DNA from: Fluviirhizobium alvei
Lineage (GTDB): Bacteria; Pseudomonadota; Alphaproteobacteria; Rhizobiales; Rhizobiaceae
NCBI RefSeq assembly: GCF_030551875.1
Contig: NZ_JAUOZU010000024.1
Location: 1 to 52,446 of the forward strand
Reading direction: 5' to 3'
Length of the DNA: 52,446 nucleotides
In this document: positions 1 through 52,446 of the stretch, one piece after another
Position numbering within the stretch: position 1 is the first letter of the stretch
Layout: the number at the start of each line of letters is the position of its first letter
Translations under genes and position numbers: made by a program
Notes under the pieces: generated by a model
Seen by the model: only the letters and a program-made list of their open reading frames with translations
Told to the model about the DNA's origin: nothing
The model's database searches: none

Positions 1-16
1 CCTCCGGGCCCACCAT
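1..16. repeat. attL core (16-bp terminal direct repeat)
   Basis: CCTCCGGGCCCACCAT is identical to the last 16 bases of the window and abuts the integrase stop codon. Read as a tRNA 3' end it gives CGGGCCC (acceptor 3' strand), discriminator A, then CCA. The cognate tRNA would begin GGGCCCG. That is the usual layout for a tyrosine integrase that uses a tRNA 3' end: attL keeps the tRNA intact. The direct repeat is seen; the att role is inferred. Confidence 0.8.
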
Positions 17-1135
17 TCAAGTCTTTTTCTTCGAGATTTCCACCTGTTTGCGGTTAGGGGGAATTTGGTTCGGGGCAGCGGTCCGGGGTTTTATGGCCTC
101 TAATTGTTCCGCAACGACGCGCGAATTCTTCACCCCAAGCCGGGCCCGATCGGCGCCCCTGGTATATACTTCGGCCTGCTGAACATTCGACCAGCCGTAT
201 TGAGCCATCAATTCATGAGTCGTCGCGCCACCATTGGCAGCAAGCGTGGCAGAAAGCTTGCGCAGGCCGTGAGCGCTCTTTTCTACGCCGGCCTTTCGGC
301 AGCAATCGCCAAACCAATTCCCGAACGACTCTTTCGATGTGAACGGTTTGCCAAGCGAGCTTTCAAGGAAATGGAGCCCGCTGCGTTTCGTCGCTGCGAT
401 CGCTTCCATGACCCGCGGCGGCAACTCAACCGTGATGGCCGCTTTGGTCTTCTCCGTCACCATTGAAAACACATTGCCGGACAGATGCTGGCGACCGGCC
501 CTGAAAACGTCACTGCGACGAATGCCGGAATGAACCAATAGCTCGAACGCAAGCCTCGGCATTGTCCCAACTGGCCAGTGTTCGCAAAATGCCTCTACAT
601 CGGAAGCCGTCCAGACAGGAAATCCTTTCGTCTTGTGCTTCAAGCGATCGACATTAGCTGTCGGATCTTCTCGAACCATCTCGTTGCGCAGTGCCCACTT
701 GAACAGGCCCTTCATCGCCTTAAGGAAGTTGTTAGCCAGTGCCGGCGTTCCCTTTCGGTCCTCAAGCGCGTTCATGATGCTCTTGCGCGTGATATTCCGG
801 TAATCTTCGTTCCCGGCCTTCTCTATCACCTGCTTGAAAAACAACCCGTGCTGTTTTCTTGTCGCTGTCGAGTACGCCGCCCAAGCGGAACTTTCCATGT
901 AGCGCTCAATAAGCCAGCGGACAGATTTCGGCGCCGCTTTCGGCCCCTCGTCCTTTTCAAACCGTTCGCCTTTCATGGCGGCTTGATAGGCCTTATTGAA
1001 CTCTGCAGTCCCTGGGACGCCATTAAGCCTCGTCCGCTCTCCCTTCCCGATACGGAAATAGAAGATCACCTTCCCGTGACGGGTTCGTTCCTTGACGACG
1101 TAGAGAGGGAGTTTGCGCGGCATGCTGCCATTCAT
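17..1135 (-). CDS. int: tyrosine recombinase (phage integrase)
   Basis: This 372-residue site-specific recombinase would integrate and excise the phage at the adjacent 16-bp core. The N-terminal third holds an arm-binding-like region and a SAM-like core-binding domain (about residues 70-170). The catalytic domain shows the family residues: Arg in HSGIRRSDV (about 205), HGLRK (His and Arg, about 292-295), Trp in QYGWSNVQ, and the nucleophile Tyr in AEVYTRGADR (about 324). The ATG overlaps the stop of the upstream gene (ATGA). The stop lies one base from the att core, as expected for an integrase at the end of a prophage. Length is normal for the family. Confidence 0.95.
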   Translation of the reverse strand: MNGSMPRKLPLYVVKERTRHGKVIFYFRIGKGERTRLNGVPGTAEFNKAYQAAMKGERFEKDEGPKAAPKSVRWLIERYMESSAWAAYSTATRKQHGLFFKQVIEKAGNEDYRNITRKSIMNALEDRKGTPALANNFLKAMKGLFKWALRNEMVREDPTANVDRLKHKTKGFPVWTASDVEAFCEHWPVGTMPRLAFELLVHSGIRRSDVFRAGRQHLSGNVFSMVTEKTKAAITVELPPRVMEAIAATKRSGLHFLESSLGKPFTSKESFGNWFGDCCRKAGVEKSAHGLRKLSATLAANGGATTHELMAQYGWSNVQQAEVYTRGADRARLGVKNSRVVAEQLEAIKPRTAAPNQIPPNRKQVEISKKKT

Positions 1136-1308
1136 AGGCGAACATCCTTGCCCTTTGGTACTTCATACGAGCTGTGGATATCTTGGATAGCGGGCATAAA
1201 GCGCCATTTTGTTCCGTCGCGCTCGATTTCAACGATGACGTTCTCAGACTTGGCCAGATCGACCGCCCGCTTGATATCGCTCTTCTTGATCGCGTTGGGT
1301 GCTGTCAT
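1132..1308 (-). CDS. small protein directly upstream of integrase
   Basis: This 58-residue protein starts at the ATG inside the junction AAGGTGACGCCATGA, overlapping the upstream stop; its own stop overlaps the integrase start. The N-terminal segment (SDIKRAVDLAKSE) is helical, followed by a strand-rich piece (VIVEIERDGTKWRF). Small proteins of this shape commonly sit just before alphaproteobacterial prophage integrases. Position suggests an excision accessory factor, but no winged-helix excisionase motif can be recognised, so the function is open. Confidence 0.6.
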   Translation of the reverse strand: MTAPNAIKKSDIKRAVDLAKSENVIVEIERDGTKWRFMPAIQDIHSSYEVPKGKDVRL

Positions 1309-1496
1309 GGCGTCACCTTCGGCATTGGTACGCATGTTGCCATATCAACCCATGAACTTCTCACGCTCAAATGCTCCATGCTAGCGCGTGCTGAGACATA
1401 AGCGGCCTTGCAGTCGTCTATTGTCGGATAGCCTTGGATGATCTGGCTTGTCGTTCCTTGAAACGTAGAAAAAATCAGGATAAGCGCGTATTTCAT
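1305..1496 (-). CDS. small putatively exported protein
   Basis: A 63-residue protein with a hydrophobic N-terminus (MKYALILIFSTFQG) and two later cysteines, so a short secreted or membrane-tethered product is possible. Its layout resembles the 84-residue protein at 18842-19096 (MKLFLILYAG, then EC). The whole gene lies between two copies of AAGGTGACGCCATGA, which supply the start of this gene and of the next. No family is recognised. Confidence 0.6.
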   Translation of the reverse strand: MKYALILIFSTFQGTTSQIIQGYPTIDDCKAAYVSARASMEHLSVRSSWVDMATCVPMPKVTP

Positions 1497-1942
1497 GGCG
1501 TCACCTTTGCGCGGATTGCGGCTGCGATCTCGGTGTTACTATGTGCCAGTGGCGCGTTTTCAACGATCTGCGCCGCTTCTTTAAATGCTTGCCTCCTGCC
1601 GAAATCAATTCCGCAATTTGCGTGGTTATCTATTCCCAAAATGATGCGCTTGTAGAACGCCTCGTCTGTTGTGTTCTCATCTCCAAGTCCACATCCCAGG
1701 TAAGATGAAATAGCACTCAGGATGTCCAAAGAATCATTCCCTGTCTCTCGTTGCCTGTACTGGTCAGCAATCCGCGCAGCTTCCTCGAAAGCCTCTCTCA
1801 CCGCATAACGCAGCGCTTCCATAACCATGTCATGCGCGTATTTGTTGACTGCGCTTGTGCAGGTCGACCCGTCTTCGGGATCAACGGCATTATCGAATGC
1901 AAGGCGGGCAATGCGATCGATCGTTTCGTTGATGTCGGTCAT
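1493..1942 (-). CDS. hypothetical helical protein
   Basis: A 149-residue mostly helical, acidic protein with several EAFEEAARIAD/AFKEAAQIVE-type segments that look like an internal repeat. It begins at the ATG in the shared junction AAGGTGACGCCATGA and ends KVTP followed by stop, as do its two neighbours, because that junction encodes K-V-T-P-stop. No catalytic motif is seen. It is probably a phage accessory protein of unknown role. Confidence 0.65.
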   Translation of the reverse strand: MTDINETIDRIARLAFDNAVDPEDGSTCTSAVNKYAHDMVMEALRYAVREAFEEAARIADQYRQRETGNDSLDILSAISSYLGCGLGDENTTDEAFYKRIILGIDNHANCGIDFGRRQAFKEAAQIVENAPLAHSNTEIAAAIRAKVTP

Positions 1943-2421
1943 GGCGTCACCTTTGCAAGGAATGCAGCAGCGGCACGAAGATCGCCAATTGTAAAATCAG
2001 TGCAATATCCTCCGATACAATGGCTATCAGTAAGCATTTTGAATTCTGCTAAGTCTATAATATCACTTTCGCCGAATGGTCTGATCAATTCAACGGCTTC
2101 CCGAAGTTTGGTTTCCGCCGTATTGCGCTCCCTGGCATTTTCGATTGCCTTTTTGCGCATGGCGTCTATTTCAATGCGGGCATCGGCTAGGGCCTTTTCG
2201 GCGGCTGTCTTTGCCTTGGCGTATTTAACAGAAACTCGACGAACAGCGTCCGCCGTGATGCGCAGTTCTTCCCGCTCTTTCTCCGCCTGCTCAAGGCGAG
2301 AGCGGAGGGCGGTGATTTCGTTTGCCGCTTCGCGAAGTTCAAGACCAAGTGGGATGTCTGACCCATCTGGCCTTTTGCAAGCATCTGCGATCATTGTGAG
2401 CCGTTCCACGATGTCACTCAT
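1939..2421 (-). CDS. coiled-coil phage protein
   Basis: This 160-residue protein starts MSDIVERLTMIADAC. The ATG at 2421 is preferred over one further upstream because GGAGG precedes it and it overlaps the upstream stop by only 8 bases. Residues about 30-115 form a long heptad-rich helix (ALRSRLEQAEKEREELR onward), followed by a compact C-terminal piece with a Cys pair (HCIGGYC). Proteins opening 'VERL..IAD' with a coiled coil are common, uncharacterised phage accessory proteins. Confidence 0.7.
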   Translation of the reverse strand: MSDIVERLTMIADACKRPDGSDIPLGLELREAANEITALRSRLEQAEKEREELRITADAVRRVSVKYAKAKTAAEKALADARIEIDAMRKKAIENARERNTAETKLREAVELIRPFGESDIIDLAEFKMLTDSHCIGGYCTDFTIGDLRAAAAFLAKVTP

Positions 2422-3148
2422 GGTCGCCTCCATTGAGAGCGGCGCGGCCAAGATCGCTGATGGTGTCATATTCTGACATGCCGCGGTAATTCTCTTCATC
2501 GTCGCATTCGCGTTTGAGATAGCCTTTGCTGCGCAGGCTTATGATTGCGTTGCCAACAAAGGCACCGTCGCCCTTCGTAAACCATGCCGCGTCGCCATCC
2601 TGTGAAAAGCGGATGGTGTCTCCGGCGGCAAGGCGCTTCAGGATTTCCGTCTCGTCGTCAACGATTGGGCGCAATATATGCTTCTTAGGCGTAGCCAGTT
2701 CCATAGCTTCCCGCAGCCGCTTGTTCTCCGCCTTGAGGTCGGTGATGTCGTCGGATGGCTGTGGATCGTTCATAAGCGCGCTTTCAACGCGCGCGGCCTG
2801 CTCAGTCGTCGGGAAACTCAAAACGATCTGACCCGGAATAAGCCTGTCTTTGGGGATGCCTTCCCTTTCTGCTGACGCTCCCAATTCTCCCGGCATTTTT
2901 GCCTCGGTGATAAAAACAGCGCCACGGGTTCCGTAAGTGCCTTTGGCAACCACAACCTTTCCTTCTCCAAAGCAGAGAATAGTTGCAATCTTCTGTTCCG
3001 GTGCGGCGGCAAGCATGGCTTTATAATATCTCCGCATATAGGCATGCGTTCTTGCGCGCATTTCCTTGCTTTCGCCTGTGAGTTTCCAATAGGCGTCTAG
3101 CATCTCTTCAGTCGGCTCCAGTGGAACCATCTTCCATGCGTCAGTCAT
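2414..3148 (-). CDS. hypothetical phage protein ('MVPLEPTEEM' family)
   Basis: A 244-residue protein. The N-terminal part (MVPLEPTEEMLDAYW, then YYKAMLAAAP) matches a widespread phage accessory module often found with DUF551-like proteins. The middle has a short coiled segment (DDITDLKAENKRLREAM). The C-terminal region (about 165-235) looks like a small winged-helix-type fold ending GRAALNGGDHE. The start overlaps the upstream stop (ATGA). Function unknown. Confidence 0.7.
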   Translation of the reverse strand: MTDAWKMVPLEPTEEMLDAYWKLTGESKEMRARTHAYMRRYYKAMLAAAPEQKIATILCFGEGKVVVAKGTYGTRGAVFITEAKMPGELGASAEREGIPKDRLIPGQIVLSFPTTEQAARVESALMNDPQPSDDITDLKAENKRLREAMELATPKKHILRPIVDDETEILKRLAAGDTIRFSQDGDAAWFTKGDGAFVGNAIISLRSKGYLKRECDDEENYRGMSEYDTISDLGRAALNGGDHE

Positions 3149-3411
3149 CGCCTTGCATCCATCTGGTAACTTGTTTCTGTTTTACCGAGCCCAAAGCCGG
3201 CGGATGTTCCGATCACTGCCAGCGCAAGCACCGTCCAAAGTACGCCGATGAATGCCGTGTGCATCTGATGGCGCCATTCCGCGATCGCTGCTTGCTTGAT
3301 CGAAGTTGCCGTTTCAGACAGCGCCTTAGACGGACAGCGGCGGCAGGTTTCTCCGCCGTCACCTGCACATCCTCCAGCACCGTAGCGCGTGCAATTCGTA
3401 GCGTGTGTCAT
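3145..3411 (-). CDS. Cys-rich small membrane protein
   Basis: An 88-residue protein with a Cys-rich N-terminus (CTRYGAGGCAGDGGETCRRC, a possible metal site) and one transmembrane helix (AFIGVLWTVLALAVIGTSAG) near the C-terminus. Both stop and start overlap neighbours by ATGA, so it belongs to the minus-strand operon reading toward int. No family is recognised. Confidence 0.6.
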   Translation of the reverse strand: MTHATNCTRYGAGGCAGDGGETCRRCPSKALSETATSIKQAAIAEWRHQMHTAFIGVLWTVLALAVIGTSAGFGLGKTETSYQMDARR

Positions 3412-3590
3412 GCTTCACCGCCTTTTCCTGCCATGGCATCAAGCTCTTTAAGAGCCAGTTCAATGCCTCTGTTGACGATCTCTGTATACGATATCCTATA
3501 AGGCCCAATTGTAGACGCGCGCTCCAATGTGTCCCGCTGCTCGTCTGTTAGCCTAATAGTGAGTGTTTTCTTCTTCTCTTTGGTTCTCAT
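3408..3590 (-). CDS. ribbon-helix-helix DNA-binding protein
   Basis: A 60-residue protein: KTLTIRLTDEQRDTLERAS followed by a helix and YTEIVNRGIELALKELDAM. This is the strand-helix-helix pattern of CopG/Arc-type repressors. It is probably a dimeric transcriptional regulator. It lies two genes from a divergent promoter with repeated operators (3882-3941) and is one of two candidates to bind there. Its start overlaps the upstream stop. Confidence 0.75.
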   Translation of the reverse strand: MRTKEKKKTLTIRLTDEQRDTLERASTIGPYRISYTEIVNRGIELALKELDAMAGKGGEA

Positions 3591-3868
3591 TCGTCACCTT
3601 TGTTAGGTGGAAGTGGCTTCCATTCGGACGGCTTTATAGACGCGATGCCATCGGCGTTGCTTCCCCAGCAGACGCCGTCATGCCAGCAGTCTGGCGGCTC
3701 TTGATCTTCAACGATCACCCAGCAACAGCAGTTGTTGCCGTCTTCATCGAAAAACCCGTGTGTCCAAGCGATGACATAATCAGAACCGTATCCAGGTATC
3801 TTTGCCTGAATTGGCGTGCCATCTCTCGGCGCCGTTTCGATCGGCTGCCATGCGCTTGCGTCAGTCAT
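3587..3868 (-). CDS. DUF551-like phage protein
   Basis: A 93-residue protein beginning WQPIETAPRDGTPIQAK and ending SEWKPLPP, the frame of the common phage DUF551-type family, with Trp- and Cys-rich segments between (NNCCCWVIVEDQEPPDCWHDGVCWG). Function is unknown. It is the first gene of a minus-strand unit with its own upstream region, so transcription probably starts from the divergent promoter at 3870-3953. AAGGACGAGG precedes the ATG. Confidence 0.8.
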   Translation of the reverse strand: MTDASAWQPIETAPRDGTPIQAKIPGYGSDYVIAWTHGFFDEDGNNCCCWVIVEDQEPPDCWHDGVCWGSNADGIASIKPSEWKPLPPNKGDE

Positions 3869-3878
3869 TTCCTCGTCC

Positions 3879-3944
3879 TTTTCGTATGTATGGTTGAACT
3901 TGTATCGTATATATGATATTCAGTCAATATCGTACATACGAAAA
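3879..3944. promoter_or_regulatory. divergent promoter region with three palindromic operators
   Basis: TCGTA-NN-TAYGA-like sites lie at 3882-3893 (weaker), 3905-3916 (TCGTATATATGA) and 3930-3941 (TCGTACATACGA, a perfect palindrome around CA), spaced 23-25 bp. The outer sites also form a perfect 12-bp inverted repeat, TTTTCGTATGTA / TACATACGAAAA. They separate a minus gene (start 3868) from a plus CopG-type gene (start 3954), so autoregulation by that protein is likely. Confidence 0.75.
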
Positions 3945-3953
3945 AGGTGAAAC

Positions 3954-4154
3954 TTGACTCAGGCAAAAGACTCCGCTTTATCTCGGCGCATGGGACGCAA
4001 GAAACAATTTCAGAGCCGCATCACGCTTCCGTTGACTGACGAGATGATCAAGCGGATCGATCAAGTTCGCGGTGAAGACGAAGACCGCGTTACCATGATC
4101 AGGTCTGCCATCGACGCTGAACTAGAGCGCCGTGAAAAGGCCGATAAGAAGTAA
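3954..4154 (+). CDS. ribbon-helix-helix transcriptional regulator
   Basis: A 66-residue basic protein: FQSRITLPLTDEMIKRIDQVR, then VTMIRSAIDAELERREKA, a CopG/MetJ-like strand-helix-helix fold. It is the only plus-strand gene inside the leftward operon. It has its own promoter region with three palindromic operators and is likely autorepressed. AAAAGGTGAAACTTG precedes the start codon; the reading is M-T-Q-A from the codon at 3954. The stop is adjacent to the convergent gene at 4155. Confidence 0.75.
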   Translation: MTQAKDSALSRRMGRKKQFQSRITLPLTDEMIKRIDQVRGEDEDRVTMIRSAIDAELERREKADKK

Positions 4155-4349
4155 TCAGCGGTTCTCATCCCATCGCACATAGAACGACAGCCCGTCCTCG
4201 TTTGCCTTGATGTGGAACACCGTTTCACCCTGCATGCACAGCGTCTTTGCAAGTCGCTCCCATGAAATGAAGCCGGTGGTGCCAGTTGGCGCGCTATCGA
4301 CCACAAGCGCCCGTTGGCCTTCTTGAATTGCGATGTTCATGCTTTTCAT
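4155..4349 (-). CDS. hypothetical small protein
   Basis: A 64-residue protein (MKSMNIAIQEGQRALVVDS, ending GLSFYVRWDENR) with no recognised domain; the pattern suggests a small beta-rich fold. Its ATG overlaps the stop of the second frame of the HNH gene (GAATGA), which shows that the HNH gene originally ended here. It converges with the CopG-type gene, with no intergenic space. Confidence 0.6.
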   Translation of the reverse strand: MKSMNIAIQEGQRALVVDSAPTGTTGFISWERLAKTLCMQGETVFHIKANEDGLSFYVRWDENR

Positions 4350-4706
4350 TCCACCACCTCATAAAGTGACCGTCGCGCCGGCAATGGCAGCTTCTCAGGT
4401 CGTGGCTTTTTTCGCAAACCCGGCTGACTTGATCTCGCCTTTCGGACGGATCGCTCCGCTGTTCTTGTCTCTTTGCCGATCGGCCTTGCGGATGCGTCGA
4501 ACATCGTCTGCCGATTTGCTCTTATGGCATACTTTGCATATGACTTGGCAGTTATCCAATGAGCTATCTCCGCCAAGAGCTAGTGGCGTGATATGGTCAT
4601 ACTCCGCTTCACATGGCTTCAATTTCGCTCTGCAGGCTTCACAATATCCTTTGCATTTGGCGAAGGATAACGCTCTTATTTTTCTGCTAAACTCTACTCT
4701 TTTCAT
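4346..4706 (-). pseudogene. phage HNH endonuclease, frame broken at an A6 run
   Basis: The intact part is a classic small HNH nuclease: CEAC (zinc Cys pair), EYDHITPLALGG (HNH His), LDNCQVICKVCHKSK (Asn, second Cys pair, His), then RRIRKADRQRDK. In phages such proteins usually sit near packaging or recombination genes and cut DNA. The frame stops at 4395 right after AGFAKK; with one A fewer in the A6 run (T6 on plus, 4407-4412) it continues PRPEKLPLPARRSLYEVVE and ends at 4346, overlapping the next ATG. The break is either a real mutation or an assembly error. The ATG overlaps the stop of the inserted homing endonuclease. Confidence 0.8.
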
Positions 4707-5236
4707 TCTACGTGCTTCCATGAGGCACGTTTTTTTATGTCATCAATTGTTGACCTGGAAACACCGTAGGTCCGTGCGATTTGCAATGATGTCATGTTTT
4801 TTATAAGCTCAGATTTTATTAACCTTACGTCCTCCTCCTTTAGCTTCGACCATGATATTTGCTCCCCTTGGATGTGAGTTCCATGCATTATTTTGTCACG
4901 CCTATTATCTTTTGGCGTCTTCCATGAAATGTGGTTTGGGTTGCAACATAAACTATTTCCGCAGCTATGAGCAGCTTCGAGCTTATTGTTAATGGGCTCA
5001 CCATTTGAAAGTATGCAAACTACCCTATTTGTCGTCGTCCTCTTACCTCTCCAAAATATCTGTCCATATCCATTTTCTCTTTTCGAGAAAGGCCAATTTA
5101 TGCAGTCGTCATGGCTCGTGCTTTCTGCTATATGCGCAAGCCATTTGAAGTTTTTTGATGATGCTCTTGGCATGCTAATGTTATGAGTCATTATCGCAGA
5201 CTTTGTCTTGCGGCTGAATTCAAGGCGAGGGGCCAT
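4703..5236 (-). CDS. HNH homing endonuclease inserted in an HNH gene
   Basis: The core protein from its own ATG at 5191 is 162 residues. It is an HNH_3-type homing endonuclease: NGYGQIFW, NRVVCILSNG, AAHSCGNSLCCNPNHISW (His/Asn/His site), then a C-terminal helix-turn-helix (SLQIARTYGVSRSTIDDIKK). The open frame extends up to 5236, where GAAGGTGAG precedes an ATG encoding MAPRLEFSRKTKSA. That segment resembles the start of the downstream HNH gene (MKRVEFSRKIRA), so the endonuclease appears to have landed just inside the older gene. The DNA is markedly more AT-rich than its surroundings. It is related to the gene at 15247-15849. Confidence 0.85.
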   Translation of the reverse strand: MAPRLEFSRKTKSAIMTHNISMPRASSKNFKWLAHIAESTSHDDCINWPFSKRENGYGQIFWRGKRTTTNRVVCILSNGEPINNKLEAAHSCGNSLCCNPNHISWKTPKDNRRDKIMHGTHIQGEQISWSKLKEEDVRLIKSELIKNMTSLQIARTYGVSRSTIDDIKKRASWKHVE

Positions 5237-5537
5237 CACGCTCACCTTCCGGCAACAGTGATTTCAGGAACTCGACTTCGGCAAGAGCGGCTTTGCGGAA
5301 TGATTCAATGTTACCGTTTTCTAATTCGTCTTCAGCGTCGTGGTATGGAGTTTTTGCGCAAAGCCTCGTCCCTGTATTTTTTGCTACTGGGCATCCTTTG
5401 CAATCGTCTAACCAGAACATATTACAAAGTGGGCAATTAATGACGCCCAACTTCGCGTCTTCCATCTTCTCCACTTTCGCATTCCGCTCCCAATTAGCAA
5501 TTGAAGCCTTCAGAGCCTCAAGCGTTCTTTCGTCCAT
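5220..5537 (-). CDS. hypothetical protein with Cys-rich zinc-type motif
   Basis: A 105-residue protein starting MDERTLEALKASIANWERN one base after the upstream stop. The centre, NCPLCNMFWLDDCKGCPV...LCAKTPYHDAE, holds two CxxC pairs plus Cys and His and probably binds zinc or is a redox motif. The C-terminus is helical (FRKAALAEVEFLKSLLPEGE). Similar CPLC..F....C..CPV proteins are common in phages and remain uncharacterised. It overlaps the 5' remnant of the HNH gene by 17 bases. Confidence 0.7.
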   Translation of the reverse strand: MDERTLEALKASIANWERNAKVEKMEDAKLGVINCPLCNMFWLDDCKGCPVAKNTGTRLCAKTPYHDAEDELENGNIESFRKAALAEVEFLKSLLPEGERDGPSP

Positions 5538-5538
5538 C

Positions 5539-5772
5539 TCACACCCCCATTCCCATGAATGCCGATATCGGCAGTATGGCTGCCAGCGTTTCGCTCTGTG
5601 ACGCGGTGCGGTCCTGCGTCCAGCCGACCTGATCACGGATCTTGTTCAAGCGATCCATCGCGCGGGCAATTTGGATTTCCTGTCGCAGCAAATCGGTCGT
5701 CAGGTCGCGTATGCGGCGCTGTTCGATCGACGCGGATGACTGGCGGCGTGTGTGGGCTTTGACGTGCGTCAT
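5539..5772 (-). CDS. hypothetical small helical protein
   Basis: A 77-residue protein from the ATG at 5772 (MTHVKAHTRRQSSASIEQR). It has a basic N-terminus and an amphipathic central helix (DLLRQEIQIARAMDRLNKIR). The chosen start follows GGGTGACACC, a variant of the junction repeat seen at 1305-1953. No known domain. Confidence 0.55.
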   Translation of the reverse strand: MTHVKAHTRRQSSASIEQRRIRDLTTDLLRQEIQIARAMDRLNKIRDQVGWTQDRTASQSETLAAILPISAFMGMGV

Positions 5773-5776
5773 GGTG

Positions 5777-5977
5777 TCACCCACGCTCCTGCATGATAAC
5801 GCTTATAGCGAATGGCCAAGCTATAGCCGAAAGCACAGACGCAAAGACCTTCTTTTCTTCGCACGCGCTAGGGTACTGAGGTGTGCTGCACCAGGTTCGA
5901 TGCCAAACGAGCCCAAATGTAAAGATTGCGCCGATAGCGTAGACAGCAGCGGCGAACCATACGACCAACGTTTTCAT
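5777..5977 (-). CDS. small two-helix membrane protein
   Basis: A 66-residue protein with an N-terminal hydrophobic helix (TLVVWFAAAVYAIGAIFTFG) and a second one (VFASVLSAIAWPFAISVIM), probably an inner-membrane hairpin. GAAGGTGAAGGC precedes the ATG, which overlaps the upstream stop. Function unknown; superinfection or lysis-related roles are possible but unsupported. Confidence 0.6.
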   Translation of the reverse strand: MKTLVVWFAAAVYAIGAIFTFGLVWHRTWCSTPQYPSACEEKKVFASVLSAIAWPFAISVIMQERG

Positions 5978-6339
5978 GCCTTCACCTTCCTCGCCTCAAG
6001 CATGGCGTCTGCTGCCTCGTAAACAATCTGAGCCGCCTGTACTGCCGCATCAGCAGTCGTCCATTCACCGCGGTCGTCATGCGCAGACATGAGCCCAGTC
6101 AGAGCAGCCATTGCGAACTGGTCGCGGATGGTGAGCGTGTCGGTGTCTCGCGGGATTTGTGTATTGGTTACATCGACAAGCTCAAGATCGCGGTCACTCC
6201 AACGACAATCGTAACAGCCAATATTGTCACCTTTATCCCATCTTACAGCATAGTAAAAACCGAAATCAATCGCTGTGATAACCCCTAGCCGACCATCTGC
6301 CTTGAGCCTAACCCTATCACCAACCTTAAACTTGCTCAT
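5974..6339 (-). CDS. hypothetical protein, KOW-like N-terminus
   Basis: A 121-residue protein. The first 50 residues (FKVGDRVRLKADGRLGVITAID...YAVRWDKGD) look like a small SH3/KOW-type barrel. The C-terminal part (TIRDQFAMAALTGLMSA...AAQIVYEAADAMLEARK) is a recurrent phage module of unknown function. The start overlaps the upstream stop in the junction GAGATGACAGCATGAGC, nearly identical to the one at the other end of the neighbouring gene (6708-6724). Confidence 0.7.
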   Translation of the reverse strand: MSKFKVGDRVRLKADGRLGVITAIDFGFYYAVRWDKGDNIGCYDCRWSDRDLELVDVTNTQIPRDTDTLTIRDQFAMAALTGLMSAHDDRGEWTTADAAVQAAQIVYEAADAMLEARKVKA

Positions 6340-6713
6340 GCTGTCATCTCCTTCTCTTCAAGCGCTTGGAATAGTGCTCGCAGGATTGCTAAAGGTAGCG
6401 TTGGCCCAAAACATTCTATAATTTTTGAATGGAATGACTCAGACAGCCCAGCTGAAAACGCCCCGGCGTCGCGCCCAAATCCCCAGTCGTACCCAGGCAG
6501 CATGCGCTCTACAAGAGCAACGCAAGCGTCTATGCTTGCCGTGTATGCAGGTATCTCTTTTTCGAGCAAAGAGCCTTTTGCGAACGGTGGCCATCTGTCA
6601 GTCTTGACCCATGGATATGGGATGTCGAGAGCATCTGCAATTCTCCAATCCAGTTCGCGATCCGGCCCTGTAGCTTCACGCAGCTTGTCGATGATGTATG
6701 TGTATCTGCTCAT
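6336..6713 (-). CDS. phage ABA sandwich-type protein
   Basis: A 125-residue protein. A central IPAYTASIDACVALVERMLPGYDWGFG segment and the length match the Phage_ABA_S family ('...PxYTxSIDAAxxLxP...W') found in many phage early regions; biochemical role unknown. It is flanked by two near-identical junctions (GAGATGRCAGCATGAGC), so it looks like an exchangeable cassette. Confidence 0.75.
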   Translation of the reverse strand: MSRYTYIIDKLREATGPDRELDWRIADALDIPYPWVKTDRWPPFAKGSLLEKEIPAYTASIDACVALVERMLPGYDWGFGRDAGAFSAGLSESFHSKIIECFGPTLPLAILRALFQALEEKEMTA

Positions 6714-7150
6714 GCTGCCATCTCCTCACTGAGAAAAGCGAGCGGGTCATATCCGACTGCATCGGACAATGTCGCCATAGCTCGCGTCATGTATGCGTTG
6801 AATTCTTCTGGGCTCATGCGATCTAGTGCTGCGCTATCAGGTACAAGTGTGATCTCACCTGTCCGCATGTTCACGGCCTGCTCGCAGTAGCCCAGCGTTA
6901 TCTTTAGGTCGCGGTGCAGGTTCTCTGCCGTTGACCATTTACCTGTTGTCCTTACGACCAGACCAAGCGCCTTCCAGTATGTCCGCAGCTGCTTGCTTGA
7001 ACGCTTCGACGTTGGCGTGATCTCGTAAATCGATCCCTGCGCAAGGCGTGCCATCTTTTCCGCGTCATCCGGCGTCAAAGGCCTTAGACCTCGTGGCGTC
7101 ATTTGCACCTGGATAAGCGGCGGCTTCTCTTTCTTGCGCATGGCGGCCAT
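6710..7150 (-). CDS. DUF1367/NinB-like phage protein
   Basis: A 146-residue protein starting at the ATG that overlaps the SSB stop (TGATG). Features are KRSSKQLRTYWKALGLVV, then LHRDLKITLGY, a pattern of phage proteins near recombination genes resembling DUF1367 and, more distantly, NinB. Position right after SSB and ERF suggests a recombination or replication accessory role. Family assignment is tentative. Confidence 0.6.
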   Translation of the reverse strand: MAAMRKKEKPPLIQVQMTPRGLRPLTPDDAEKMARLAQGSIYEITPTSKRSSKQLRTYWKALGLVVRTTGKWSTAENLHRDLKITLGYCEQAVNMRTGEITLVPDSAALDRMSPEEFNAYMTRAMATLSDAVGYDPLAFLSEEMAA

Positions 7151-7572
7151 CAAAACGGAATATCGTCGTCCATATCGTCATACGACGACGCAGGAGCCTG
7201 TGAGCGCGTTTTCTGCTTTCCGCTATCGCGCGCACTGTAATCATCGCGATCGCTTTCACGGTCGCTCTTTGTGCCGCCTTGGAACGTGATATCGTCAACG
7301 ACAATACCGAGATACGCGTTCCCATCATGCGACCGCACGGTCGGGCGCCCATGCAGCGTAACCTTCGTCCCTTTCGTGATATGGCGCTCGAGCGCTTCCC
7401 CGCGCTTTCCCCATACCGCGGCATCAACCCACAAAGGAGGGCGATCGTTGCCTGTGTTTTTGTCCTTGCCGTTATTCACGGCGACAGAGAACCCTAGGAC
7501 CGGGTCCCCACCTTGTGTACGCCTCAGTACCGCGTCTTTGCCAACCGTGCCGGCGATGATAAGCAATTGCAT
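7150..7572 (-). CDS. ssb: single-stranded DNA-binding protein
   Basis: A 140-residue OB-fold SSB (MQLLIIAGTVGKDAVLRR, LGFSVAVNN, WVDAAVWGKRGEAL, KGTKVTLHGRP) with a disordered tail ending DDMDDDIPF, the acidic tip through which SSB recruits partner proteins. It overlaps the ERF stop by TGATG and is probably cotranslated with it. It would coat ssDNA for the annealase during phage recombination and replication. Confidence 0.95.
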   Translation of the reverse strand: MQLLIIAGTVGKDAVLRRTQGGDPVLGFSVAVNNGKDKNTGNDRPPLWVDAAVWGKRGEALERHITKGTKVTLHGRPTVRSHDGNAYLGIVVDDITFQGGTKSDRESDRDDYSARDSGKQKTRSQAPASSYDDMDDDIPF

Positions 7573-8195
7573 CAAGCAACTTCCTTCTGTGTGATTACCT
7601 GTTTCCGTGCTGCAAATGCAGCCAAGACTTCTGCATGAAGCTTCTTATCTGCACGCTCGATATCGCCGATGCACCGTTCTTCATGCTTGTACAGCGTCTT
7701 CAATGATGCGCCATCGTATTGAAGCTCGATTGAGTTCTTGATGCGGTCTGCTGCCGCCTGCGCGTTGAATGGCGGAATGTGTGGATCGGCCTTCGAGTAA
7801 TCGACGCTCTCAGTGTCAGGGTCATCGCCAGTCTCAAGGCCAAGGGCTTTCAACAGCGCGTACTTGACCGCATATGACATCGCCTTACCAGGCCCCTTGT
7901 CTTGCGTGTCGATGCCATACCCAAACGTCGGAACGTCGAAGAAGTCTGACGGCTCGTCAATATTGACAAACCGAACTGTAAGCGAGCATTCGGCGCGATT
8001 ACCGTTGTGGGTGTGTTCGCAGCGCACCGGATAGTAAACGATGCCGTGCTTAAGAAGGACCGGGCGAACCTTTGCAGTGACCGCATCGTGCGACACGATC
8101 GTATAGTTCATCCCCTGCTTCTTTTCCTTCTGGATGTAGTCTACATCACCCATTGCCATAGCAAGGCGCTGGTGAACGTTCTTTGCGCTGGACAT
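7572..8195 (-). CDS. erf: ERF-family single-strand annealing recombinase
   Basis: A 207-residue protein with the ERF signature: VHQRLAMAMGDVDYIQKEK, NYTIVSHDAVTAKVRPVLLKHGIVYYP, and QDKGPGKAMSYAVKYALLKALGLETGDDPDTE. ERF proteins form rings that anneal complementary strands, acting in phage circularisation and recombination. Between the exonuclease and SSB genes it forms a compact recombination set. The C-terminal helical part varies among phages. Confidence 0.93.
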   Translation of the reverse strand: MSSAKNVHQRLAMAMGDVDYIQKEKKQGMNYTIVSHDAVTAKVRPVLLKHGIVYYPVRCEHTHNGNRAECSLTVRFVNIDEPSDFFDVPTFGYGIDTQDKGPGKAMSYAVKYALLKALGLETGDDPDTESVDYSKADPHIPPFNAQAAADRIKNSIELQYDGASLKTLYKHEERCIGDIERADKKLHAEVLAAFAARKQVITQKEVA

Positions 8196-8878
8196 TATGC
8201 AGCCTCCCCAAATGCGAGTCTCATCTTGCGGTGAACAGCGCGGACGCGTTCGACGTCCTGCCGGCAGTACGCCGCTATTTCATCGTGACGGCCTTCCGCG
8301 AACATCTTTCCAACCATAGAGCCGTCAATGTCGCCCTTGCCTTCAATGCCAAGCGCACGGCAAAGGTTATCCAGGCTGATCGTGTCACGCGCTCCGGCCC
8401 ATGCTGTCATGGTATCGAATACGTTCGCATCCCATGGCTTAGGATCACGCGGAAGCCACGACGGCGCACGGATGCCAAGGACAATGCAGCGCTGCCAGAT
8501 GAAGCGGATGTCGAAGCCGACGACGTAGTGCCCTACGATCTTAGTGGCTCTGTATTGGTCTATGTATTGGTCAACGGAACAGAAGAAATTGGTTATGATA
8601 TCAGCCTCATTTTCAGGAGAAAATTCAGTCATGCTGAATGAGCCCGTTGAAAGATTATCAACAGCCCAGCCAATGCAGCAGATATGACCGAGCGCACCGT
8701 TCAGTGCCGTCTTCGCAATAGCTTCTTCGACAGCCGCCGGCTTCTGTTCAGCTTCCCAAGCTGCGATCGTGTCAGCTTTCTTCATGGATGCAGGCGGCTT
8801 GACGCTGTCTGCGATCTGCTGGCGAACTGCTTCGGACTGTGCCGGGATGCTCTCAATATCGAGGTATAGCGTCGTCAT
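8195..8878 (-). CDS. DEDD-type 3'-5' exonuclease (DnaQ/PolB-like)
   Basis: A 227-residue protein starting MTTLYLDIESIPAQ (Asp and Glu of Exo I) at an ATG overlapping the upstream stop. Exo II is visible as KIVGHYVVGFDIRFIWQR (Asp). A late YCRQDVERVRAVHRKM supplies the tyrosine and final Asp of a DEDDy-type site. The fold matches predicted PolB-type proofreading exonucleases encoded by many phages beside annealases. It probably resects DNA ends for ERF. Confidence 0.88.
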   Translation of the reverse strand: MTTLYLDIESIPAQSEAVRQQIADSVKPPASMKKADTIAAWEAEQKPAAVEEAIAKTALNGALGHICCIGWAVDNLSTGSFSMTEFSPENEADIITNFFCSVDQYIDQYRATKIVGHYVVGFDIRFIWQRCIVLGIRAPSWLPRDPKPWDANVFDTMTAWAGARDTISLDNLCRALGIEGKGDIDGSMVGKMFAEGRHDEIAAYCRQDVERVRAVHRKMRLAFGEAA

Positions 8879-9072
8879 GCCGCGATCTCCTGTTCGCAAT
8901 CCTTCACGCACAACGAGGCGCGCATTTCGTAATCTTCTGCCCGCTCAATGTGCCGGCGGCTTTCTGCCATGAGATATGTGGCGCGCTTGGTATCTGATGT
9001 ACGCGCTTCATCCGCGCATTCTGCAGCAAGCTTGCGTGCCGACTTAGCGCCGTTGATGAACTGGTCGTACAT
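8875..9072 (-). CDS. hypothetical small helical protein
   Basis: A 65-residue protein from the ATG at 9072 (MYDQFINGAKSARKLAAECA), almost entirely helical and charged, with several Cys. The stop overlaps the exonuclease start (ATGA). It may be a small accessory protein of the recombination set, but nothing in the sequence assigns a role. Confidence 0.55.
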   Translation of the reverse strand: MYDQFINGAKSARKLAAECADEARTSDTKRATYLMAESRRHIERAEDYEMRASLCVKDCEQEIAA

Positions 9073-9074
9073 GA

Positions 9075-9440
9075 TCACTCCGCAGCTTCGCGCATAGCGT
9101 TGTAAACGCGATCGCCGTAGCCGTAGCCCATGCGGCGGTCGTCGCGATCATTGGCCAATGCCTCCCACCATTCCTCGACGGCACGTTTGCCGATGTCGGT
9201 GGTTGTGTCTGTGATGACGTCAGCGATCCAATGAAACAGCATCTTCTCGCGGCTGGTGACCACATAGCAGCGGTTGCTTTCAGGCAGCAGGATATGACCG
9301 CCCTTGAGTTCGATAGACGAGACTTCAAACAGCCCGTCCTTTTCACTCAGGATCGCCGTTCCTTCAAACATAGCTCCTTCGCACGGGAAACCGCCGATGG
9401 TCAGCTGCAGTTCTTCGAATGCAAACTCGAGATCGTCCAT
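9075..9440 (-). CDS. hypothetical protein
   Basis: A 121-residue protein from MDDLEFAFEELQLTIGGFP. A GTG 9 bases upstream is possible, but GAGTGAGGACA gives the ATG at 9440 a usable ribosome site. The N-terminal half is strand-rich (FEVSSIELKGGHILLP); the C-terminal half is helical (DIGKRAVEEWWEALAND). It follows a 110-bp gap after the GY-repeat gene. No recognised domain. Confidence 0.6.
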   Translation of the reverse strand: MDDLEFAFEELQLTIGGFPCEGAMFEGTAILSEKDGLFEVSSIELKGGHILLPESNRCYVVTSREKMLFHWIADVITDTTTDIGKRAVEEWWEALANDRDDRRMGYGYGDRVYNAMREAAE

Positions 9441-9551
9441 TGTCCTCACTCCGTTGATCGTTAGCCGCCGGATTGCTCGTGGCCCGGCCCGGTGGCTGTT
9501 GTTCCGGGCGGTGGGTTACATCTTGCACCTCCGATCTAGTCGCTTTCGAAT
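9441..9551 (-). other. gap downstream of the GY-repeat gene
   Basis: About 110 bp, GC-rich. It holds an inverted repeat, CCCGG / CCGGG, with an 11-nt loop. There is no U-run, so it is not an obvious terminator; it may attenuate between the repeat gene and the downstream genes. Confidence 0.35.
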
Positions 9552-9797
9552 TTAGCCGTAGCCGGAGCCGTCGCCGTAGCCGGAGCCGGAGCCGTAGCCG
9601 TAGCCGTAGCCGTAGCCGTAGCCGTAGCCGTAGCCGTAGCCGTAGCCGTAGCCGTAGCCGTCGCCGTAGCCGTAGCCGTAGCCGGAGCCGTCGCCGTAGC
9701 CGTAGCCGTAGCCGGAGCCGTAGCCGGAGCCGGAGCCGTCGCCGTCGCCGTCGCCGTCGCCGATTTCGTAGTCTTCAAAAGCAAGAGCCTTATTCAC
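9552..9797 (-). CDS. glycine-dipeptide repeat protein (YG/SG/DG)n
   Basis: An 81-residue protein: a 12-residue head (MNKALAFEDYEI), one Gly, then 34 dipeptides of the form YG, SG or DG. It starts with GTG overlapping the upstream stop (GTGA), which fixes the frame among several that are open because the hexamer repeat lacks stops. Acidic DG units cluster at the N-terminal side; 11 uninterrupted YG units occupy the centre. Low-complexity GY-rich chains like this are disordered or fibre- or condensate-forming. They occur beside DUF6948 genes in other phages, as far as I recall. Function unknown. Confidence 0.75.
   Translation of the reverse strand: MNKALAFEDYEIGDGDGDGDGSGSGYGSGYGYGYGDGSGYGYGYGDGYGYGYGYGYGYGYGYGYGYGYGSGSGYGDGSGYG
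9553..9762. repeat. hexanucleotide tandem array (TAGCCG-type)
   Basis: About 34 hexamer units of TAGCCG, TCGCCG or GGAGCCG-phase variants. Eleven perfect TAGCCG units run from 9595 to 9660. Only the first bases of each unit vary, switching the coded residue between Tyr (TAG on plus), Asp (TCG) and Ser (GGA) while every second residue stays Gly. Slippage by whole units would change protein length without shifting frame. Confidence 0.95.
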
Positions 9798-10180
9798 GAC
9801 TGCACAGCGTCCTTTATCGCATCAATGCTTGCGATTGCCGCATCAGAAGCAGGAATAATCTCAAGCGCATCAAGAACTGTCTGCGTCGGAACAGTCGGAG
9901 AGAACTTGTTTGTCGATCCGCTCACGCCATTGGTGGCGACTGCCGAAAGGCTGATCCCTTCCTTTGCCTTCCACGACCAAAGACGGCGGCAATTCTTGAT
10001 TTCCACCATGCGACCGTCTTGCGCTGCGACTTCGCCAAAGAACACACCGGAAGCGTACGTGCGGATAATGCAGCGCTTGCCGATATGCGGCGTAAATGTG
10101 CCTGACGCCTGCTGTGTCGCCGCGCCAAACATTGCAGCCAGTTCTTTTGCCTGACCAATTGTGAGTTCGTTGATGTCCAC
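9794..10180 (-). CDS. DUF6948-like phage protein
   Basis: A 128-residue protein starting at a GTG (VDINELTIGQAKEL) with GGAGG five bases upstream; the open frame runs further but into the promoter. Core features GKRCIIRTYASGVFFGEVA, MVEIKNCRRLWSW, GISLSAVATNGV and LDALEIIPASDAAIASI match the DUF6948 pattern. It is the first gene of the PL operon, about 70 bases after the predicted start of transcription, and overlaps the GY-repeat gene. Confidence 0.8.
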   Translation of the reverse strand: MDINELTIGQAKELAAMFGAATQQASGTFTPHIGKRCIIRTYASGVFFGEVAAQDGRMVEIKNCRRLWSWKAKEGISLSAVATNGVSGSTNKFSPTVPTQTVLDALEIIPASDAAIASIDAIKDAVQS

Positions 10181-10257
10181 TGTCGCCTCCGTTGGGTTGA
10201 TAACCAGCCGCCCGTTTCGTCGTCCTTGGAGCATCATTCGTGCGGCTTGCGAGGAGT

Positions 10258-10285
10258 ACTGTAGCAGCAACATAAAACGTGTCAA
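10258..10285 (-). promoter_or_regulatory. PL promoter
   Basis: On the minus strand TTGACA (plus 10280-10285) is followed after 16 bp by TACAGT (plus 10258-10263). The -35 box lies inside two overlapping repressor operators. Transcription would run leftward into the DUF6948-like gene and the recombination genes. Confidence 0.7.
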
Positions 10286-10329
10286 CATAAATCGTGTTGA
10301 AAACGACCGGAGCAACACAAAAAATGTTG
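10268..10329. promoter_or_regulatory. OL: three repressor operators
   Basis: Seventeen-bp palindromes of form CAACA-N7-TGTTG lie at 10268-10284 (CAACATAAAACGTGTCA, imperfect), 10283-10299 (CAACATAAATCGTGTTG) and 10313-10329 (CAACACAAAAAATGTTG). The same motif occurs twice beside the repressor gene, so these are the presumed CI/Cro sites. Confidence 0.88.
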
Positions 10330-10349
10330 CGCAATTGATCTAATAGGGG

Positions 10350-10385
10350 CAAAAGAAAAACGCCGGAGGGATGATCCTGCCGGCG
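10350..10385 (-). terminator. Rho-independent terminator of the repressor transcript
   Basis: The stem CGCCGG (10361-10366) / CCGGCG (10380-10385) extends through AGG/CCT. On the minus strand it is followed by TTTTTCTTTT. It would end leftward transcripts coming through cI before they reach OL/PL. Confidence 0.8.
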
Positions 10386-10599
10386 CTCAAAGCAAAACAC
10401 GAAGCAGCACAAGCCGCGGAGTGTCAAAAAATGATGCATTATGCCTAACACATCAAAAAAATAGATGGAATAGGATAATGTTGTTTTGAGGCGTGAAAAG
10501 TTGATTTTTTTGGGTCTGCTCGGAGGTTCCCGCCAAAAATATTCAACCAGAAACGCAAAGGCAGCGGTTTTTAGAAGTTTCGCCCGCGTCGCCTATCAT
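10386..10599. other. AT-rich gap before the structured region
   Basis: About 210 bp with no gene. It is AT-rich at 10440-10560 (runs of A and T), which could hold a promoter for a plus-strand RNA, but no clear -35/-10 pair is seen. Confidence 0.3.
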
Positions 10600-10880
10600 C
10601 AGGTATATGAAATGGACGCGGTGCCGATGCCAGGCTCATCGGACGAAGTTACACGGGGTTGATGGCCCGCCGGAAACACAGTTTTGCAAACTGCCGGACA
10701 ACCGATAGCACCTTTCGAGGATGGAGGCGAAAGCCGCCAAATGTTTCTACAGAGTTCCGATTGTACCGCCTGACCAGCGGGAGGATGTAGACCTCAAGCC
10801 CTGTAGCGGCAGGGAAAACAAACCGAGCTATCGGGGTATATGGACTTCATGGATGCTTGGTGCGTAGCTAGCGCACATGG
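10600..10880. ncRNA. candidate structured RNA downstream of the repressor
   Basis: Perfect stems: 10624-10628/10638-10642 (CCGAT/ATCGG); 10670-10673/10694-10697 continuous with 10679-10684/10688-10693 (CAGTTT/AAACTG); 10702-10709/10827-10834 (CCGATAGC/GCTATCGG), which closes a 133-nt domain holding GGAGGC-GAAA-GCCGCC, CCGC/GCGG and CCCTG/CAGGG hairpins; and 10860-10864/10872-10876. The GAAA loop favours the plus strand; the downstream minus-strand terminator favours the cI transcript. Two short plus frames (10607-10708 and 10721-10867, same frame, split by TAG) and a minus 16-codon frame with a strong GAGGAGGAG site (ATG near 10880) exist, but none is convincing. No known family is recognised. 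Confidence 0.45.
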
Positions 10881-10957
10881 CTGGTGCTCCTCCTCAGGAC
10901 CATCATTAGACTAGGTTATGCCTATGATACTGGTGGCAGGTTGTTTGAAGTGAATGA

Positions 10958-11758
10958 TCACATCTTTGTGAAACGACCGACTACGCGGCCAACTATTCTG
11001 AATTCATCGAATGCTCTGATTACGGGCGGCTCGTCTGGTGACGCCTCAGAAACAATGCGGTAGGCCGGCGGGTGAGACGATGTTACTTTCTTGAGCGTCT
11101 TAGCCTGCAGCACGCCGTCCCCGTCATCGATCACATAGACAGCGTCACCCATCCAAGCGTTTTGCGAGACGTCCACTAGAATACGATCGTTCGAGCGTAG
11201 CACGGGCTCCATAGAATGTCCGATCACTGGAAGGACGATAATCTGTGACGGCGCCGCGTCAAGCGCATTGCGGATATAGCCGGGCGGAATAAGCCATTCG
11301 TTGACGACTGGATGCCCGGTGGCGATGCCATTAGAAACGACGCGCGCCGATCGGTCGTCAATCTGCCCTTGTCCAAGCCCAGGGCGCGCTGAGAACTCAG
11401 GAGAAGACCCGCTAATCGTTCGATTGAACGTGATAAGCCCATCGACAAGAGCGCCGCCGTTGCCATCCCATTCGTCGCCATTCTCGTTTTCTGGCTGATC
11501 TGGGTCAAATGAGCTGACGATGCGATATGGCGCCGGCTTTGACGGACGTTCTACATTCTCTCCGGTAAGCAGGTATGCCGCGCTCGTATTGAATTTGCGG
11601 GCGTACTTCTCTGCCATATCAGGCGAAAATTCATTTTGTCCGTTTTCATGCGCACGATAACTCGAAGCTGAAACGCCGAGCGCAGCCGCTGCCTTTGAAG
11701 CGGATTCAAAGCCCGCTTCCTCTCTCATTTTTTTGAGTCTTTCGCCCATGCTTGTCAT
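10958..11758 (-). CDS. CI-like prophage repressor (HTH plus S24 domain)
   Basis: A 266-residue protein from ATG 11758 (MTSMGERLKKMREEAG). An in-frame ATG at 11749 is also possible, and the open frame further upstream overlaps operator DNA. The N-terminal helix-turn-helix spans SASKAAAALGVSASSYRAHENG. The C-terminal S24 domain has the Ser in VIGHSMEPVLRSNDRILVD and the Lys in LQAKTLKK, so RecA-stimulated self-cleavage is expected. The protein would bind the five CAACA-N7-TGTTG sites at OL and OR, maintain lysogeny and be lost upon DNA damage. Confidence 0.93.
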   Translation of the reverse strand: MTSMGERLKKMREEAGFESASKAAAALGVSASSYRAHENGQNEFSPDMAEKYARKFNTSAAYLLTGENVERPSKPAPYRIVSSFDPDQPENENGDEWDGNGGALVDGLITFNRTISGSSPEFSARPGLGQGQIDDRSARVVSNGIATGHPVVNEWLIPPGYIRNALDAAPSQIIVLPVIGHSMEPVLRSNDRILVDVSQNAWMGDAVYVIDDGDGVLQAKTLKKVTSSHPPAYRIVSEASPDEPPVIRAFDEFRIVGRVVGRFTKM

Positions 11759-11781
11759 GGCCAGAAGGTTTTCAGAGTTTG

Positions 11782-11821
11782 CAACACAAATCATGTTGAC
11801 AACGCAACATATATCGTGTTG
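11782..11821. promoter_or_regulatory. OR: two repressor operators and PR
   Basis: Operators CAACACAAATCATGTTG (11782-11798) and CAACATATATCGTGTTG (11805-11821) lie between the divergent cI and cro genes. TTGACA (11796-11801) with a weak TTGATT 17 bp later would start transcription at about the cro ATG (11831), so the cro mRNA may be leaderless. Confidence 0.85.
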
Positions 11822-11830
11822 ATTAGTGCC

Positions 11831-12130
11831 ATGAACATGATCACAGAAATCGAAACAGTTGATGACATCGTCTCGGTACTCGGCGGGAACGCCTCGATGG
11901 CGAGGGTGATTTGTAAGGGCCCGTCTGCTGTCTCTGAGATGAAGAGACGCGACAGCATCCCGGTCGAATACTGGCCTGCTATCGTAGCTGAATGCGCGAC
12001 ATTAGGGCGCGACGACATAACGCTAGAGGCGATCGCAACTGTCATGGCGAATGCAGCGATGAGACGTCGAGGTGGGCGCGAAAAGCTACGCCATGACGTG
12101 TTCCGTGAGACAGCGCAGGAGGGCGTGTAA
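11831..12130 (+). CDS. Cro/YdaS-like HTH regulator
   Basis: A 99-residue protein from MNMITEIETVDDIVSVLGG; an ATG two codons on is possible. The HTH is visible as ASMARVICKGPSAVSEMKRRDSIP followed by VEYWPAIVAECATLG, the arrangement of YdaS/Cro-type proteins ('...AVSxWxxRxxIPxxYW'). It lies divergent from cI with OR between them, so it should repress cI or early promoters during lytic growth. The stop overlaps the next ATG (TAATG). Confidence 0.85.
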   Translation: MNMITEIETVDDIVSVLGGNASMARVICKGPSAVSEMKRRDSIPVEYWPAIVAECATLGRDDITLEAIATVMANAAMRRRGGREKLRHDVFRETAQEGV

Positions 12131-12387
12131 TGACTGACAAGCCGGTCGTTAAGTTCATCATCATTCATGAAAGCGTCTCCAAGTCGTGGATGCGTGACAG
12201 CTCTACGTTTGCTCTGTTTGCAGGACTTATCCTGCTAGGCGTCTTTGTTGGTTCTTCAACGATGGAGTGGGCCGGGTTCATTTTGGCGTTTTTCGTTTTG
12301 TTCTCAAGAGTTGCGGAAATGAACTCAGGCTTGAAACGTATGACACGCGAAGAGGCGATAGAGCATCTGCAGAATGGAGACGTGTGA
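12130..12387 (+). CDS. small two-helix membrane protein
   Basis: An 85-residue protein with two adjacent hydrophobic helices (FALFAGLILLGVFVGSS and WAGFILAFFVLFSRVAEM) and charged ends (MTREEAIEHLQNGDV). It starts at TAATG after cro and ends at TGATG before the next gene, so it is tightly coupled in the right operon. Function unknown. Confidence 0.65.
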   Translation: MTDKPVVKFIIIHESVSKSWMRDSSTFALFAGLILLGVFVGSSTMEWAGFILAFFVLFSRVAEMNSGLKRMTREEAIEHLQNGDV

Positions 12388-12590
12388 TGGAAGAGGCATT
12401 TCTCAAATCTGTTGACGGCAAAATTACCGGCGTCATGGGCGCTGAAGACACGGAGAAGGTTCGCGCTAATCTTATCCGTTGGCTCATTGACGACAAGGCC
12501 GAGATGGTCATTCGCGTCCCTGTAGAGCTTGCAAAGAGATCGTTTTTCAAAAGCACAGCGTCTGTCCTTTCCGAACTGGAGAACGCGTGA
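12387..12590 (+). CDS. hypothetical small protein
   Basis: A 67-residue protein (MEEAFLKSVDGKITGVMGAED) starting in TGATG at the end of the previous gene; a longer upstream extension exists but would overlap that gene. It is helical, with no recognised domain. The stop overlaps the next start, again by TGATG. Confidence 0.6.
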   Translation: MEEAFLKSVDGKITGVMGAEDTEKVRANLIRWLIDDKAEMVIRVPVELAKRSFFKSTASVLSELENA

Positions 12591-12763
12591 TGGGTGACAA
12601 CATTTTTTATATCTCATTTTTCTTGCTGATCGCGTTTGTGGTTGGCGGTGCTTTCTATTTCTCAGACGCAGAAATGAAGCGATCAGCTGAAATGGAGTTA
12701 GAGTGCATCAAAGCAGGAAACCAGGTTATTTCTGGCAACTGCGTACACGGGGCGTCGAAATGA
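12590..12763 (+). CDS. small membrane-anchored protein
   Basis: A 57-residue protein, MGDNIFYISFFLLIAFVVGG..., with one N-terminal transmembrane helix and two Cys in a short outer tail (LECIKAGN, GNCVHGASK). It is coupled to both neighbours by TGATG and ATGA overlaps, which is the main evidence that it is a gene. Confidence 0.6.
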   Translation: MGDNIFYISFFLLIAFVVGGAFYFSDAEMKRSAEMELECIKAGNQVISGNCVHGASK

Positions 12764-12894
12764 CTGACGCTCACGGAATTGCACGCGAAATCATTTCCAA
12801 TTCGGCAGGGGACTCCGACCTGACGCCAGCCGTTGCCGCGCGCGGTTCCGAAGAAAGCGCGGCATTAAATTCGACCATGGAGGCTGCGGAATGA
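12760..12894 (+). CDS. small hypothetical protein
   Basis: A 44-residue product starting MTDAHGIAREIISNSAGDSD and coupled by ATGA at both ends. It is hydrophilic and without motif. Support comes from the gene-to-gene overlaps only. Confidence 0.5.
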   Translation: MTDAHGIAREIISNSAGDSDLTPAVAARGSEESAALNSTMEAAE

Positions 12895-13076
12895 ACACGC
12901 CAGCCACCATTGAACAAGAGTTCGATCTTGCGACCAGCCGCATTGAAGTTTTCGCGGTTGAGATCCTGAACGAGATCGACATTCCAGAAGAACAGTTTGA
13001 TCGCGCTGTGATGTTCGATGTTGAGCGTCAAGCCGTGCGCGGTTCTGGACACCGAGTATGGGGAGAGGGTGCATGA
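12891..13076 (+). CDS. small hypothetical protein
   Basis: A 61-residue acidic protein (MNTPATIEQEFDLATSRIEV), helical, ending GHRVWGEGA. Its start sits in ATGA after GAGGCTGCGGA, and its stop overlaps the next ATG. No family recognised. Confidence 0.55.
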   Translation: MNTPATIEQEFDLATSRIEVFAVEILNEIDIPEEQFDRAVMFDVERQAVRGSGHRVWGEGA

Positions 13077-13411
13077 AGATGATTACAACAGTTCTTGAAT
13101 GGTCAACCGACATTGACGCCGCCCCGCGTGGTGAGATTGTCGAAAAGGTTGTCGATGTTCAGCGAAACGGAAAGCGAGAGCGCAGGGTTTACGAAGAGTA
13201 CGTACCTACGAAAATTCTTGCGCTTACGAAGTGCGGAAAGATCGTCGTGACGCATTACATTCCGCCTCGCTTTACGCAATCCGGATCGAAGCTTGATGGC
13301 GATCGATGGAGCGTTTTTGCGGCCAACGAGGCGCCTGTGATGTGGGCAGCAATGCCAAGTGCTGAAATTCTTCAATCATTCCTTGGTGGAAGCTATGACA
13401 CAGCGGCCTGA
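13073..13411 (+). CDS. hypothetical protein
   Basis: A 112-residue protein (MKMITTVLEWSTDIDAAPRGE) with alternating strands and the ending MWAAMPSAEILQSFL. The 'WSTDIDAAP...' opening faintly recalls phage DUF551-type proteins, but the central part is different. The ATG was chosen for its ATGA overlap with the upstream gene. Confidence 0.6.
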   Translation: MKMITTVLEWSTDIDAAPRGEIVEKVVDVQRNGKRERRVYEEYVPTKILALTKCGKIVVTHYIPPRFTQSGSKLDGDRWSVFAANEAPVMWAAMPSAEILQSFLGGSYDTAA

Positions 13412-13634
13412 CGAACTCATAGAGGATTACAAGTCCAGCTATCGCGCTCACTTCGGCGGTGAAGCTCCGAAGGTATGGAAAGGCTCGCACGGCGGCTTCA
13501 CGATCGTACACCATGACGGCGGACGAGAGAACCTTAGCGCTAGACAGATGCGCCTCTTCACCGCCATCAACTACGAGATGGCAGAAGCAGTTAAGCAGGA
13601 GAACGAACATCGCGTTTCTATGGTGATGGTATGA
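13395..13634 (+). CDS. hypothetical protein
   Basis: A 79-residue protein (MTQRPDELIEDYKSSYRAHFG) preceded by TTGGTGGAAGCT and overlapping the previous gene by 17 bases. It contains WKGSHGGFTIVHHDGG and a C-terminal helix. The motif is familiar from alphaproteobacterial phages but has no assigned function. Confidence 0.6.
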   Translation: MTQRPDELIEDYKSSYRAHFGGEAPKVWKGSHGGFTIVHHDGGRENLSARQMRLFTAINYEMAEAVKQENEHRVSMVMV

Positions 13635-14104
13635 CGTCATATCGTTCCGTCCCTCGCTCAAAGTTGGAAGCTGATCTTTCACAGCTGCGAGCTGAAATCG
13701 CAGATGCACAGGCGCTAGCTAATTCTATACGCATCGAAATGCAGGCGCGCCTTGCCGAGCCACTGGCTGTCATCGGAAGGCTTGAAAAGAAAGCAGATGA
13801 GATCGACGCGGAGATCAAGCGGCGCGAACAAAATGACGCGATTGTGCCGACGGTGAGCGATCACGCTTTGTTGAGATACATTGAGCGCGTGCATGAAGTT
13901 GACATTGAGCAGATACGCGGAATTTTGCTTGAGAAGGCAGAGGCAGCGATAAAGGCCGGCGCGTCTGCTGTGAGGCTTGATGATTGCACATTGGTTATTC
14001 GCGGGTCTTCCGTTGTGACTGTAAAGGTAGAGCAAAAGCGCGAGAAACCTAAGAAGATGACGCGCGCTAAACGTCAACAGTTTGAGGACTACGAACATGC
14101 ATAG
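13631..14104 (+). CDS. coiled-coil protein with conserved C-terminal domain
   Basis: A 157-residue protein. Residues 10-70 form a coiled coil (SKLEADLSQLRAEIADAQAL onward). The second half begins VSDHALLRYIERVHEVDIEQIRGIL, a motif seen in several alphaproteobacterial phage proteins, and ends in a basic tail (KKMTRAKRQQFEDYEHA). A nucleic acid-related role is plausible from the basic end but unproven. Confidence 0.65.
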   Translation: MTSYRSVPRSKLEADLSQLRAEIADAQALANSIRIEMQARLAEPLAVIGRLEKKADEIDAEIKRREQNDAIVPTVSDHALLRYIERVHEVDIEQIRGILLEKAEAAIKAGASAVRLDDCTLVIRGSSVVTVKVEQKREKPKKMTRAKRQQFEDYEHA

Positions 14105-14270
14105 TATCCTCTACGCAATCGTTGGATTTGTGTTTGTGCTGTTTGTCTTCGCCGTGGCGCTCGTCCGCTTCTCTCGTAATGAACATGATGAAGAAGACAT
14201 GAACGGCGCGCTTGAAGGCGACCAGGTGAATTTCAAAGACAACCATTCGATCGGTCACTCCTCCCTGTAA
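14097..14270 (+). CDS. small membrane protein
   Basis: A 57-residue protein (MHSILYAIVGFVFVLFVFAVALV...) with one transmembrane helix and a charged cytoplasmic or periplasmic tail. It starts inside the end of the previous gene. It is the last gene of the first right-operon block; a 12-bp stem follows at 14283-14319. Confidence 0.6.
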   Translation: MHSILYAIVGFVFVLFVFAVALVRFSRNEHDEEDMNGALEGDQVNFKDNHSIGHSSL

Positions 14271-14488
14271 GGCTGATCGATAGCGAGCGCCGCGTCATCC
14301 TCCTCCCCGCGGCGCTCGCACCTAATTCGCGGAAAGCGACTGGATAGCCGAAGAACTACGGCGTTTGTCGCTTCCGATATTGGAATAAACGTCTCGCCGA
14401 TGCGGCGGACGGTCGTGGGAATTTGATTTGGCTCCGCAACCGGCCTCTGATTTTTCCCACGACCACTCTTATTCGACTTCCTGCGCAT
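14255..14488 (-). CDS. small basic protein on the opposite strand
   Basis: A 77-residue protein (MRRKSNKSGRGKNQRPVAEPN) with AAGGAGG six bases before the ATG, a stronger ribosome site than most genes here. It has a very basic N-terminus and RIRCERRGEEDD near the end. It is antisense to the plus operon, overlaps the end of the upstream membrane gene by 16 bases, and encodes the strong hairpin at 14283-14319. Real but uncertain; no family recognised. Confidence 0.45.
   Translation of the reverse strand: MRRKSNKSGRGKNQRPVAEPNQIPTTVRRIGETFIPISEATNAVVLRLSSRFPRIRCERRGEEDDAALAIDQPYREE
14283..14319. terminator. 12-bp perfect hairpin
   Basis: GCGAGCGCCGCG / CGCGGCGCTCGC with a 13-nt loop directly follows a plus-strand gene. 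There is no U-run, so it may be a factor-dependent or partial terminator, or an RNA processing site within the right operon. Confidence 0.45.
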
Positions 14489-14532
14489 GACTGCCTCCTT
14501 GAACAAGAGCAATCAAGCAAAGGAAAATTGTC

Positions 14533-14910
14533 ATGGACGACAAAACACATGGTTTTCACGACGAAATTTTTGGCAGGAAAGACAAGGTAATGCGTGCTGC
14601 TTTAATGGACGACGTCAAAGGAATGGCTGGGTTTCTCCTAGCCAAGGAACATCGTGGGCCTGGCGATACGATAGAGGCAGCCAGTTACCGCGTTCAGACG
14701 AAATACGGCGTGCCGGCATCGTTCTTGATGAGGCTACGTCATCGCGAAGTAAAAGACATCATGATGTCAAACTTCATCGCGCTGGCGACGGCATATCAAG
14801 CGGCACTCAATAAGATAGATCGGGCCTACGAGCATGAGAAGGCTTTGGCAGACAATACGAAAATTCTCCGCTTGGCTCGTGCTTTGGCTGGCGAGGAAGG
14901 CGAGGGGTAG
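14533..14910 (+). CDS. hypothetical protein
   Basis: A 125-residue protein (MDDKTHGFHDEIFGRKDKVM) preceded by AAAGGAAAATTGTC. A central YRVQTKYGVPASFLMRLRHREVKDI could be an HTH-like helical pair. The C-terminus is helical. It opens a new block after a gap and a minus-strand gene, so a promoter may lie at 14490-14530, though none is clear. Confidence 0.6.
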   Translation: MDDKTHGFHDEIFGRKDKVMRAALMDDVKGMAGFLLAKEHRGPGDTIEAASYRVQTKYGVPASFLMRLRHREVKDIMMSNFIALATAYQAALNKIDRAYEHEKALADNTKILRLARALAGEEGEG

Positions 14911-14913
14911 GTG

Positions 14914-14997
14914 ATGATATACGGAAGTGTCTGCTCCGGGATAGAGGCGGCAACGATGGGTTGGCACCAACTGCATGGTGAGGAGAACGATCGATGA
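14914..14997 (+). pseudogene. 5' remnant of a phage cytosine-C5 DNA methyltransferase
   Basis: The 27-codon frame MIYGSVCSGIEAATMGWHQL... reproduces the start of phage Dcm-type methyltransferases ('YGSVCSGIEAA..AW'), including the SAM-binding motif I, and then loses similarity and ends HGEENDR-stop. The rest of the gene (motif IV Pro-Cys and beyond) is absent. The stop overlaps the next ATG, so the stub may still be translated for coupling. A homing endonuclease gene lies 250 bp downstream. Confidence 0.75.
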
Positions 14998-15161
14998 ACG
15001 TGGTTTTGTGGGGCCTATTTTTGGCCTGTTATGTTATTCTCATTGCATCGATGGCATATGCGCACGAGAGACGCGACAGATCGATTTTTCTGTCTGGATT
15101 GACATGTGGTGTGGTGTTTATAGCGATAGCCAATCAGGTGGCGAAGGCGGTGCTGGGATGA
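14994..15161 (+). CDS. small two-helix membrane protein
   Basis: A 55-residue product, MNVVLWGLFLACYVILIASM..., with a first hydrophobic helix and a second one (SGLTCGVVFIAIANQVAKAV). It is coupled by ATGA to the methyltransferase stub upstream and the 25-codon gene downstream. No family recognised. Confidence 0.5.
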   Translation: MNVVLWGLFLACYVILIASMAYAHERRDRSIFLSGLTCGVVFIAIANQVAKAVLG

Positions 15162-15235
15162 CAGACCCAGCCGAAATGCTGTCATGGATAGATAGGCGCA
15201 TAGCGAGCGCAAAGAAATGGCTTGAAGTGGATTGA
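15158..15235 (+). CDS. 25-residue small protein
   Basis: MTDPAEMLSWIDRRIASAKK and a short tail, starting at an ATGA overlap. Short, amphipathic and charged. Supported only by coupling to the upstream gene; it may be a fragment. Confidence 0.35.
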   Translation: MTDPAEMLSWIDRRIASAKKWLEVD

Positions 15236-15246
15236 ATAGGTGAGTA

Positions 15247-15849
15247 ATGGCTAGACGACATGTATTCATCAAATGCTCTGTGGATGACTGCGAGAGAAAT
15301 GGCCATCGTTCTGGCGGCGGATCACGCGGTTGCTGCGCAATACACTACTACCGTCTTCTAAAGCATGGCGACCCACTCGGTGGAAGGACGTTCGCCGGAG
15401 ATCCTATGAGATGGATGGAAGATCACAAGCGCTATGCTGGTGATGAGTGCTTAAAGTGGCCATTTGGCAAGGCCAATAAGGGATATGGCCTCATTCTTGT
15501 CGATGGGAGGAACATGCAGGCTAGCAGGTTCATGTGCATTTTAGCGCATGGAGTTCCAGAGTCTCCTGATCTCCAAGCTGCACATACTTGCCATAACGGT
15601 CACCAAGGATGCGTCAACCCTCGGCATTTGAAGTGGGAAACTTTTGCCGAGAACAATAAGGTGAGGCCAAGAGCGCGTTTCGGCAGCAACTCGCCATCAG
15701 CAAAACTGTCTGAGGAGCGGGTTGCTTATATGCGACGAGTGTATAAAGCCGGCAATTCAACTCAAGAAGAACTCGCGGAACTTTTCGGGGTAAACATTTC
15801 CACCGTCAACAGTGTCATCCATCGGAAGACGTGGAGGCATGTAATATGA
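15247..15849 (+). CDS. HNH_3-type homing endonuclease
   Basis: A 200-residue protein. The N-terminal Cys/His cluster (CSVDDCERNGHRSGG, CCAIHYYRLLKHGDP) is followed by an HNH_3 domain (NKGYGLILVDG, ASRFMCILAHG, AAHTCHNGHQGCVNPRHLKW) and a C-terminal helix-turn-helix (STQEELAELFGVNISTVNSV). Ends in TWRHV, like the WKHV of the minus-strand relative at 4703-5236. It would cut a recipient phage genome at an allele lacking the element. It sits beside a truncated methyltransferase gene. Confidence 0.9.
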   Translation: MARRHVFIKCSVDDCERNGHRSGGGSRGCCAIHYYRLLKHGDPLGGRTFAGDPMRWMEDHKRYAGDECLKWPFGKANKGYGLILVDGRNMQASRFMCILAHGVPESPDLQAAHTCHNGHQGCVNPRHLKWETFAENNKVRPRARFGSNSPSAKLSEERVAYMRRVYKAGNSTQEELAELFGVNISTVNSVIHRKTWRHVI

Positions 15850-15953
15850 TGGACAGTTACCTTTTCCGATCCTGCTTTGACGACATCGCCATGCTGACGG
15901 AAATACGCGCCGCCTATGCCAAGGCGCTAGCAAGAAGGGAGGCTGGGCAATAA
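15846..15953 (+). CDS. 35-residue small protein
   Basis: MMDSYLFRSCFDDIAMLTEI and a basic helix ending RREAGQ, coupled by ATGA to the homing endonuclease upstream and by TAATG to the methyltransferase downstream. AAGAAGGGAGG inside it serves as the ribosome site for the methyltransferase. Possibly a real small protein; no function known. Confidence 0.45.
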   Translation: MMDSYLFRSCFDDIAMLTEIRAAYAKALARREAGQ

Positions 15954-16807
15954 TGGCAAAGCTCACGAAAGCGCAAGCGAAAGCCCATCAGCAGGCCTGT
16001 GACCTCCTAAATAAGGACGTTCTGTCAGATGACGAAAAGTTTTTTGTAATTGAAAACTGGCAGGAGTCGGCGATGCACATCAACAGCACATCGGGGGCTT
16101 TTTTTACTCCATATGGTCTAGCTCGTGATTTTGCGATTGAGACATTCTCCGGGCGGATGATCGACCTATGCGCCGGTATTGGAACCCTATCGTTTGCAGC
16201 TTCTATGATGCACCGCTGGTCTTCGGCACGGCTAGACATCACCTGCATTGAAATCAACCCAGCCTATGTGGCTGTCGGACGGAAGATTTTGCCAGAGGCG
16301 ACATGGATAGAGGCTAGCGTGTTCGATGTTATCGATATGGACCTAGGCCGTTTCGACATCGCCATTAGCAATCCTCCTTTTGGGAGGATAACGCGACCTG
16401 ATGGTAAAAGAAGCCCGAGATATACTGGAGCAGAGTTCGAATTCCATGTGATAGATATTGCCGCGCACCTGGCTGGCTACGGCGTGTTCATTTTGCCTCA
16501 AATGTCGTCTGGGTTCCGCTACAGTGGATCGCAGCACTACCAGCGCGATACGAGCGGAAAGGCATTTGATTTTCAACAGAAGACGGGCGTCTATTTCGGC
16601 CCATCGTGCGGCATCGACACGGCAACATATCTTGGCGACTGGCGCGGTGTGTCCCCGCTCTGCGAGGTCGTCTGCTGTGAGTTTGCGGAGTTGGCCGCGG
16701 TTCCTTGCCACGACGCTCATGTGCAGTTGCCTACCACTGTTTACCAGGCGACATCGAAACCTACGGGAACCACCAGCCAGTTGAGCTTATTCGGAGAAGT
16801 CGTATGA
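15953..16807 (+). CDS. DNA adenine-N6 methyltransferase
   Basis: A 284-residue protein. SAM-binding motif I is MIDLCAGIGTLSFAA (about residues 68-82); the acidic motif is ITCIEINPAYVAVG; the catalytic motif IV is ISNPPFG (about 139). No specificity domain is evident, so it is a solitary phage methyltransferase. Likely substrates are adenines in phage DNA, for protection against host restriction. The next gene is a second methyltransferase with the NPPY motif. Confidence 0.9.
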   Translation: MAKLTKAQAKAHQQACDLLNKDVLSDDEKFFVIENWQESAMHINSTSGAFFTPYGLARDFAIETFSGRMIDLCAGIGTLSFAASMMHRWSSARLDITCIEINPAYVAVGRKILPEATWIEASVFDVIDMDLGRFDIAISNPPFGRITRPDGKRSPRYTGAEFEFHVIDIAAHLAGYGVFILPQMSSGFRYSGSQHYQRDTSGKAFDFQQKTGVYFGPSCGIDTATYLGDWRGVSPLCEVVCCEFAELAAVPCHDAHVQLPTTVYQATSKPTGTTSQLSLFGEVV

Positions 16808-17367
16808 CAGTAGTAGCAAGCCGCTTCGAGCGCAGACACCGCGATCTGTACGAAACAGAAAAGTGGGCTACTGAGGCACTTATTCGCCGGTTCCCAGTCC
16901 ACGGCCTCACGGTATGGGAGCCGGCGGCTGGCAACCACATGATTGCCGATGTTCTTCGCGAGGCTGGAGCAACAGTTCGCACGTCCGATATTGCGGTCTA
17001 CGATCGCCAGCATGACGCCATCTATGATTTCCTTGTCGATCGCCCGCATAGCGAGCCGTTGGTGCAGGCGATCATCACGAACCCTCCTTATGGCAAGGGC
17101 AACCGAGACGCCGTCATATTCGCGCGCAATGCGCTGGAGCGATGCGACGGCCTCGTTGCGCTTCTGCTGACGGCCAAATTCGATTTTGGAAAGACGCGCC
17201 GGTTCCTGTTCGCTGACAATGATCGGTTCTGGGCAAAGATCGCTCTTGTCGATCGTATCCAGTGGTTCCCTGGCGACACGTCAGGGACTGAAGATCATGC
17301 TTGGTACATATGGGGACCAAAGGGCGCTCGTTACACCAAAACGATGTTTTGGGAGGGGAAAAAATGA
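16804..17367 (+). CDS. second SAM-dependent DNA methyltransferase
   Basis: A 187-residue protein from the ATG overlapping the upstream stop (MTVVASRFERRHRDLYETEK). Motif I is VWEPAAGNHMIADVL and catalytic motif IV is ITNPPYGKGN, typical of N6-adenine or N4-cytosine enzymes. The C-terminal half (AKFDFGKTRRFLFADN...WFPGDTSGTEDHAWYIWG) matches compact phage methyltransferases. It pairs with the NPPF enzyme upstream; the two may act on different sequences. Confidence 0.88.
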   Translation: MTVVASRFERRHRDLYETEKWATEALIRRFPVHGLTVWEPAAGNHMIADVLREAGATVRTSDIAVYDRQHDAIYDFLVDRPHSEPLVQAIITNPPYGKGNRDAVIFARNALERCDGLVALLLTAKFDFGKTRRFLFADNDRFWAKIALVDRIQWFPGDTSGTEDHAWYIWGPKGARYTKTMFWEGKK

Positions 17368-17717
17368 TACGACTTTCCCTGCCATATCCACCATCTGCAT
17401 GGGATCTCTACACGGGATGGGGGAAAGGCCGCCGGCTATCGAACGAATACAAGAAATGGCGCGATGACGTTGGCTACTTCGTCAAGGTGCCCAAAGAGCC
17501 GATATCGGTTCCATTCTCCATATCTATCGCGCTTCGTCGCGGAAGCGGGCGGCATGACCTAGACAACAGAGCAAAGGGCATTCTCGACGCACTGCAGCAT
17601 TATGGCGTGATCAAAAACGATAACCTATGCGAGCGGATTTCAATGCACTGGGACGCTGATTTACCGGCTGAGTGCGTTGTGCTGCTGCAAGAAGCAGAAG
17701 AGGCAGTAGCATCATGA
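17364..17717 (+). CDS. rusA: RusA-like Holliday junction resolvase
   Basis: A 117-residue protein from the ATG at 17364. RLSLPYPPSAWDLY and RHDLDNRAKGILDALQHYGVI followed by KND match the RusA core, with conserved Asp residues that bind metal. It resolves four-way junctions during phage recombination and replication before packaging. Coupled by ATGA to the upstream methyltransferase. Confidence 0.92.
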   Translation: MIRLSLPYPPSAWDLYTGWGKGRRLSNEYKKWRDDVGYFVKVPKEPISVPFSISIALRRGSGRHDLDNRAKGILDALQHYGVIKNDNLCERISMHWDADLPAECVVLLQEAEEAVAS

Positions 17718-18274
17718 CACCGATCGCGACAGCGCTTAAACACATGCTCGCTTCCGGCCTTGCGCATGAGAGTGTCGTAAAAGCCGTCGAAGATATGGAG
17801 CGCGAGATGTACGGCTCAAAGCGCGCGAAGACAGAGACGAAACATGAAGCAAGCGCTGCTGTTGATAGCGCTCTTGATGTTTACAAGCTTTATGCCGAAA
17901 AAGCCGGATTCTCCATACCTCGCAAGCTTACAGCCGAACGCGTCAAAAAGATCAATGCGCGCTTGGCAGAAAGCGGCGAAGATGCATGGGCAGAAGCTTG
18001 CAAGAAGATGGCAGCAAGCTCGTTTTGCCGCGGTGTGAACAATAGCGGGTGGAAAGCGGATCTCGACTTTCTCTTGCAGCCGTCCAGTTTCAATCGCATC
18101 CTTGAAGGACGATACGACGACCGAAAGGCCGTAGCGAGAGAGACTGAATTTGCCCGCCATCAACGCGAATGCACCCAAGCCTTAGAGCGCAAAGTCTATG
18201 GAGGCCGCAATGAACACTTTGCCAGCGACAACCCAGCTTTCGACCTTAGCCCTGGAGATTGGCGAGCTCACTGA
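17714..18274 (+). CDS. replication-associated protein
   Basis: A 186-residue protein. The N-terminus has a helical 'ESVVKAVEDMEREMYG' segment. The C-terminal part (WAEACKKMAASSFCRG, GWKADLDFLLQPSSFNRIL then EGRYDD) matches the tail of phage replication initiators of the O/DnaT-like type ('SxFLxG...GWxxxFDWLLxPxNFxKIxEGxY'). The winged-helix initiator part found in longer relatives is missing or diverged. Overlaps the next gene by 65 bases. Confidence 0.7.
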   Translation: MTPIATALKHMLASGLAHESVVKAVEDMEREMYGSKRAKTETKHEASAAVDSALDVYKLYAEKAGFSIPRKLTAERVKKINARLAESGEDAWAEACKKMAASSFCRGVNNSGWKADLDFLLQPSSFNRILEGRYDDRKAVARETEFARHQRECTQALERKVYGGRNEHFASDNPAFDLSPGDWRAH

Positions 18275-18845
18275 AAAGCTGCAGCCACCTACGAGCGAAA
18301 TGATTGCCGCCAACCTGCTTTCTATGCGCCGTGTTGGCATGGCATACTCGCAAGGCATAGACCCGGAGATGATCGAAACTGTCTATTCATACGCTCTTAG
18401 AGACGTCTCGGCGATCGGGCTGCAGGAAGCCACAAAGAAGATCCTCAAGGGCGAATATGACATCGAATACGGTTTCATACCTAAGCCGCCTGAATTGGCA
18501 GCCATGGCCCGTTCAGAGGCTAAGAAACACAGAGTCAAGCGAGCTGATCTGATAGAGAAGCAGCGCACGCTCCAAGATCTCAGCGCATACCGCAGCAGAA
18601 AGCCGGATCATGGAACGAAAGAGCGCATACGAGAGGTGCTTGGCCGGTTCCGTGCAGAGACAGCAGCGTCACGCGTTGAGAACGCGCTACCGCAAGAGAC
18701 GATGAGCGAAGAGCGCGCGGCATACTTTTCGCAGATCATGCAGCTTAACGACGCAAAAGACGGTCCAGACGCAACACAAATGGCCTTTCGTCGCAGGATC
18801 AAGTCAGAGATTGAACAGGCAAGTTTAGGTGAGGTGCAGGAATGA
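18210..18845 (+). CDS. hypothetical replication-module protein
   Basis: A 211-residue helical protein from the ATG at 18210 (MNTLPATTQLSTLALEIGEL), preceded by ATGGAGGCCGCA. Central IEYGFIPKPPELAAMARSEA recalls phage proteins that follow replication initiators and are thought to help load helicase. No Walker motif, so it is not a DnaC-type ATPase. Role inferred from position only. Confidence 0.6.
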   Translation: MNTLPATTQLSTLALEIGELTEKLQPPTSEMIAANLLSMRRVGMAYSQGIDPEMIETVYSYALRDVSAIGLQEATKKILKGEYDIEYGFIPKPPELAAMARSEAKKHRVKRADLIEKQRTLQDLSAYRSRKPDHGTKERIREVLGRFRAETAASRVENALPQETMSEERAAYFSQIMQLNDAKDGPDATQMAFRRRIKSEIEQASLGEVQE

Positions 18846-19096
18846 AGCTATTTCTTATCCTTTATGCAGGCTCAAAAATTGTCGGCACATGGGGCCCGCT
18901 GCCATATGGCATGGAAGAATGCCGCAACCGAGCTGACGATCGCCGGCAAGACATCAATGAATTGATTCAGACAGGGGTCAATTCAAAGGGAGAGAAGATA
19001 CCAAAAGAAGCGATCGCCATGATGAAAACATTTCGTCTAGGCTGTGAGTACCATGCTCACAGACCAAGTTTGGATCATAGTGAGGTTCAGGAATGA
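18842..19096 (+). CDS. small exported-type protein
   Basis: An 84-residue protein with hydrophobic MKLFLILYAG start, a Cys at MEECRN and another at LGCEYHAH. It resembles in layout the protein at 1305-1496. It is flanked by two near-identical junctions, GAGGTGCAGGAATGA (18831-18845) and GAGGTTCAGGAATGA (19082-19096), so it behaves as a cassette. Function unknown. Confidence 0.6.
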   Translation: MKLFLILYAGSKIVGTWGPLPYGMEECRNRADDRRQDINELIQTGVNSKGEKIPKEAIAMMKTFRLGCEYHAHRPSLDHSEVQE

Positions 19097-19599
19097 CAGC
19101 GCATATCATCCCGGTTCGTTCAGAGTTCTCCGGCATTGCTGATATACGAAGCCATGCAAGAGCTGTGCGTGAAAGGCTGTTTACTGCTCCGAGAAAAGCG
19201 ACGAAAGTTTCTCTTGTTGATGACAAAGAGACAAAGATACCGCCGCCTATGTGGCAGACGCAGCCGATGCTATTCAATGAACATGAAGTAGCATACCGGG
19301 TCCAGTTGGCGCTGGCTGAACTGAAGAAAAACACAGAGGTTCCAGACACGCATAAAAGCATCATGCAGATAGTTGCAGAGGTGCTTAAATCGTACCCTGG
19401 GATCACAGTTTCTGAGGTTAGAGGACCGTGTAGAGATGCGACTTTGGTGCGTGCGCGACATGAGGCGATTTACGAGGTTAGACGGCAAACTAGCTTTTCG
19501 CTCCCACAGATTGGGCGCTGGTTTGGCGGGCGTGATCATAGCTCTATTCTCAGCGCTGTCCGCAAGATTAGAAAACAGAGGCAGGAAGCATGCGAGTAG
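19093..19599 (+). CDS. DnaA domain IV-like DNA-binding protein
   Basis: A 168-residue protein whose C-terminal half matches the DnaA box-binding domain: SIMQIVAEVLKSYPGI (helix), then LVRARHEAIYEVRR, SLPQIGRWFGGRDHSSIL and AVRKIRK. The DnaA signature 'RxxxxARHxAxYL...SLPxIGxxFGGRDHSTV' is nearly complete. No AAA+ domain is present. It could bind DnaA boxes in the phage or host origin, as an initiator or as a competitor of host DnaA. Confidence 0.8.
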   Translation: MTAHIIPVRSEFSGIADIRSHARAVRERLFTAPRKATKVSLVDDKETKIPPPMWQTQPMLFNEHEVAYRVQLALAELKKNTEVPDTHKSIMQIVAEVLKSYPGITVSEVRGPCRDATLVRARHEAIYEVRRQTSFSLPQIGRWFGGRDHSSILSAVRKIRKQRQEACE

Positions 19600-19877
19600 A
19601 ACGCAAAGCAGAATACGCGAATTCAACATTGCCGCCGCTTGAGGAGCTTGTAGAGCTATTCGCGGAAGGCATGACGACGAAGCAGATAGCCGAGAAATAT
19701 GGTGTTAGAAATGATACTGTAAGAAGCAAATTTCAGAGGTATGGCGTGTCACTTCGTGATATCATTGTTCGCACAACAAGGATGCCAGAGCCGAAAGACG
19801 GCGTGATGAATTTCGTGACATCCACCGGCTATGTCTGTTCTCTGCCGAAGGTGTCTATTCTGGAGAATGGCGCATGA
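19590..19877 (+). CDS. small HTH protein
   Basis: A 95-residue protein. LEELVELFAEGMTTKQIAEKYGVRNDTVRSKFQRYGVS is a helix-turn-helix of the resolvase/sigma-like type. The rest is short and has no enzymatic motif. Probably a DNA-binding regulator within the replication block. Confidence 0.7.
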   Translation: MRVERKAEYANSTLPPLEELVELFAEGMTTKQIAEKYGVRNDTVRSKFQRYGVSLRDIIVRTTRMPEPKDGVMNFVTSTGYVCSLPKVSILENGA

Positions 19878-20164
19878 CTGATATCATCGAGAGAAAGTTC
19901 GTGTGGAAGAGAAACACGGCACAATATTCGACAGGAGAAATTCTGTACATTGGAAAGATCGCCGTCGGCGGGTGGTTTAACCCAACAGTTTCGAAAGGCG
20001 ACCCGACTTTGTACAGAGCTAGAATTGATCTTCCTAGCCTTACGATGAGTAGGGCAACGATCGATTTTGATAACCATGAAAAAGCTCGTGCGCGCGTCGA
20101 GGCTGCGGTAAAAACTTGGTTCAAGTGGCTAGAGCAAGAGAGCGTTGAGGCCGCCGCGTCATGA
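19874..20164 (+). CDS. hypothetical protein
   Basis: A 96-residue protein (MTDIIERKFVWKRNTAQYST), beta-rich with a C-terminal helix (EKARARVEAAVKTWFKWLE). Coupled to both neighbours by ATGA. The pattern is typical of small phage proteins that follow replication genes; no function known. Confidence 0.6.
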   Translation: MTDIIERKFVWKRNTAQYSTGEILYIGKIAVGGWFNPTVSKGDPTLYRARIDLPSLTMSRATIDFDNHEKARARVEAAVKTWFKWLEQESVEAAAS

Positions 20165-20376
20165 CAGAATACAGCTACGGCCCATGGATCAAGCACGACG
20201 GCAAAGGAATGCCGGTTGATGGCGATACGCTAGTAGAAGTGAAATATGAGAACGGAAATGTAGACAAACCATGCGAGGCTGAAATTCACGATTTGCTTGA
20301 TAGCTGGGGGCCGGAACCAATGGTCGTCGTTCTCTCTATCTCAGAATACCGCATCGTAAACGAGGCTAAGCTATGA
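20161..20376 (+). CDS. hypothetical protein
   Basis: A 71-residue protein (MTEYSYGPWIKHDGKGMPVD) with one Cys and mixed strand and helix. Start and stop overlap neighbours by ATGA. 'GPWI.HDGKG.PV' openings are common in small phage proteins of unknown function. Confidence 0.6.
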   Translation: MTEYSYGPWIKHDGKGMPVDGDTLVEVKYENGNVDKPCEAEIHDLLDSWGPEPMVVVLSISEYRIVNEAKL

Positions 20377-20618
20377 TTGAACGTTGCTTTACACCATCAG
20401 GTCAACTTAAGTTTGATCCGTACCGAACGGATAGAGGCGATGAAAATTATAAGTTGCTTTTTGATGATCATGGAGAGCTAAAAGACCGTACGGAACTGGC
20501 AAGATTGATCATAAAGAATAGCTGGTCATGGGAAAGCGATGCTGTAGCGCTTTTTCATTCATCAGTCTTTGCTTCAAACACCAAGGGAAATTATCCAACG
20601 GTGTATTATTGGAGGTAA
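20373..20618 (+). CDS. hypothetical protein
   Basis: An 81-residue protein (MIERCFTPSGQLKFDPYRTD), hydrophilic, starting at an ATGA overlap. GGAGGTAAGTCC at its end is the ribosome site of the next gene. No domain recognised. Confidence 0.55.
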   Translation: MIERCFTPSGQLKFDPYRTDRGDENYKLLFDDHGELKDRTELARLIIKNSWSWESDAVALFHSSVFASNTKGNYPTVYYWR

Positions 20619-20622
20619 GTCC

Positions 20623-21057
20623 ATGACAGACAACGTCATCGATCTAAGGCCAGAAGCAAAAGAGCGCCTGATCTATCTTTGCGTTGAATGCGGTTGCTCA
20701 ACGTTCTACATGTACTCAGACGGCACGACAGAATGCGCAGCGTGCAATGGGCTAGATGCCGGCGGTGAATGGGTGACGAAGCTCGAAAGCCAGCCAAAAA
20801 GCCCTGAGAAGACAGACGCAGGTAGTTTTAGTGTTACATGCGTTGGTTCTCCTGAGCTTGCAAGGGAGCGAGTCGTAAAGAACATCAATACGCGCAAAGG
20901 CGAGCTTGCTTTGCTCGGAGGATGGTTCGAGGACGGATCTGTATCTCTATGGGACGGCGCGGAGGACGACGATCAAAACGATTGGCTGATAAACAAGCTT
21001 AGAGAAGCTGCCGACCATCTGGATATGCGGAAAGTCAACCCAGACGACGACAAGTGA
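20623..21057 (+). CDS. zinc-ribbon protein
   Basis: A 144-residue protein starting at the ATG after GGAGGTAAGTCC. A zinc-ribbon motif lies near the N-terminus (YLCVECGCSTFYMYSDGTTE followed by CAAC). The C-terminal half is acidic and mixed. Possible nucleic-acid contact through the ribbon; no known family. Confidence 0.65.
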   Translation: MTDNVIDLRPEAKERLIYLCVECGCSTFYMYSDGTTECAACNGLDAGGEWVTKLESQPKSPEKTDAGSFSVTCVGSPELARERVVKNINTRKGELALLGGWFEDGSVSLWDGAEDDDQNDWLINKLREAADHLDMRKVNPDDDK

Positions 21058-21071
21058 AAGGACGATTGAGC

Positions 21072-21278
21072 ATGAACGGATATAAGCCTTCTATGTATCT
21101 TGCGAAAATTGGCATAACAGTCGCTGCATGTTCTGCTATTTTTGGCGTTATCGTGTTATCTGCGTCTATCTTGAAATATAACTCAGGAGACGCATTGGTG
21201 CAGGCATTAGTTGTTGGCGGAGCTGCTGCCGTGTTCCTAGTCAATGTCATCGCGTGCGCTTTTATCTGGCGCGCATAA
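21072..21278 (+). CDS. small two-helix membrane protein
   Basis: A 68-residue protein with two hydrophobic segments (IGITVAACSAIFGVIVLSAS and ALVVGGAAAVFLVNVIACAF). The ATG at 21072 follows AAGGACGATTGAGC, and the identical leader recurs before the next gene at 21281-21294, so this gene is flanked by 17-bp direct repeats. Function unknown. Confidence 0.6.
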   Translation: MNGYKPSMYLAKIGITVAACSAIFGVIVLSASILKYNSGDALVQALVVGGAAAVFLVNVIACAFIWRA

Positions 21279-21294
21279 TGAAGGACGATTGAGC

Positions 21295-21909
21295 ATGGCA
21301 AACAACTGGTATGCAATCCGCACACGTCCAGGCTCACAACGGCCTGTCAAGGCTGGTTATTCCGGTGACAGGTTTGTCGAGGACGAGACGATCATTGAAC
21401 GCAACCTCCGCCATGCAGGTTTCGACGGGTTTATGCCGGCAACATACCGCGAGATCCGCCACCACCGTACAGACGAGTATATCACCAAGCGCTATCCGCT
21501 CATGGTTGGCTATATGTTCGTCCGCAATCCTGCCAGCTTCTACAAGCTAAAGGACGTCGTTGGCGTCTCTGACATCCTTGGCGTAGCTGGCTCGCCGATG
21601 GCGATCTCTGAGGCGACTATTTCCGCTATTCGTGACGCAGAGGAACGCGAGATTGAAATTCTAGAACGTCGCCGTGCTGCAAGGCTGCAGAAAGAGCGCA
21701 AGCTATGCCGCAAGCTAACTCGCAAAGAGGCGCGTGAACTGTTCCCGGCGAACAAGCGCATCATTGTCTCAAGCGAAGGTTATCTTTCAGGCATGGCCGG
21801 GGTTATCGTGGATGCTACAGGCCGCAATACGATCAAAGCTGTGATTAACACGTTGAATGGACTTGTTCCGGTTGAGCTTGGTATTGAAGATTTCCGTGAA
21901 GCAGTGTAA
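21295..21909 (+). CDS. NusG-like transcription antitermination protein
   Basis: A 204-residue protein. The NusG N-terminal domain is visible in NNWYAIRTRPGSQ (strand 1), IIERNLRHAGFDGFMP, KRYPLMVGYMFVRN and DVVGVSDILGVAG. A long charged insert (EREIEILERRRAARLQKERK) precedes a C-terminal KOW-like segment (VSSEGYLSGMAGVIVDATGR). Specialised NusG paralogues (RfaH, LoaP) bind RNA polymerase and suppress termination, often after a DNA or RNA signal in the target operon. Here the gene is followed by a structured leader and the whole late operon, the place held by lambda Q. Confidence 0.85.
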   Translation: MANNWYAIRTRPGSQRPVKAGYSGDRFVEDETIIERNLRHAGFDGFMPATYREIRHHRTDEYITKRYPLMVGYMFVRNPASFYKLKDVVGVSDILGVAGSPMAISEATISAIRDAEEREIEILERRRAARLQKERKLCRKLTRKEARELFPANKRIIVSSEGYLSGMAGVIVDATGRNTIKAVINTLNGLVPVELGIEDFREAV

Positions 21910-22756
21910 AGAGGTTTGCATTAGGCATGATTTTGGGTGTTCAGAGCGGTATCGCCGGCCCTCCGCCATATCTAAATGGCGCTGGGTTTATATTGCCTGA
22001 ATTCCCGCATGTTTGCCGAATGCAGCATTGACTACATGAGATTGATGTCAGCGCAAGCCTTGTCGGCAAAGCAGTTTGGAATGGCGTGATTGACTGCCCA
22101 TCGTTTGGCAGGATTACGAAATGGTGATGGGTGCCTCCTTTGGCATAATCTTGCAAGTCCAGAGCCGATCCATTCCAAAGCATATCGCCATAGATGGCGC
22201 TGGCGGCCCGTATTGTGGTGAAAGCCGCGACGGATAACAAAAGACAACCTGTATAGGTTATCGCCGCTAATAGTTTGGAATGGTGTCTCAAAGGGCACGA
22301 TGAGTTGGTAATAGCGCTGATTCCGCGCCGTATGGTTCGAATCCAACGCCGTTCCAAAGCATATCATACGATGGTGTTTAGTGGGTGGTGAAGCGCCTTA
22401 TAGCGAGGGATGTAGTACGGTCCCAGAAGCCCAGTACGATGGCAATGTCACTAGAACATCGTACTTGAGCACGGCAAGAAAAATCGCCATTGGCAGGCTA
22501 ACCGTGCAGCCAAAACATATAAGACGATGGTGTTTTGAAGCCGCTCCGGAATGCAGGCTTCATGCTGCACCCCAACACCTCCTGCTAGCCAGGTTAAGCG
22601 GTCCGGCGGTCGTCTGTGTAATTCGCCAGAATGGGCAACGATATCAGCAAGCGGCGTGGATTAGTACACGCGGTTGGACCGAAACGACCTGAGAGTTCGG
22701 AGCCAGTTGGCCAGACTACCTTTAGCCGGTGACAACCCGGCCTTGCTGATCATTCC
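21910..22756 (+). ncRNA. candidate large structured RNA (GOLLD/ROOL-like position)
   Basis: About 850 nt without a credible gene. Stems seen: 21917-21922/22019-22024; 21964-21968/21977-21981; 22075-22084/22170-22179 (TTTGGAATGG/CCATTCCAAA); 22096-22102/22126-22132; 22186-22190/22195-22199; 22233-22238/22257-22262; 22274-22283/22349-22358 (TTTGGAATGG/CCGTTCCAAA); 22433-22441/22457-22465 (9 bp perfect); 22469-22474/22502-22507; 22537-22542/22556-22561; 22599-22604/22676-22681 enclosing two more; 22725-22729/22737-22741. The linker CCAAARCATAT recurs at 22175, 22354 and 22510. It ends at a tRNA gene. Giant phage RNAs GOLLD and ROOL are known for this size and tRNA-adjacent phage location. Membership is not established. 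Confidence 0.5.
22274..22358 (+). ncRNA. tRNA-like domain within the structured region
   Basis: An 85-nt domain closed by 10 pairs contains GGTTCGAATCC, a perfect tRNA T-loop box, close to its 3' end. The anticodon region (GCGC-TGATTCC-GCGC) lacks a proper U33/purine-37 loop and the T-stem is weak. It is therefore not a normal tRNA; a decayed tRNA or a tRNA mimic within the larger RNA is possible. Confidence 0.4.
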
Positions 22757-22833
22757 GCCTGCATAGCTCAGCTGGATAGAGTCCATTCCTTCTAAGAATG
22801 TTGTCGCAGGTTCGAGCCCTGCTGCGGGCTCCA
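22757..22833 (+). tRNA. tRNA-Arg (anticodon UCU)
   Basis: A 77-nt cloverleaf: acceptor GCCTGCA/TGCGGGC, D-arm TAGCTCAGCTGGATAGAGT, anticodon arm CATTC-CTTCTAA-GAATG with anticodon TCT (reads AGA), T-arm GCAGG-TTCGAGC-CCTGC, encoded CCA. AGA/AGG codons are frequent in the phage early genes, so it may support phage translation. It lies at the 3' border of the structured region and upstream of the packaging genes. Confidence 0.95.
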
Positions 22834-22853
22834 AGCCAAACGGAGAATACGAC

Positions 22854-23153
22854 GTGACGTCGAACAGGTTCAAGCCGACTGGCAAGAAAGTCTTCGACCG
22901 CATCATGGCTGGCCTGCAAGAGGTCAAAGCCGCATCTCCTATGTGGGCCGATCTTGCGTATGAGAATATTTTCAACGTCTCCGAGCGTCATTGCAAGATT
23001 GGCCGCGTTACCATGAAGAGACGAAACCCGCTTCCTGAGATCAAGGAAGGTAAAAGAAACGTCGTCATTCAAAAGCGCAGAGTGTGGACGCGAAAAGATT
23101 CTGTCGATGCTGTCGAGAACATGGTGAACGGCGGAGTGCCTGGGCTTAGATAG
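22854..23153 (+). CDS. small basic protein before the terminase
   Basis: A 99-residue protein starting at GTG (MTSNRFKPTGKKVFDRIMAG) after GGAGAATACGAC. It is rich in Arg and Lys (KRRNPLPEIKEGKRNVVIQK). It may be an HNH-less DNA-binding packaging accessory, but no motif is identifiable. It begins 20 bases after the tRNA. Confidence 0.55.
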   Translation: MTSNRFKPTGKKVFDRIMAGLQEVKAASPMWADLAYENIFNVSERHCKIGRVTMKRRNPLPEIKEGKRNVVIQKRRVWTRKDSVDAVENMVNGGVPGLR

Positions 23154-23366
23154 CCAAAGCAGACGGCCTGCTAATAGCCGTAGTTGCATAAAAGTGTCTG
23201 GAAAGCCTCGTGAAGGACAAGCCCGCAAGGGAGCGACTAGGGTAACAATTCATAGGGCGGGCCCCTCCTGTGCTCCTCCAAGCAGAGCGCCAAGCATCGA
23301 TCGGTGAAAGCCGCAATACCGCCGCCTAGCCTGTCCCTTTACAGGCCATGAACCGGGAAATCATGC
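23154..23366. other. 210-bp gap upstream of terminase genes
   Basis: No gene. Stems GCCCGC / GCGGGC (around 23221-23266) and GCCTGT-CCCTTT-ACAGGC (around 23329-23346) are present. A packaging site (cos or pac) is normally close to the small terminase gene, so this gap is the best candidate location. No repeat set that would prove it is visible. Confidence 0.35.
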
Positions 23367-23558
23367 ATGCTGGATAATGTAAGGGCCATTGATATGGAAG
23401 TAGCATCAATACCGATGCCGAATGTCGAACTAACCATTGAGGTCGTTACACCGAGAGCGTTTGGCCTGCGGCTCTCTCTCATGCGGGCGGCGCTATGGGT
23501 TGCTGGTTTCGTGGCGCCATCGAATATTGCGGTCAACACCGACATCAAGGTTATCTGA
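23367..23558 (+). CDS. small amphipathic protein
   Basis: A 63-residue protein (MLDNVRAIDMEVASIPMPNV). A shorter start at 23394, with AAGGG upstream, is also possible. The C-terminal half (AFGLRLSLMRAALWVAGFVA) forms an amphipathic or membrane helix. Similar small proteins often precede terminase genes in alphaproteobacterial phages. Function unknown. Confidence 0.6.
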   Translation: MLDNVRAIDMEVASIPMPNVELTIEVVTPRAFGLRLSLMRAALWVAGFVAPSNIAVNTDIKVI

Positions 23559-23563
23559 GATAG

Positions 23564-24064
23564 ATGCCTGTTCTCACCAATTCGCGGCATGAAGCGTTTG
23601 CGCAAGCCATAGCGAAAGGGGCAAGCGCAGTTGACGCTTATGTGCAGGCTGGATATGCACCAAGCCGTTCTGCTGCATCAAGGCTGTCAACAAATGTGAA
23701 CATAGAGCGCCGTGTGGCGGAATTGATCAATAGAGGGGCCGACAGGGCAGAGGTTACAGTAGCCAGGGTTCTGCAAGAACTCTCTCGCATCGGCTTCTCC
23801 GATCTTCGACGCGCATTCGACAAAAGCGGACGCCTATTGCGACCCGAGGAATGGGACGACGACACAGCTGCCGCTATCGCTTCTGTCGAAGTAGTGACGC
23901 GCAACATTGGCGATGGAGAAGTCGAACACGTCCACAAGATCAAGGTATGGGACAAGAACAGCGCTCTTGAGAAGATCGCCAAGCATCTTGGCATGTTTAT
24001 CGAGCGCGTTGAACACTCGGGCGGGATGTCTCTCAATGTGACGTCAGAGGACGCAGAACTGTGA
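23564..24064 (+). CDS. terS: terminase small subunit
   Basis: A 166-residue Terminase_2-type protein. The N-terminal HTH domain NSRHEAFAQAIAKGASAVDAY, then QAGYAPSRSAASRLSTNVNI, recognises the packaging site. RVAELINRGADRAEVTVARVL follows, then an oligomerisation region. It binds phage DNA and hands it to the large subunit encoded 3 bases downstream. Length and order are typical. Confidence 0.92.
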   Translation: MPVLTNSRHEAFAQAIAKGASAVDAYVQAGYAPSRSAASRLSTNVNIERRVAELINRGADRAEVTVARVLQELSRIGFSDLRRAFDKSGRLLRPEEWDDDTAAAIASVEVVTRNIGDGEVEHVHKIKVWDKNSALEKIAKHLGMFIERVEHSGGMSLNVTSEDAEL

Positions 24065-24067
24065 CGA

Positions 24068-25420
24068 ATGACACCTGTAAAGCTTACGGAGAAGCAGAGA
24101 GAGGCTAACAGGCTTCTTGCTGGCCCCGCGCGGAACATCATGCTACGCGGCGGCTCCCGGTCTGGGAAAACGTTCGTTCTCGTTAGGGCTCTTGTCCAGC
24201 GAGCGATCAACGCGCCTAGATCGCGTCATGTTATATTTCGTTTCCGGTTCAACCATGCAAAAACATCGGTATGGTCGGACACGCTGCCAAAGGTCTTGCT
24301 GCTGTGCTTCCCTTCTCTGAAGGTGCGGTTCGACAAGACGGACTTTTACGTAGAGCTTCCAAACGGATCTCAGATCTGGATTGCAGGGCTTGATGACAAG
24401 GAGCGGGTCGAGAAGATCCTTGGGCAGGAATACGCCACGCTCTATTTCAACGAAAGCAGCCAGATCCCATGGGCATCCGTCGAAATGGCGATGTCGCGCC
24501 TTGCTCAAAAGGTTGAACTGGCGACTGAGATAGCGAAGGCAACGGGTCGTACACACCTGGCTCTCAAAGCCTACTTCGATTGCAACCCGCCATCTAAGCT
24601 CCATTGGAGCTATCAGATGTTTCGGGCCAAGGTAAAGCCGGGGACAAAAGAGGCGCTGGCCAAGCCGGAAGACTATGTAGAGATGCAGGTCAACCCGGTT
24701 GATAATTCGGCCAACCTGCCTTCCGAATACTTTGACGTGCTTGCCTCGATGTCAGCTGCAAAGCGCTTGAGGTTCGAGGCAGGAGAATGGGCAAGCGAAG
24801 TCAGTGGTGCGCTATGGGCTCTTGAGGATCGTTTGGCGCCTGACGGCAAGGTTATGCCTGGGATAGATAGCCTTCGCGTTTCCAGCGCTCCTGACCTGCG
24901 CCGGATCGTTGTTGCCGTAGACCCGTCAGGAACGCGTGGTGATGGCGGTGGCGATGACATCGGTATTGTGGTAGCTGGGCTTGGTATTGATGGCCATGGC
25001 TATGTTCTGCACGATGGAACGTGCCAGTTATCCCCGGAAGGATGGGGCCGGCGGGCTGTTGACCTTTACCACAGGTTCGGAGCGGACAGGGTCATAGGTG
25101 AGCGAAACTATGGCGGCGATATGGTGAGGTTTACGATCGCCACAGCTGACAGGAAAGTTCCTTTCAAAGAGGTTGTCGCAAGCCGAGGCAAGGTCGTCAG
25201 AGCGGAACCTGTAAGCGCGCTCTATGAACAAGGGAAAGTTCACCATGTCGGGTCTTTCCCTGATCTTGAAGATCAGATGAGCAATTTCACTCCTTCTGGC
25301 TATGTCGGTGAAGGATCTCCGGACAGGGCTGACGCCCTTGTTTGGGCATTGACGGAACTCATGGTGAAGGAACAGCCGGCGGCGGCTGTCTTTGGTACGT
25401 ATTCAGGAACGACGAGATGA
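24068..25420 (+). CDS. terL: terminase large subunit
   Basis: A 450-residue packaging motor. The ATPase has Walker A GGSRSGKT (about residues 29-36), a Walker B-like ATLYFNESSQIPW with the catalytic Glu, and FDCNPP. The RNase H-like nuclease has IVVAVDPSGTRGDGG (first Asp), IGERNYGGDMV and the final Asp in SPDRADALVWALTEL. It translocates DNA into the prohead and cuts it. The stop overlaps the portal start by ATGA. Confidence 0.95.
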   Translation: MTPVKLTEKQREANRLLAGPARNIMLRGGSRSGKTFVLVRALVQRAINAPRSRHVIFRFRFNHAKTSVWSDTLPKVLLLCFPSLKVRFDKTDFYVELPNGSQIWIAGLDDKERVEKILGQEYATLYFNESSQIPWASVEMAMSRLAQKVELATEIAKATGRTHLALKAYFDCNPPSKLHWSYQMFRAKVKPGTKEALAKPEDYVEMQVNPVDNSANLPSEYFDVLASMSAAKRLRFEAGEWASEVSGALWALEDRLAPDGKVMPGIDSLRVSSAPDLRRIVVAVDPSGTRGDGGGDDIGIVVAGLGIDGHGYVLHDGTCQLSPEGWGRRAVDLYHRFGADRVIGERNYGGDMVRFTIATADRKVPFKEVVASRGKVVRAEPVSALYEQGKVHHVGSFPDLEDQMSNFTPSGYVGEGSPDRADALVWALTELMVKEQPAAAVFGTYSGTTR

Positions 25421-26943
25421 CAGACGACAAAAAGACGCCTGAAAGCGAGTCTTCCGATTATAAGAAGATGCAGAGCTATTGGGAGATGGTGGAAACCATC
25501 CTTGGCGGCACCGCGGCTATGCGTGAAGCTGGCGAGAAGTATCTGCCGAAGTTTCCGCATGAGGCTCGATCAGACTACGACATCAGACGGCGCACTGCGA
25601 AGTTTACGAACATCTTCGCCGATATCGTGGACACGCTCGCTTCCAAGCCGTTCGAGAAGGAAGTATCTGTTCAGAATTCCGGGCCGGTTGAGCCGTTTCT
25701 GGAGGACATTGACGGGCAGGGCAACCATATCCACGTCTGGTCAGCCAATGCGTTTCATGCCGGCGTTGCTGACGCTTTCACATGGCTCTTTGTCGATTAC
25801 ACCCGCGACGTGCCGCCGGGCGCCACAGTCGCACAAGAGCGGGCAATTGGAGCGCGTCCGTACTGGATTCATCTACCAGCTAGCCGCGTGAAGGCCGTGT
25901 ATTCCGAGACTATCGGCGGCAAGGAAACGATTGTTCACGCCCGCATTGAAGAGAATTCACGCGAGCGTGATGGATGGGGCGAACGCGAGATAGAACGTGT
26001 CCGCGTGATTGATCGCGAAGTAGCGCGCAAGGACGATGGCACAGCGATTTCAGCCGGGCCGCCTGTCTGGTCGCTTTACGAAGAGAGAAAGAACAAAGCG
26101 ACAAACGAGGAAGAATGGGTTCTGATCGGCCAAGGCCAGTACACGATCAAATACATTCCGCTGTTCGCGTTTGTCACTGGCAAGCGTGAGGGAAACTCCT
26201 GGGTTGTTCGTCCTCCTCTCCAGTCGGCGGCATATCTGCAGATTGAGCATTACCAGCAGGAAAGCGAACTCAAGCACGCTCGGCAGATGAGCGCATTCCC
26301 GATGCTTGCCGGCAATGGCGTAACGCCTCCTGTCGGCGACGACGGCAAGCCTGTTGCGGCCCCGATTGGGCCTATGAGCGTTCTATACGCGCCTCCTGAC
26401 GGTGACGGCAACAGCGGCGAATGGACGTTCATTGAGCCGTCGGCAACGTCGCTTGAGTTTCTGTCTCGCGAGGTTGACAAGACGGAAGCGCAGTTGCGTG
26501 AGCTTGGACGCCAGCCGCTCACGTCTCAGTCAGGCAATATCACGACGATTACAGCCGCATTTGCTGGCGACAAGGCGCACACTGTCGTTGAGGCTTGGGT
26601 GCTTAACTTCAAGGACTTCCTCGAGAACGGTCTTAAGGCAACAGCCGATTGGATCAAGAGCAAGATTGAGCCTGTCGTTGACATCAACACAGACTTTGCG
26701 CTTGCTCTCAAGGAAGACACAGGAATGACGAACGTTGACGCGGCTCGCGAGCGTGGCGACATCAGCCATGAAACGTGGTTCGATGAGGCTAAGCGTCGCG
26801 GCATCATCGGCCCGAACATCACGTTCGAAGATGAGCGCGAACGTATCCTGGCAGAAATGCCCGGCGATCCTACGGACGGCGAAATGATTGACGCTGTCAC
26901 GCCTGACACTGCTCAGCAGCAGCAGGACGCACAATTGCAATAA
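25417..26943 (+). CDS. portal protein (DUF4055 family)
   Basis: A 508-residue protein from ATG 25417. Features: YWEMVETILGGTAAMREAGE, FTNIFADIVDTLASKPF, WLFVDYTR, YWIHLPASRVKAVY, and the long region LEFLSREVDKTEAQLRELGR, typical of DUF4055 portals. Ends in a Gln-rich tail (TAQQQQDAQLQ). It forms the dodecameric ring at the capsid vertex and contacts the terminase. A 130-bp gap follows. Confidence 0.88.
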   Translation: MTDDKKTPESESSDYKKMQSYWEMVETILGGTAAMREAGEKYLPKFPHEARSDYDIRRRTAKFTNIFADIVDTLASKPFEKEVSVQNSGPVEPFLEDIDGQGNHIHVWSANAFHAGVADAFTWLFVDYTRDVPPGATVAQERAIGARPYWIHLPASRVKAVYSETIGGKETIVHARIEENSRERDGWGEREIERVRVIDREVARKDDGTAISAGPPVWSLYEERKNKATNEEEWVLIGQGQYTIKYIPLFAFVTGKREGNSWVVRPPLQSAAYLQIEHYQQESELKHARQMSAFPMLAGNGVTPPVGDDGKPVAAPIGPMSVLYAPPDGDGNSGEWTFIEPSATSLEFLSREVDKTEAQLRELGRQPLTSQSGNITTITAAFAGDKAHTVVEAWVLNFKDFLENGLKATADWIKSKIEPVVDINTDFALALKEDTGMTNVDAARERGDISHETWFDEAKRRGIIGPNITFEDERERILAEMPGDPTDGEMIDAVTPDTAQQQQDAQLQ

Positions 26944-27076
26944 CTGCACGATCGCGCAACGCGGTCCTTGTTTTCGCGGCAACGCGGAGACGGCCAACCA
27001 TGCCTGATTCCGGATGGATAAGGCGAAACGCGGTGGAAACCGCAAACAGTGGGTGGAAGCCCAAAGGAAGACACAG

Positions 27077-27850
27077 ATGAAGCTCAAGACAATTGAACAG
27101 GACGGCAAGGTTTACGCCCTCGTAGAGGACGGAAAGCCGGTCTATACCCACGACGACGGGAAAGACATTCCTTTCGACGCGGCGCAAGCCATGGGCAAGA
27201 TCAGCGAATTGCAGCGCGAAGCAAAGACGCATCGCGAAGCAAAGGAAGCAGCAGAAGCCAAGGCCAAGGCATTCGATGGGCTTGACCCAGCCGGCGCCCG
27301 TGATGCTCTCGACAAGCTGTCCAAGATCGACGCCAAGAAGCTGGTCGAGGCTGGTGATATGGACGCGGCAATCCAGACCGCCCTCAAGCCAGTGCAGGAA
27401 CAACTTGCAGCGGCACTGAAGGACAAGGAAGCGCTCACCGGAAGCCTCAATCAGGCTGTGATCGGAAACGCATTTGGCCAGTCGAAATTCGCGGCGGAAA
27501 AGCTTACCCCGGCTGGCGTTGATCTTGTCCGCCTCCAGTTCGGCAACCAGATCAAGGTCGAGGACGGCAAGCCGATCGGCTATGACCAGAACGGGCAGAA
27601 GATTTATTCCAGATCGCGCCCCGGCGAACTGGCAAGCTTTGACGAGGTTATCGAAACCTTCGTCGAGTCATACGCCTTCAAGGATCACATTCTAAAGGGC
27701 GTGAACGCAAATGGCGGCGGCGGTCGTCAGTCTTCTGGCGGGAACAGTTCTGGCGAGAAGACAATGACACGCGCCGAATTTGACGCAATGGACCAGGCAA
27801 CGCGGTCCGCAAAATTCAAAGAGGGTTATAAGGTAGTGGATGCTGCCTAA
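27077..27850 (+). CDS. scaffolding protein (DUF6651-like)
   Basis: A 257-residue protein from the ATG after AAGGAAGACACAG. The opening MKLKTIEQDGKVYALVEDGK and a 120-residue alpha-helical, charged middle (ELQREAKTHREAKEAAEAKA onward) are typical of capsid scaffolds. The C-terminus has a Gly/Ser-rich linker and MTRAEFDAMDQATRSAKFKE, likely the coat-binding helix. Lies directly before the coat gene, as scaffolds do. Confidence 0.85.
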   Translation: MKLKTIEQDGKVYALVEDGKPVYTHDDGKDIPFDAAQAMGKISELQREAKTHREAKEAAEAKAKAFDGLDPAGARDALDKLSKIDAKKLVEAGDMDAAIQTALKPVQEQLAAALKDKEALTGSLNQAVIGNAFGQSKFAAEKLTPAGVDLVRLQFGNQIKVEDGKPIGYDQNGQKIYSRSRPGELASFDEVIETFVESYAFKDHILKGVNANGGGGRQSSGGNSSGEKTMTRAEFDAMDQATRSAKFKEGYKVVDAA

Positions 27851-27950
27851 GCCTAACTCCTTCTACCGTCCATTCGGAAGATTGGCGGTGCCTCGGGCTG
27901 GATAGCCCAATCCTCCCAAAACATCGCCATTCATTCGAAAGGAAATCCAA
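27851..27950 (+). promoter_or_regulatory. leader of the coat gene with nested hairpins
   Basis: GGGCT-GGAT-AGCCC (27895-27908) and the alternative GATTGG/CCAATC overlap each other. AAAGGAAATCC gives a good ribosome site for the coat gene. The leader may tune high coat expression. Confidence 0.4.
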
Positions 27951-29096
27951 ATGGCAAACGTACTCAGCAATCTTGCTGCTGACATCTACAAGGCAGCGGA
28001 CATCGTCGGTCGTGAGGCTGTAGGCTTCATCCCGGCTGTTACCATCAATTCCGGCTCTGAGCAGGCTGCACAGGGCGACACCGTTCGTTCGTTCGCCACC
28101 CGCGCCGTGACCGTCAACACTTCGGCGACGCCGTCCATGACCATCCCGGAAGGCGATGATCAGACGATCGACACGAAGACCATGACGATCTCGCAGATCG
28201 CATCCGTTCGCATCCCGTGGACCGGTGAAGACATCAAGCATGTCAACAACGGCTCCGGGTTCGAGACGATCTACGGCGACCAGATCAAGCAGGCGTTTCG
28301 CGGCATCGTGAACACCATTGAAAATCATGTCGCTACTGTCGCGTATCAGAACGCATCGCGTGCATTCGGCACGGCTGGCACGACGCCGTTCGGTTCCAAC
28401 TTCGATGAAGTCGCCGAAATGCGTCAGATCCTCGTTGACAACGGCATCCCGATGGATGGCCGCGTGTCTCTCGTGGTGAATACTTCCGCCGGCACCAACC
28501 TTCGCCAGCTCGCGCAGTTGCAGAAGGTCAACGAAGCAGGCGGCGCCGAAATGCTCCGCAATGGCACGCTGCTTGACCTGCAGGGCTTCATGCTCAAGGA
28601 AAGCGCGCAGGTCATCGCTCACACCAAGGGCACCGGCACCAGCTACCAGTCGAACAACGCTTCCGGTTATGCTGTCGGTGACAAGACGGTCGCACTCGAC
28701 ACCGGCTCTGGCACTGTTCTTGCTGGCGATGTTGTCACCTTCACTGGCGACACCAACAAGTACGTGGTCAACACGGCCCTTTCTGGTGGCTCGCTTGCGA
28801 TCGGCGCTCCTGGTCTTCGTGCGGCCCTCGCAGACAACATTGCAATGACGATTGGCAACAACTATCGCGCCAACATCGCACTGCATCAGTCGGCCGTCGA
28901 GCTTGCCATGCGCCCGCTTGCAAAGCCGCAGGGCGGCGACGCCGCGGTCGATGAAATGATCGTGCAAGATCCGTTCTCGGGCCTCGTGTTCCGCATCTCT
29001 GCCTATAAGGGCTATAACAAGGCGATGTTTGACGTCACCTGCCTTTATCAGGCGAAGGCATGGAACCCGCACGCCATTGCAACGCTGCTTGGCTAA
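27951..29096 (+). CDS. major capsid protein (P22 coat-like)
   Basis: A 381-residue protein. IYKAADIVGREAVGFIPAVT near the N-terminus and AVEL...RPLAKPQGGDAAVDEMI near the C-terminus match the P22_CoatProtein family (HK97 fold). The stretch about 225-285 (GTGTSYQSNNASGYAVGDKT onward) corresponds to the telokin-like insertion domain. Such coats occur in siphophages as well as in P22-like podophages. A GC-rich hairpin without U-run follows the stop. Confidence 0.9.
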   Translation: MANVLSNLAADIYKAADIVGREAVGFIPAVTINSGSEQAAQGDTVRSFATRAVTVNTSATPSMTIPEGDDQTIDTKTMTISQIASVRIPWTGEDIKHVNNGSGFETIYGDQIKQAFRGIVNTIENHVATVAYQNASRAFGTAGTTPFGSNFDEVAEMRQILVDNGIPMDGRVSLVVNTSAGTNLRQLAQLQKVNEAGGAEMLRNGTLLDLQGFMLKESAQVIAHTKGTGTSYQSNNASGYAVGDKTVALDTGSGTVLAGDVVTFTGDTNKYVVNTALSGGSLAIGAPGLRAALADNIAMTIGNNYRANIALHQSAVELAMRPLAKPQGGDAAVDEMIVQDPFSGLVFRISAYKGYNKAMFDVTCLYQAKAWNPHAIATLLG

Positions 29097-29104
29097 CCAA
29101 CTAC

Positions 29105-29126
29105 AGGGGCGGGGAAACTCGCCCCT
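29105..29126 (+). terminator. hairpin after the coat gene
   Basis: AGGGGCG / CGCCCCT with an 8-nt loop lies 8 bases after the coat stop. With no U-run it may act as an attenuator or mRNA stabiliser that keeps coat mRNA abundant over downstream genes. Confidence 0.5.
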
Positions 29127-29144
29127 TAACCACACGGGTGAACC

Positions 29145-29387
29145 ATGACTATTCGAATGATCAGGCATGACGACGGCAAGACCGGCGATATTCACCCTGA
29201 CGAAGTAGAGAACATGAAGAAATTCGGCTGGGTTGTCGATGATGCTGCAGAGCAAGACGACATCAGCCTATCAGACACCGAACTTCGAGACGCCATCGAA
29301 AAGGCAACCGGTGTTCGACCGCATCACAAGACAGGCCGCGATAAGCTCCTGAAGGCATACAGCGAATTGAATGCACAGGAGGCGTGA
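29145..29387 (+). CDS. small head-module protein
   Basis: An 80-residue protein (MTIRMIRHDDGKTGDIHPDE). A DEVENMKKFGWVV segment followed by a SAP/HeH-like helical end (LRDAIEKATGVRPHHKTGRD, then LLKAYSEL). Similar 'HPDEVENMKRFGW' proteins sit between coat and connector genes in other phages. Role in head completion inferred from position. Confidence 0.65.
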   Translation: MTIRMIRHDDGKTGDIHPDEVENMKKFGWVVDDAAEQDDISLSDTELRDAIEKATGVRPHHKTGRDKLLKAYSELNAQEA

Positions 29388-29650
29388 TGGCTGGCGGCAA
29401 CGTCTACACGCTTTTTGGTGAAAACCCTCCAGAGCTTGGTGAGCCGAACCAGCCATTGATAAAGGCGATCACAAACCTTCTCGAAATGGCGAAGACAGGA
29501 CGGCTTCAAAGCTTTGTTGGAACTGGCTTTACCCACGAGGGCAACCGTCTATCATTGTGGTGTGACACGCACCCCGACATTTATCAAATGCTTGGCTCTA
29601 TCGCCTGGCTTGAGCACGAGTATGTTGAACGGCAAACCAAGGCGGATTGA
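29387..29650 (+). CDS. hypothetical head-module protein
   Basis: An 87-residue protein (MAGGNVYTLFGENPPELGEP) starting in TGATG. Contains ITNLLEMAKTGRLQSFVGTG, the pattern of a small phage family often found near cargo or accessory genes. No function assigned. Confidence 0.6.
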   Translation: MAGGNVYTLFGENPPELGEPNQPLIKAITNLLEMAKTGRLQSFVGTGFTHEGNRLSLWCDTHPDIYQMLGSIAWLEHEYVERQTKAD

Positions 29651-29652
29651 CC

Positions 29653-30180
29653 ATGGCCCTTACAGTCGAAACAGGAACCGGCCTGTCTGACGCGGACGCG
29701 CTTATCACGCTCGCATTTTCCGACGCGTATCATAGCGCGATCGGCAACAGCACTTGGACCGGCACGGACGCGCTCAAGGAAGCCGCAATCCGCCGCGCTA
29801 CGGCGTTCATCAGCAATTCTTTCACATGGCAGGGCCTCCGCACCCGAGGACGTTCGCAGGCGCTCCAGTGGCCGCGTTCTGGCGTTATCGACGCGGAAGG
29901 TTACGGCATCAACTCCGACGAGATCCCGATCGAAATTCAGAACGCCGTCGCAGAGATCGCATTGCGTGAGCTTGTGGATCCTGGTGCTATGAACCCTGAC
30001 TTCAAGGCTTCCGAACTGGTCAAGCGCGAAAAGGTCGGCCCGCTTGAAACAGAATACGCGCTTAGCAACACGTCCGCAGATGCGCAAAGGCCTGTGCTGT
30101 TGGCGGTGCGCGATATGGTATCGCAGTTTCTGTTGTCTGGCACGTCTAGCCCGATCATTGGCCGGAGCGTTCGGGTCTGA
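29653..30180 (+). CDS. head-tail connector (DnaT-like/gp6-type adaptor)
   Basis: A 175-residue protein (MALTVETGTGLSDADALITL). ATAFISNSFTWQGLRTRGRS and LQWPRSGVIDAEGYGINSDE, then IPIEIQNAVAEIAL match the family often labelled putative DnaT-like, which is structurally an HK97 gp6-type adaptor in phages. It would bind beneath the portal. The stop overlaps the next ATG. Confidence 0.85.
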   Translation: MALTVETGTGLSDADALITLAFSDAYHSAIGNSTWTGTDALKEAAIRRATAFISNSFTWQGLRTRGRSQALQWPRSGVIDAEGYGINSDEIPIEIQNAVAEIALRELVDPGAMNPDFKASELVKREKVGPLETEYALSNTSADAQRPVLLAVRDMVSQFLLSGTSSPIIGRSVRV

Positions 30181-30545
30181 TGGCTTTTGATTACGCCAAA
30201 TCACGCGCAACGGCTGAAAGGCTTATAGGGCGCTTTGGGCAAGCAGGCGCTATCAAGCGAACGACGGATTCTGGCCCGGCGTACGGACCGGCCTATGACC
30301 CTACAGTGACGACAACGAACTATGCATGCACGCTTGTCGTCATTGATATCGCACTCGACAAGATCGACGGAACGCTGATCGAAGCCACCGATAAAATGGC
30401 CTATGTCTCCACCTCTGGGCTTGCCATAGACATCACGACGGCTGATTTCATCGAGGTCGGTGGAGTTGAGCATGCAATCAAGATAGTCCGTCCGCTTAAC
30501 CCGGCTGGAACAGTCGTGTTATGGGAAGTGGTGTTCACCGTATGA
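30180..30545 (+). CDS. head closure/neck protein
   Basis: A 121-residue beta-rich protein (MAFDYAKSRATAERLIGRFG) with a central NYACTLVVIDIALDKIDGTL and an end VVLWEVVFTV. Size, composition and place between adaptor and head morphogenesis gene fit a head-closure (gp7/stopper-like) protein. Assignment by position and pattern. Confidence 0.75.
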   Translation: MAFDYAKSRATAERLIGRFGQAGAIKRTTDSGPAYGPAYDPTVTTTNYACTLVVIDIALDKIDGTLIEATDKMAYVSTSGLAIDITTADFIEVGGVEHAIKIVRPLNPAGTVVLWEVVFTV

Positions 30546-30664
30546 ACGACAACAGGCCGCCACGCTCGACAGTTCGCCTCATGGTTCGCGGCTCGATGAT
30601 CGCTTTCGTGGTTGGCGCGTTCGCCCGCTATGGCTGGGAATCGACTGGCTGGATGATCGGGTGA
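30542..30664 (+). CDS. 40-residue membrane-type small protein
   Basis: MNDNRPPRSTVRLMVRGSMI then AFVVGAFARYGWESTGWMIG: a basic start and one short hydrophobic segment. It starts in ATGA on the upstream stop and ends 3 bases before the next gene, filling an otherwise empty slot. Function unknown. Confidence 0.55.
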   Translation: MNDNRPPRSTVRLMVRGSMIAFVVGAFARYGWESTGWMIG

Positions 30665-30667
30665 AGT

Positions 30668-31717
30668 ATGGACTTTGACGAATTGCTTGAACGCTATGAG
30701 CCACGGCTTGCGGCGGCGTTTCGCGAGTGCATCGAAGCGATCAAGTCCGCTATTGTGCTCAAGGCTGTCGTCGAGAGGCTGCAGCGTGGTGATATCTACG
30801 GAGCAATCAAGGCAATCCAGATCGAGTCGGAAGTTTTCTCTGCGCTTGAGATCGCCCTGCAAGAGGCATTCAATGCCGGCGGGGTTAGCATGGTTGAAAG
30901 CCTGCCAAAGCTGGTCGCACCCGATGGAACGCGCGTCCTGTTTCAGTTCGGCGTCCGGAACCTTGAGGCTGAGGCGCTTCTTCGGTCGCAATCGTCAGGG
31001 CTTGTAACAAGGATCACAGACGATCAACGAGAGGCGCTGCGCATCGCATTCGAAAGCGGTCTATCGCGTGGGCAGAACCCTACCGCAACGGCGCTTGAGG
31101 TCGTCGGTCGCATCAGCCGTGTGACCGGGCGGCGGGAAGGGGGCTTGATTGGGCTTACATCGCGCCAGGTTGAGTTCATCAGCCGCGCACGCGAAAGTCT
31201 GCTGGCTGGCGACGTCGATGGAATGCGCCGCTATCTCGAATTGAAGACACGAGACCGGCGGTTTGATCGAACCGTTGCCAAAGCGATCCGCGATGGGAAA
31301 CCGGTGCCACCGGATATGGTGGCGAAGCTCATTGCGAGGCTATCCGACAGAAACCTTCTCTTGCGCGGACAGACAATTGCGTTGGAGGAGACCCGCACCG
31401 CACTCTTCACCGTCCGCGACAATGCAATCCGTCAGCAGATCCAGGCCGGAAAGATCGCTGCGCAGGACGTGACAAAGCACTGGCAGCATTCTGGATCGGA
31501 GCATCCGCGTTTGCAGCACATTGAGATGGCTGCCCGCTACAAAGCAGAAGGCGTGCCGCTTGATCAACCATTCATCGCCGCCGATGGAACCCCTCTCATG
31601 TATCCGCATGACCCAAAGGCTCCGGCGAGGCATACGATAGGTTGCAGGTGCCGCATGAGCTATGACATCGATTATGTCGCCGCTGGGCTTCGCAAGTATC
31701 GTGCTAGGACAGCCTAA
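30668..31717 (+). CDS. head morphogenesis protein (Mu F-like)
   Basis: A 349-residue protein. The C-terminal domain has the Phage_Mu_F pattern: LALEETRTALFTVRDN-type helix (QTIALEETRTALFTVRDNAI), KHWQHSGSEHPRLQHIEMA, and APARHTIGCRCRMSYD with its Cys pair. The N-terminal half is helical. Such minor head proteins (SPP1 gp7 type) bind the portal inside the prohead and assist DNA delivery. Abuts the next gene (TAATG). Confidence 0.85.
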   Translation: MDFDELLERYEPRLAAAFRECIEAIKSAIVLKAVVERLQRGDIYGAIKAIQIESEVFSALEIALQEAFNAGGVSMVESLPKLVAPDGTRVLFQFGVRNLEAEALLRSQSSGLVTRITDDQREALRIAFESGLSRGQNPTATALEVVGRISRVTGRREGGLIGLTSRQVEFISRARESLLAGDVDGMRRYLELKTRDRRFDRTVAKAIRDGKPVPPDMVAKLIARLSDRNLLLRGQTIALEETRTALFTVRDNAIRQQIQAGKIAAQDVTKHWQHSGSEHPRLQHIEMAARYKAEGVPLDQPFIAADGTPLMYPHDPKAPARHTIGCRCRMSYDIDYVAAGLRKYRARTA

Positions 31718-32163
31718 TGGCATCGCTTTCTTTCGCCGCTGCAGTCGCTGGATGGGCTGAGAAGGTGCCGGAGGCGATCGAGGCTGTTCGAAATGAGAGT
31801 GCAAAGGAAGTCGTTCGCGATATGCAGACGCTCCGGTCGGAAGGCGGGCGCATGCGGTTCGACACCGGTTTTCTCTGGTCGTCTCTCATGGCAAGCACAT
31901 CGTCTATGCCGAGCATCAATGCCAGCGCACGCCCTGCCGATGGCGGTAGCTATTCCTTCGACTTCGGACAGGTGGAAGCAGTCATTGCCGGGTCATCTCT
32001 CGATGACACGCTCTATTTCGGTTACACGGCATCCTATGCCGCATATCGCGAATATGGGGCCAACGGGCAGCCAGCCGATGGGTTTGTACGCCTAGCGGCC
32101 ATGAATTGGCCGGATATCGTCAATCGGAATGCGAAGAAGGTGAAACAGGCTTTTGGTCTATGA
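31717..32163 (+). CDS. head-tail joining protein (HK97 gp10-like)
   Basis: A 148-residue protein (MASLSFAAAVAGWAEKVPEA). FDTGFLWSSLMAST, LYFGYTASYAAYREYGANGQ and GFVRLAAMNWPDIV match the 'R.DTGFLR.S' and 'Y....EYG' pattern of HK97 gp10-type neck proteins. Order before the tail terminator is standard. Confidence 0.85.
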   Translation: MASLSFAAAVAGWAEKVPEAIEAVRNESAKEVVRDMQTLRSEGGRMRFDTGFLWSSLMASTSSMPSINASARPADGGSYSFDFGQVEAVIAGSSLDDTLYFGYTASYAAYREYGANGQPADGFVRLAAMNWPDIVNRNAKKVKQAFGL

Positions 32164-32353
32164 TGGCTTTATTGCCGTCGCTTCCTTCTTCCGCCGCCAT
32201 AAGAAGGCCGATAGCAAGAAGCAATAGCGCCTTGTCTGCAGCGCGAATGGCTGTTTCTGCCCGTTTTGTGATGCCGCTCTTTTGGGACAACAACTCACGG
32301 GCTTGAAGAAGGGCGTCATGGGCCTCGTTGTCGGTGAGAAGTTTTTTGGACAT
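32120..32353 (-). CDS. small protein on the opposite strand in the tail module
   Basis: A 77-residue product, MSKKLLTDNEAHDALLQARE..., with helix and a hydrophobic segment (ALLLLAIGLLMAAEEG). It fills the 203-bp gap between two plus-strand tail genes but is antisense and overlaps the upstream gene end by 44 bases. It may be a moron-like small gene; a non-coding gap is the alternative. Confidence 0.4.
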   Translation of the reverse strand: MSKKLLTDNEAHDALLQARELLSQKSGITKRAETAIRAADKALLLLAIGLLMAAEEGSDGNKAIIDQKPVSPSSHSD

Positions 32354-32366
32354 GAGGCATTGATAT

Positions 32367-32792
32367 ATGGCGACCGGTGCTGACGCAATCATCCTTTCTG
32401 CCTTGCTTGAACATCTCGGCACGTTGACGTTCACGCCTGCTTTGCAGATCGCAATGCCTGGTATCGACTTCCCAGCTGCCGGCCAAGCCAAACCGGGCAA
32501 CTACCTACAGGCGTCATTCCTGCCGAACGACACGACCAACACCGAACTTGGGGCAGGGCAGGAGCAGCACCGCGGGATCATGCAGGTGTCCGTTTACTGG
32601 AAGAATGGTGTCGGACTCATCAAGCCGCTGGAAGCCGCCGACCGTATCATCGACCACTTCGCCAAAGAGACGAAGCTCTACAAGGATGGGCTCAAGATTG
32701 TGATCGATCGCAAGCCCTATGCAGCCCCACCGCTGCAGGAAACTGACCGTGTGCATGTGCCTGTCACGGTTCGATATCACGCTTTCTCTTGA
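32367..32792 (+). CDS. tail terminator protein (DUF4128-like)
   Basis: A 141-residue protein. ADAIILSALLEHLGTLTFTP, YLQASFLPNDTTNTELGAGQ and QVSVYWKNGVGLIKPLEAAD, then VPVTVRYHAF, fit the DUF4128/lambda gpU-type tail completion family, which caps the tail tube for joining to the head. Confidence 0.85.
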   Translation: MATGADAIILSALLEHLGTLTFTPALQIAMPGIDFPAAGQAKPGNYLQASFLPNDTTNTELGAGQEQHRGIMQVSVYWKNGVGLIKPLEAADRIIDHFAKETKLYKDGLKIVIDRKPYAAPPLQETDRVHVPVTVRYHAFS

Positions 32793-32810
32793 CATAGAAA
32801 GGAGCCTACC

Positions 32811-33299
32811 ATGGCTGGCATCAAGACGACCCTCGCGGGCGCGAAAGTATCCATCAGCACCACTGCCGTGACGCTGCCGCTCAATGCCGCTGGCTTCGCG
32901 GCTCTGACCTATTCGGAAATTGGTTCCGTCGGGAACCTCGGCGATTACGGCGCCGCGCCGAATATGATCTCCTATAACACGCTTGCAACGCAGGTCACGT
33001 CGAAGGCCAAGGGCGTCGAGGATGCCGGCGAACTGTCCATCGAGGTCGCCCGCATTTTTGACGATGTTGGCCAGATCGCGATCCGGGCAGCCGGCGCCAC
33101 CAAGCATATCTATGCGATCAAGATCGAATATGACGATGCGCCGACGGAAGACTGGTCGAATACGATCATGTATGCAGCCGGCCCCGTTTCCGGCCCGCAG
33201 ATGCTTGGCGGCTCCACCGACGATTTCATCCGTGAATCCTACACGGTGGCATTCACTGATCAGCGGCCGATTTACGTCGCCCCTGTCGAAACTCCGTGA
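32811..33299 (+). CDS. major tail tube protein
   Basis: A 162-residue beta-rich protein (MAGIKTTLAGAKVSISTTAV) with AGFAALTYSEIGSVGNLGDY, ATQVTSKAKGVEDAGELSIE and MYAAGPVSGP; typical of siphophage tail tube proteins (gpV N-domain type). AAAGGAGCCTACC precedes the ATG. Lies just before the G/GT chaperone genes, as expected. Confidence 0.9.
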   Translation: MAGIKTTLAGAKVSISTTAVTLPLNAAGFAALTYSEIGSVGNLGDYGAAPNMISYNTLATQVTSKAKGVEDAGELSIEVARIFDDVGQIAIRAAGATKHIYAIKIEYDDAPTEDWSNTIMYAAGPVSGPQMLGGSTDDFIRESYTVAFTDQRPIYVAPVETP

Positions 33300-33308
33300 G
33301 GCTGACGC

Positions 33309-33695
33309 ATGGATCTCCTTTCAATCACCCCGAACACAACGTTCCTCGCTCTCAAGCACCCGGCGACCGGTGAAGATATCGGCGTCACGGTCGAGTTGCG
33401 CAGCCTTGAAAGCGATGAGGTCAAGGCCGTCGAGCGCATGATCAAGAACAAGGCGCTCAAGGGCGGACGCAACACAGTCACCGCCGAAAAGATCGATGAC
33501 AACGCGGCGGCTATTCTTTCCGCAGCGATCGTGTCGTGGAGCTTCTCCGGCGATGCCAACCTTGGCGGCGACAAGAACCCGGCCTGCAATGATGCGAACA
33601 AGCGCAAACTGCTGTCCGTGCCGCCGATCGCCAAGCAGATTGATCAGGCGCTCGGAGACGAAACCGCTTTTTTCGCATCCTCGGCGAACGGCTAA
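33309..33695 (+). CDS. tail assembly chaperone G
   Basis: A 128-residue protein (MDLLSITPNTTFLALKHPAT). LRSLESDEVKAVERMIKNKA resembles other gpG-type chaperones. It is the unshifted product of a frameshift pair: ribosomes that do not slip at T TTT TTC (33668-33674) end at 33695. G coats the tape measure protein during tail assembly. Confidence 0.85.
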   Translation: MDLLSITPNTTFLALKHPATGEDIGVTVELRSLESDEVKAVERMIKNKALKGGRNTVTAEKIDDNAAAILSAAIVSWSFSGDANLGGDKNPACNDANKRKLLSVPPIAKQIDQALGDETAFFASSANG

Positions 33696-34081
33696 GCGAA
33701 GCCGTCGCCGTTGCGGTCGAATGGAACACGCCAGGCTATGAACTTGATCGCGGTCGGGCGGGGAAAGACACGGTCTCGAAGCGCGAAATGTACGAGCGCT
33801 TCGGGCGCGACGATCTGATCCAGACGCCGGATATACCTGAAGAAGGCGAAAGCCTTTGGTCTGCATTCTGGGCGCTAAACAGACGCCGTCAGCATGGAAT
33901 GAATGGACCGCAGCCTTTGACCTATTCCGAGATCGGATTTTGGTCACGCCTCACAGGAGAAATCCTCCTGCGAGACGAAATTACAATCATCATAGAAATG
34001 GATGACGCCTATATCGTCGCTCTTGAAAAGGAGCGAGACGCACAGCGCGTTGCCAACAAGCGTCCGGGCGATCGGGATTAG
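33309..34081 (+). CDS. tail assembly chaperone GT (programmed -1 frameshift)
   Basis: The -1 frame downstream of the slip heptamer TTTTTTC (33668-33674, read T TTT TTC) is open from FFRILGERLSEAVAVAVEWN to QRVANKRPGDRD, giving a fusion of about 257 residues. The T part includes YERFGRDDLIQTPDIPEEGE and WSAFWALNRRR. The lambda-type G/GT arrangement and a canonical heptamer support real frameshifting. GT should recruit tail tube subunits to the tape measure. Confidence 0.88.
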
Positions 34082-34111
34082 TGAAAACCATGGCTGCTTC
34101 TTGCTGGGTGA

Positions 34112-34516
34112 TCAACTTTTTAGCCCTGAGGTAATAGCGGCCATCTTCGCCTCCAATTCCTTACGTAGGTCTTCCCGATGAGTGACATCAACTTGGCCAG
34201 GGCTAAGAGGATTGCCGAACGTCGCGATGATGCGTGGGGATATCTTGGTAGGGTTGTCGCCGGTAATCGCAAACTGGTAGAATATCTTCAAGTTGTTGGA
34301 GAAGACCATTTCTCCGGGCGTTTGATATCGCTCCACCAGCAACGTGAAATCGCTATCGGTATTGATCCTGTATTTTGCGTCAGAAAATCCGGCGACAAGC
34401 GCCTCTCTCGTTTCAAGCCGACTGGCCGGGACGGTATACTCCAACGGCTCATAGTTAAGCGTCGTGCACCCACAAAGCAGCGTCAAAAGCGCGGCTACAA
34501 AAAGTCCGATTTTCAT
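34112..34516 (-). CDS. small lipoprotein (moron-type)
   Basis: A 134-residue protein with a lipoprotein signal, MKIGLFVAALLTLLCGCTTL: lipobox LLCGC, lipidated Cys about residue 15 or 17. The mature part is mixed alpha/beta. GGGGGG precedes the ATG. It lies on the strand opposite to the late genes, last in a four-gene minus operon. Surface lipoproteins in such places often change host envelope or exclude superinfecting phage; that is inference. Confidence 0.75.
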   Translation of the reverse strand: MKIGLFVAALLTLLCGCTTLNYEPLEYTVPASRLETREALVAGFSDAKYRINTDSDFTLLVERYQTPGEMVFSNNLKIFYQFAITGDNPTKISPRIIATFGNPLSPGQVDVTHREDLRKELEAKMAAITSGLKS

Positions 34517-34571
34517 GATTGCCCCCCAATACGATCAGAGCAATCAAGCAAAACTCGGAGAGGTTGTCCAG

Positions 34572-34649
34572 TTAGTCTTTCAAGTAGCCGTGGCCAATCA
34601 GCCAGTCGCGGAGGATGCGGCGGATCGCTTCGGAATTACGGTGAGGCAT
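34572..34649 (-). CDS. 25-residue small protein
   Basis: MPHRNSEAIRRILRDWLIGH followed by GYLKD, with CGGAGACGAA before the ATG, overlapping the end of the nuclease gene by 14 bases. Amphipathic and basic. Weak support but well placed within the minus operon. Confidence 0.4.
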   Translation of the reverse strand: MPHRNSEAIRRILRDWLIGHGYLKD

Positions 34650-35181
34650 TTCGTCTCCGTGTATCAGCGGTTTGCTTCATGCTGCCTTTTACATAGGCTA
34701 TCCATTTGTCATCGGGTTCGAACGGTACCTTCCCTCGATCAATGTCACGCTGACGAAGTTCATCCACCCAAGGCTTTAAATCATCAGAAAGTAAATCGTA
34801 CACGGAGGTTTCAGTCGCAAGACCTAGGCGGTCTTGAATGCGTCTTATCATTGCGCTCGTCGTATATTCATCGCCAGCCGAAATGCAGGAGCTTATGGCG
34901 AGAGACGGGAATGGCTTGGCTTCGCTGCCGGTCGCTTTGGATACTGCTGCAAGTGCCTGATCGAAGGTAATGTTAAACCATTCGCCCATGATACGAAAAC
35001 TGTGAAGACTGGAAAGCGCGCGGCGTTCGGCAATTGTCGCATCATCGCAGGGGAATATAGCCTCTCCAACCAACGGATACCCTGAGTGGCCTTGGTGCTG
35101 GCGCAATCGTCTTATGGGGTCGTTTGCCCTTCCAACCTTCCGCCATCCGAGAGGGTGGGCGATTATGTAGAGATAACTCAC
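34636..35181 (-). CDS. GIY-YIG / T5orf172-type nuclease
   Basis: A 181-residue protein starting at GTG in a GTGA overlap with the upstream stop. YLYIIAHPLGWRKVGRANDP then IRRLRQHQ is the GIY-YIG core as found in T5orf172/MUG113 proteins ('YIxxxxxxxxxKVGxSxxPxxRLxxHQ'), with ERRALSSLHSFRI supplying the conserved Glu helix. It may be a selfish or interference nuclease. It pairs with a CopG-type regulator in the same operon. Confidence 0.85.
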   Translation of the reverse strand: MSYLYIIAHPLGWRKVGRANDPIRRLRQHQGHSGYPLVGEAIFPCDDATIAERRALSSLHSFRIMGEWFNITFDQALAAVSKATGSEAKPFPSLAISSCISAGDEYTTSAMIRRIQDRLGLATETSVYDLLSDDLKPWVDELRQRDIDRGKVPFEPDDKWIAYVKGSMKQTADTRRRNASP

Positions 35182-35330
35182 TTTGGCAGGTATCCTTTTT
35201 CTTTGAGGTTTGCTGTCAGGAGTCTTTCGACGTAGGAGGCCAGGGACCGATCATCATCGGCTGCCGCTTTCTCAGCGGCGGCTTTCACTTGATCTGGCAC
35301 CCGAACTGAAATTGCAGAAGTTTTTGCCAT
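35178..35330 (-). CDS. CopG/Arc-type ribbon-helix-helix protein
   Basis: A 50-residue product, MAKTSAISVRVPDQVKAAAE, then DDDRSLASYVERLLTANLKE: the strand and two helices of a ribbon-helix-helix repressor. Its stop overlaps the GIY-YIG start. The upstream inverted repeat TTGTGTGCA/TGCACACAA is a likely operator, so it probably represses this small operon in the prophage. Confidence 0.7.
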   Translation of the reverse strand: MAKTSAISVRVPDQVKAAAEKAAADDDRSLASYVERLLTANLKEKGYLPK

Positions 35331-35338
35331 GTGTTCAC

Positions 35339-35395
35339 TTGTGTGCAGTTGACATTCAAATAGAATGAGTTCATATTAAACACAGTTGCACACAA
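35339..35395. promoter_or_regulatory. operator/promoter of the CopG-nuclease operon
   Basis: TTGTGTGCA (35339-35347) and TGCACACAA (35387-35395) form a perfect 9-bp inverted repeat around AT-rich DNA, upstream of the minus-strand CopG gene. Immediately beyond, GGGCCG/CGGCCC (about 35403-35438) forms a stem. Confidence 0.65.
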
Positions 35396-35471
35396 ATGCA
35401 ACGGGCCGATACAAGAGTTCGCACCTCTCGACCGGCCCTAACCGAAACGAGGATCTTAGGAGGATCATCGA

Positions 35472-35636
35472 ATGGCTAACTCTGCCATACCCCTTTCTGC
35501 GCTTTTCCGAAACCCCGTTGTAGCGGATGCCTTCCGCCGTGCGGAGCGCGATGCCGGATCTGCCTATGCTGTTACGGAGCCGAAGAAGCCGGTTCTTGCC
35601 GGCGGCGCTGCTCGCGTTCTGGAGGAAGTGGCATGA
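35472..35636 (+). CDS. small protein
   Basis: A 54-residue product, MANSAIPLSALFRNPVVADA then FRRAERDAGSAYAV, with an excellent site GGAGGATCATCG before the ATG. The stop overlaps the next start. No family; its coupling suggests work with the exported protein that follows. Confidence 0.6.
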   Translation: MANSAIPLSALFRNPVVADAFRRAERDAGSAYAVTEPKKPVLAGGAARVLEEVA

Positions 35637-36010
35637 ACCGGCGCGCTGTTTTGAAGGGTGGCCTTGTTCTTGCTGCTACGGCCCACACGGTGGCGCTCGC
35701 CCCTGAAAGGGCAAGCAGCGCTACGCTGGCGAGACTGACCATGGCTGATGGTCACGCATCTCCGTTCGCAGAGAAGGGAGACGTGATCGTTTTCGATGAA
35801 GCGAACACTACGCCCGAGAGCGGAGCGACGTTCGTCACGAAGGCTGAAACGTCAGGGATGCCGTATGTTGGGCGGATCTGGCGGGATGAAGACGGCCACT
35901 GGTGGCTTGAGAGATTTGCGCGAGGCGACCTCTACGGCCCCGTGCCGGACGAGATGATGAACCGGGCCATTCAAGGCCGAGTTACAGGCGTCTGGAAACA
36001 CATCACATGA
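35633..36010 (+). CDS. exported protein with Tat-like signal
   Basis: A 125-residue protein. MNRRAVLKGGLVLAATAHTV carries twin arginines and a hydrophobic stretch, a Tat-like leader. The mature part (KGDVIVFDEANTTPESGATF ... PYVGRIWRDEDGHWWLERFA ... IQGRVTGVWKHI) resembles the beta-fold of S24/S26-type domains but lacks a clear Ser-Lys dyad. Probably periplasmic; function unknown. Confidence 0.6.
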   Translation: MNRRAVLKGGLVLAATAHTVALAPERASSATLARLTMADGHASPFAEKGDVIVFDEANTTPESGATFVTKAETSGMPYVGRIWRDEDGHWWLERFARGDLYGPVPDEMMNRAIQGRVTGVWKHIT

Positions 36011-36281
36011 AATCTGGCGTTTCGGCGCCTGATAATTGCATCCAGAAATCAAGCACAAAAGAAGAACAAAAATGATATTGGTGCGCAGGTTGTGGAGGGC
36101 TTGGCAATTCTATTGCGATGCGTTGCCGCTTTCTGACACATCATAGAAGATTCGCGATGGCGAATACCCCGGCCCTAAACGGGGTGAGGGAGAGCGGCGT
36201 CTTTGCTTGGACACCATTGCCGCCGCTCCCCCTCGTGTCCACCGGCGATTTTAGGGATCGCCAGCGAAAAGGACCCATATC
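36011..36281 (+). promoter_or_regulatory. structured leader of the rha gene
   Basis: Three consecutive hairpins: TTCGC/GCGAA (36151-36164), CCCCG/CGGGG (36167-36184), and AGCGGCG/CGCCGCT (36193-36227). A 24-codon frame (36072-36146, starting MILVRRLWRAWQFYCD) precedes them. None has a U-run. An attenuation-like leader is possible. Confidence 0.4.
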
Positions 36282-37148
36282 ATGGGCAGCATCCAAAATC
36301 CTACTACATCTCATACAACGATCGTCGCAGAACGCAACCCGATCGTCTTCATGAAGGGAGGCGAAGTCGTTGCCAACAGCCGCGACGTGGCCGAATACTT
36401 CGAGAAAGCACACAAGCATGTACTCGACGCCATAGACGACCTGATCCAGCGCGAGCCTTCCATTGAGCCGAATTTTCGGCCCATTGAAGTTGAAGTGAAA
36501 GTTGGTTTCGGCGTTCGGCTTGATCGCGGCTTCGATATGACTCGTGATGGCTTCACACTGCTCGCAATGGGCTTCACTGGCAAGAAGGCGCTGTCGTTCA
36601 AGCTCAAGTACATCGAAGCCTTCAACGTGATGGAGGCTGAGCTTCGCGGGAATATCCAGTCGGCTCGTGTCAAGGTCAACGTTCCGACAAATGAGCGCCT
36701 TGCTGTAGCCAGGGAAGGTCGCCTTCAGTTCAGGATGTTCCGGTCCGTTGCCCGAGATATCGGTCTAAAGGGCAATCAGGCAGTTCTCTCTGCGAACCGG
36801 GCGACGAAAATGACAACCGGTTTTGATGTCATGGGTGCTCTGGGGCTCATGCGCATTGACGCCGAGGTGAACCAACCGGATCTTCGGCCATCTGATATCG
36901 CCGAGCGTCTCGGTATACGTAGTGCTCAGGAGGCCAACAAGCTTCTCGTCCGCTTCGAGTATCAGAACGCGCTCCGCGATCACAAGGGGCACGTCTACTA
37001 CGAACTGACGCCGAAAGGTGAGCGCGCGGGCGGCGTCTTCAAGGACACCGACAAGAAGACCGGGCACGGAGTCCCGATCAAGCAACTCATGTGGGCTTCT
37101 CGGATCGTCGATCTTCTCAGATCCGATATGGAACAGGAGAATGCATGA
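36282..37148 (+). CDS. rha: Rha-family phage regulatory protein
   Basis: A 288-residue protein. The Rha domain is clear: GGEVVANSRDVAEYFEKAHK, HVLDAIDDLI, FDMTRDGFTLLAMGFTGKKA and FKLKYIEAFNVMEAEL. The C-terminal part (LRPSDIAERLGIRSAQEANK, then VYYELTPKGERAG) looks like a winged-helix or antirepressor-type DNA-binding module. Rha proteins are phage regulators; in phi80/P22 relatives Rha interferes with growth when IHF is absent. Found here within the late region. Its stop overlaps the next gene. Confidence 0.9.
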   Translation: MGSIQNPTTSHTTIVAERNPIVFMKGGEVVANSRDVAEYFEKAHKHVLDAIDDLIQREPSIEPNFRPIEVEVKVGFGVRLDRGFDMTRDGFTLLAMGFTGKKALSFKLKYIEAFNVMEAELRGNIQSARVKVNVPTNERLAVAREGRLQFRMFRSVARDIGLKGNQAVLSANRATKMTTGFDVMGALGLMRIDAEVNQPDLRPSDIAERLGIRSAQEANKLLVRFEYQNALRDHKGHVYYELTPKGERAGGVFKDTDKKTGHGVPIKQLMWASRIVDLLRSDMEQENA

Positions 37149-37384
37149 TGAAGAACGTTTCGCACATTGAGATTGAAGGTGGAACCGTTATTGCGGACGG
37201 CAACTGCTCGCTTCCGACGTTCATTGGCCAGTATCGCTATTACGTCAGCGTCATCGAGGGTGATGGCGGTCGCATTTGCATGTGGGACGGAGACGACTAT
37301 GCGGATGCTCTAATGGAAGCGGATGAGCTCAAGACTTCCTTCAGTGCACGAAGAGTCGTGGATATGACGGTGATGGCGGCATAA
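37145..37384 (+). CDS. small protein downstream of rha
   Basis: A 79-residue protein starting MMKNVSHIEIEGGTVIADGN in ATGA after rha (or one codon on). Beta-rich with a C-terminal helix (DYADALMEADELKTSF). Followed by a strong terminator, so rha and this gene form one unit. Function unknown. Confidence 0.55.
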   Translation: MMKNVSHIEIEGGTVIADGNCSLPTFIGQYRYYVSVIEGDGGRICMWDGDDYADALMEADELKTSFSARRVVDMTVMAA

Positions 37385-37418
37385 ATCGCCATCTGGTGAC
37401 ATTTTGACATGAATTTTC

Positions 37419-37443
37419 GGCGGTTCTTCGGAGCCGCCTTTTT
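37419..37443 (+). terminator. Rho-independent terminator after the rha unit
   Basis: GGCGGTTC-TTCG-GAGCCGCC followed by TTTTT: an 8-bp stem with one G-U pair and a UUCG tetraloop. A strong terminator within the late operon implies either antitermination past it or separate promoters for the tape measure. Confidence 0.9.
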
Positions 37444-37450
37444 ACATGGA

Positions 37451-38062
37451 TCACCACTTGCATTCTTCGCGCAATGGTTTGATGGCGTCGTCAATTCCAG
37501 TGATATCGAATTCAGCGGTAACTGGGCTGCTGCCAAAAGGCGTAAACTTCACGATGAATTTCTTCCCGCCCAAGGCCTGCTTGATGAACGGTATTGCGCT
37601 GGATCCAGACCAAAGCCCAAGCGCTCTGCTGTCCGTCGATTGATCCATCTCCACAGATCGTGCCGGATGTTGGTCAATACGATAATCAACTGTCCCATAG
37701 CCTGGGATATTTGACACCATCTGGCACTCTGAGCTGACCATAACGGAAGTTCGATTGTCAGCACACCGAAGGTTCAAGAATACCTTGCTCTGGCGTCCAA
37801 ACGAGCATGTGACGATATCTTCGGACTCAACTGACATGAACACGAGCTTTTTGTCAGTGAGCTTCGATACCTCATTTTGCACCACCCACTTGGTGGACTG
37901 TGCTGGCGTCACAACTTCAACGGTTGGGGTTCGTCCACTCTGTTTGTCGTAGCAGGACAGGCGATCAAGATCATGTTCAACCTTCGCACAATCTGACGGT
38001 TGAGCGACTGCCGACCCCGCGCAGACAGAACCAATGAATACAAAAATAGCAGCAAAACGCAT
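37451..38062 (-). CDS. periplasmic VasI-like protein (moron)
   Basis: A 203-residue protein starting after GGAGGATAGA. Signal peptide MRFAAIFVFIGSVCAGSAVA, then QPSDCAKVEHDLDRLSCYDK and SGRTPTVEVV. The 'C..I..DLDRL.CYDK' and following beta-rich region (KWVVQNEVSKLTDKKLVFMS) match the type VI secretion-associated VasI family, which also occurs as stand-alone phage and bacterial proteins. Encoded opposite to the tail genes, right before the tape measure. Envelope role inferred. Confidence 0.8.
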   Translation of the reverse strand: MRFAAIFVFIGSVCAGSAVAQPSDCAKVEHDLDRLSCYDKQSGRTPTVEVVTPAQSTKWVVQNEVSKLTDKKLVFMSVESEDIVTCSFGRQSKVFLNLRCADNRTSVMVSSECQMVSNIPGYGTVDYRIDQHPARSVEMDQSTDSRALGLWSGSSAIPFIKQALGGKKFIVKFTPFGSSPVTAEFDITGIDDAIKPLREECKW

Positions 38063-38117
38063 TCTATCCTCCGTTGCAAAAACGCGAGGACGATAGCCAA
38101 CCAATTTGCAAAGGTAA

Positions 38118-40172
38118 ATGGCGATGGACGTTGCAACACTTGGCCTTGCCGTTGATAGTAGGCAGGTTGAAAATGGTTCAAAGGCTCTCAATGACCTGAC
38201 AAATTCAGCCATGAAGGCAGAAGCAGCGGCAAATGGTGTTTCATCTGGAACAAAGAATGCCTCTACGGCTGCGGCTGCGATGACGGCTAACGCAAGCAAC
38301 GCTGCGCGCGCCCTTGATATGGAATCTAGGTCGGCCCAAAACGCTACGCGCTCGATCATCGCTCATGGTTCCGCTGCGAAAACTGCTGCTTTGAACGTCG
38401 GGAACCTGGCGGCCCAGTTCCAAGATATTGGGGTGACATTGGCTATGGGGATGTCACCACTCCAGATCGCGCTTCAGCAAGGAACCCAGATGGCCGCAGT
38501 CATGGGGCCGATGGGGGCTGCCGGAGCCGTGCGTGCCCTTGGCGCTGCATTCATCTCCATTTTCTCGCCTATGTCACTTTTGACAATTGGCCTTGTGACA
38601 GCCGGAGCCGCCGCCGCACAATACTTTTTTGGCATCGAGACGAGTGGGAGCGGCGCAAACGATGTCATCGAAAAGCAGTCACAGCTTATCGGAAAGGTGG
38701 CAAATGACTGGGACCAAGCCACACCGCGCTTGAAGGCGTACGCTGATGAACTGGAGCGGGTAAGAAAGGCAAATGACCTCAGAAGCGCAGGCGAAGTCGC
38801 TGCAAAGGCAGAAACGACAAAGGTCGAAGATGTCCTAGGCCTGATAAATCAGCAATATACCTCTGCAATACGGAATCTGCGGACTTATGGCGATGAAGGC
38901 AGCGCCGTTGCCAACTCGCTCGCGTCTGCGTTCGGTGATCTCCAGGTAAAGATCTCTGACGGAACAGCCACAACCAAGGATCTCGTTGACGCGCAAAACG
39001 CGATGGCATCTGCCGTCAACACATTTGGCATTCCGTCCGTAATAGAATTGCGGGCTGTATTTGATGAACTTGTTCCCAGCATCAATGCCGCGATTGCCGC
39101 AGCTGGAGGATTCCGGGCAGAGGTTTCGGCAGCACTGTCCCAACAGATGTTTGCGAAAAACCTTGGCAACTCCACTTTGCCGTCTCTTGATCCACTCGGC
39201 TTTATCAATGCTGACAGAGATCAGACTGCACGTGCAAATGCAACAAAATCTCAGACGCAGATCGCTGCAGAAGCCGCGGCTCGTCTTGCTGCACGTGCAA
39301 GCCGCTCTGGCGGTGGCGTATCTGAAATAGAGCGTCAAAAAGAGGCTGTAACAGATCTTATCTCACAGCTTGAATATGAGCAGTCTATTGTTGGTAAAAG
39401 CGCCCAAGAGCAGGCGAAAATGAATGCAATCCGTCGGGCTGGCGGTGCCGCAACGGAAGAGCAGAAAAAGAAAATTGAAGACATAATCGACGCAACATAT
39501 CGAGAAAAAGAGGCAATAGAAAATGCCAAGGAGGCCCTTGAAGACGCGAAGAGCGCGACAAAAGGGTTCCTGTCTGACCTGCGATCCGGCCTGATGGATG
39601 GCAAAAGCTTCTGGGAGTCTTTCGGTAACGCGGCGATGAACGTTCTCGACAAGATCATCAGCAAGGTCGAAGACGAGCTTGTAGACGCTCTTTTTGCAGC
39701 CAGCGGCACATCGAGTTCAAGCTCCGGTGGATTTCTCGGCATGCTCTTTGGCGGCATCGGGAAACTCTTCGGTTTCGCGTCTGGTGGTTATACCGGCGCC
39801 CGGTCGGCCTCGGCTGTTGCTGGCGTTGTCCATGGCGGCGAGTATGTCTTTTCCAAGCGTGCCACCGATCGCATTGGCGTCGGCAATCTTGAGGCGATGC
39901 ACCGGTCTGCCAAGGGCTATGCATCAGGCGGATATGTCGCGCCTATGCCGGCAAACCAGAATGGCAGCGGATCGCGCAACGATGTCCTGCATGTCAACGT
40001 CGGACTGAAGAGGGACGCCGCTCTCAACATCATGCCAGACGTTGAGGTCGTGGCAGAAAGAAAGGTCGCAAGCGCAGCTCCGCAAATCGTCAAGGCAGCA
40101 AGTTCTCGTGTGGTTCCGACTATGTCGCAGTACCAGATGCAGAAGCAGGGACGGGATTATAGGCTGGCATGA
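38118..40172 (+). CDS. tail tape measure protein
   Basis: A 684-residue protein. N-terminal MAMDVATLGLAVDSRQVENG and Ala-rich helices, hydrophobic stretches at about 120-175 (GPMGAAGAVRALGAAFISIF), a long coiled region (about 400-490), then SFWESFGNAAMNVLDKIISK and FASGGYTGARSASAVAGVVH, the usual tape measure end. It sets tail length and may pass into the host membrane. An alternative ATG two codons later has a better spaced ribosome site. Confidence 0.9.
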   Translation: MAMDVATLGLAVDSRQVENGSKALNDLTNSAMKAEAAANGVSSGTKNASTAAAAMTANASNAARALDMESRSAQNATRSIIAHGSAAKTAALNVGNLAAQFQDIGVTLAMGMSPLQIALQQGTQMAAVMGPMGAAGAVRALGAAFISIFSPMSLLTIGLVTAGAAAAQYFFGIETSGSGANDVIEKQSQLIGKVANDWDQATPRLKAYADELERVRKANDLRSAGEVAAKAETTKVEDVLGLINQQYTSAIRNLRTYGDEGSAVANSLASAFGDLQVKISDGTATTKDLVDAQNAMASAVNTFGIPSVIELRAVFDELVPSINAAIAAAGGFRAEVSAALSQQMFAKNLGNSTLPSLDPLGFINADRDQTARANATKSQTQIAAEAAARLAARASRSGGGVSEIERQKEAVTDLISQLEYEQSIVGKSAQEQAKMNAIRRAGGAATEEQKKKIEDIIDATYREKEAIENAKEALEDAKSATKGFLSDLRSGLMDGKSFWESFGNAAMNVLDKIISKVEDELVDALFAASGTSSSSSGGFLGMLFGGIGKLFGFASGGYTGARSASAVAGVVHGGEYVFSKRATDRIGVGNLEAMHRSAKGYASGGYVAPMPANQNGSGSRNDVLHVNVGLKRDAALNIMPDVEVVAERKVASAAPQIVKAASSRVVPTMSQYQMQKQGRDYRLA

Positions 40173-40876
40173 GCACCTTCATTCATTGGCCGCTCGGCCT
40201 GCTGACACCGGAAAGCATCGCTCCTGTGATCGTTCCGTTCACTCGGTCAGGCGGACGCTCTTTGGGCGGCGTCGAGCCGGTGACGCGGACGGATCTCGGC
40301 TATTGGGAAATCGCCTATGGCAATGTCCCGGTAATCGGGACCGCGAAAGAGCGGACATGGAACGCCATAGCTGCCATTCTTTCAGGCCGCTCAGGGCTTA
40401 TTGTCGTGCCATTGGCAGGCAATGCTGCGCAGCCATATGCTTCCGACGAATATGAGCTCCCAAGCACCCTGACGCATTCGGACGGCTCCACGTTTTCGGA
40501 CGGGACCGGCTATCGGCAGGGTGCGATTTCAATCCGAAGCGCTGGCGCTGCTGCCGAGATCGGCGCGACGACAATGCGCCTTCGTGTCGATCGTGGCAGC
40601 CTCGATCTTGCCGGGGCGCGGTTTTCTTACAAGCACGCGCTTTACCAGATCGGGCAGGTGCTTTCGGTCTCAGGCAAGGTCGTGCAGGTGACGATCACGC
40701 CGTCGATTGCCGCGACAATCCCGCTGGATTCATCGCTGGAATTCGACAACCCAACCTGCCTTTGCCACCTTGCCGACGATCGCGGCATGGACGGCGGCTA
40801 CAATGCGGATGGGTTTGAGCAGCGGTCTGTCACGTTCCGGGAAGCGACCGACTATTGGTCGTCGCTGGTGGCGTGA
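40169..40876 (+). CDS. tail tip protein (DUF2460-like)
   Basis: A 235-residue protein following the tape measure by ATGA. Two similar halves, WEIAYGNVPVIGTAKERTWN and ISIRSAGAAAEIGATTMRLR, then a beta-rich end. Position between tape measure and DUF2163-like protein fits the distal tail proteins of gene transfer agent-like tails. The base composition shifts to higher GC from here on. Confidence 0.7.
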   Translation: MSTFIHWPLGLLTPESIAPVIVPFTRSGGRSLGGVEPVTRTDLGYWEIAYGNVPVIGTAKERTWNAIAAILSGRSGLIVVPLAGNAAQPYASDEYELPSTLTHSDGSTFSDGTGYRQGAISIRSAGAAAEIGATTMRLRVDRGSLDLAGARFSYKHALYQIGQVLSVSGKVVQVTITPSIAATIPLDSSLEFDNPTCLCHLADDRGMDGGYNADGFEQRSVTFREATDYWSSLVA

Positions 40877-41445
40877 TGATCAGGTCTTTGCGTATTCTTT
40901 GCGAGATCCAGTTTCCGGGCCAGACGGTGCGGCTCTGGGATGGATCTGGCCGGCCATTCATGGATGCTGACGGCAATATCTGGCGGGCTGCACGTCTCAA
41001 TGAAGAGGCGATCGACCAGATTGAAAGCGCGATCAATGCTGAATCGTTCACGGTTGCTTTCACGATCTCCGGTATCGACAGCGCGATTTTCAGCACCGTA
41101 TGGGCTGATTATCAGGCCGGGACGATCGTCGGTTCGCGGGTGCGGTTTCTGATTCAGCCGCTCGATGATTTTGAACAGCCGGTTGGCGATCCTGACATCT
41201 GCTTTACCGGCGGGATCGACAATTTTTCGTTCGATGAAACAGCAGCCGACGACGGCAAGCAGTTCACAATTTCGGTCGAAGTGACGAACCGGTTTGCGCT
41301 GATTGCGCGGCCCTCCGGCTCTGTTCTTTCGGATGCGGACCAGAAGGCGCGTTCGGCTGTCATCAATCCCGGCGCCAATCCGGATCGGTCCTGCGAGCGG
41401 ATCCCCGGCCTTGTCGATAAATCGATCCGTTGGCCTGTTTGGTGA
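40876..41445 (+). CDS. tail tip protein (DUF2163-like)
   Basis: A 189-residue protein starting in TGATG. MIRSLRILCEIQFPGQTVRL, MDADGNIWRAARLNEEAIDQ, and FALIARPSGSVLSDADQKAR. Matches baseplate hub-like proteins found next to NlpC/P60-type peptidases in alphaproteobacterial siphophages. TGATG overlap with the next gene. Confidence 0.7.
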   Translation: MIRSLRILCEIQFPGQTVRLWDGSGRPFMDADGNIWRAARLNEEAIDQIESAINAESFTVAFTISGIDSAIFSTVWADYQAGTIVGSRVRFLIQPLDDFEQPVGDPDICFTGGIDNFSFDETAADDGKQFTISVEVTNRFALIARPSGSVLSDADQKARSAVINPGANPDRSCERIPGLVDKSIRWPVW

Positions 41446-41840
41446 TGAACGAGACGCTTGCCGCGTTTCTCGCGGCACAGGATGGCAAAGGCTGGCAGCC
41501 TGGGAAAAACGATTGCTGCCTTTATCTCGCCGCCTGGGCAATCTGGCTCGGTCATCGTGATCCGGCGCAGCATCTGCGCGGCACATACGACGATGAGGCC
41601 GGTTATCTGCGGATCATCGAGGAAGCCGGCGGGATAGCGGCGCTTGTTGGTGATTGCGTCCAGCGGATCGGAGGGCGCGCGATTGCGAGGCCAAAGGTCG
41701 GGGCAATCGGCATTGTCGGATCAAGGCTGAAATCATCCATGCAGTTCGGGGCGATCGCAACGCCTGACGGCTGGTCGGTTCTGACTCATGCCGGGCAACG
41801 CATAGTTTGCGCTCCGGCGCTGAACATCTGGGAAATCTGA
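41445..41840 (+). CDS. NlpC/P60-like tail protein (DUF6950)
   Basis: A 131-residue protein. GKNDCCLYLAAWAIWLGHRD has the 'W..GxxDCxLFxADW' Cys motif of DUF6950/NlpC-P60; LHA-like His in VLTHAGQRIVCAPALNIWEI. Such small proteins sit before the J-like gene and may cut peptidoglycan during entry or be an inactive structural relative. Confidence 0.8.
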   Translation: MNETLAAFLAAQDGKGWQPGKNDCCLYLAAWAIWLGHRDPAQHLRGTYDDEAGYLRIIEEAGGIAALVGDCVQRIGGRAIARPKVGAIGIVGSRLKSSMQFGAIATPDGWSVLTHAGQRIVCAPALNIWEI

Positions 41841-41841
41841 T

Positions 41842-44280
41842 ATGGCGCAAATGCTGATCGGCAGTCTGTCGATGCTGCTCTTTCAAGGCGGGGTTTCGCT
41901 CGGGCTTATCACGCCGCTTGCGACCGGTCTTGTCTATGGCGGGTTGGCAGCGCTTGCCTATGGCGCCCAGATGTTGCTCAACCGGACATCGGTTCCGCAG
42001 CCGGAGGATGGCAACTACAATCTCCGGCAGCCGGTTCCTAGCCTCGCCTTCGTGCTTGGTCGGGTGAAAAAGGCTTCTGACTATATGTTCCTTGAGCAGA
42101 CCGGTGGCGATGCCTATCATGTGCTTTGCATAGCAGGGCACCGGATTGACGGTTTCGTTCAGCATTACCTGCACGACGAAGCCGTGACGCTGAATGAAGG
42201 GGGCGGCGTGATCAGCCCCGACCATTTCGTTCAGGACGGGTTCGAATATGTCAACATCAAATACCGGCTCGGGCTCAATTCCAGCACGGCCTATGCTGAC
42301 CTGATCACAAAATTTCCGACCGTCTGGAGCCTCGATCATCGCGGCGACGGGCTTGCGACCGTGCGCATGGTCGTAAACCATGTTTCGGCGGAAAGCTTCC
42401 AGAGCGTCTATCCGGCGGGAATGCCGCAACATTCGGCGGTTGTGGATGGCATGCGGCTCTATGACCCGCGCAACGAGGCTTCGAGCTTTTCGACCAATAT
42501 CGCGCTTTTCCGGTTCTGGCATCTGACAAGCCCGGTTGGCGGCAAGTTGGGACGCGATGACCTCTATCTTCCGGAATGGCAGAATGCTGCCGATGTCAGC
42601 GACCGGATCATTTTGAACCGCGATGGTGTCGAGGAGAACCTCTATCACGGTGGCATGTGGTTCCGGGCGGAGAACAATCCTGTCGATGTTGGCCGCATCA
42701 TGGACCAGGCGGCGGAGCTGGTTGTTTACGAACGGCCTGACGGTCTGGTTGGTGTGCATGCCGGCGAATATGTGCCGCCGACAATCCGCCTCACGGAAAA
42801 GGATATTGTCCAGATCCAGTTCGACGCAAACAAGCGTGTAGCCTCAACCGTGCTTGCCGTGCGCGGCCAATGGACCAACCCGCAGAACCGTTATTCGACA
42901 GCGGATGCGGCGATCTGGGGTGATCCTTACATCGGGGAAGACACCGAGCGCACGAAGACGATCCAGAACCAGTGTGTGCAATCGCACAACCATATGCAGC
43001 GGCTGCAGAAAATGGCGATGGAGCGGGCGAATGCGCCGCGTGTTTCCGTGCTTGCCCATTATGAGGCCGCGCGGGCAGTTCGCAGCAAGCGTTTCGTAAA
43101 GATCCATATGCCGCCTTACCTCGACGAGGCGATCGTTGAAATCGTCTCGTCGCCGAAACTTTCGCTACGCAACCTGACGATCGAATTCACCGGCATCGTC
43201 TGGTCAAGCGTGCCTTATGCATTCGACGCCGCAACGGAAGAGGGAGAGCCGCCGCCGGTAGTCGAGCCCGTGCCTGACGATGAGGTTCCGCAGCCGGAAG
43301 ATTTCGCGGTCGAGATCAAGACCGAGAGCGTTGGCGGCGGTGTATCCGTCGTCTATGGCCTCGCGACATGGACGGTTGTTGATGACGAATTCATTTATGA
43401 GCTTGGATGGCGCGCGACGAGCGGCACCGACACCGAGTGGAAGAGCGCCTTTTCGCAGGCCGGCGACATCAACCTTCGGTCGGCTTACCTCAAGGATGCG
43501 TTCGCCTATGAATTCCGGCTGCGGACCTGGGCTTTCGGGACTGCTTCGCCTTGGGTCTATCTGCCAGACCCGATCGTCGTCTATGCCGACACGGTCGCGC
43601 CGCCGGCTCTGCGATCCTTCGCGCTTGCATCGCCCGTTGCCGCGCCTGGCTATGCGACCTTTGAAATCAAGACGCCGAAAACAACGCATCTCTACAAGGT
43701 CAAGCTTTTCCGCGTTGCAGCCGGTGCGGCATTCGACCCGGACACCGATTCTGTTCTTGATGAGGTCTATGTCCAGCCAAGCTTGACTTATGGCTATACG
43801 GACGGTGACGACAGCGTGACCGACGTTATCAGCAACGGGGTCTTTGCATCCGACACGGTGTGGACGAAGGGAACCGGCTGGTCGATCGGAAGCGGAAAGG
43901 CGACGCATGCGGTCGGAACCACATCGCAGCTGACGCAAGGCGCGGCCCTGACGATCGGTTCGAACTATCGCTACGGCTTTGTTGTTTCCGATTATGTCGC
44001 CGGATCCATCAATTTCCGCTTCCAGGGCGGAACGACCGTTGCCGGTGCTGCTGCCAGCAGCAACGGTTTCAAGTTCGGAACCATGACCACAGTCACGGGA
44101 AACAACGTCGCGGCCATGAACGCGACGGCCTCTTTCGACGGTTCGGTCGATAATGTGGTTGCCTTCATTCCGACCGCCGATTCCGCGCCGGCTGGCGCTT
44201 ACGACTATTACGCCGTGCCGGTGAATGCCTCCGGCCTGCCGGGCCCGACATCCGGGCCTGTTTCGGTCAACATTGCCTAA
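41842..44280 (+). CDS. tail tip attachment protein (J-like)
   Basis: An 812-residue protein. The N-terminal hydrophobic start (MLIGSLSMLLFQGGVSLGLI) precedes YNLRQPVPSLAFVLGRVKKA, then hub domains to about residue 460. FNIII-like segments follow (PDDEVPQPEDFAVEIKTESV, WTVVDDEFIYELGWRATSGT), and a C-terminal carbohydrate-binding-like beta domain. It caps the tail and probably contacts the primary receptor. The GC content is high. Confidence 0.85.
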   Translation: MAQMLIGSLSMLLFQGGVSLGLITPLATGLVYGGLAALAYGAQMLLNRTSVPQPEDGNYNLRQPVPSLAFVLGRVKKASDYMFLEQTGGDAYHVLCIAGHRIDGFVQHYLHDEAVTLNEGGGVISPDHFVQDGFEYVNIKYRLGLNSSTAYADLITKFPTVWSLDHRGDGLATVRMVVNHVSAESFQSVYPAGMPQHSAVVDGMRLYDPRNEASSFSTNIALFRFWHLTSPVGGKLGRDDLYLPEWQNAADVSDRIILNRDGVEENLYHGGMWFRAENNPVDVGRIMDQAAELVVYERPDGLVGVHAGEYVPPTIRLTEKDIVQIQFDANKRVASTVLAVRGQWTNPQNRYSTADAAIWGDPYIGEDTERTKTIQNQCVQSHNHMQRLQKMAMERANAPRVSVLAHYEAARAVRSKRFVKIHMPPYLDEAIVEIVSSPKLSLRNLTIEFTGIVWSSVPYAFDAATEEGEPPPVVEPVPDDEVPQPEDFAVEIKTESVGGGVSVVYGLATWTVVDDEFIYELGWRATSGTDTEWKSAFSQAGDINLRSAYLKDAFAYEFRLRTWAFGTASPWVYLPDPIVVYADTVAPPALRSFALASPVAAPGYATFEIKTPKTTHLYKVKLFRVAAGAAFDPDTDSVLDEVYVQPSLTYGYTDGDDSVTDVISNGVFASDTVWTKGTGWSIGSGKATHAVGTTSQLTQGAALTIGSNYRYGFVVSDYVAGSINFRFQGGTTVAGAAASSNGFKFGTMTTVTGNNVAAMNATASFDGSVDNVVAFIPTADSAPAGAYDYYAVPVNASGLPGPTSGPVSVNIA

Positions 44281-44319
44281 GCGCCACGGCGCGCAACATC
44301 CGAAAATCTGGAGATACCC

Positions 44320-47300
44320 ATGGGAAGCGTGACAGACGCCTTCAACGAAATCTATCGCGACTTTGTGACCGACGGCGTCGGATCTTCTGGTGAGCATGAG
44401 CCACGAAAGGCCGATATCCGCACGATCGGATCAACGATCGAAAGCTATGTCGCGGCCAATGGCGGCGGCGGGTCCGGTTCCAGTCTTCAATATAAAGACG
44501 CCGTGCGCGTTTTCGTGACGACGAATGTCAACGTCTCGACCGGGCTCGAGAATGGCGATACGCTTGACGGGGTGACGCTGGCGACCGGCGACCGTGTGGC
44601 GCTGGGCGGGCAGACCAATGCGGCGCAGAACAGCGTTTGGGTGGTGGTGGCATCGGGTGCGGCTTCGCGAGCATCCGACATGACTGCTTCCGGCCACGAC
44701 CTCGCGACGGTCTATGTGCTCGAGGGAACGAATGCCGGCAAGCGCGTGACCTATGTTCCGCGCACGGATGGAACGATCGTTATCGGAACCACCGAATTCG
44801 ACGCTGTCGTGACGGCGAAGGAAGACTCGACCGTCACCATTCAGCAGGTGATCGGCGCCAATTCGACGCCGGCCACCGGCACCGATACGAGCAACGATGT
44901 CGTGCGCGTGTGGGGCGCGGCGGTGACCTATGACGGGTTCATCAACCGCTTCCGTATTTTCGCCAATGCGGATGGTGAGGTGCGGCTGCGCCGGTTTACC
45001 AAATCGGGCGATACTTTCACGCAGGTTGGCGGTGATATCTCGCTTTCCGTCGTGGCCGGTCTCAACACATTCACCCGCTCTTCCGGCGCGTTGCCGCTGA
45101 TCGAGGTCAATGCCGGTGAGTACCTTGGCGTTTACAACCGCAATGGTTCGGCGCTTGCCTACAAGACGGAAACCGGAATCGGCTGGTATAGCGGCGACGG
45201 AAACGTTACGACATTCACCGACTCCACGCTTTCGACGGCGCAGACTCTGCAATGCGATTTCCGGATCGAGCAGAAGCCGGACAACATTTTTGATGAAAAG
45301 CTGGACGATCTCGACAGTCTGATTGGCCGTGGCCAGCAGACGATTGGCCTCGGTCGCGGCCTGACGCCGGATACGGCTTCTGGGTGGGTGGCGAAAAATA
45401 CGTTCATCTTCCGCAACCCTGTGATCAAATCTGGCCGCGTGCAGCAGATGCGCATTGGCTGCTCCAGCGCCGGCACATTCTATTTCAAGCGGTTCACCAA
45501 ATCCGGCGACACCTTCACCCAGGTCGGAAGCGATATCCCGATCCAGATCGGCAACGGGGATATCATTCTCAATGACGCCGATCTGCCGTACATCGAGGTC
45601 AATGCCGGTGAATATCTCGGGTTCTACCGTGGCAATGCCGGCATCGTTTTCAATTCCGACGCGGCTTATGCCTCCGATCCGTGGTATGCGGCTTCGCCGG
45701 CCGGGAACGTTTCGACGCTCACCGATGCCGACACGACGAGTTCGTTTATCCAGATGCGCATCCACGTCCAGATGGGCGGGATAAGCGGGGTCAACAAGCG
45801 TCTCGACCTGATCGAAGACTCGCTCTCCTCGGAAGTGCGGGTCGAGGAATATTACAATGAGACGGTGATTTCCGCTTCGCTTGTCGAAGACGGGCTTGTC
45901 GCCGCCGTCAATGTGACGACCAATCGCGACGGCACCGAGGCGACCTATTCCAACAGCGTGACATTCACTGCCGCAAGCGTCGGAACGATCCGTTACGATC
46001 TGCTTTATCTCGACGGGCAGGCCGGGACTTTCGGCATCATTGCCGGCACCGAGCGCGCCAATGACCCAACCTACTTTGCCGCGGCAAACACCAACTCGAA
46101 ATACATCCCGATCTTCCGCGTTCGAGTGACCGATACCGCGCTTGTTGCTTTGCCGCTGTGGCGGCTTGCCGATGGGGTTGATCGCTCGGTGCAAAATCAG
46201 GTGATGCTTGACCGGGCACGCAACCGTGGCCTGTTGCGGCGCTTTCGGGACAAGGTGGCGCGCGGCGAGGCGGTGCGCATTGTCGGCTTTGGCGATTCGA
46301 TCACGGCAATTCAGAATGCAGACCCGTCCGCTTCGACGCCGAACGGGGTGAACCGCGATGTTGCGACCAAGACCGATGGGTATCTGACGCCGAAATATGG
46401 TTCCGATGTTCTGTCGGCGCAGACGCTTTACACGTCAAGCACGCTCGGTCGCGGCAATGATGGCGGCGGCTCGATCCATACTCGGATCGGATTCAACTGG
46501 TCGCTGGTGGCCGACCTCGAGGCGCGTGGCTACGTGCTGGGATCGACGCTGTTTTACGACAATTTCGGGCGCGGTGGCAAAAGCTCTGCCGATGCCGTGT
46601 CCGGCGGCGTGGCGACGTCCTGGACGACGGATGCGGCTGCACTGGCCGGCGATCTCGTCGTTGTGGCGCTCGGCATGAACGAACGCGGCGACAGTGCCAC
46701 CGAGGCGCGCATGGCCGTGGTGATCGACACGTTCCTTGCCGCAGGCTCCGATGTCGTGGTTATGGGGGTTCCTCGCCCGCGCTCCGGCACGCTTGCCGAC
46801 TGGCAATACACAAACCGCGTGCTGGCCCGGGTGGCCGCCTACAAGGGCGTTGCCTTCATCAACCCCGCATCGATCGCTGATGACCGGTTCATTCAGGCGC
46901 TCGGCTTCACCAGCGCAGATATCTGCGAGTCCAACGGCTCGAACCATCCCGGCATTCGCGAACTGGCCCGCTATGGCGAGCAGTTGGTTGCGCATGTGCT
47001 GGGCGAAATCGACACATATGTGCCGCAGAAGCGAACGATGCGGACGGACCTCAACCTGTTTGTTGACCCGGCCGACCGGACGAAGCAGCTTGAGTTCATC
47101 ATTTCAGGCTTTTCGACGGCGACGAAACGCCAATACACGTTCCCGAATGCAAGCGGGATCTTGGGAGACCTGACCTCAACGCAGACGTTTTTTAACAAGA
47201 CCCTCCCAGACAATTCGACCTATTTCCGCGATAACTCCGATCTCACGAAGTTTGGACAATTCGAGCTTTCCGGCATTTCAACATCCACAACCAGAATTCT

Positions 47301-48141
47301 CACATGGCCGAATGCCAACGGCACGATCATGACGCGGGAAAATGCTGAAACAATTTCGGCTCTTAAAACGCATTCGCTGAACACGGCGACGACGTCGTCT
47401 GACTATTTGTTGTTTAGACCGACAGATTATGCAGTCGGAAAGCCTGGACTTGCCGTAAATAAATCTTCGACGGCAACCGTCTGGAATATATCACTGTGGG
47501 ATGGCGCAAGTACGGCTGGGACGATTAATTTCGGCTCCAGCGCTTTTTCAGCGGCGGGGGCCTATAACACCACGACGGCCAGCGCAGCCAATGTCAACGT
47601 CGCGTCGGATGGCACCTTGGCTCGCTCAACTTCATCGGAAAAGTACAAGATCGATATCGAGCCGATGGCAGACGAATGGGCAGACAAGGCGCTTGAACTG
47701 ACGCCGATATGGTATCGATCGACCTGCGAAGGCGACAATAAGGATTGGTCCTGGTGGGGGCTTTCCGCCGAAGCGGTGGCTGAGGTCGACGCGCGGCTGG
47801 TGCACTGGAAAACGCATGATGTCGTGCCGGTGCTGGTTGAAAAAGAAGTTCCCCGCGAAGAGCGTTATGTGGAGCAGGAACCCTGCACCATTCGTCTGCC
47901 GTCCATAAACGAAGATGGCGAGGAGATCGAAGTCGAGGTGGAATCGACGCGCAACGTGCTGAAGACCCGCACCATCACCGAGACGGTGGAAGTGGTGGAA
48001 ATGCAGACAATCGCGCTCGAACAGCCGGAACCTGAAGGCGTGGCTTATGAGCGGCTTGTCTGCCACCTGCTGTCGATCGTCAAGCGTCAAAACGAGCAGA
48101 TCGCCAACCTAACCACGCGCCTCGACGCCATCGGCGCGTAA
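44320..48141 (+). CDS. tail fibre with SGNH hydrolase and S74 chaperone
   Basis: A 1273-residue fibre. About residues 70-165: 'KDAVRVFVTTNVNVSTGLEN' phage fibre repeat. About 190-480: a duplicated beta-domain sharing RRFTKSGDTFTQVGGDI / KRFTKSGDTFTQVGSDI and EVNAGEYLG. About 650-900: SGNH esterase with IVGFGDSITAIQ (Ser), LGMNERGD (Asn) and NHPGIRELARYG (His). About 910-1000: two FxDxxxxTKxxxFxxSGxST repeats. C-terminus: SSEKYKIDIEPMADEWADKA, the autoprocessing S74 chaperone, then a coiled coil. It would bind and de-acylate surface polysaccharide. Confidence 0.9.
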   Translation: MGSVTDAFNEIYRDFVTDGVGSSGEHEPRKADIRTIGSTIESYVAANGGGGSGSSLQYKDAVRVFVTTNVNVSTGLENGDTLDGVTLATGDRVALGGQTNAAQNSVWVVVASGAASRASDMTASGHDLATVYVLEGTNAGKRVTYVPRTDGTIVIGTTEFDAVVTAKEDSTVTIQQVIGANSTPATGTDTSNDVVRVWGAAVTYDGFINRFRIFANADGEVRLRRFTKSGDTFTQVGGDISLSVVAGLNTFTRSSGALPLIEVNAGEYLGVYNRNGSALAYKTETGIGWYSGDGNVTTFTDSTLSTAQTLQCDFRIEQKPDNIFDEKLDDLDSLIGRGQQTIGLGRGLTPDTASGWVAKNTFIFRNPVIKSGRVQQMRIGCSSAGTFYFKRFTKSGDTFTQVGSDIPIQIGNGDIILNDADLPYIEVNAGEYLGFYRGNAGIVFNSDAAYASDPWYAASPAGNVSTLTDADTTSSFIQMRIHVQMGGISGVNKRLDLIEDSLSSEVRVEEYYNETVISASLVEDGLVAAVNVTTNRDGTEATYSNSVTFTAASVGTIRYDLLYLDGQAGTFGIIAGTERANDPTYFAAANTNSKYIPIFRVRVTDTALVALPLWRLADGVDRSVQNQVMLDRARNRGLLRRFRDKVARGEAVRIVGFGDSITAIQNADPSASTPNGVNRDVATKTDGYLTPKYGSDVLSAQTLYTSSTLGRGNDGGGSIHTRIGFNWSLVADLEARGYVLGSTLFYDNFGRGGKSSADAVSGGVATSWTTDAAALAGDLVVVALGMNERGDSATEARMAVVIDTFLAAGSDVVVMGVPRPRSGTLADWQYTNRVLARVAAYKGVAFINPASIADDRFIQALGFTSADICESNGSNHPGIRELARYGEQLVAHVLGEIDTYVPQKRTMRTDLNLFVDPADRTKQLEFIISGFSTATKRQYTFPNASGILGDLTSTQTFFNKTLPDNSTYFRDNSDLTKFGQFELSGISTSTTRILTWPNANGTIMTRENAETISALKTHSLNTATTSSDYLLFRPTDYAVGKPGLAVNKSSTATVWNISLWDGASTAGTINFGSSAFSAAGAYNTTTASAANVNVASDGTLARSTSSEKYKIDIEPMADEWADKALELTPIWYRSTCEGDNKDWSWWGLSAEAVAEVDARLVHWKTHDVVPVLVEKEVPREERYVEQEPCTIRLPSINEDGEEIEVEVESTRNVLKTRTITETVEVVEMQTIALEQPEPEGVAYERLVCHLLSIVKRQNEQIANLTTRLDAIGA

Positions 48142-48164
48142 GCGGACAACCAAGGAACAAGCCA

Positions 48165-48989
48165 ATGAACTTTTCCGGCACCGGGGAAACGCTCTCCGGA
48201 GACGATTTCGCACGCGCTGCAGCTTCGATCGGCTGCGATGAAAACGCAATCCGTGCTGTTACCGCTGTAGAGGCGCGTGGAAACGGTTTCGACAGCCAGA
48301 AGCGCCCAATCATCCTCACAGAGCCACACGTCTTCCACCGCGTTCTGAAGGCGAAAGACAGGGCCAAGCTTGATGAAGCTGTTTCGCTCGGTCTGGCCTA
48401 TCCGGTATGGGGCACAAAGCCTTATCCTGGCACTCAGGACGCGCGCTACGCTCTGCTCGAGCGCATGATGACGGTGGACGAAGAAGCCGCTCTCATGGCC
48501 TGCTCATGGGGAATAGGGCAGGTGCTTGGCGAGAACTACAAGCTATGCGGTTTCCCGTCTGCTCGTGCGCTTGTGGAGAAGTGCATCGAAAGCGAAGGCG
48601 GTCAACTGGACGTGATGGTAGCCTTCATCAAAGGCCGTGGTCTCGCGCGTCACCTTGCAGCGCATGATTGGCCGGCGTTTGCCTATGGCTACAACGGCTC
48701 CGGATACCGAAAGAACGACTACGACGGCAAGCTAGCCCGCGCCTATGCGAAATACAAGGCAGGCACGTCTATTGCTGCCGACCCGCTCAAGGACGGGCTC
48801 CTGTCGATCGGCGACAAAGGCGATGCGGTGAAGGCGCTCCAGATCGCGCTTGGCATCGGGGCGGATGGTGATTTCGGAAAACTGACAGATCAGGCCGTCA
48901 AGGCTTTCCAGAAAGAACATGGACTGCTTGTCGACGGCAAGGTCGGCAAGATCACCGGGCGAATGCTCGGTCTCACCTATTGGAACTGA
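48165..48989 (+). CDS. endolysin: N-acetylmuramidase with peptidoglycan-binding domain
   Basis: A 274-residue protein. N-terminal DUF3380-type muramidase: AIRAVTAVEARGNGFDSQKR (catalytic Glu in VEARG), PIILTEPHVFHR, ALMACSWGIGQVLGENYKLC and FAYGYNGSGYRKNDYDGKLA. C-terminal PG_binding_1 (about 215-272): GDKGDAVKALQIALGIGADG, FGKLTDQAVKAFQKEHGL. No signal peptide, so release needs a holin. First gene of the lysis module. Confidence 0.93.
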   Translation: MNFSGTGETLSGDDFARAAASIGCDENAIRAVTAVEARGNGFDSQKRPIILTEPHVFHRVLKAKDRAKLDEAVSLGLAYPVWGTKPYPGTQDARYALLERMMTVDEEAALMACSWGIGQVLGENYKLCGFPSARALVEKCIESEGGQLDVMVAFIKGRGLARHLAAHDWPAFAYGYNGSGYRKNDYDGKLARAYAKYKAGTSIAADPLKDGLLSIGDKGDAVKALQIALGIGADGDFGKLTDQAVKAFQKEHGLLVDGKVGKITGRMLGLTYWN

Positions 48990-49004
48990 GAAAGGATAGA
49001 TCCA

Positions 49005-49181
49005 ATGTCTGAAATTGAACAGGTAGCACGAATTATCCTGTACACTGTTGGCGGCTCAATTATGGGCGCCGGCTTCATGGACAGTGCGCAGGGCCAGACG
49101 CTTCTCGGCGCATGTGTGGCGCTTGTTTCTGTCGGCTGGTGGTACATTCGCCAGCGTCAGGACAAGGCATCGAAAAAGTAA
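49005..49181 (+). CDS. small holin-like membrane protein
   Basis: A 58-residue protein (MSEIEQVARIILYTVGGSIM) with two short hydrophobic helices (ILYTVGGSIMGAGFM and LLGACVALVSVGWWYI) and a basic tail RQRQDKASKK. AGAAAGGATAGATCC precedes the ATG. Size, charge and position right after the endolysin fit a holin or pinholin. Confidence 0.7.
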   Translation: MSEIEQVARIILYTVGGSIMGAGFMDSAQGQTLLGACVALVSVGWWYIRQRQDKASKK

Positions 49182-49196
49182 CGGAAAGGCTACGAC

Positions 49197-49529
49197 ATGA
49201 CGAACGAAGAAATCATTGCTGCCGGCGTCAACGCTCACATGCTTCTCGACGCCGCGCTTACGAAGGCATACAATCAGGCTCAACGCCTTATTGACCTGAC
49301 CGAGAAGGGTGCCGCTGCCGGCTTGGCAAAGCCGCTCAAGAGCAAAAGACTTATCCATATGTCTCGTGAACTTGCGGGTGCCATCGCAACAGCCGGTCGC
49401 CTTAGTGCTAATCTTCACATCGAACAGACAGCAATCGCAAAGGCAAACGGCATCGACACAGGATCGCTTACAATCGTTGCCGGCGTTGAGCTTCCGTCTG
49501 TGTCTGTAATGGGTGGCGGGGACCGGTAA
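49197..49529 (+). CDS. hypothetical lysis-module protein
   Basis: A 110-residue helical protein (MTNEEIIAAGVNAHMLLDAA) with no signal peptide. It occurs between membrane proteins of the lysis module. No spanin-like lipobox or transmembrane segment, so its role is open; AACGGAAAGGCTACGAC precedes the ATG. Confidence 0.6.
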   Translation: MTNEEIIAAGVNAHMLLDAALTKAYNQAQRLIDLTEKGAAAGLAKPLKSKRLIHMSRELAGAIATAGRLSANLHIEQTAIAKANGIDTGSLTIVAGVELPSVSVMGGGDR

Positions 49530-49530
49530 A

Positions 49531-50016
49531 ATGAGCGTGTGGCAGTTCTATCTAGCTATCGGCGCGCTTGTAGCGCTTGCGCTTTCTTATCGCATCCCAC
49601 GGGCGTTTCTGTGGGTTTGTGCTATGGCGCTATCGTTCATTGCGTCCGTCGCGTGGCAACGATCAGAACTGCCATATTACCCTGCTGCCGTGCTTGCATT
49701 CGATGCAATGGTCTGCCTCCTTATCGACGCCTTCGCAAAAGAGCGCTGGGAGGCAATGCTTTTCAACGTGTACCGAATTTCTGTCGGTATTTCCATCTTA
49801 CGGTTGTTTAGCATTATCGACAATACAACTCTTTATGTGGTAACGCTAGAGTTGTGCAACTGGGCTGCTTTGGCTGTCGTCATCGGCACGTCTCTCTTGC
49901 GACGGGGGCCGGTGTATGGAAATTCTCTATGGGATCGCTGGAATAGCTATATTCGCCGGGCTTACACTTATCTACGCGCGCCTCGTTCGGCGGACCACTG
50001 GTTCAAGGTCCGCTAA
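49531..50016 (+). CDS. multi-pass membrane protein of the lysis module
   Basis: A 161-residue protein (MSVWQFYLAIGALVALALSY) with about four hydrophobic helices (first 25 residues; AFLWVCAMALSFIASVAW; AAVLAFDAMVCLLIDAF; TLELCNWAALAVVIGTSLL). Basic C-terminus. It may be a holin or antiholin component; no recognised family. Confidence 0.6.
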   Translation: MSVWQFYLAIGALVALALSYRIPRAFLWVCAMALSFIASVAWQRSELPYYPAAVLAFDAMVCLLIDAFAKERWEAMLFNVYRISVGISILRLFSIIDNTTLYVVTLELCNWAALAVVIGTSLLRRGPVYGNSLWDRWNSYIRRAYTYLRAPRSADHWFKVR

Positions 50017-50018
50017 AG

Positions 50019-50303
50019 ATGCTTCCAGAAACAGTCGTCGCTAAAATGTTCGGAGCTTTTTCAGGCTCCGTGATCGCTCTGATATTCATCCCGCCGAAAA
50101 CACTTATCGGCTTCTTTCGCCGCGGTGCCGTCTCTCTGATCGTCGGGCCGATCGCATCGCCTGTCGTTCTAAACTGGCTTGAATGGCCGGCGAACTTTGA
50201 TAACTTCGTTGCTTCGGCGGCGATCGCTTCTTTTGCGTCGTGGTGGCTGCTTGGCGCTGTTTTAGCGGCACTCAAGAAGGCTATCGAGACGAAAGCTGAA
50301 TAG
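50019..50303 (+). CDS. holin-like protein (DUF6107-like)
   Basis: A 94-residue protein (MLPETVVAKMFGAFSGSVIA). Helices MFGAFSGSVIALIFIPP, AVSLIVGPIASPVVLNWLEW and AAIASFASWWLLGAVLAALK. 'FIPPKT..GF' and 'SFASWWLLGA' resemble DUF6107 proteins that accompany lysis genes in Rhizobiales phages. Ends the late operon; a strong terminator follows. Confidence 0.75.
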   Translation: MLPETVVAKMFGAFSGSVIALIFIPPKTLIGFFRRGAVSLIVGPIASPVVLNWLEWPANFDNFVASAAIASFASWWLLGAVLAALKKAIETKAE

Positions 50304-50313
50304 AGCGAGGACG

Positions 50314-50343
50314 ACCGGTGGCGCGAATGCCGCCGGTTTTTTT
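50314..50343 (+). terminator. late operon terminator
   Basis: ACCGGTGGC (50314-50322) / GCCGCCGGT (50329-50337), one G-U pair, followed by TTTTTTT. It ends transcription of the lysis genes and lies between converging genes. Confidence 0.9.
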
Positions 50344-50593
50344 ATGTCTCTATCGGCTGTTGCGGCGGCGAAATGGTGATGCTGACCTTGCGGCCACCGC
50401 ATGCGCTGCATTTGAGCTTAGACGTGAGCCCATCAGCCAGTGCCGGGTGATCGCGGCCAAGCCGTCCTGCCAATGCTGGCAGGTCCAACTCCTTCGACCG
50501 TCCGCAGCCCTGTGCCTGGCAATGGGCGTAGATGCCATAGCCGCGATCAATGAGGCTGCCCAGTGTATCCATGGTGATCGGGTATTTCACCAT
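50342..50593 (-). CDS. small zinc-finger-like protein
   Basis: An 83-residue protein. HCQAQGCGRSKELDLPALAG, RLGRDHPALADGL and LKCSACGGRKVSITISPPQQ: two CxxC-type pairs spaced by a helix, a family widespread as small orphans in alphaproteobacterial genomes and phages. Probably binds zinc; function unknown. It converges with the late terminator. Confidence 0.75.
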   Translation of the reverse strand: MVKYPITMDTLGSLIDRGYGIYAHCQAQGCGRSKELDLPALAGRLGRDHPALADGLTSKLKCSACGGRKVSITISPPQQPIET

Positions 50594-50750
50594 AGGCCAA
50601 TTGCCTCACCGATGCGTAGCGCAATAGCAGTTATAGACACCAAGACCATCAATGCTGTCGTAACCCGTGTCATAGCATAGCCGATCGTTTAGCAATTGAC
50701 ATCTCGCCTTCCTATGTGCTTCGTTCTCGCCACACAGGCGAGGGGATTCC
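50594..50750 (+). promoter_or_regulatory. intergenic region between divergent accessory genes
   Basis: TTGACA at 50696-50701 may be a -35 box, but the -10 is weak. CTCGCC-ACACA-GGCGAG (50726-50742) forms a 6-bp hairpin just before the ribosome site (AGGGGATTCC) of the plus-strand gene and could be an operator or translational control. Confidence 0.4.
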
Positions 50751-51128
50751 ATGGTTGACAAAGTCGAGATCACAGATCCGTTTAAAGTAGATCCTACACT
50801 AAGAGACAAGCCCGCGAAACAGCTAGAGCATGAAATCACTCTTCGGCAGATGGCTCTTGAAGAGCGCAGGCGTGAAGAGAGAAAGAAAGAGCTTGAAGCA
50901 CTCGTTAACAAGCTCAATGCCGCTCAATACACGTTTCTAGATGCTATGCGCGTACTTGATGACAACGGCCTTTTGCCAGATGCTGTAAAAGCCGCGTATA
51001 CGACCGCAGGCGGCGTTTTCGCTCCACATTTGAAGCACCGTGCCGTTGACGCCGATCGCTTGCTCACGAGGCAGGAAAAGGCAGATAAGCCTAAGCGCCC
51101 GAGAGTGCCTAGGAAGCCTAAAGGCTAG
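50751..51128 (+). CDS. coiled-coil hypothetical protein
   Basis: A 125-residue protein (MVDKVEITDPFKVDPTLRDK). A charged coiled coil spans about 22-65 (EHEITLRQMALEERRREERK). The end is strongly basic (KADKPKRPRVPRKPKG), suggesting nucleic acid contact. It overlaps the convergent DUF2493 gene by 11 bases. Outside the late operon, so possibly expressed in the prophage. Confidence 0.6.
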   Translation: MVDKVEITDPFKVDPTLRDKPAKQLEHEITLRQMALEERRREERKKELEALVNKLNAAQYTFLDAMRVLDDNGLLPDAVKAAYTTAGGVFAPHLKHRAVDADRLLTRQEKADKPKRPRVPRKPKG

Positions 51129-51516
51129 CTTCAATCACTTCTACGCCAGCAACCCTAGCGCGGCTTACCATGTCGGCAGTGCCGCGCCCACCTGGGAAAG
51201 CAACGACTAAATCAGGCTTGTACTCATCAAGCATTTTCTGATTGCGCATCGGTCCGGCTGCCTTGCCGTATTTGCTCCAGTCCGCTATCTCAGTGAGGCA
51301 TGAGACCATTTTTCTCTCTGCCCATGCTCTAGCGAGCGTGTCGGCTCCAGATGCGCCGCCATTGATTATACGCGTGATCTTTCTGTCTACATGTATGCAA
51401 TCAAGCGTCTCATTGGCTAGGCGCATTTCAGCGCGCACTCTCTTACGCTTATCGTCGGTTGCAGCAGGCGGGTAAACGCCGAAATGCCTCCCGCCGCATA
51501 CTAGCACTTTCGTCAT
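51118..51516 (-). CDS. DUF2493/SLOG family protein
   Basis: A 132-residue protein. LVCGGRHFGVYPPA, IINGGASGADTLARAWAERK, GPMRNQKMLDEYKPDLVVAF and PGGRGTADMVSRARVAGVEV follow the YspA/DUF2493 pattern, a SLOG (Rossmann-like, nucleotide-binding) fold related to DprA and LOG. The GG.SGAD and PGG.GT loops are the expected ligand site. Phage copies are common near genome ends; the ligand is unknown. Confidence 0.88.
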   Translation of the reverse strand: MTKVLVCGGRHFGVYPPAATDDKRKRVRAEMRLANETLDCIHVDRKITRIINGGASGADTLARAWAERKMVSCLTEIADWSKYGKAAGPMRNQKMLDEYKPDLVVAFPGGRGTADMVSRARVAGVEVIEASL

Positions 51517-51560
51517 TCCTCAGCCTCCTTGGCTCGTGCAATTATTCGCTTAGCAGCACC

Positions 51561-52040
51561 TCAAGCGCCGCCTTGATCTTCACAGCCTTCAAAGCACTCA
51601 TTCACGCGGCGTTCGAAATCTGTTTGGGCGATCGCCTCTAGTGCGGGAAGGTCGAACTGAGCATTTTCTTCCGCATAGAAAATAGCGTCTGACCCAATGT
51701 ACACAGACCCATGCCGCCAAATGATGTATGTTCCAATCGGCGTGGTAGCCTTGGCGGCGTAAAAAGATTCAGGATCGTTGTCGTATTTCCATTCCAGTTG
51801 CTTTATTCTCATTTCGTCATTCATCAGCAATCTTTTCTCCATAAGCTTGCTGATCATGACGTTGCGTTTCGCCGCCCTAAGCAGAAGCTCCTTGGCTTCC
51901 GCCAGATAGCCTCCATACGTCCCATCCATGTCGCCGTTGATTTTACCGTCATGGAACTGGCGAAGCCTGCCATCAATAGATGCCCATGCTTCCGCAACTG
52001 CTTCTATGATTGATGCGTTCGGTTTATTGTCTGTCGTCAT
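51561..52040 (-). CDS. hypothetical accessory protein
   Basis: A 159-residue protein from the ATG after AGGAGGCCTAGA (MTTDNKPNASIIEAVAEAWA). The N-terminal part is helical (AWASIDGRLRQFHDGKINGD, LAEAKELLLRAAKRNVMISK). The gene lies between two related sequences of about 35 bp (51511-51548 and 52035-52072), each holding CCAAGGAGGC and a start codon. Function unknown. Confidence 0.6.
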   Translation of the reverse strand: MTTDNKPNASIIEAVAEAWASIDGRLRQFHDGKINGDMDGTYGGYLAEAKELLLRAAKRNVMISKLMEKRLLMNDEMRIKQLEWKYDNDPESFYAAKATTPIGTYIIWRHGSVYIGSDAIFYAEENAQFDLPALEAIAQTDFERRVNECFEGCEDQGGA

Positions 52041-52282
52041 TCTAGGCCTCCTTGGCTTGTACAATTGTTTTGCTCATTTTCATAAACCTCTACCATCAGC
52101 TCTAGCGCCATAAGCGCACGTTCTCTCATAGAGTGTTGACTTGCCGGATAGCTCCCACTGGTCGTCCACGTCACGCTGCAGCCCGTTGGCTTGTGGTGCG
52201 CGCAATAAACCATGTCCCATCCACCTACGCCCATCCCGACACGCAAGTCATGACCAGTAATTTCTATATCTTCTCTTTGCAT
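52037..52282 (-). CDS. hypothetical small protein
   Basis: An 81-residue protein (MQREDIEITGHDLRVGMGVG) with a helical C-terminus (MRERALMALELMVEVYENEQ). Its ATG lacks its own ribosome site. The conserved leader upstream points to an earlier ATG at 52295, in another frame, that opens a 15-codon frame overlapping this start; translation may be coupled. The stop overlaps the next gene. Confidence 0.6.
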   Translation of the reverse strand: MQREDIEITGHDLRVGMGVGGWDMVYCAHHKPTGCSVTWTTSGSYPASQHSMRERALMALELMVEVYENEQNNCTSQGGLE

Positions 52283-52295
52283 GATTTTTGCTCAT
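52248..52295 (-). CDS. 15-codon upstream frame
   Basis: MSKNHAKRRYRNYWS-stop begins right at the leader AGCCAAGTAGGCTTAGGA that elsewhere starts genes, and overlaps the first codons of the 81-residue gene. Possibly a coupling or regulatory leader peptide, or a relic of a lost gene. Confidence 0.35.
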   Translation of the reverse strand: MSKNHAKRRYRNYWS

Positions 52296-52412
52296 TCCTA
52301 AGCCTACTTGGCTCTCCGAAAAAGTTAGGGGCTCAAACGCAATTCTATTTGGGATACAATGGCCATTTTTCGGCTTTTCCAGCAAAGGTGCGGGGCGCTA
52401 AGTTATTGGCCA

Positions 52413-52428
52413 GTAAAATGAATTTTAC
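52413..52428. promoter_or_regulatory. palindrome beside attR
   Basis: GTAAAAT-GA-ATTTTAC, a perfect 7-bp inverted repeat two bases from the att core. It may be an arm or regulatory site for integration or excision, or the operator of a promoter reading leftward. Confidence 0.5.
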
Positions 52429-52430
52429 AG

Positions 52431-52446
52431 CCTCCGGGCCCACCAT
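52431..52446. repeat. attR core (16-bp terminal direct repeat)
   Basis: A second copy of CCTCCGGGCCCACCAT at the window end. In the circular phage form the two would merge into one attP between the palindrome at 52413-52428 and the integrase stop codon. Confidence 0.8.

Follow-up and report, generated by a model that had tools for sequence, protein, structure and literature searches.

Between a NusG-like transcription antiterminator gene and a tRNA gene, a prophage of Fluviirhizobium alvei carries a stretch of about 850 nt without an evident gene, and the question raised by this locus is what kind of RNA it might encode. The whole stretch of DNA analysed, 52,446 nucleotides, is hereafter called the window. 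The NusG-like gene (21244-21909; Pfam NusG, E 1.3e-9; PHROG transcription antiterminator, 123.9 bits) lies directly upstream of the stretch (21910-22756), and tRNA-Arg(TCT) (22757-22833; ARAGORN; Rfam tRNA, 55.9 bits) starts directly after 22756, as had been predicted. Further downstream come an ORF of 99 aa that matches no Pfam or PHROG family, a second gap at 23154-23366, and the genes for the terminase small (23564-24064) and large (24068-25420) subunits (Pfam Terminase_2, PHROGs). The antiterminator gene, the stretch, the tRNA and the terminase genes are on the + strand, and the order along the prophage is antiterminator, array, tRNA, terminase. The ORFs within 21910-22756 (103, 111 and 138 aa) had no PHROG match at E 0.01, and a one-base gap relative to the two relatives introduced below shifts the frames of the two minus-strand ORFs. 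Accordingly, a protein-coding reading was rejected, and the earlier statement that no gene fits there was right in substance.

The stretch was read as a non-coding array of structured RNA domains from its folding energy, its stem counts and modules common to other phages. The minimum free energy of 21910-22756 gave a z of -4.0, with none of 100 dinucleotide shuffles as low; an initial test on 21910-22833 with 20 shuffles had given -2.66 on the + strand and -2.31 on the - strand. Complementary 7-mer pairs within 120 nt numbered 21 against 5.9 expected, and 8-mer pairs 11 against 1.55 (0 of 100 shuffles reached either count), with overlapping pairs included so that a long stem is counted more than once. 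Eight comparison windows from the same contig, taken as coding, some of them overlapping and only a part checked, gave z from +0.66 to -3.65 with 24 shuffles each, 0-6 8-mer pairs and, in one case, 19 7-mer pairs. Thus, folding energy alone is weak evidence, and only the 8-mer count sets the region apart.

The individual elements of the original prediction were located in the sequence. The pairing TTTGGAATGG/CCATTCCAAA (22075-22084/22170-22179) is perfect and closes a domain at 22075-22179 as an inverted repeat of 10/10 bp, and TTTGGAATGG/CCGTTCCAAA (22274-22283/22349-22358) contains one T.G wobble. The stem AGTACGATG/CATCGTACT (22433-22441/22457-22465) is held in a domain at 22354-22535 between direct repeats of CCAAARCATATMAKACGATGGTGTTT. 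The linker CCAAARCATAT occurs three times, at 22175, 22354 and 22510, and the T-loop box GGTTCGAATCC lies at 22334-22344. No homologue was found for the domain at 22075-22179 or for that at 22354-22535. Elements beyond those predicted were a Y-RNA stem (22012-22070), a linker hairpin (22620-22645), a helix at 22643-22651/22742-22750 and a gap holding a module after the tRNA.

In a cmscan of the window against 4227 families of Rfam 15, only the tRNA was found at the gathering score, and the tRNA plus three sub-threshold matches to other families were found at E up to 10. GOLLD and ROOL, the classes to which the original prediction had pointed, were matched at neither level, and both identities were rejected. 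The part of the prediction that spoke of a novel, very large structured RNA adjoining a phage tRNA is supported, as homologous modules in other phages show covariation in the Y stem and the tRNA-like domain. These two are the pieces identified best, and they belong to kinds of RNA other than GOLLD and ROOL. A tmRNA was also rejected because ARAGORN finds none.

Bacterial Y RNAs and Ro60 have been known for years, and their purpose is little understood. A stem of this Ro60-binding type was identified at 22012-22070 (+ strand), and its identity as a Y-RNA-type stem, which may bind Ro60, is well supported by motifs, a whole-genome pattern search and covariation. The stem is composed of a basal helix (TTTGCCGA/TCGGCAAA) and the motifs CGAATGC, GACTACA, ATGTC and CTTGTCG, which were derived from the YrlA alignment and the host copies. 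The 5' motif occurred in 0 of 20,000 shuffles of the region. It matched the 5.2-Mb host genome six times, five times in a Ro60-Y RNA-RtcB operon and once here, and the reversed control pattern gave no match genome-wide. When the window stem was compared with five host and two phage stems, the basal helices differed in sequence and kept their pairing, with both-sided changes in four of the five outer pairs; the inner helix of the window stem has one A.C mismatch. A cmscan of the window with limits relaxed to E 10 gave no match to Rfam YrlA (gathering score, 69 bits). With model R3, whose pairing was mis-set, 22014-22073 ranked first in the window (9.0 bits, E 0.29; next, 8.2); on 41 sources, the model also found host Y RNAs at 19.2, 18.8 and 14.8 bits. 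Since cmscan was silent and R3 weak, the case for the Y stem rests on the other tests.

The stem shares CGAATGC, ACTACA, TGTC, CTTGTCG and the covarying basal helix with the Y RNAs of Rfam YrlA (RF02553), five of which are carried by the same host genome. Unlike them, it has no tRNA-like insert, as the distance from ACTACA to the GTCG end is 28 nt, too short a loop, against 78-141 nt in the host copies; the tRNA-like domain of the window stands apart from the stem, about 200 nt further downstream. It also differs in reaching no Rfam score, in not standing beside a Ro60 gene, and in being a unit of an array of about 850 nt that ends in a tRNA.

The host operon lies on another contig and encodes RtcR (259.5 bits), a Ro60 protein (vWA, 62 bits; TROVE, 23.6 bits), five Y RNAs and RtcB (99.6 bits). 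The five Y-RNA stems, recognised by motif, are in tandem at L323:6328-7059 (contig C44, about 503.3-504.1 kb); YrlA scores were 71.3, 62.1, 60.8 and 25.5 bits, of which one (71.3) passes the threshold. By eye, the tRNA-like insert of several host Y RNAs reads circularly permuted, with the T-arm and acceptor first, followed by the 5' acceptor and D-arm. Ro60 exceeded the cut-off in 6 of 61 genomes sampled from the order, the host genome included. No Ro60 was found in the prophage because the single Ro60 place of the genome is on the other contig. The host Ro60 together with the array is one case.

The Y stem of the window is not alone among viruses. A module that recurs in Rhizobium phage arrays aligns to Rfam YrlA; the copy in RHph_N3_2 scored 34.9 bits (gathering, 69) with the tRNA-like insert missing, at E 1.6e-6 in a 141-base search and 7e-4 in 64 kb. 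A scan of IMG/VR for such mini-Y stems gave 52 matches in 51 stretches. A basal helix of at least 3 bp was present in 42, and the other 10 were dropped before covariation was counted. Among 36 distinct stems (the window and 35 viral), 97.4% of cells were paired and 109 were changed on both sides; the covariation was 0.613, where shuffles gave 0.143 (sd 0.017) and sliding no more than 0.119, in a set where the CGA/TCG pairs and the 5' GAC were fixed by the search pattern and three outer pairs by the basal-helix filter. In the case of the inner helix, whose 3' strand was unselected, 95.5% of cells were paired and five of eight pairs changed on both sides. The Rfam YrlA gathering score was reached by none of 18 mini-Y loci tested, so that these stems escape annotation, yet a single viral collection supplied enough of them to make up, with that of the window, 36 distinct versions. 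Ro60 was encoded in 3 of 34 virus records, which covered 30 of the 41 good mini-Y loci (that of the window included) plus L042, L149, L177 and L240, and in all three the stem motif shared the strand of the Ro60 domain and lay 1.1-1.9 kb away from it. The absence of Ro60 from the other 31 records proves little because nearly all records may be fragments.

The second domain with identified relatives, at 22274-22358 (+ strand; core 22277-22355), was assigned from homologues, covariation and tRNA cross-matches. It contains an acceptor-like helix, a D-arm-like hairpin, the hairpin GCGC-TGATTCC-GCGC (22314-22328) and a T-arm (22330-22347) with a bulged A. Of 50,697 phage records, only that of Microcystis phage Mwe-JY13 gave a convincing DNA match (67 nt at 88%), which lies in a non-coding gap after the terminase gene; a pattern scan gave a second homologue on IMG/VR contig L090. 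Across the three known members, the acceptor, D-arm-like and T-arm helices are kept by covariation. For the 19 proposed pairs, 96.5% of cells were paired and eight pairs had both-sided changes, which none of 500 shuffles reached; the D-arm-like pairs are invariant and so lie outside the covariation test. In place of the anticodon stem, the window has GCGC/GCGC and L090 has CCCC/GGGG, with the same loop TGATKCC, and the bulged A of the T-arm is kept across the relatives.

ARAGORN made no tRNA call on 22277-22355, calling only 22757-22833, and the domain does not form a cloverleaf with an anticodon arm; cmscan gave a sub-threshold tRNA-Sec match over it (19.1 bits, < 47). Model R2 was run on two genome samples from the order and class, one of 397 and one of 385 (the host's own genome included, some genomes in both samples), and showed no new member among the matches listed, of which the best reached 31.8 bits. 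Of 58 cross-matched loci kept, 23 were checked, comprising 19 tRNA-Tyr, two tRNA-Ser and two without a tRNA; 21 overlap ARAGORN tRNAs. In two tRNA-Tyr alignments to R2, the acceptor, D-arm and T-arm were paired and the anticodon/variable part was skipped. Accordingly, 22277-22355 looks like the elbow of tRNA-Tyr without the anticodon arm. The acceptor-like helix, the D-arm-like hairpin and the T-arm with a TTCGAAT loop are common to tRNA-Tyr and the YrlA tRNA-like domains. In contrast to these, the domain of the window has a 4-bp hairpin with loop TGATKCC in place of the anticodon and variable arms, a bulged A in the T-stem and no permutation, and no CCA end is present in the window.

Several other tRNA-like elements were encountered. 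When 73 sources were searched with R2, L086 and L088 scored 31.9 bits; these are tRNA-like, not counted as members, and each shows an extra uncalled tRNA-like domain beside tRNA-Tyr. L086, L087 and L088 are tRNA-rich virus contigs with 30, 41 and 7 tRNAs called. At the start of the RHph_N3_2 array, L093:2675-2763 is a tRNA-Tyr-like element with an oversized variable arm on which ARAGORN is silent. An Oscillibacter contig was the only genome contig to match the tRNA-like pattern; 150 bases of it were read, and it was not counted. Pattern matches in L094, L258 and L089 looked coding on inspection by eye, and they were taken to be chance matches.

The predicted structure of the array thus shows covariation in two domains, and both the Y stem and the tRNA-like domain have homologues; transcription, processing, Ro60 binding and a biological effect are predicted. 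The most likely function, we infer, is that the array transcript engages the host Ro60/RtcB RNA repair or titrates tRNA-directed nucleases. An even chance is given to a phage-encoded compound RNA that acts in trans on the host Ro60/RtcB or on a tRNA-cutting defence. A search for a sigma-70-type promoter or a terminator gave none exceeding shuffles, which counts against this reading. The YrlA tRNA-like domain has been proposed as a competitive inhibitor of a tRNA nuclease (PMC7790460), the Salmonella rsr-yrlBA-rtcBA operon is under prophage control (PMC9879122), and phage tRNA-Tyr overcomes retron-Eco7 and Septu (PMC11555353, PMC13096335). Given these published findings, the array may recruit or block Ro60/RtcB or a tRNA-cutting defence.

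In such a mechanism, one late-region transcript, read through from behind the NusG-like antiterminator gene, would carry the modules in series. A Y-RNA stem able to bind the host Ro60 (Rsr) would be followed by a tRNA-like domain built on the acceptor, D-arm and T-arm of tRNA-Tyr, without its anticodon arm, then by more closed domains that a conserved linker hairpin connects, and finally, at the 3' end, by a genuine tRNA-Arg. Processing at the tRNA, by RNase P and otherwise, would release the array, the Y stem would dock in trans on the host Ro60, and the tRNA-like parts would be presented to tRNA-directed enzymes. During lytic growth, the phage could divert or inhibit the host Ro60-RtcB repair or surveillance, or a tRNA-cutting defence.

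Alternatively, Ro60 may play no part, and the array would supply decoys or competitive inhibitors of tRNA-Tyr nucleases (retron PtuAB, Septu) or of other tRNases, with the Y stem as a scaffold relic. The closeness of 22277-22355 to tRNA-Tyr and the protection that phage tRNA-Tyr gives against such defences (PMC11555353, PMC13096335) fit this reading. However, the domain lacks the anticodon and variable arms, whereas Septu cuts the variable loop (PMC13096335), and decoys would have no need of a conserved Y stem. This alternative is considered unlikely, and an RNA acting in trans with host Ro60/RtcB or on a tRNA-cutting defence is preferred.

The gene neighbourhood bears on a further reading, in which the array acts in cis, either as the site that the NusG-like antiterminator recognises or as a leader protected for it, and lets RNA polymerase reach the terminase and late genes. 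TerL was findable at 13 of 38 array loci, four of which (L042, L052, L055, L059) had been fetched via TerL; it was on the strand of the array in 13 of 13 and downstream in 12 of 13, within 1.2-5.1 kb. A NusG-like gene lies directly upstream here, and when the upstream genes of ten further arrays, drawn from 14 loci, were tested, five proved to be of the same type (L042, L059, L103, L152, L209). Both observations would suit a leader. The upstream genes in the remaining five, however, belong to PHROGs of unknown function, with the tested gene in L052 and L055 not being the nearest ORF. Among nine further mini-Y loci with a TerL match, eight were on the same strand and seven had TerL downstream, the exceptions being L355 (other strand, a weak match) and L341 (TerL before the stem). 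Moreover, mini-Y stems also occur among tRNA genes (within 260 nt in 9 of 25 loci scanned by ARAGORN, out of 41), and antitermination would not need a module content that is so variable and so rich in tRNA- and Y-like parts. A leader role is therefore held to be quite improbable, and the trans-acting RNA remains the preferred reading. At L348:1275-1656, a mini-Y stem is followed 250 nt on by tRNA-Arg(TCT), whose anticodon is that of the window tRNA.

Starting from relatives of the window terminase and of the gap in Mwe-JY13, non-coding arrays were found in phages of Rhizobium and Ruegeria and in phages recorded from Microcystis and Pseudanabaena. A linker hairpin of the form AATTCG[hairpin]CAACGA is common to many of them. 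In the window it is AATTCGCC-loop-GGGCAACGATATC (22620-22645, + strand), and its alignments to L173, L240, L257, L177 and L138 exceeded all 700 shuffle controls; L240, L257 and L177 had been fetched with a pattern from the window linker, and the module C scan had yielded L173 and L138 independently. The 3' domain (22643-22750, + strand) is closed by ATCAGCAAG/CTTGCTGAT, the 9-bp helix 22643-22651/22742-22750. The layout of linker, then ATC and the closing helix, was recognised by eye in RHph_N3_2 and other arrays as well. A module designated F (23181-23249, + strand; helix TAGTTG/CGACTA) lies within the second gap, after the tRNA. It aligned to L224 with a score of 137, against a maximum of 87 in 700 shuffle controls, and its motif is also present in the terminase relatives L052 and L055.

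Some arrays contain a further module of about 110 nt, module C. In 16 aligned copies, 8 of 16 pairs changed on both sides, and the resulting model, run on 80 sources, scored 20 loci at >=53 bits. The model had been built without four of these, which are not fully independent because they had been fetched with the module C pattern. The model found nothing in the window, and in the two loci tested (L059, L093) no Rfam family reached its threshold. The same holds for the tRNA-like domain, so that there are two further covarying pieces, this domain and module C, for which Rfam gave no family above threshold.

The mosaic of partial tRNA-like pieces, the two domains without a relative found and a rapid turnover would also be expected of decaying, functionless debris of phage tRNA and Y RNA genes; a search of 100 other genomes, drawn mainly from the genus and family, gave no DNA match to the region, and plasmid sequences gave only short matches at E 0.8. 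The compensatory changes and covariation in both identified domains and the intact closing helices of 8 bp and 9 bp speak against such decay, and we consider it improbable. A GOLLD/ROOL-like giant RNA of a separate family that forms a homo-oligomeric cage is highly improbable, since the array resembles GOLLD and ROOL (PMC12286853) in being large, ornate, phage-borne and near tRNAs, but has no sequence or covariance-model match to them and a different module content, and its modules recur in different combinations across phages where a cage would presumably need one fixed fold.

Some phages are known to carry Rsr with putative Y RNAs, and papers by Chen (2014) and Sim (2020) reportedly deal with phage Y RNAs. 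Listeria phage CKA15 has Rsr with putative Y RNAs (PMC12282133), and jumbo phages have TROVE proteins (PMC7824862). These phages, like the present one, use parts of the Ro60/Y RNA system, but there the protein is phage-encoded, whereas here no Ro60 was found and only that of the host would be usable. An orphan mini-Y stem in a long array with a tRNA mimic, and without a phage Ro60, is to our knowledge new, and no published account of such arrays was present among the open-licence literature matches listed. As it occurs in a host with a Ro60 operon, this combination would allow a direct test of whether Y RNAs are linked to phage-host conflict.

A broader proposal, put forward tentatively, is that compound RNAs of a class not yet described are carried by alphaproteobacterial phages. 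Each would consist of exchangeable modules in a row, such as mini-Y stems, tRNA-like domains and structured modules without a name, with a conserved linker hairpin between them and in many cases with the terminase genes behind, and would borrow or jam the host Ro60/Y-RNA/RtcB repair so that the phage survives tRNA-directed defence. If this is true, phages would each acquire a particular set of RNA decoys as modules are shuffled at the linkers.

Two minor observations concern modules of the related arrays. Module C has the motif GGCAG..GATGCC..GGTCAGTA..AATACC and is present in L059, L093, L096, L101, L103, L105, L112, L119, L125, L130, L134, L138, L140, L149, L152, L157, L162, L168, L173 and L175; some of these loci seem to hold a Y-type permuted tRNA insert, and a possible pseudoknot was noticed by eye. 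A compact module E (GACGGACAAGGC..CGGGGTGGGAAGCGAGTGGTC), absent from the window, was seen at L091:2996-3062 (Streptomyces phage Braelyn) and L002:5852-5971, and it is closed by different 7-bp helices in the actinophage tRNA array and in Mwe-JY13.
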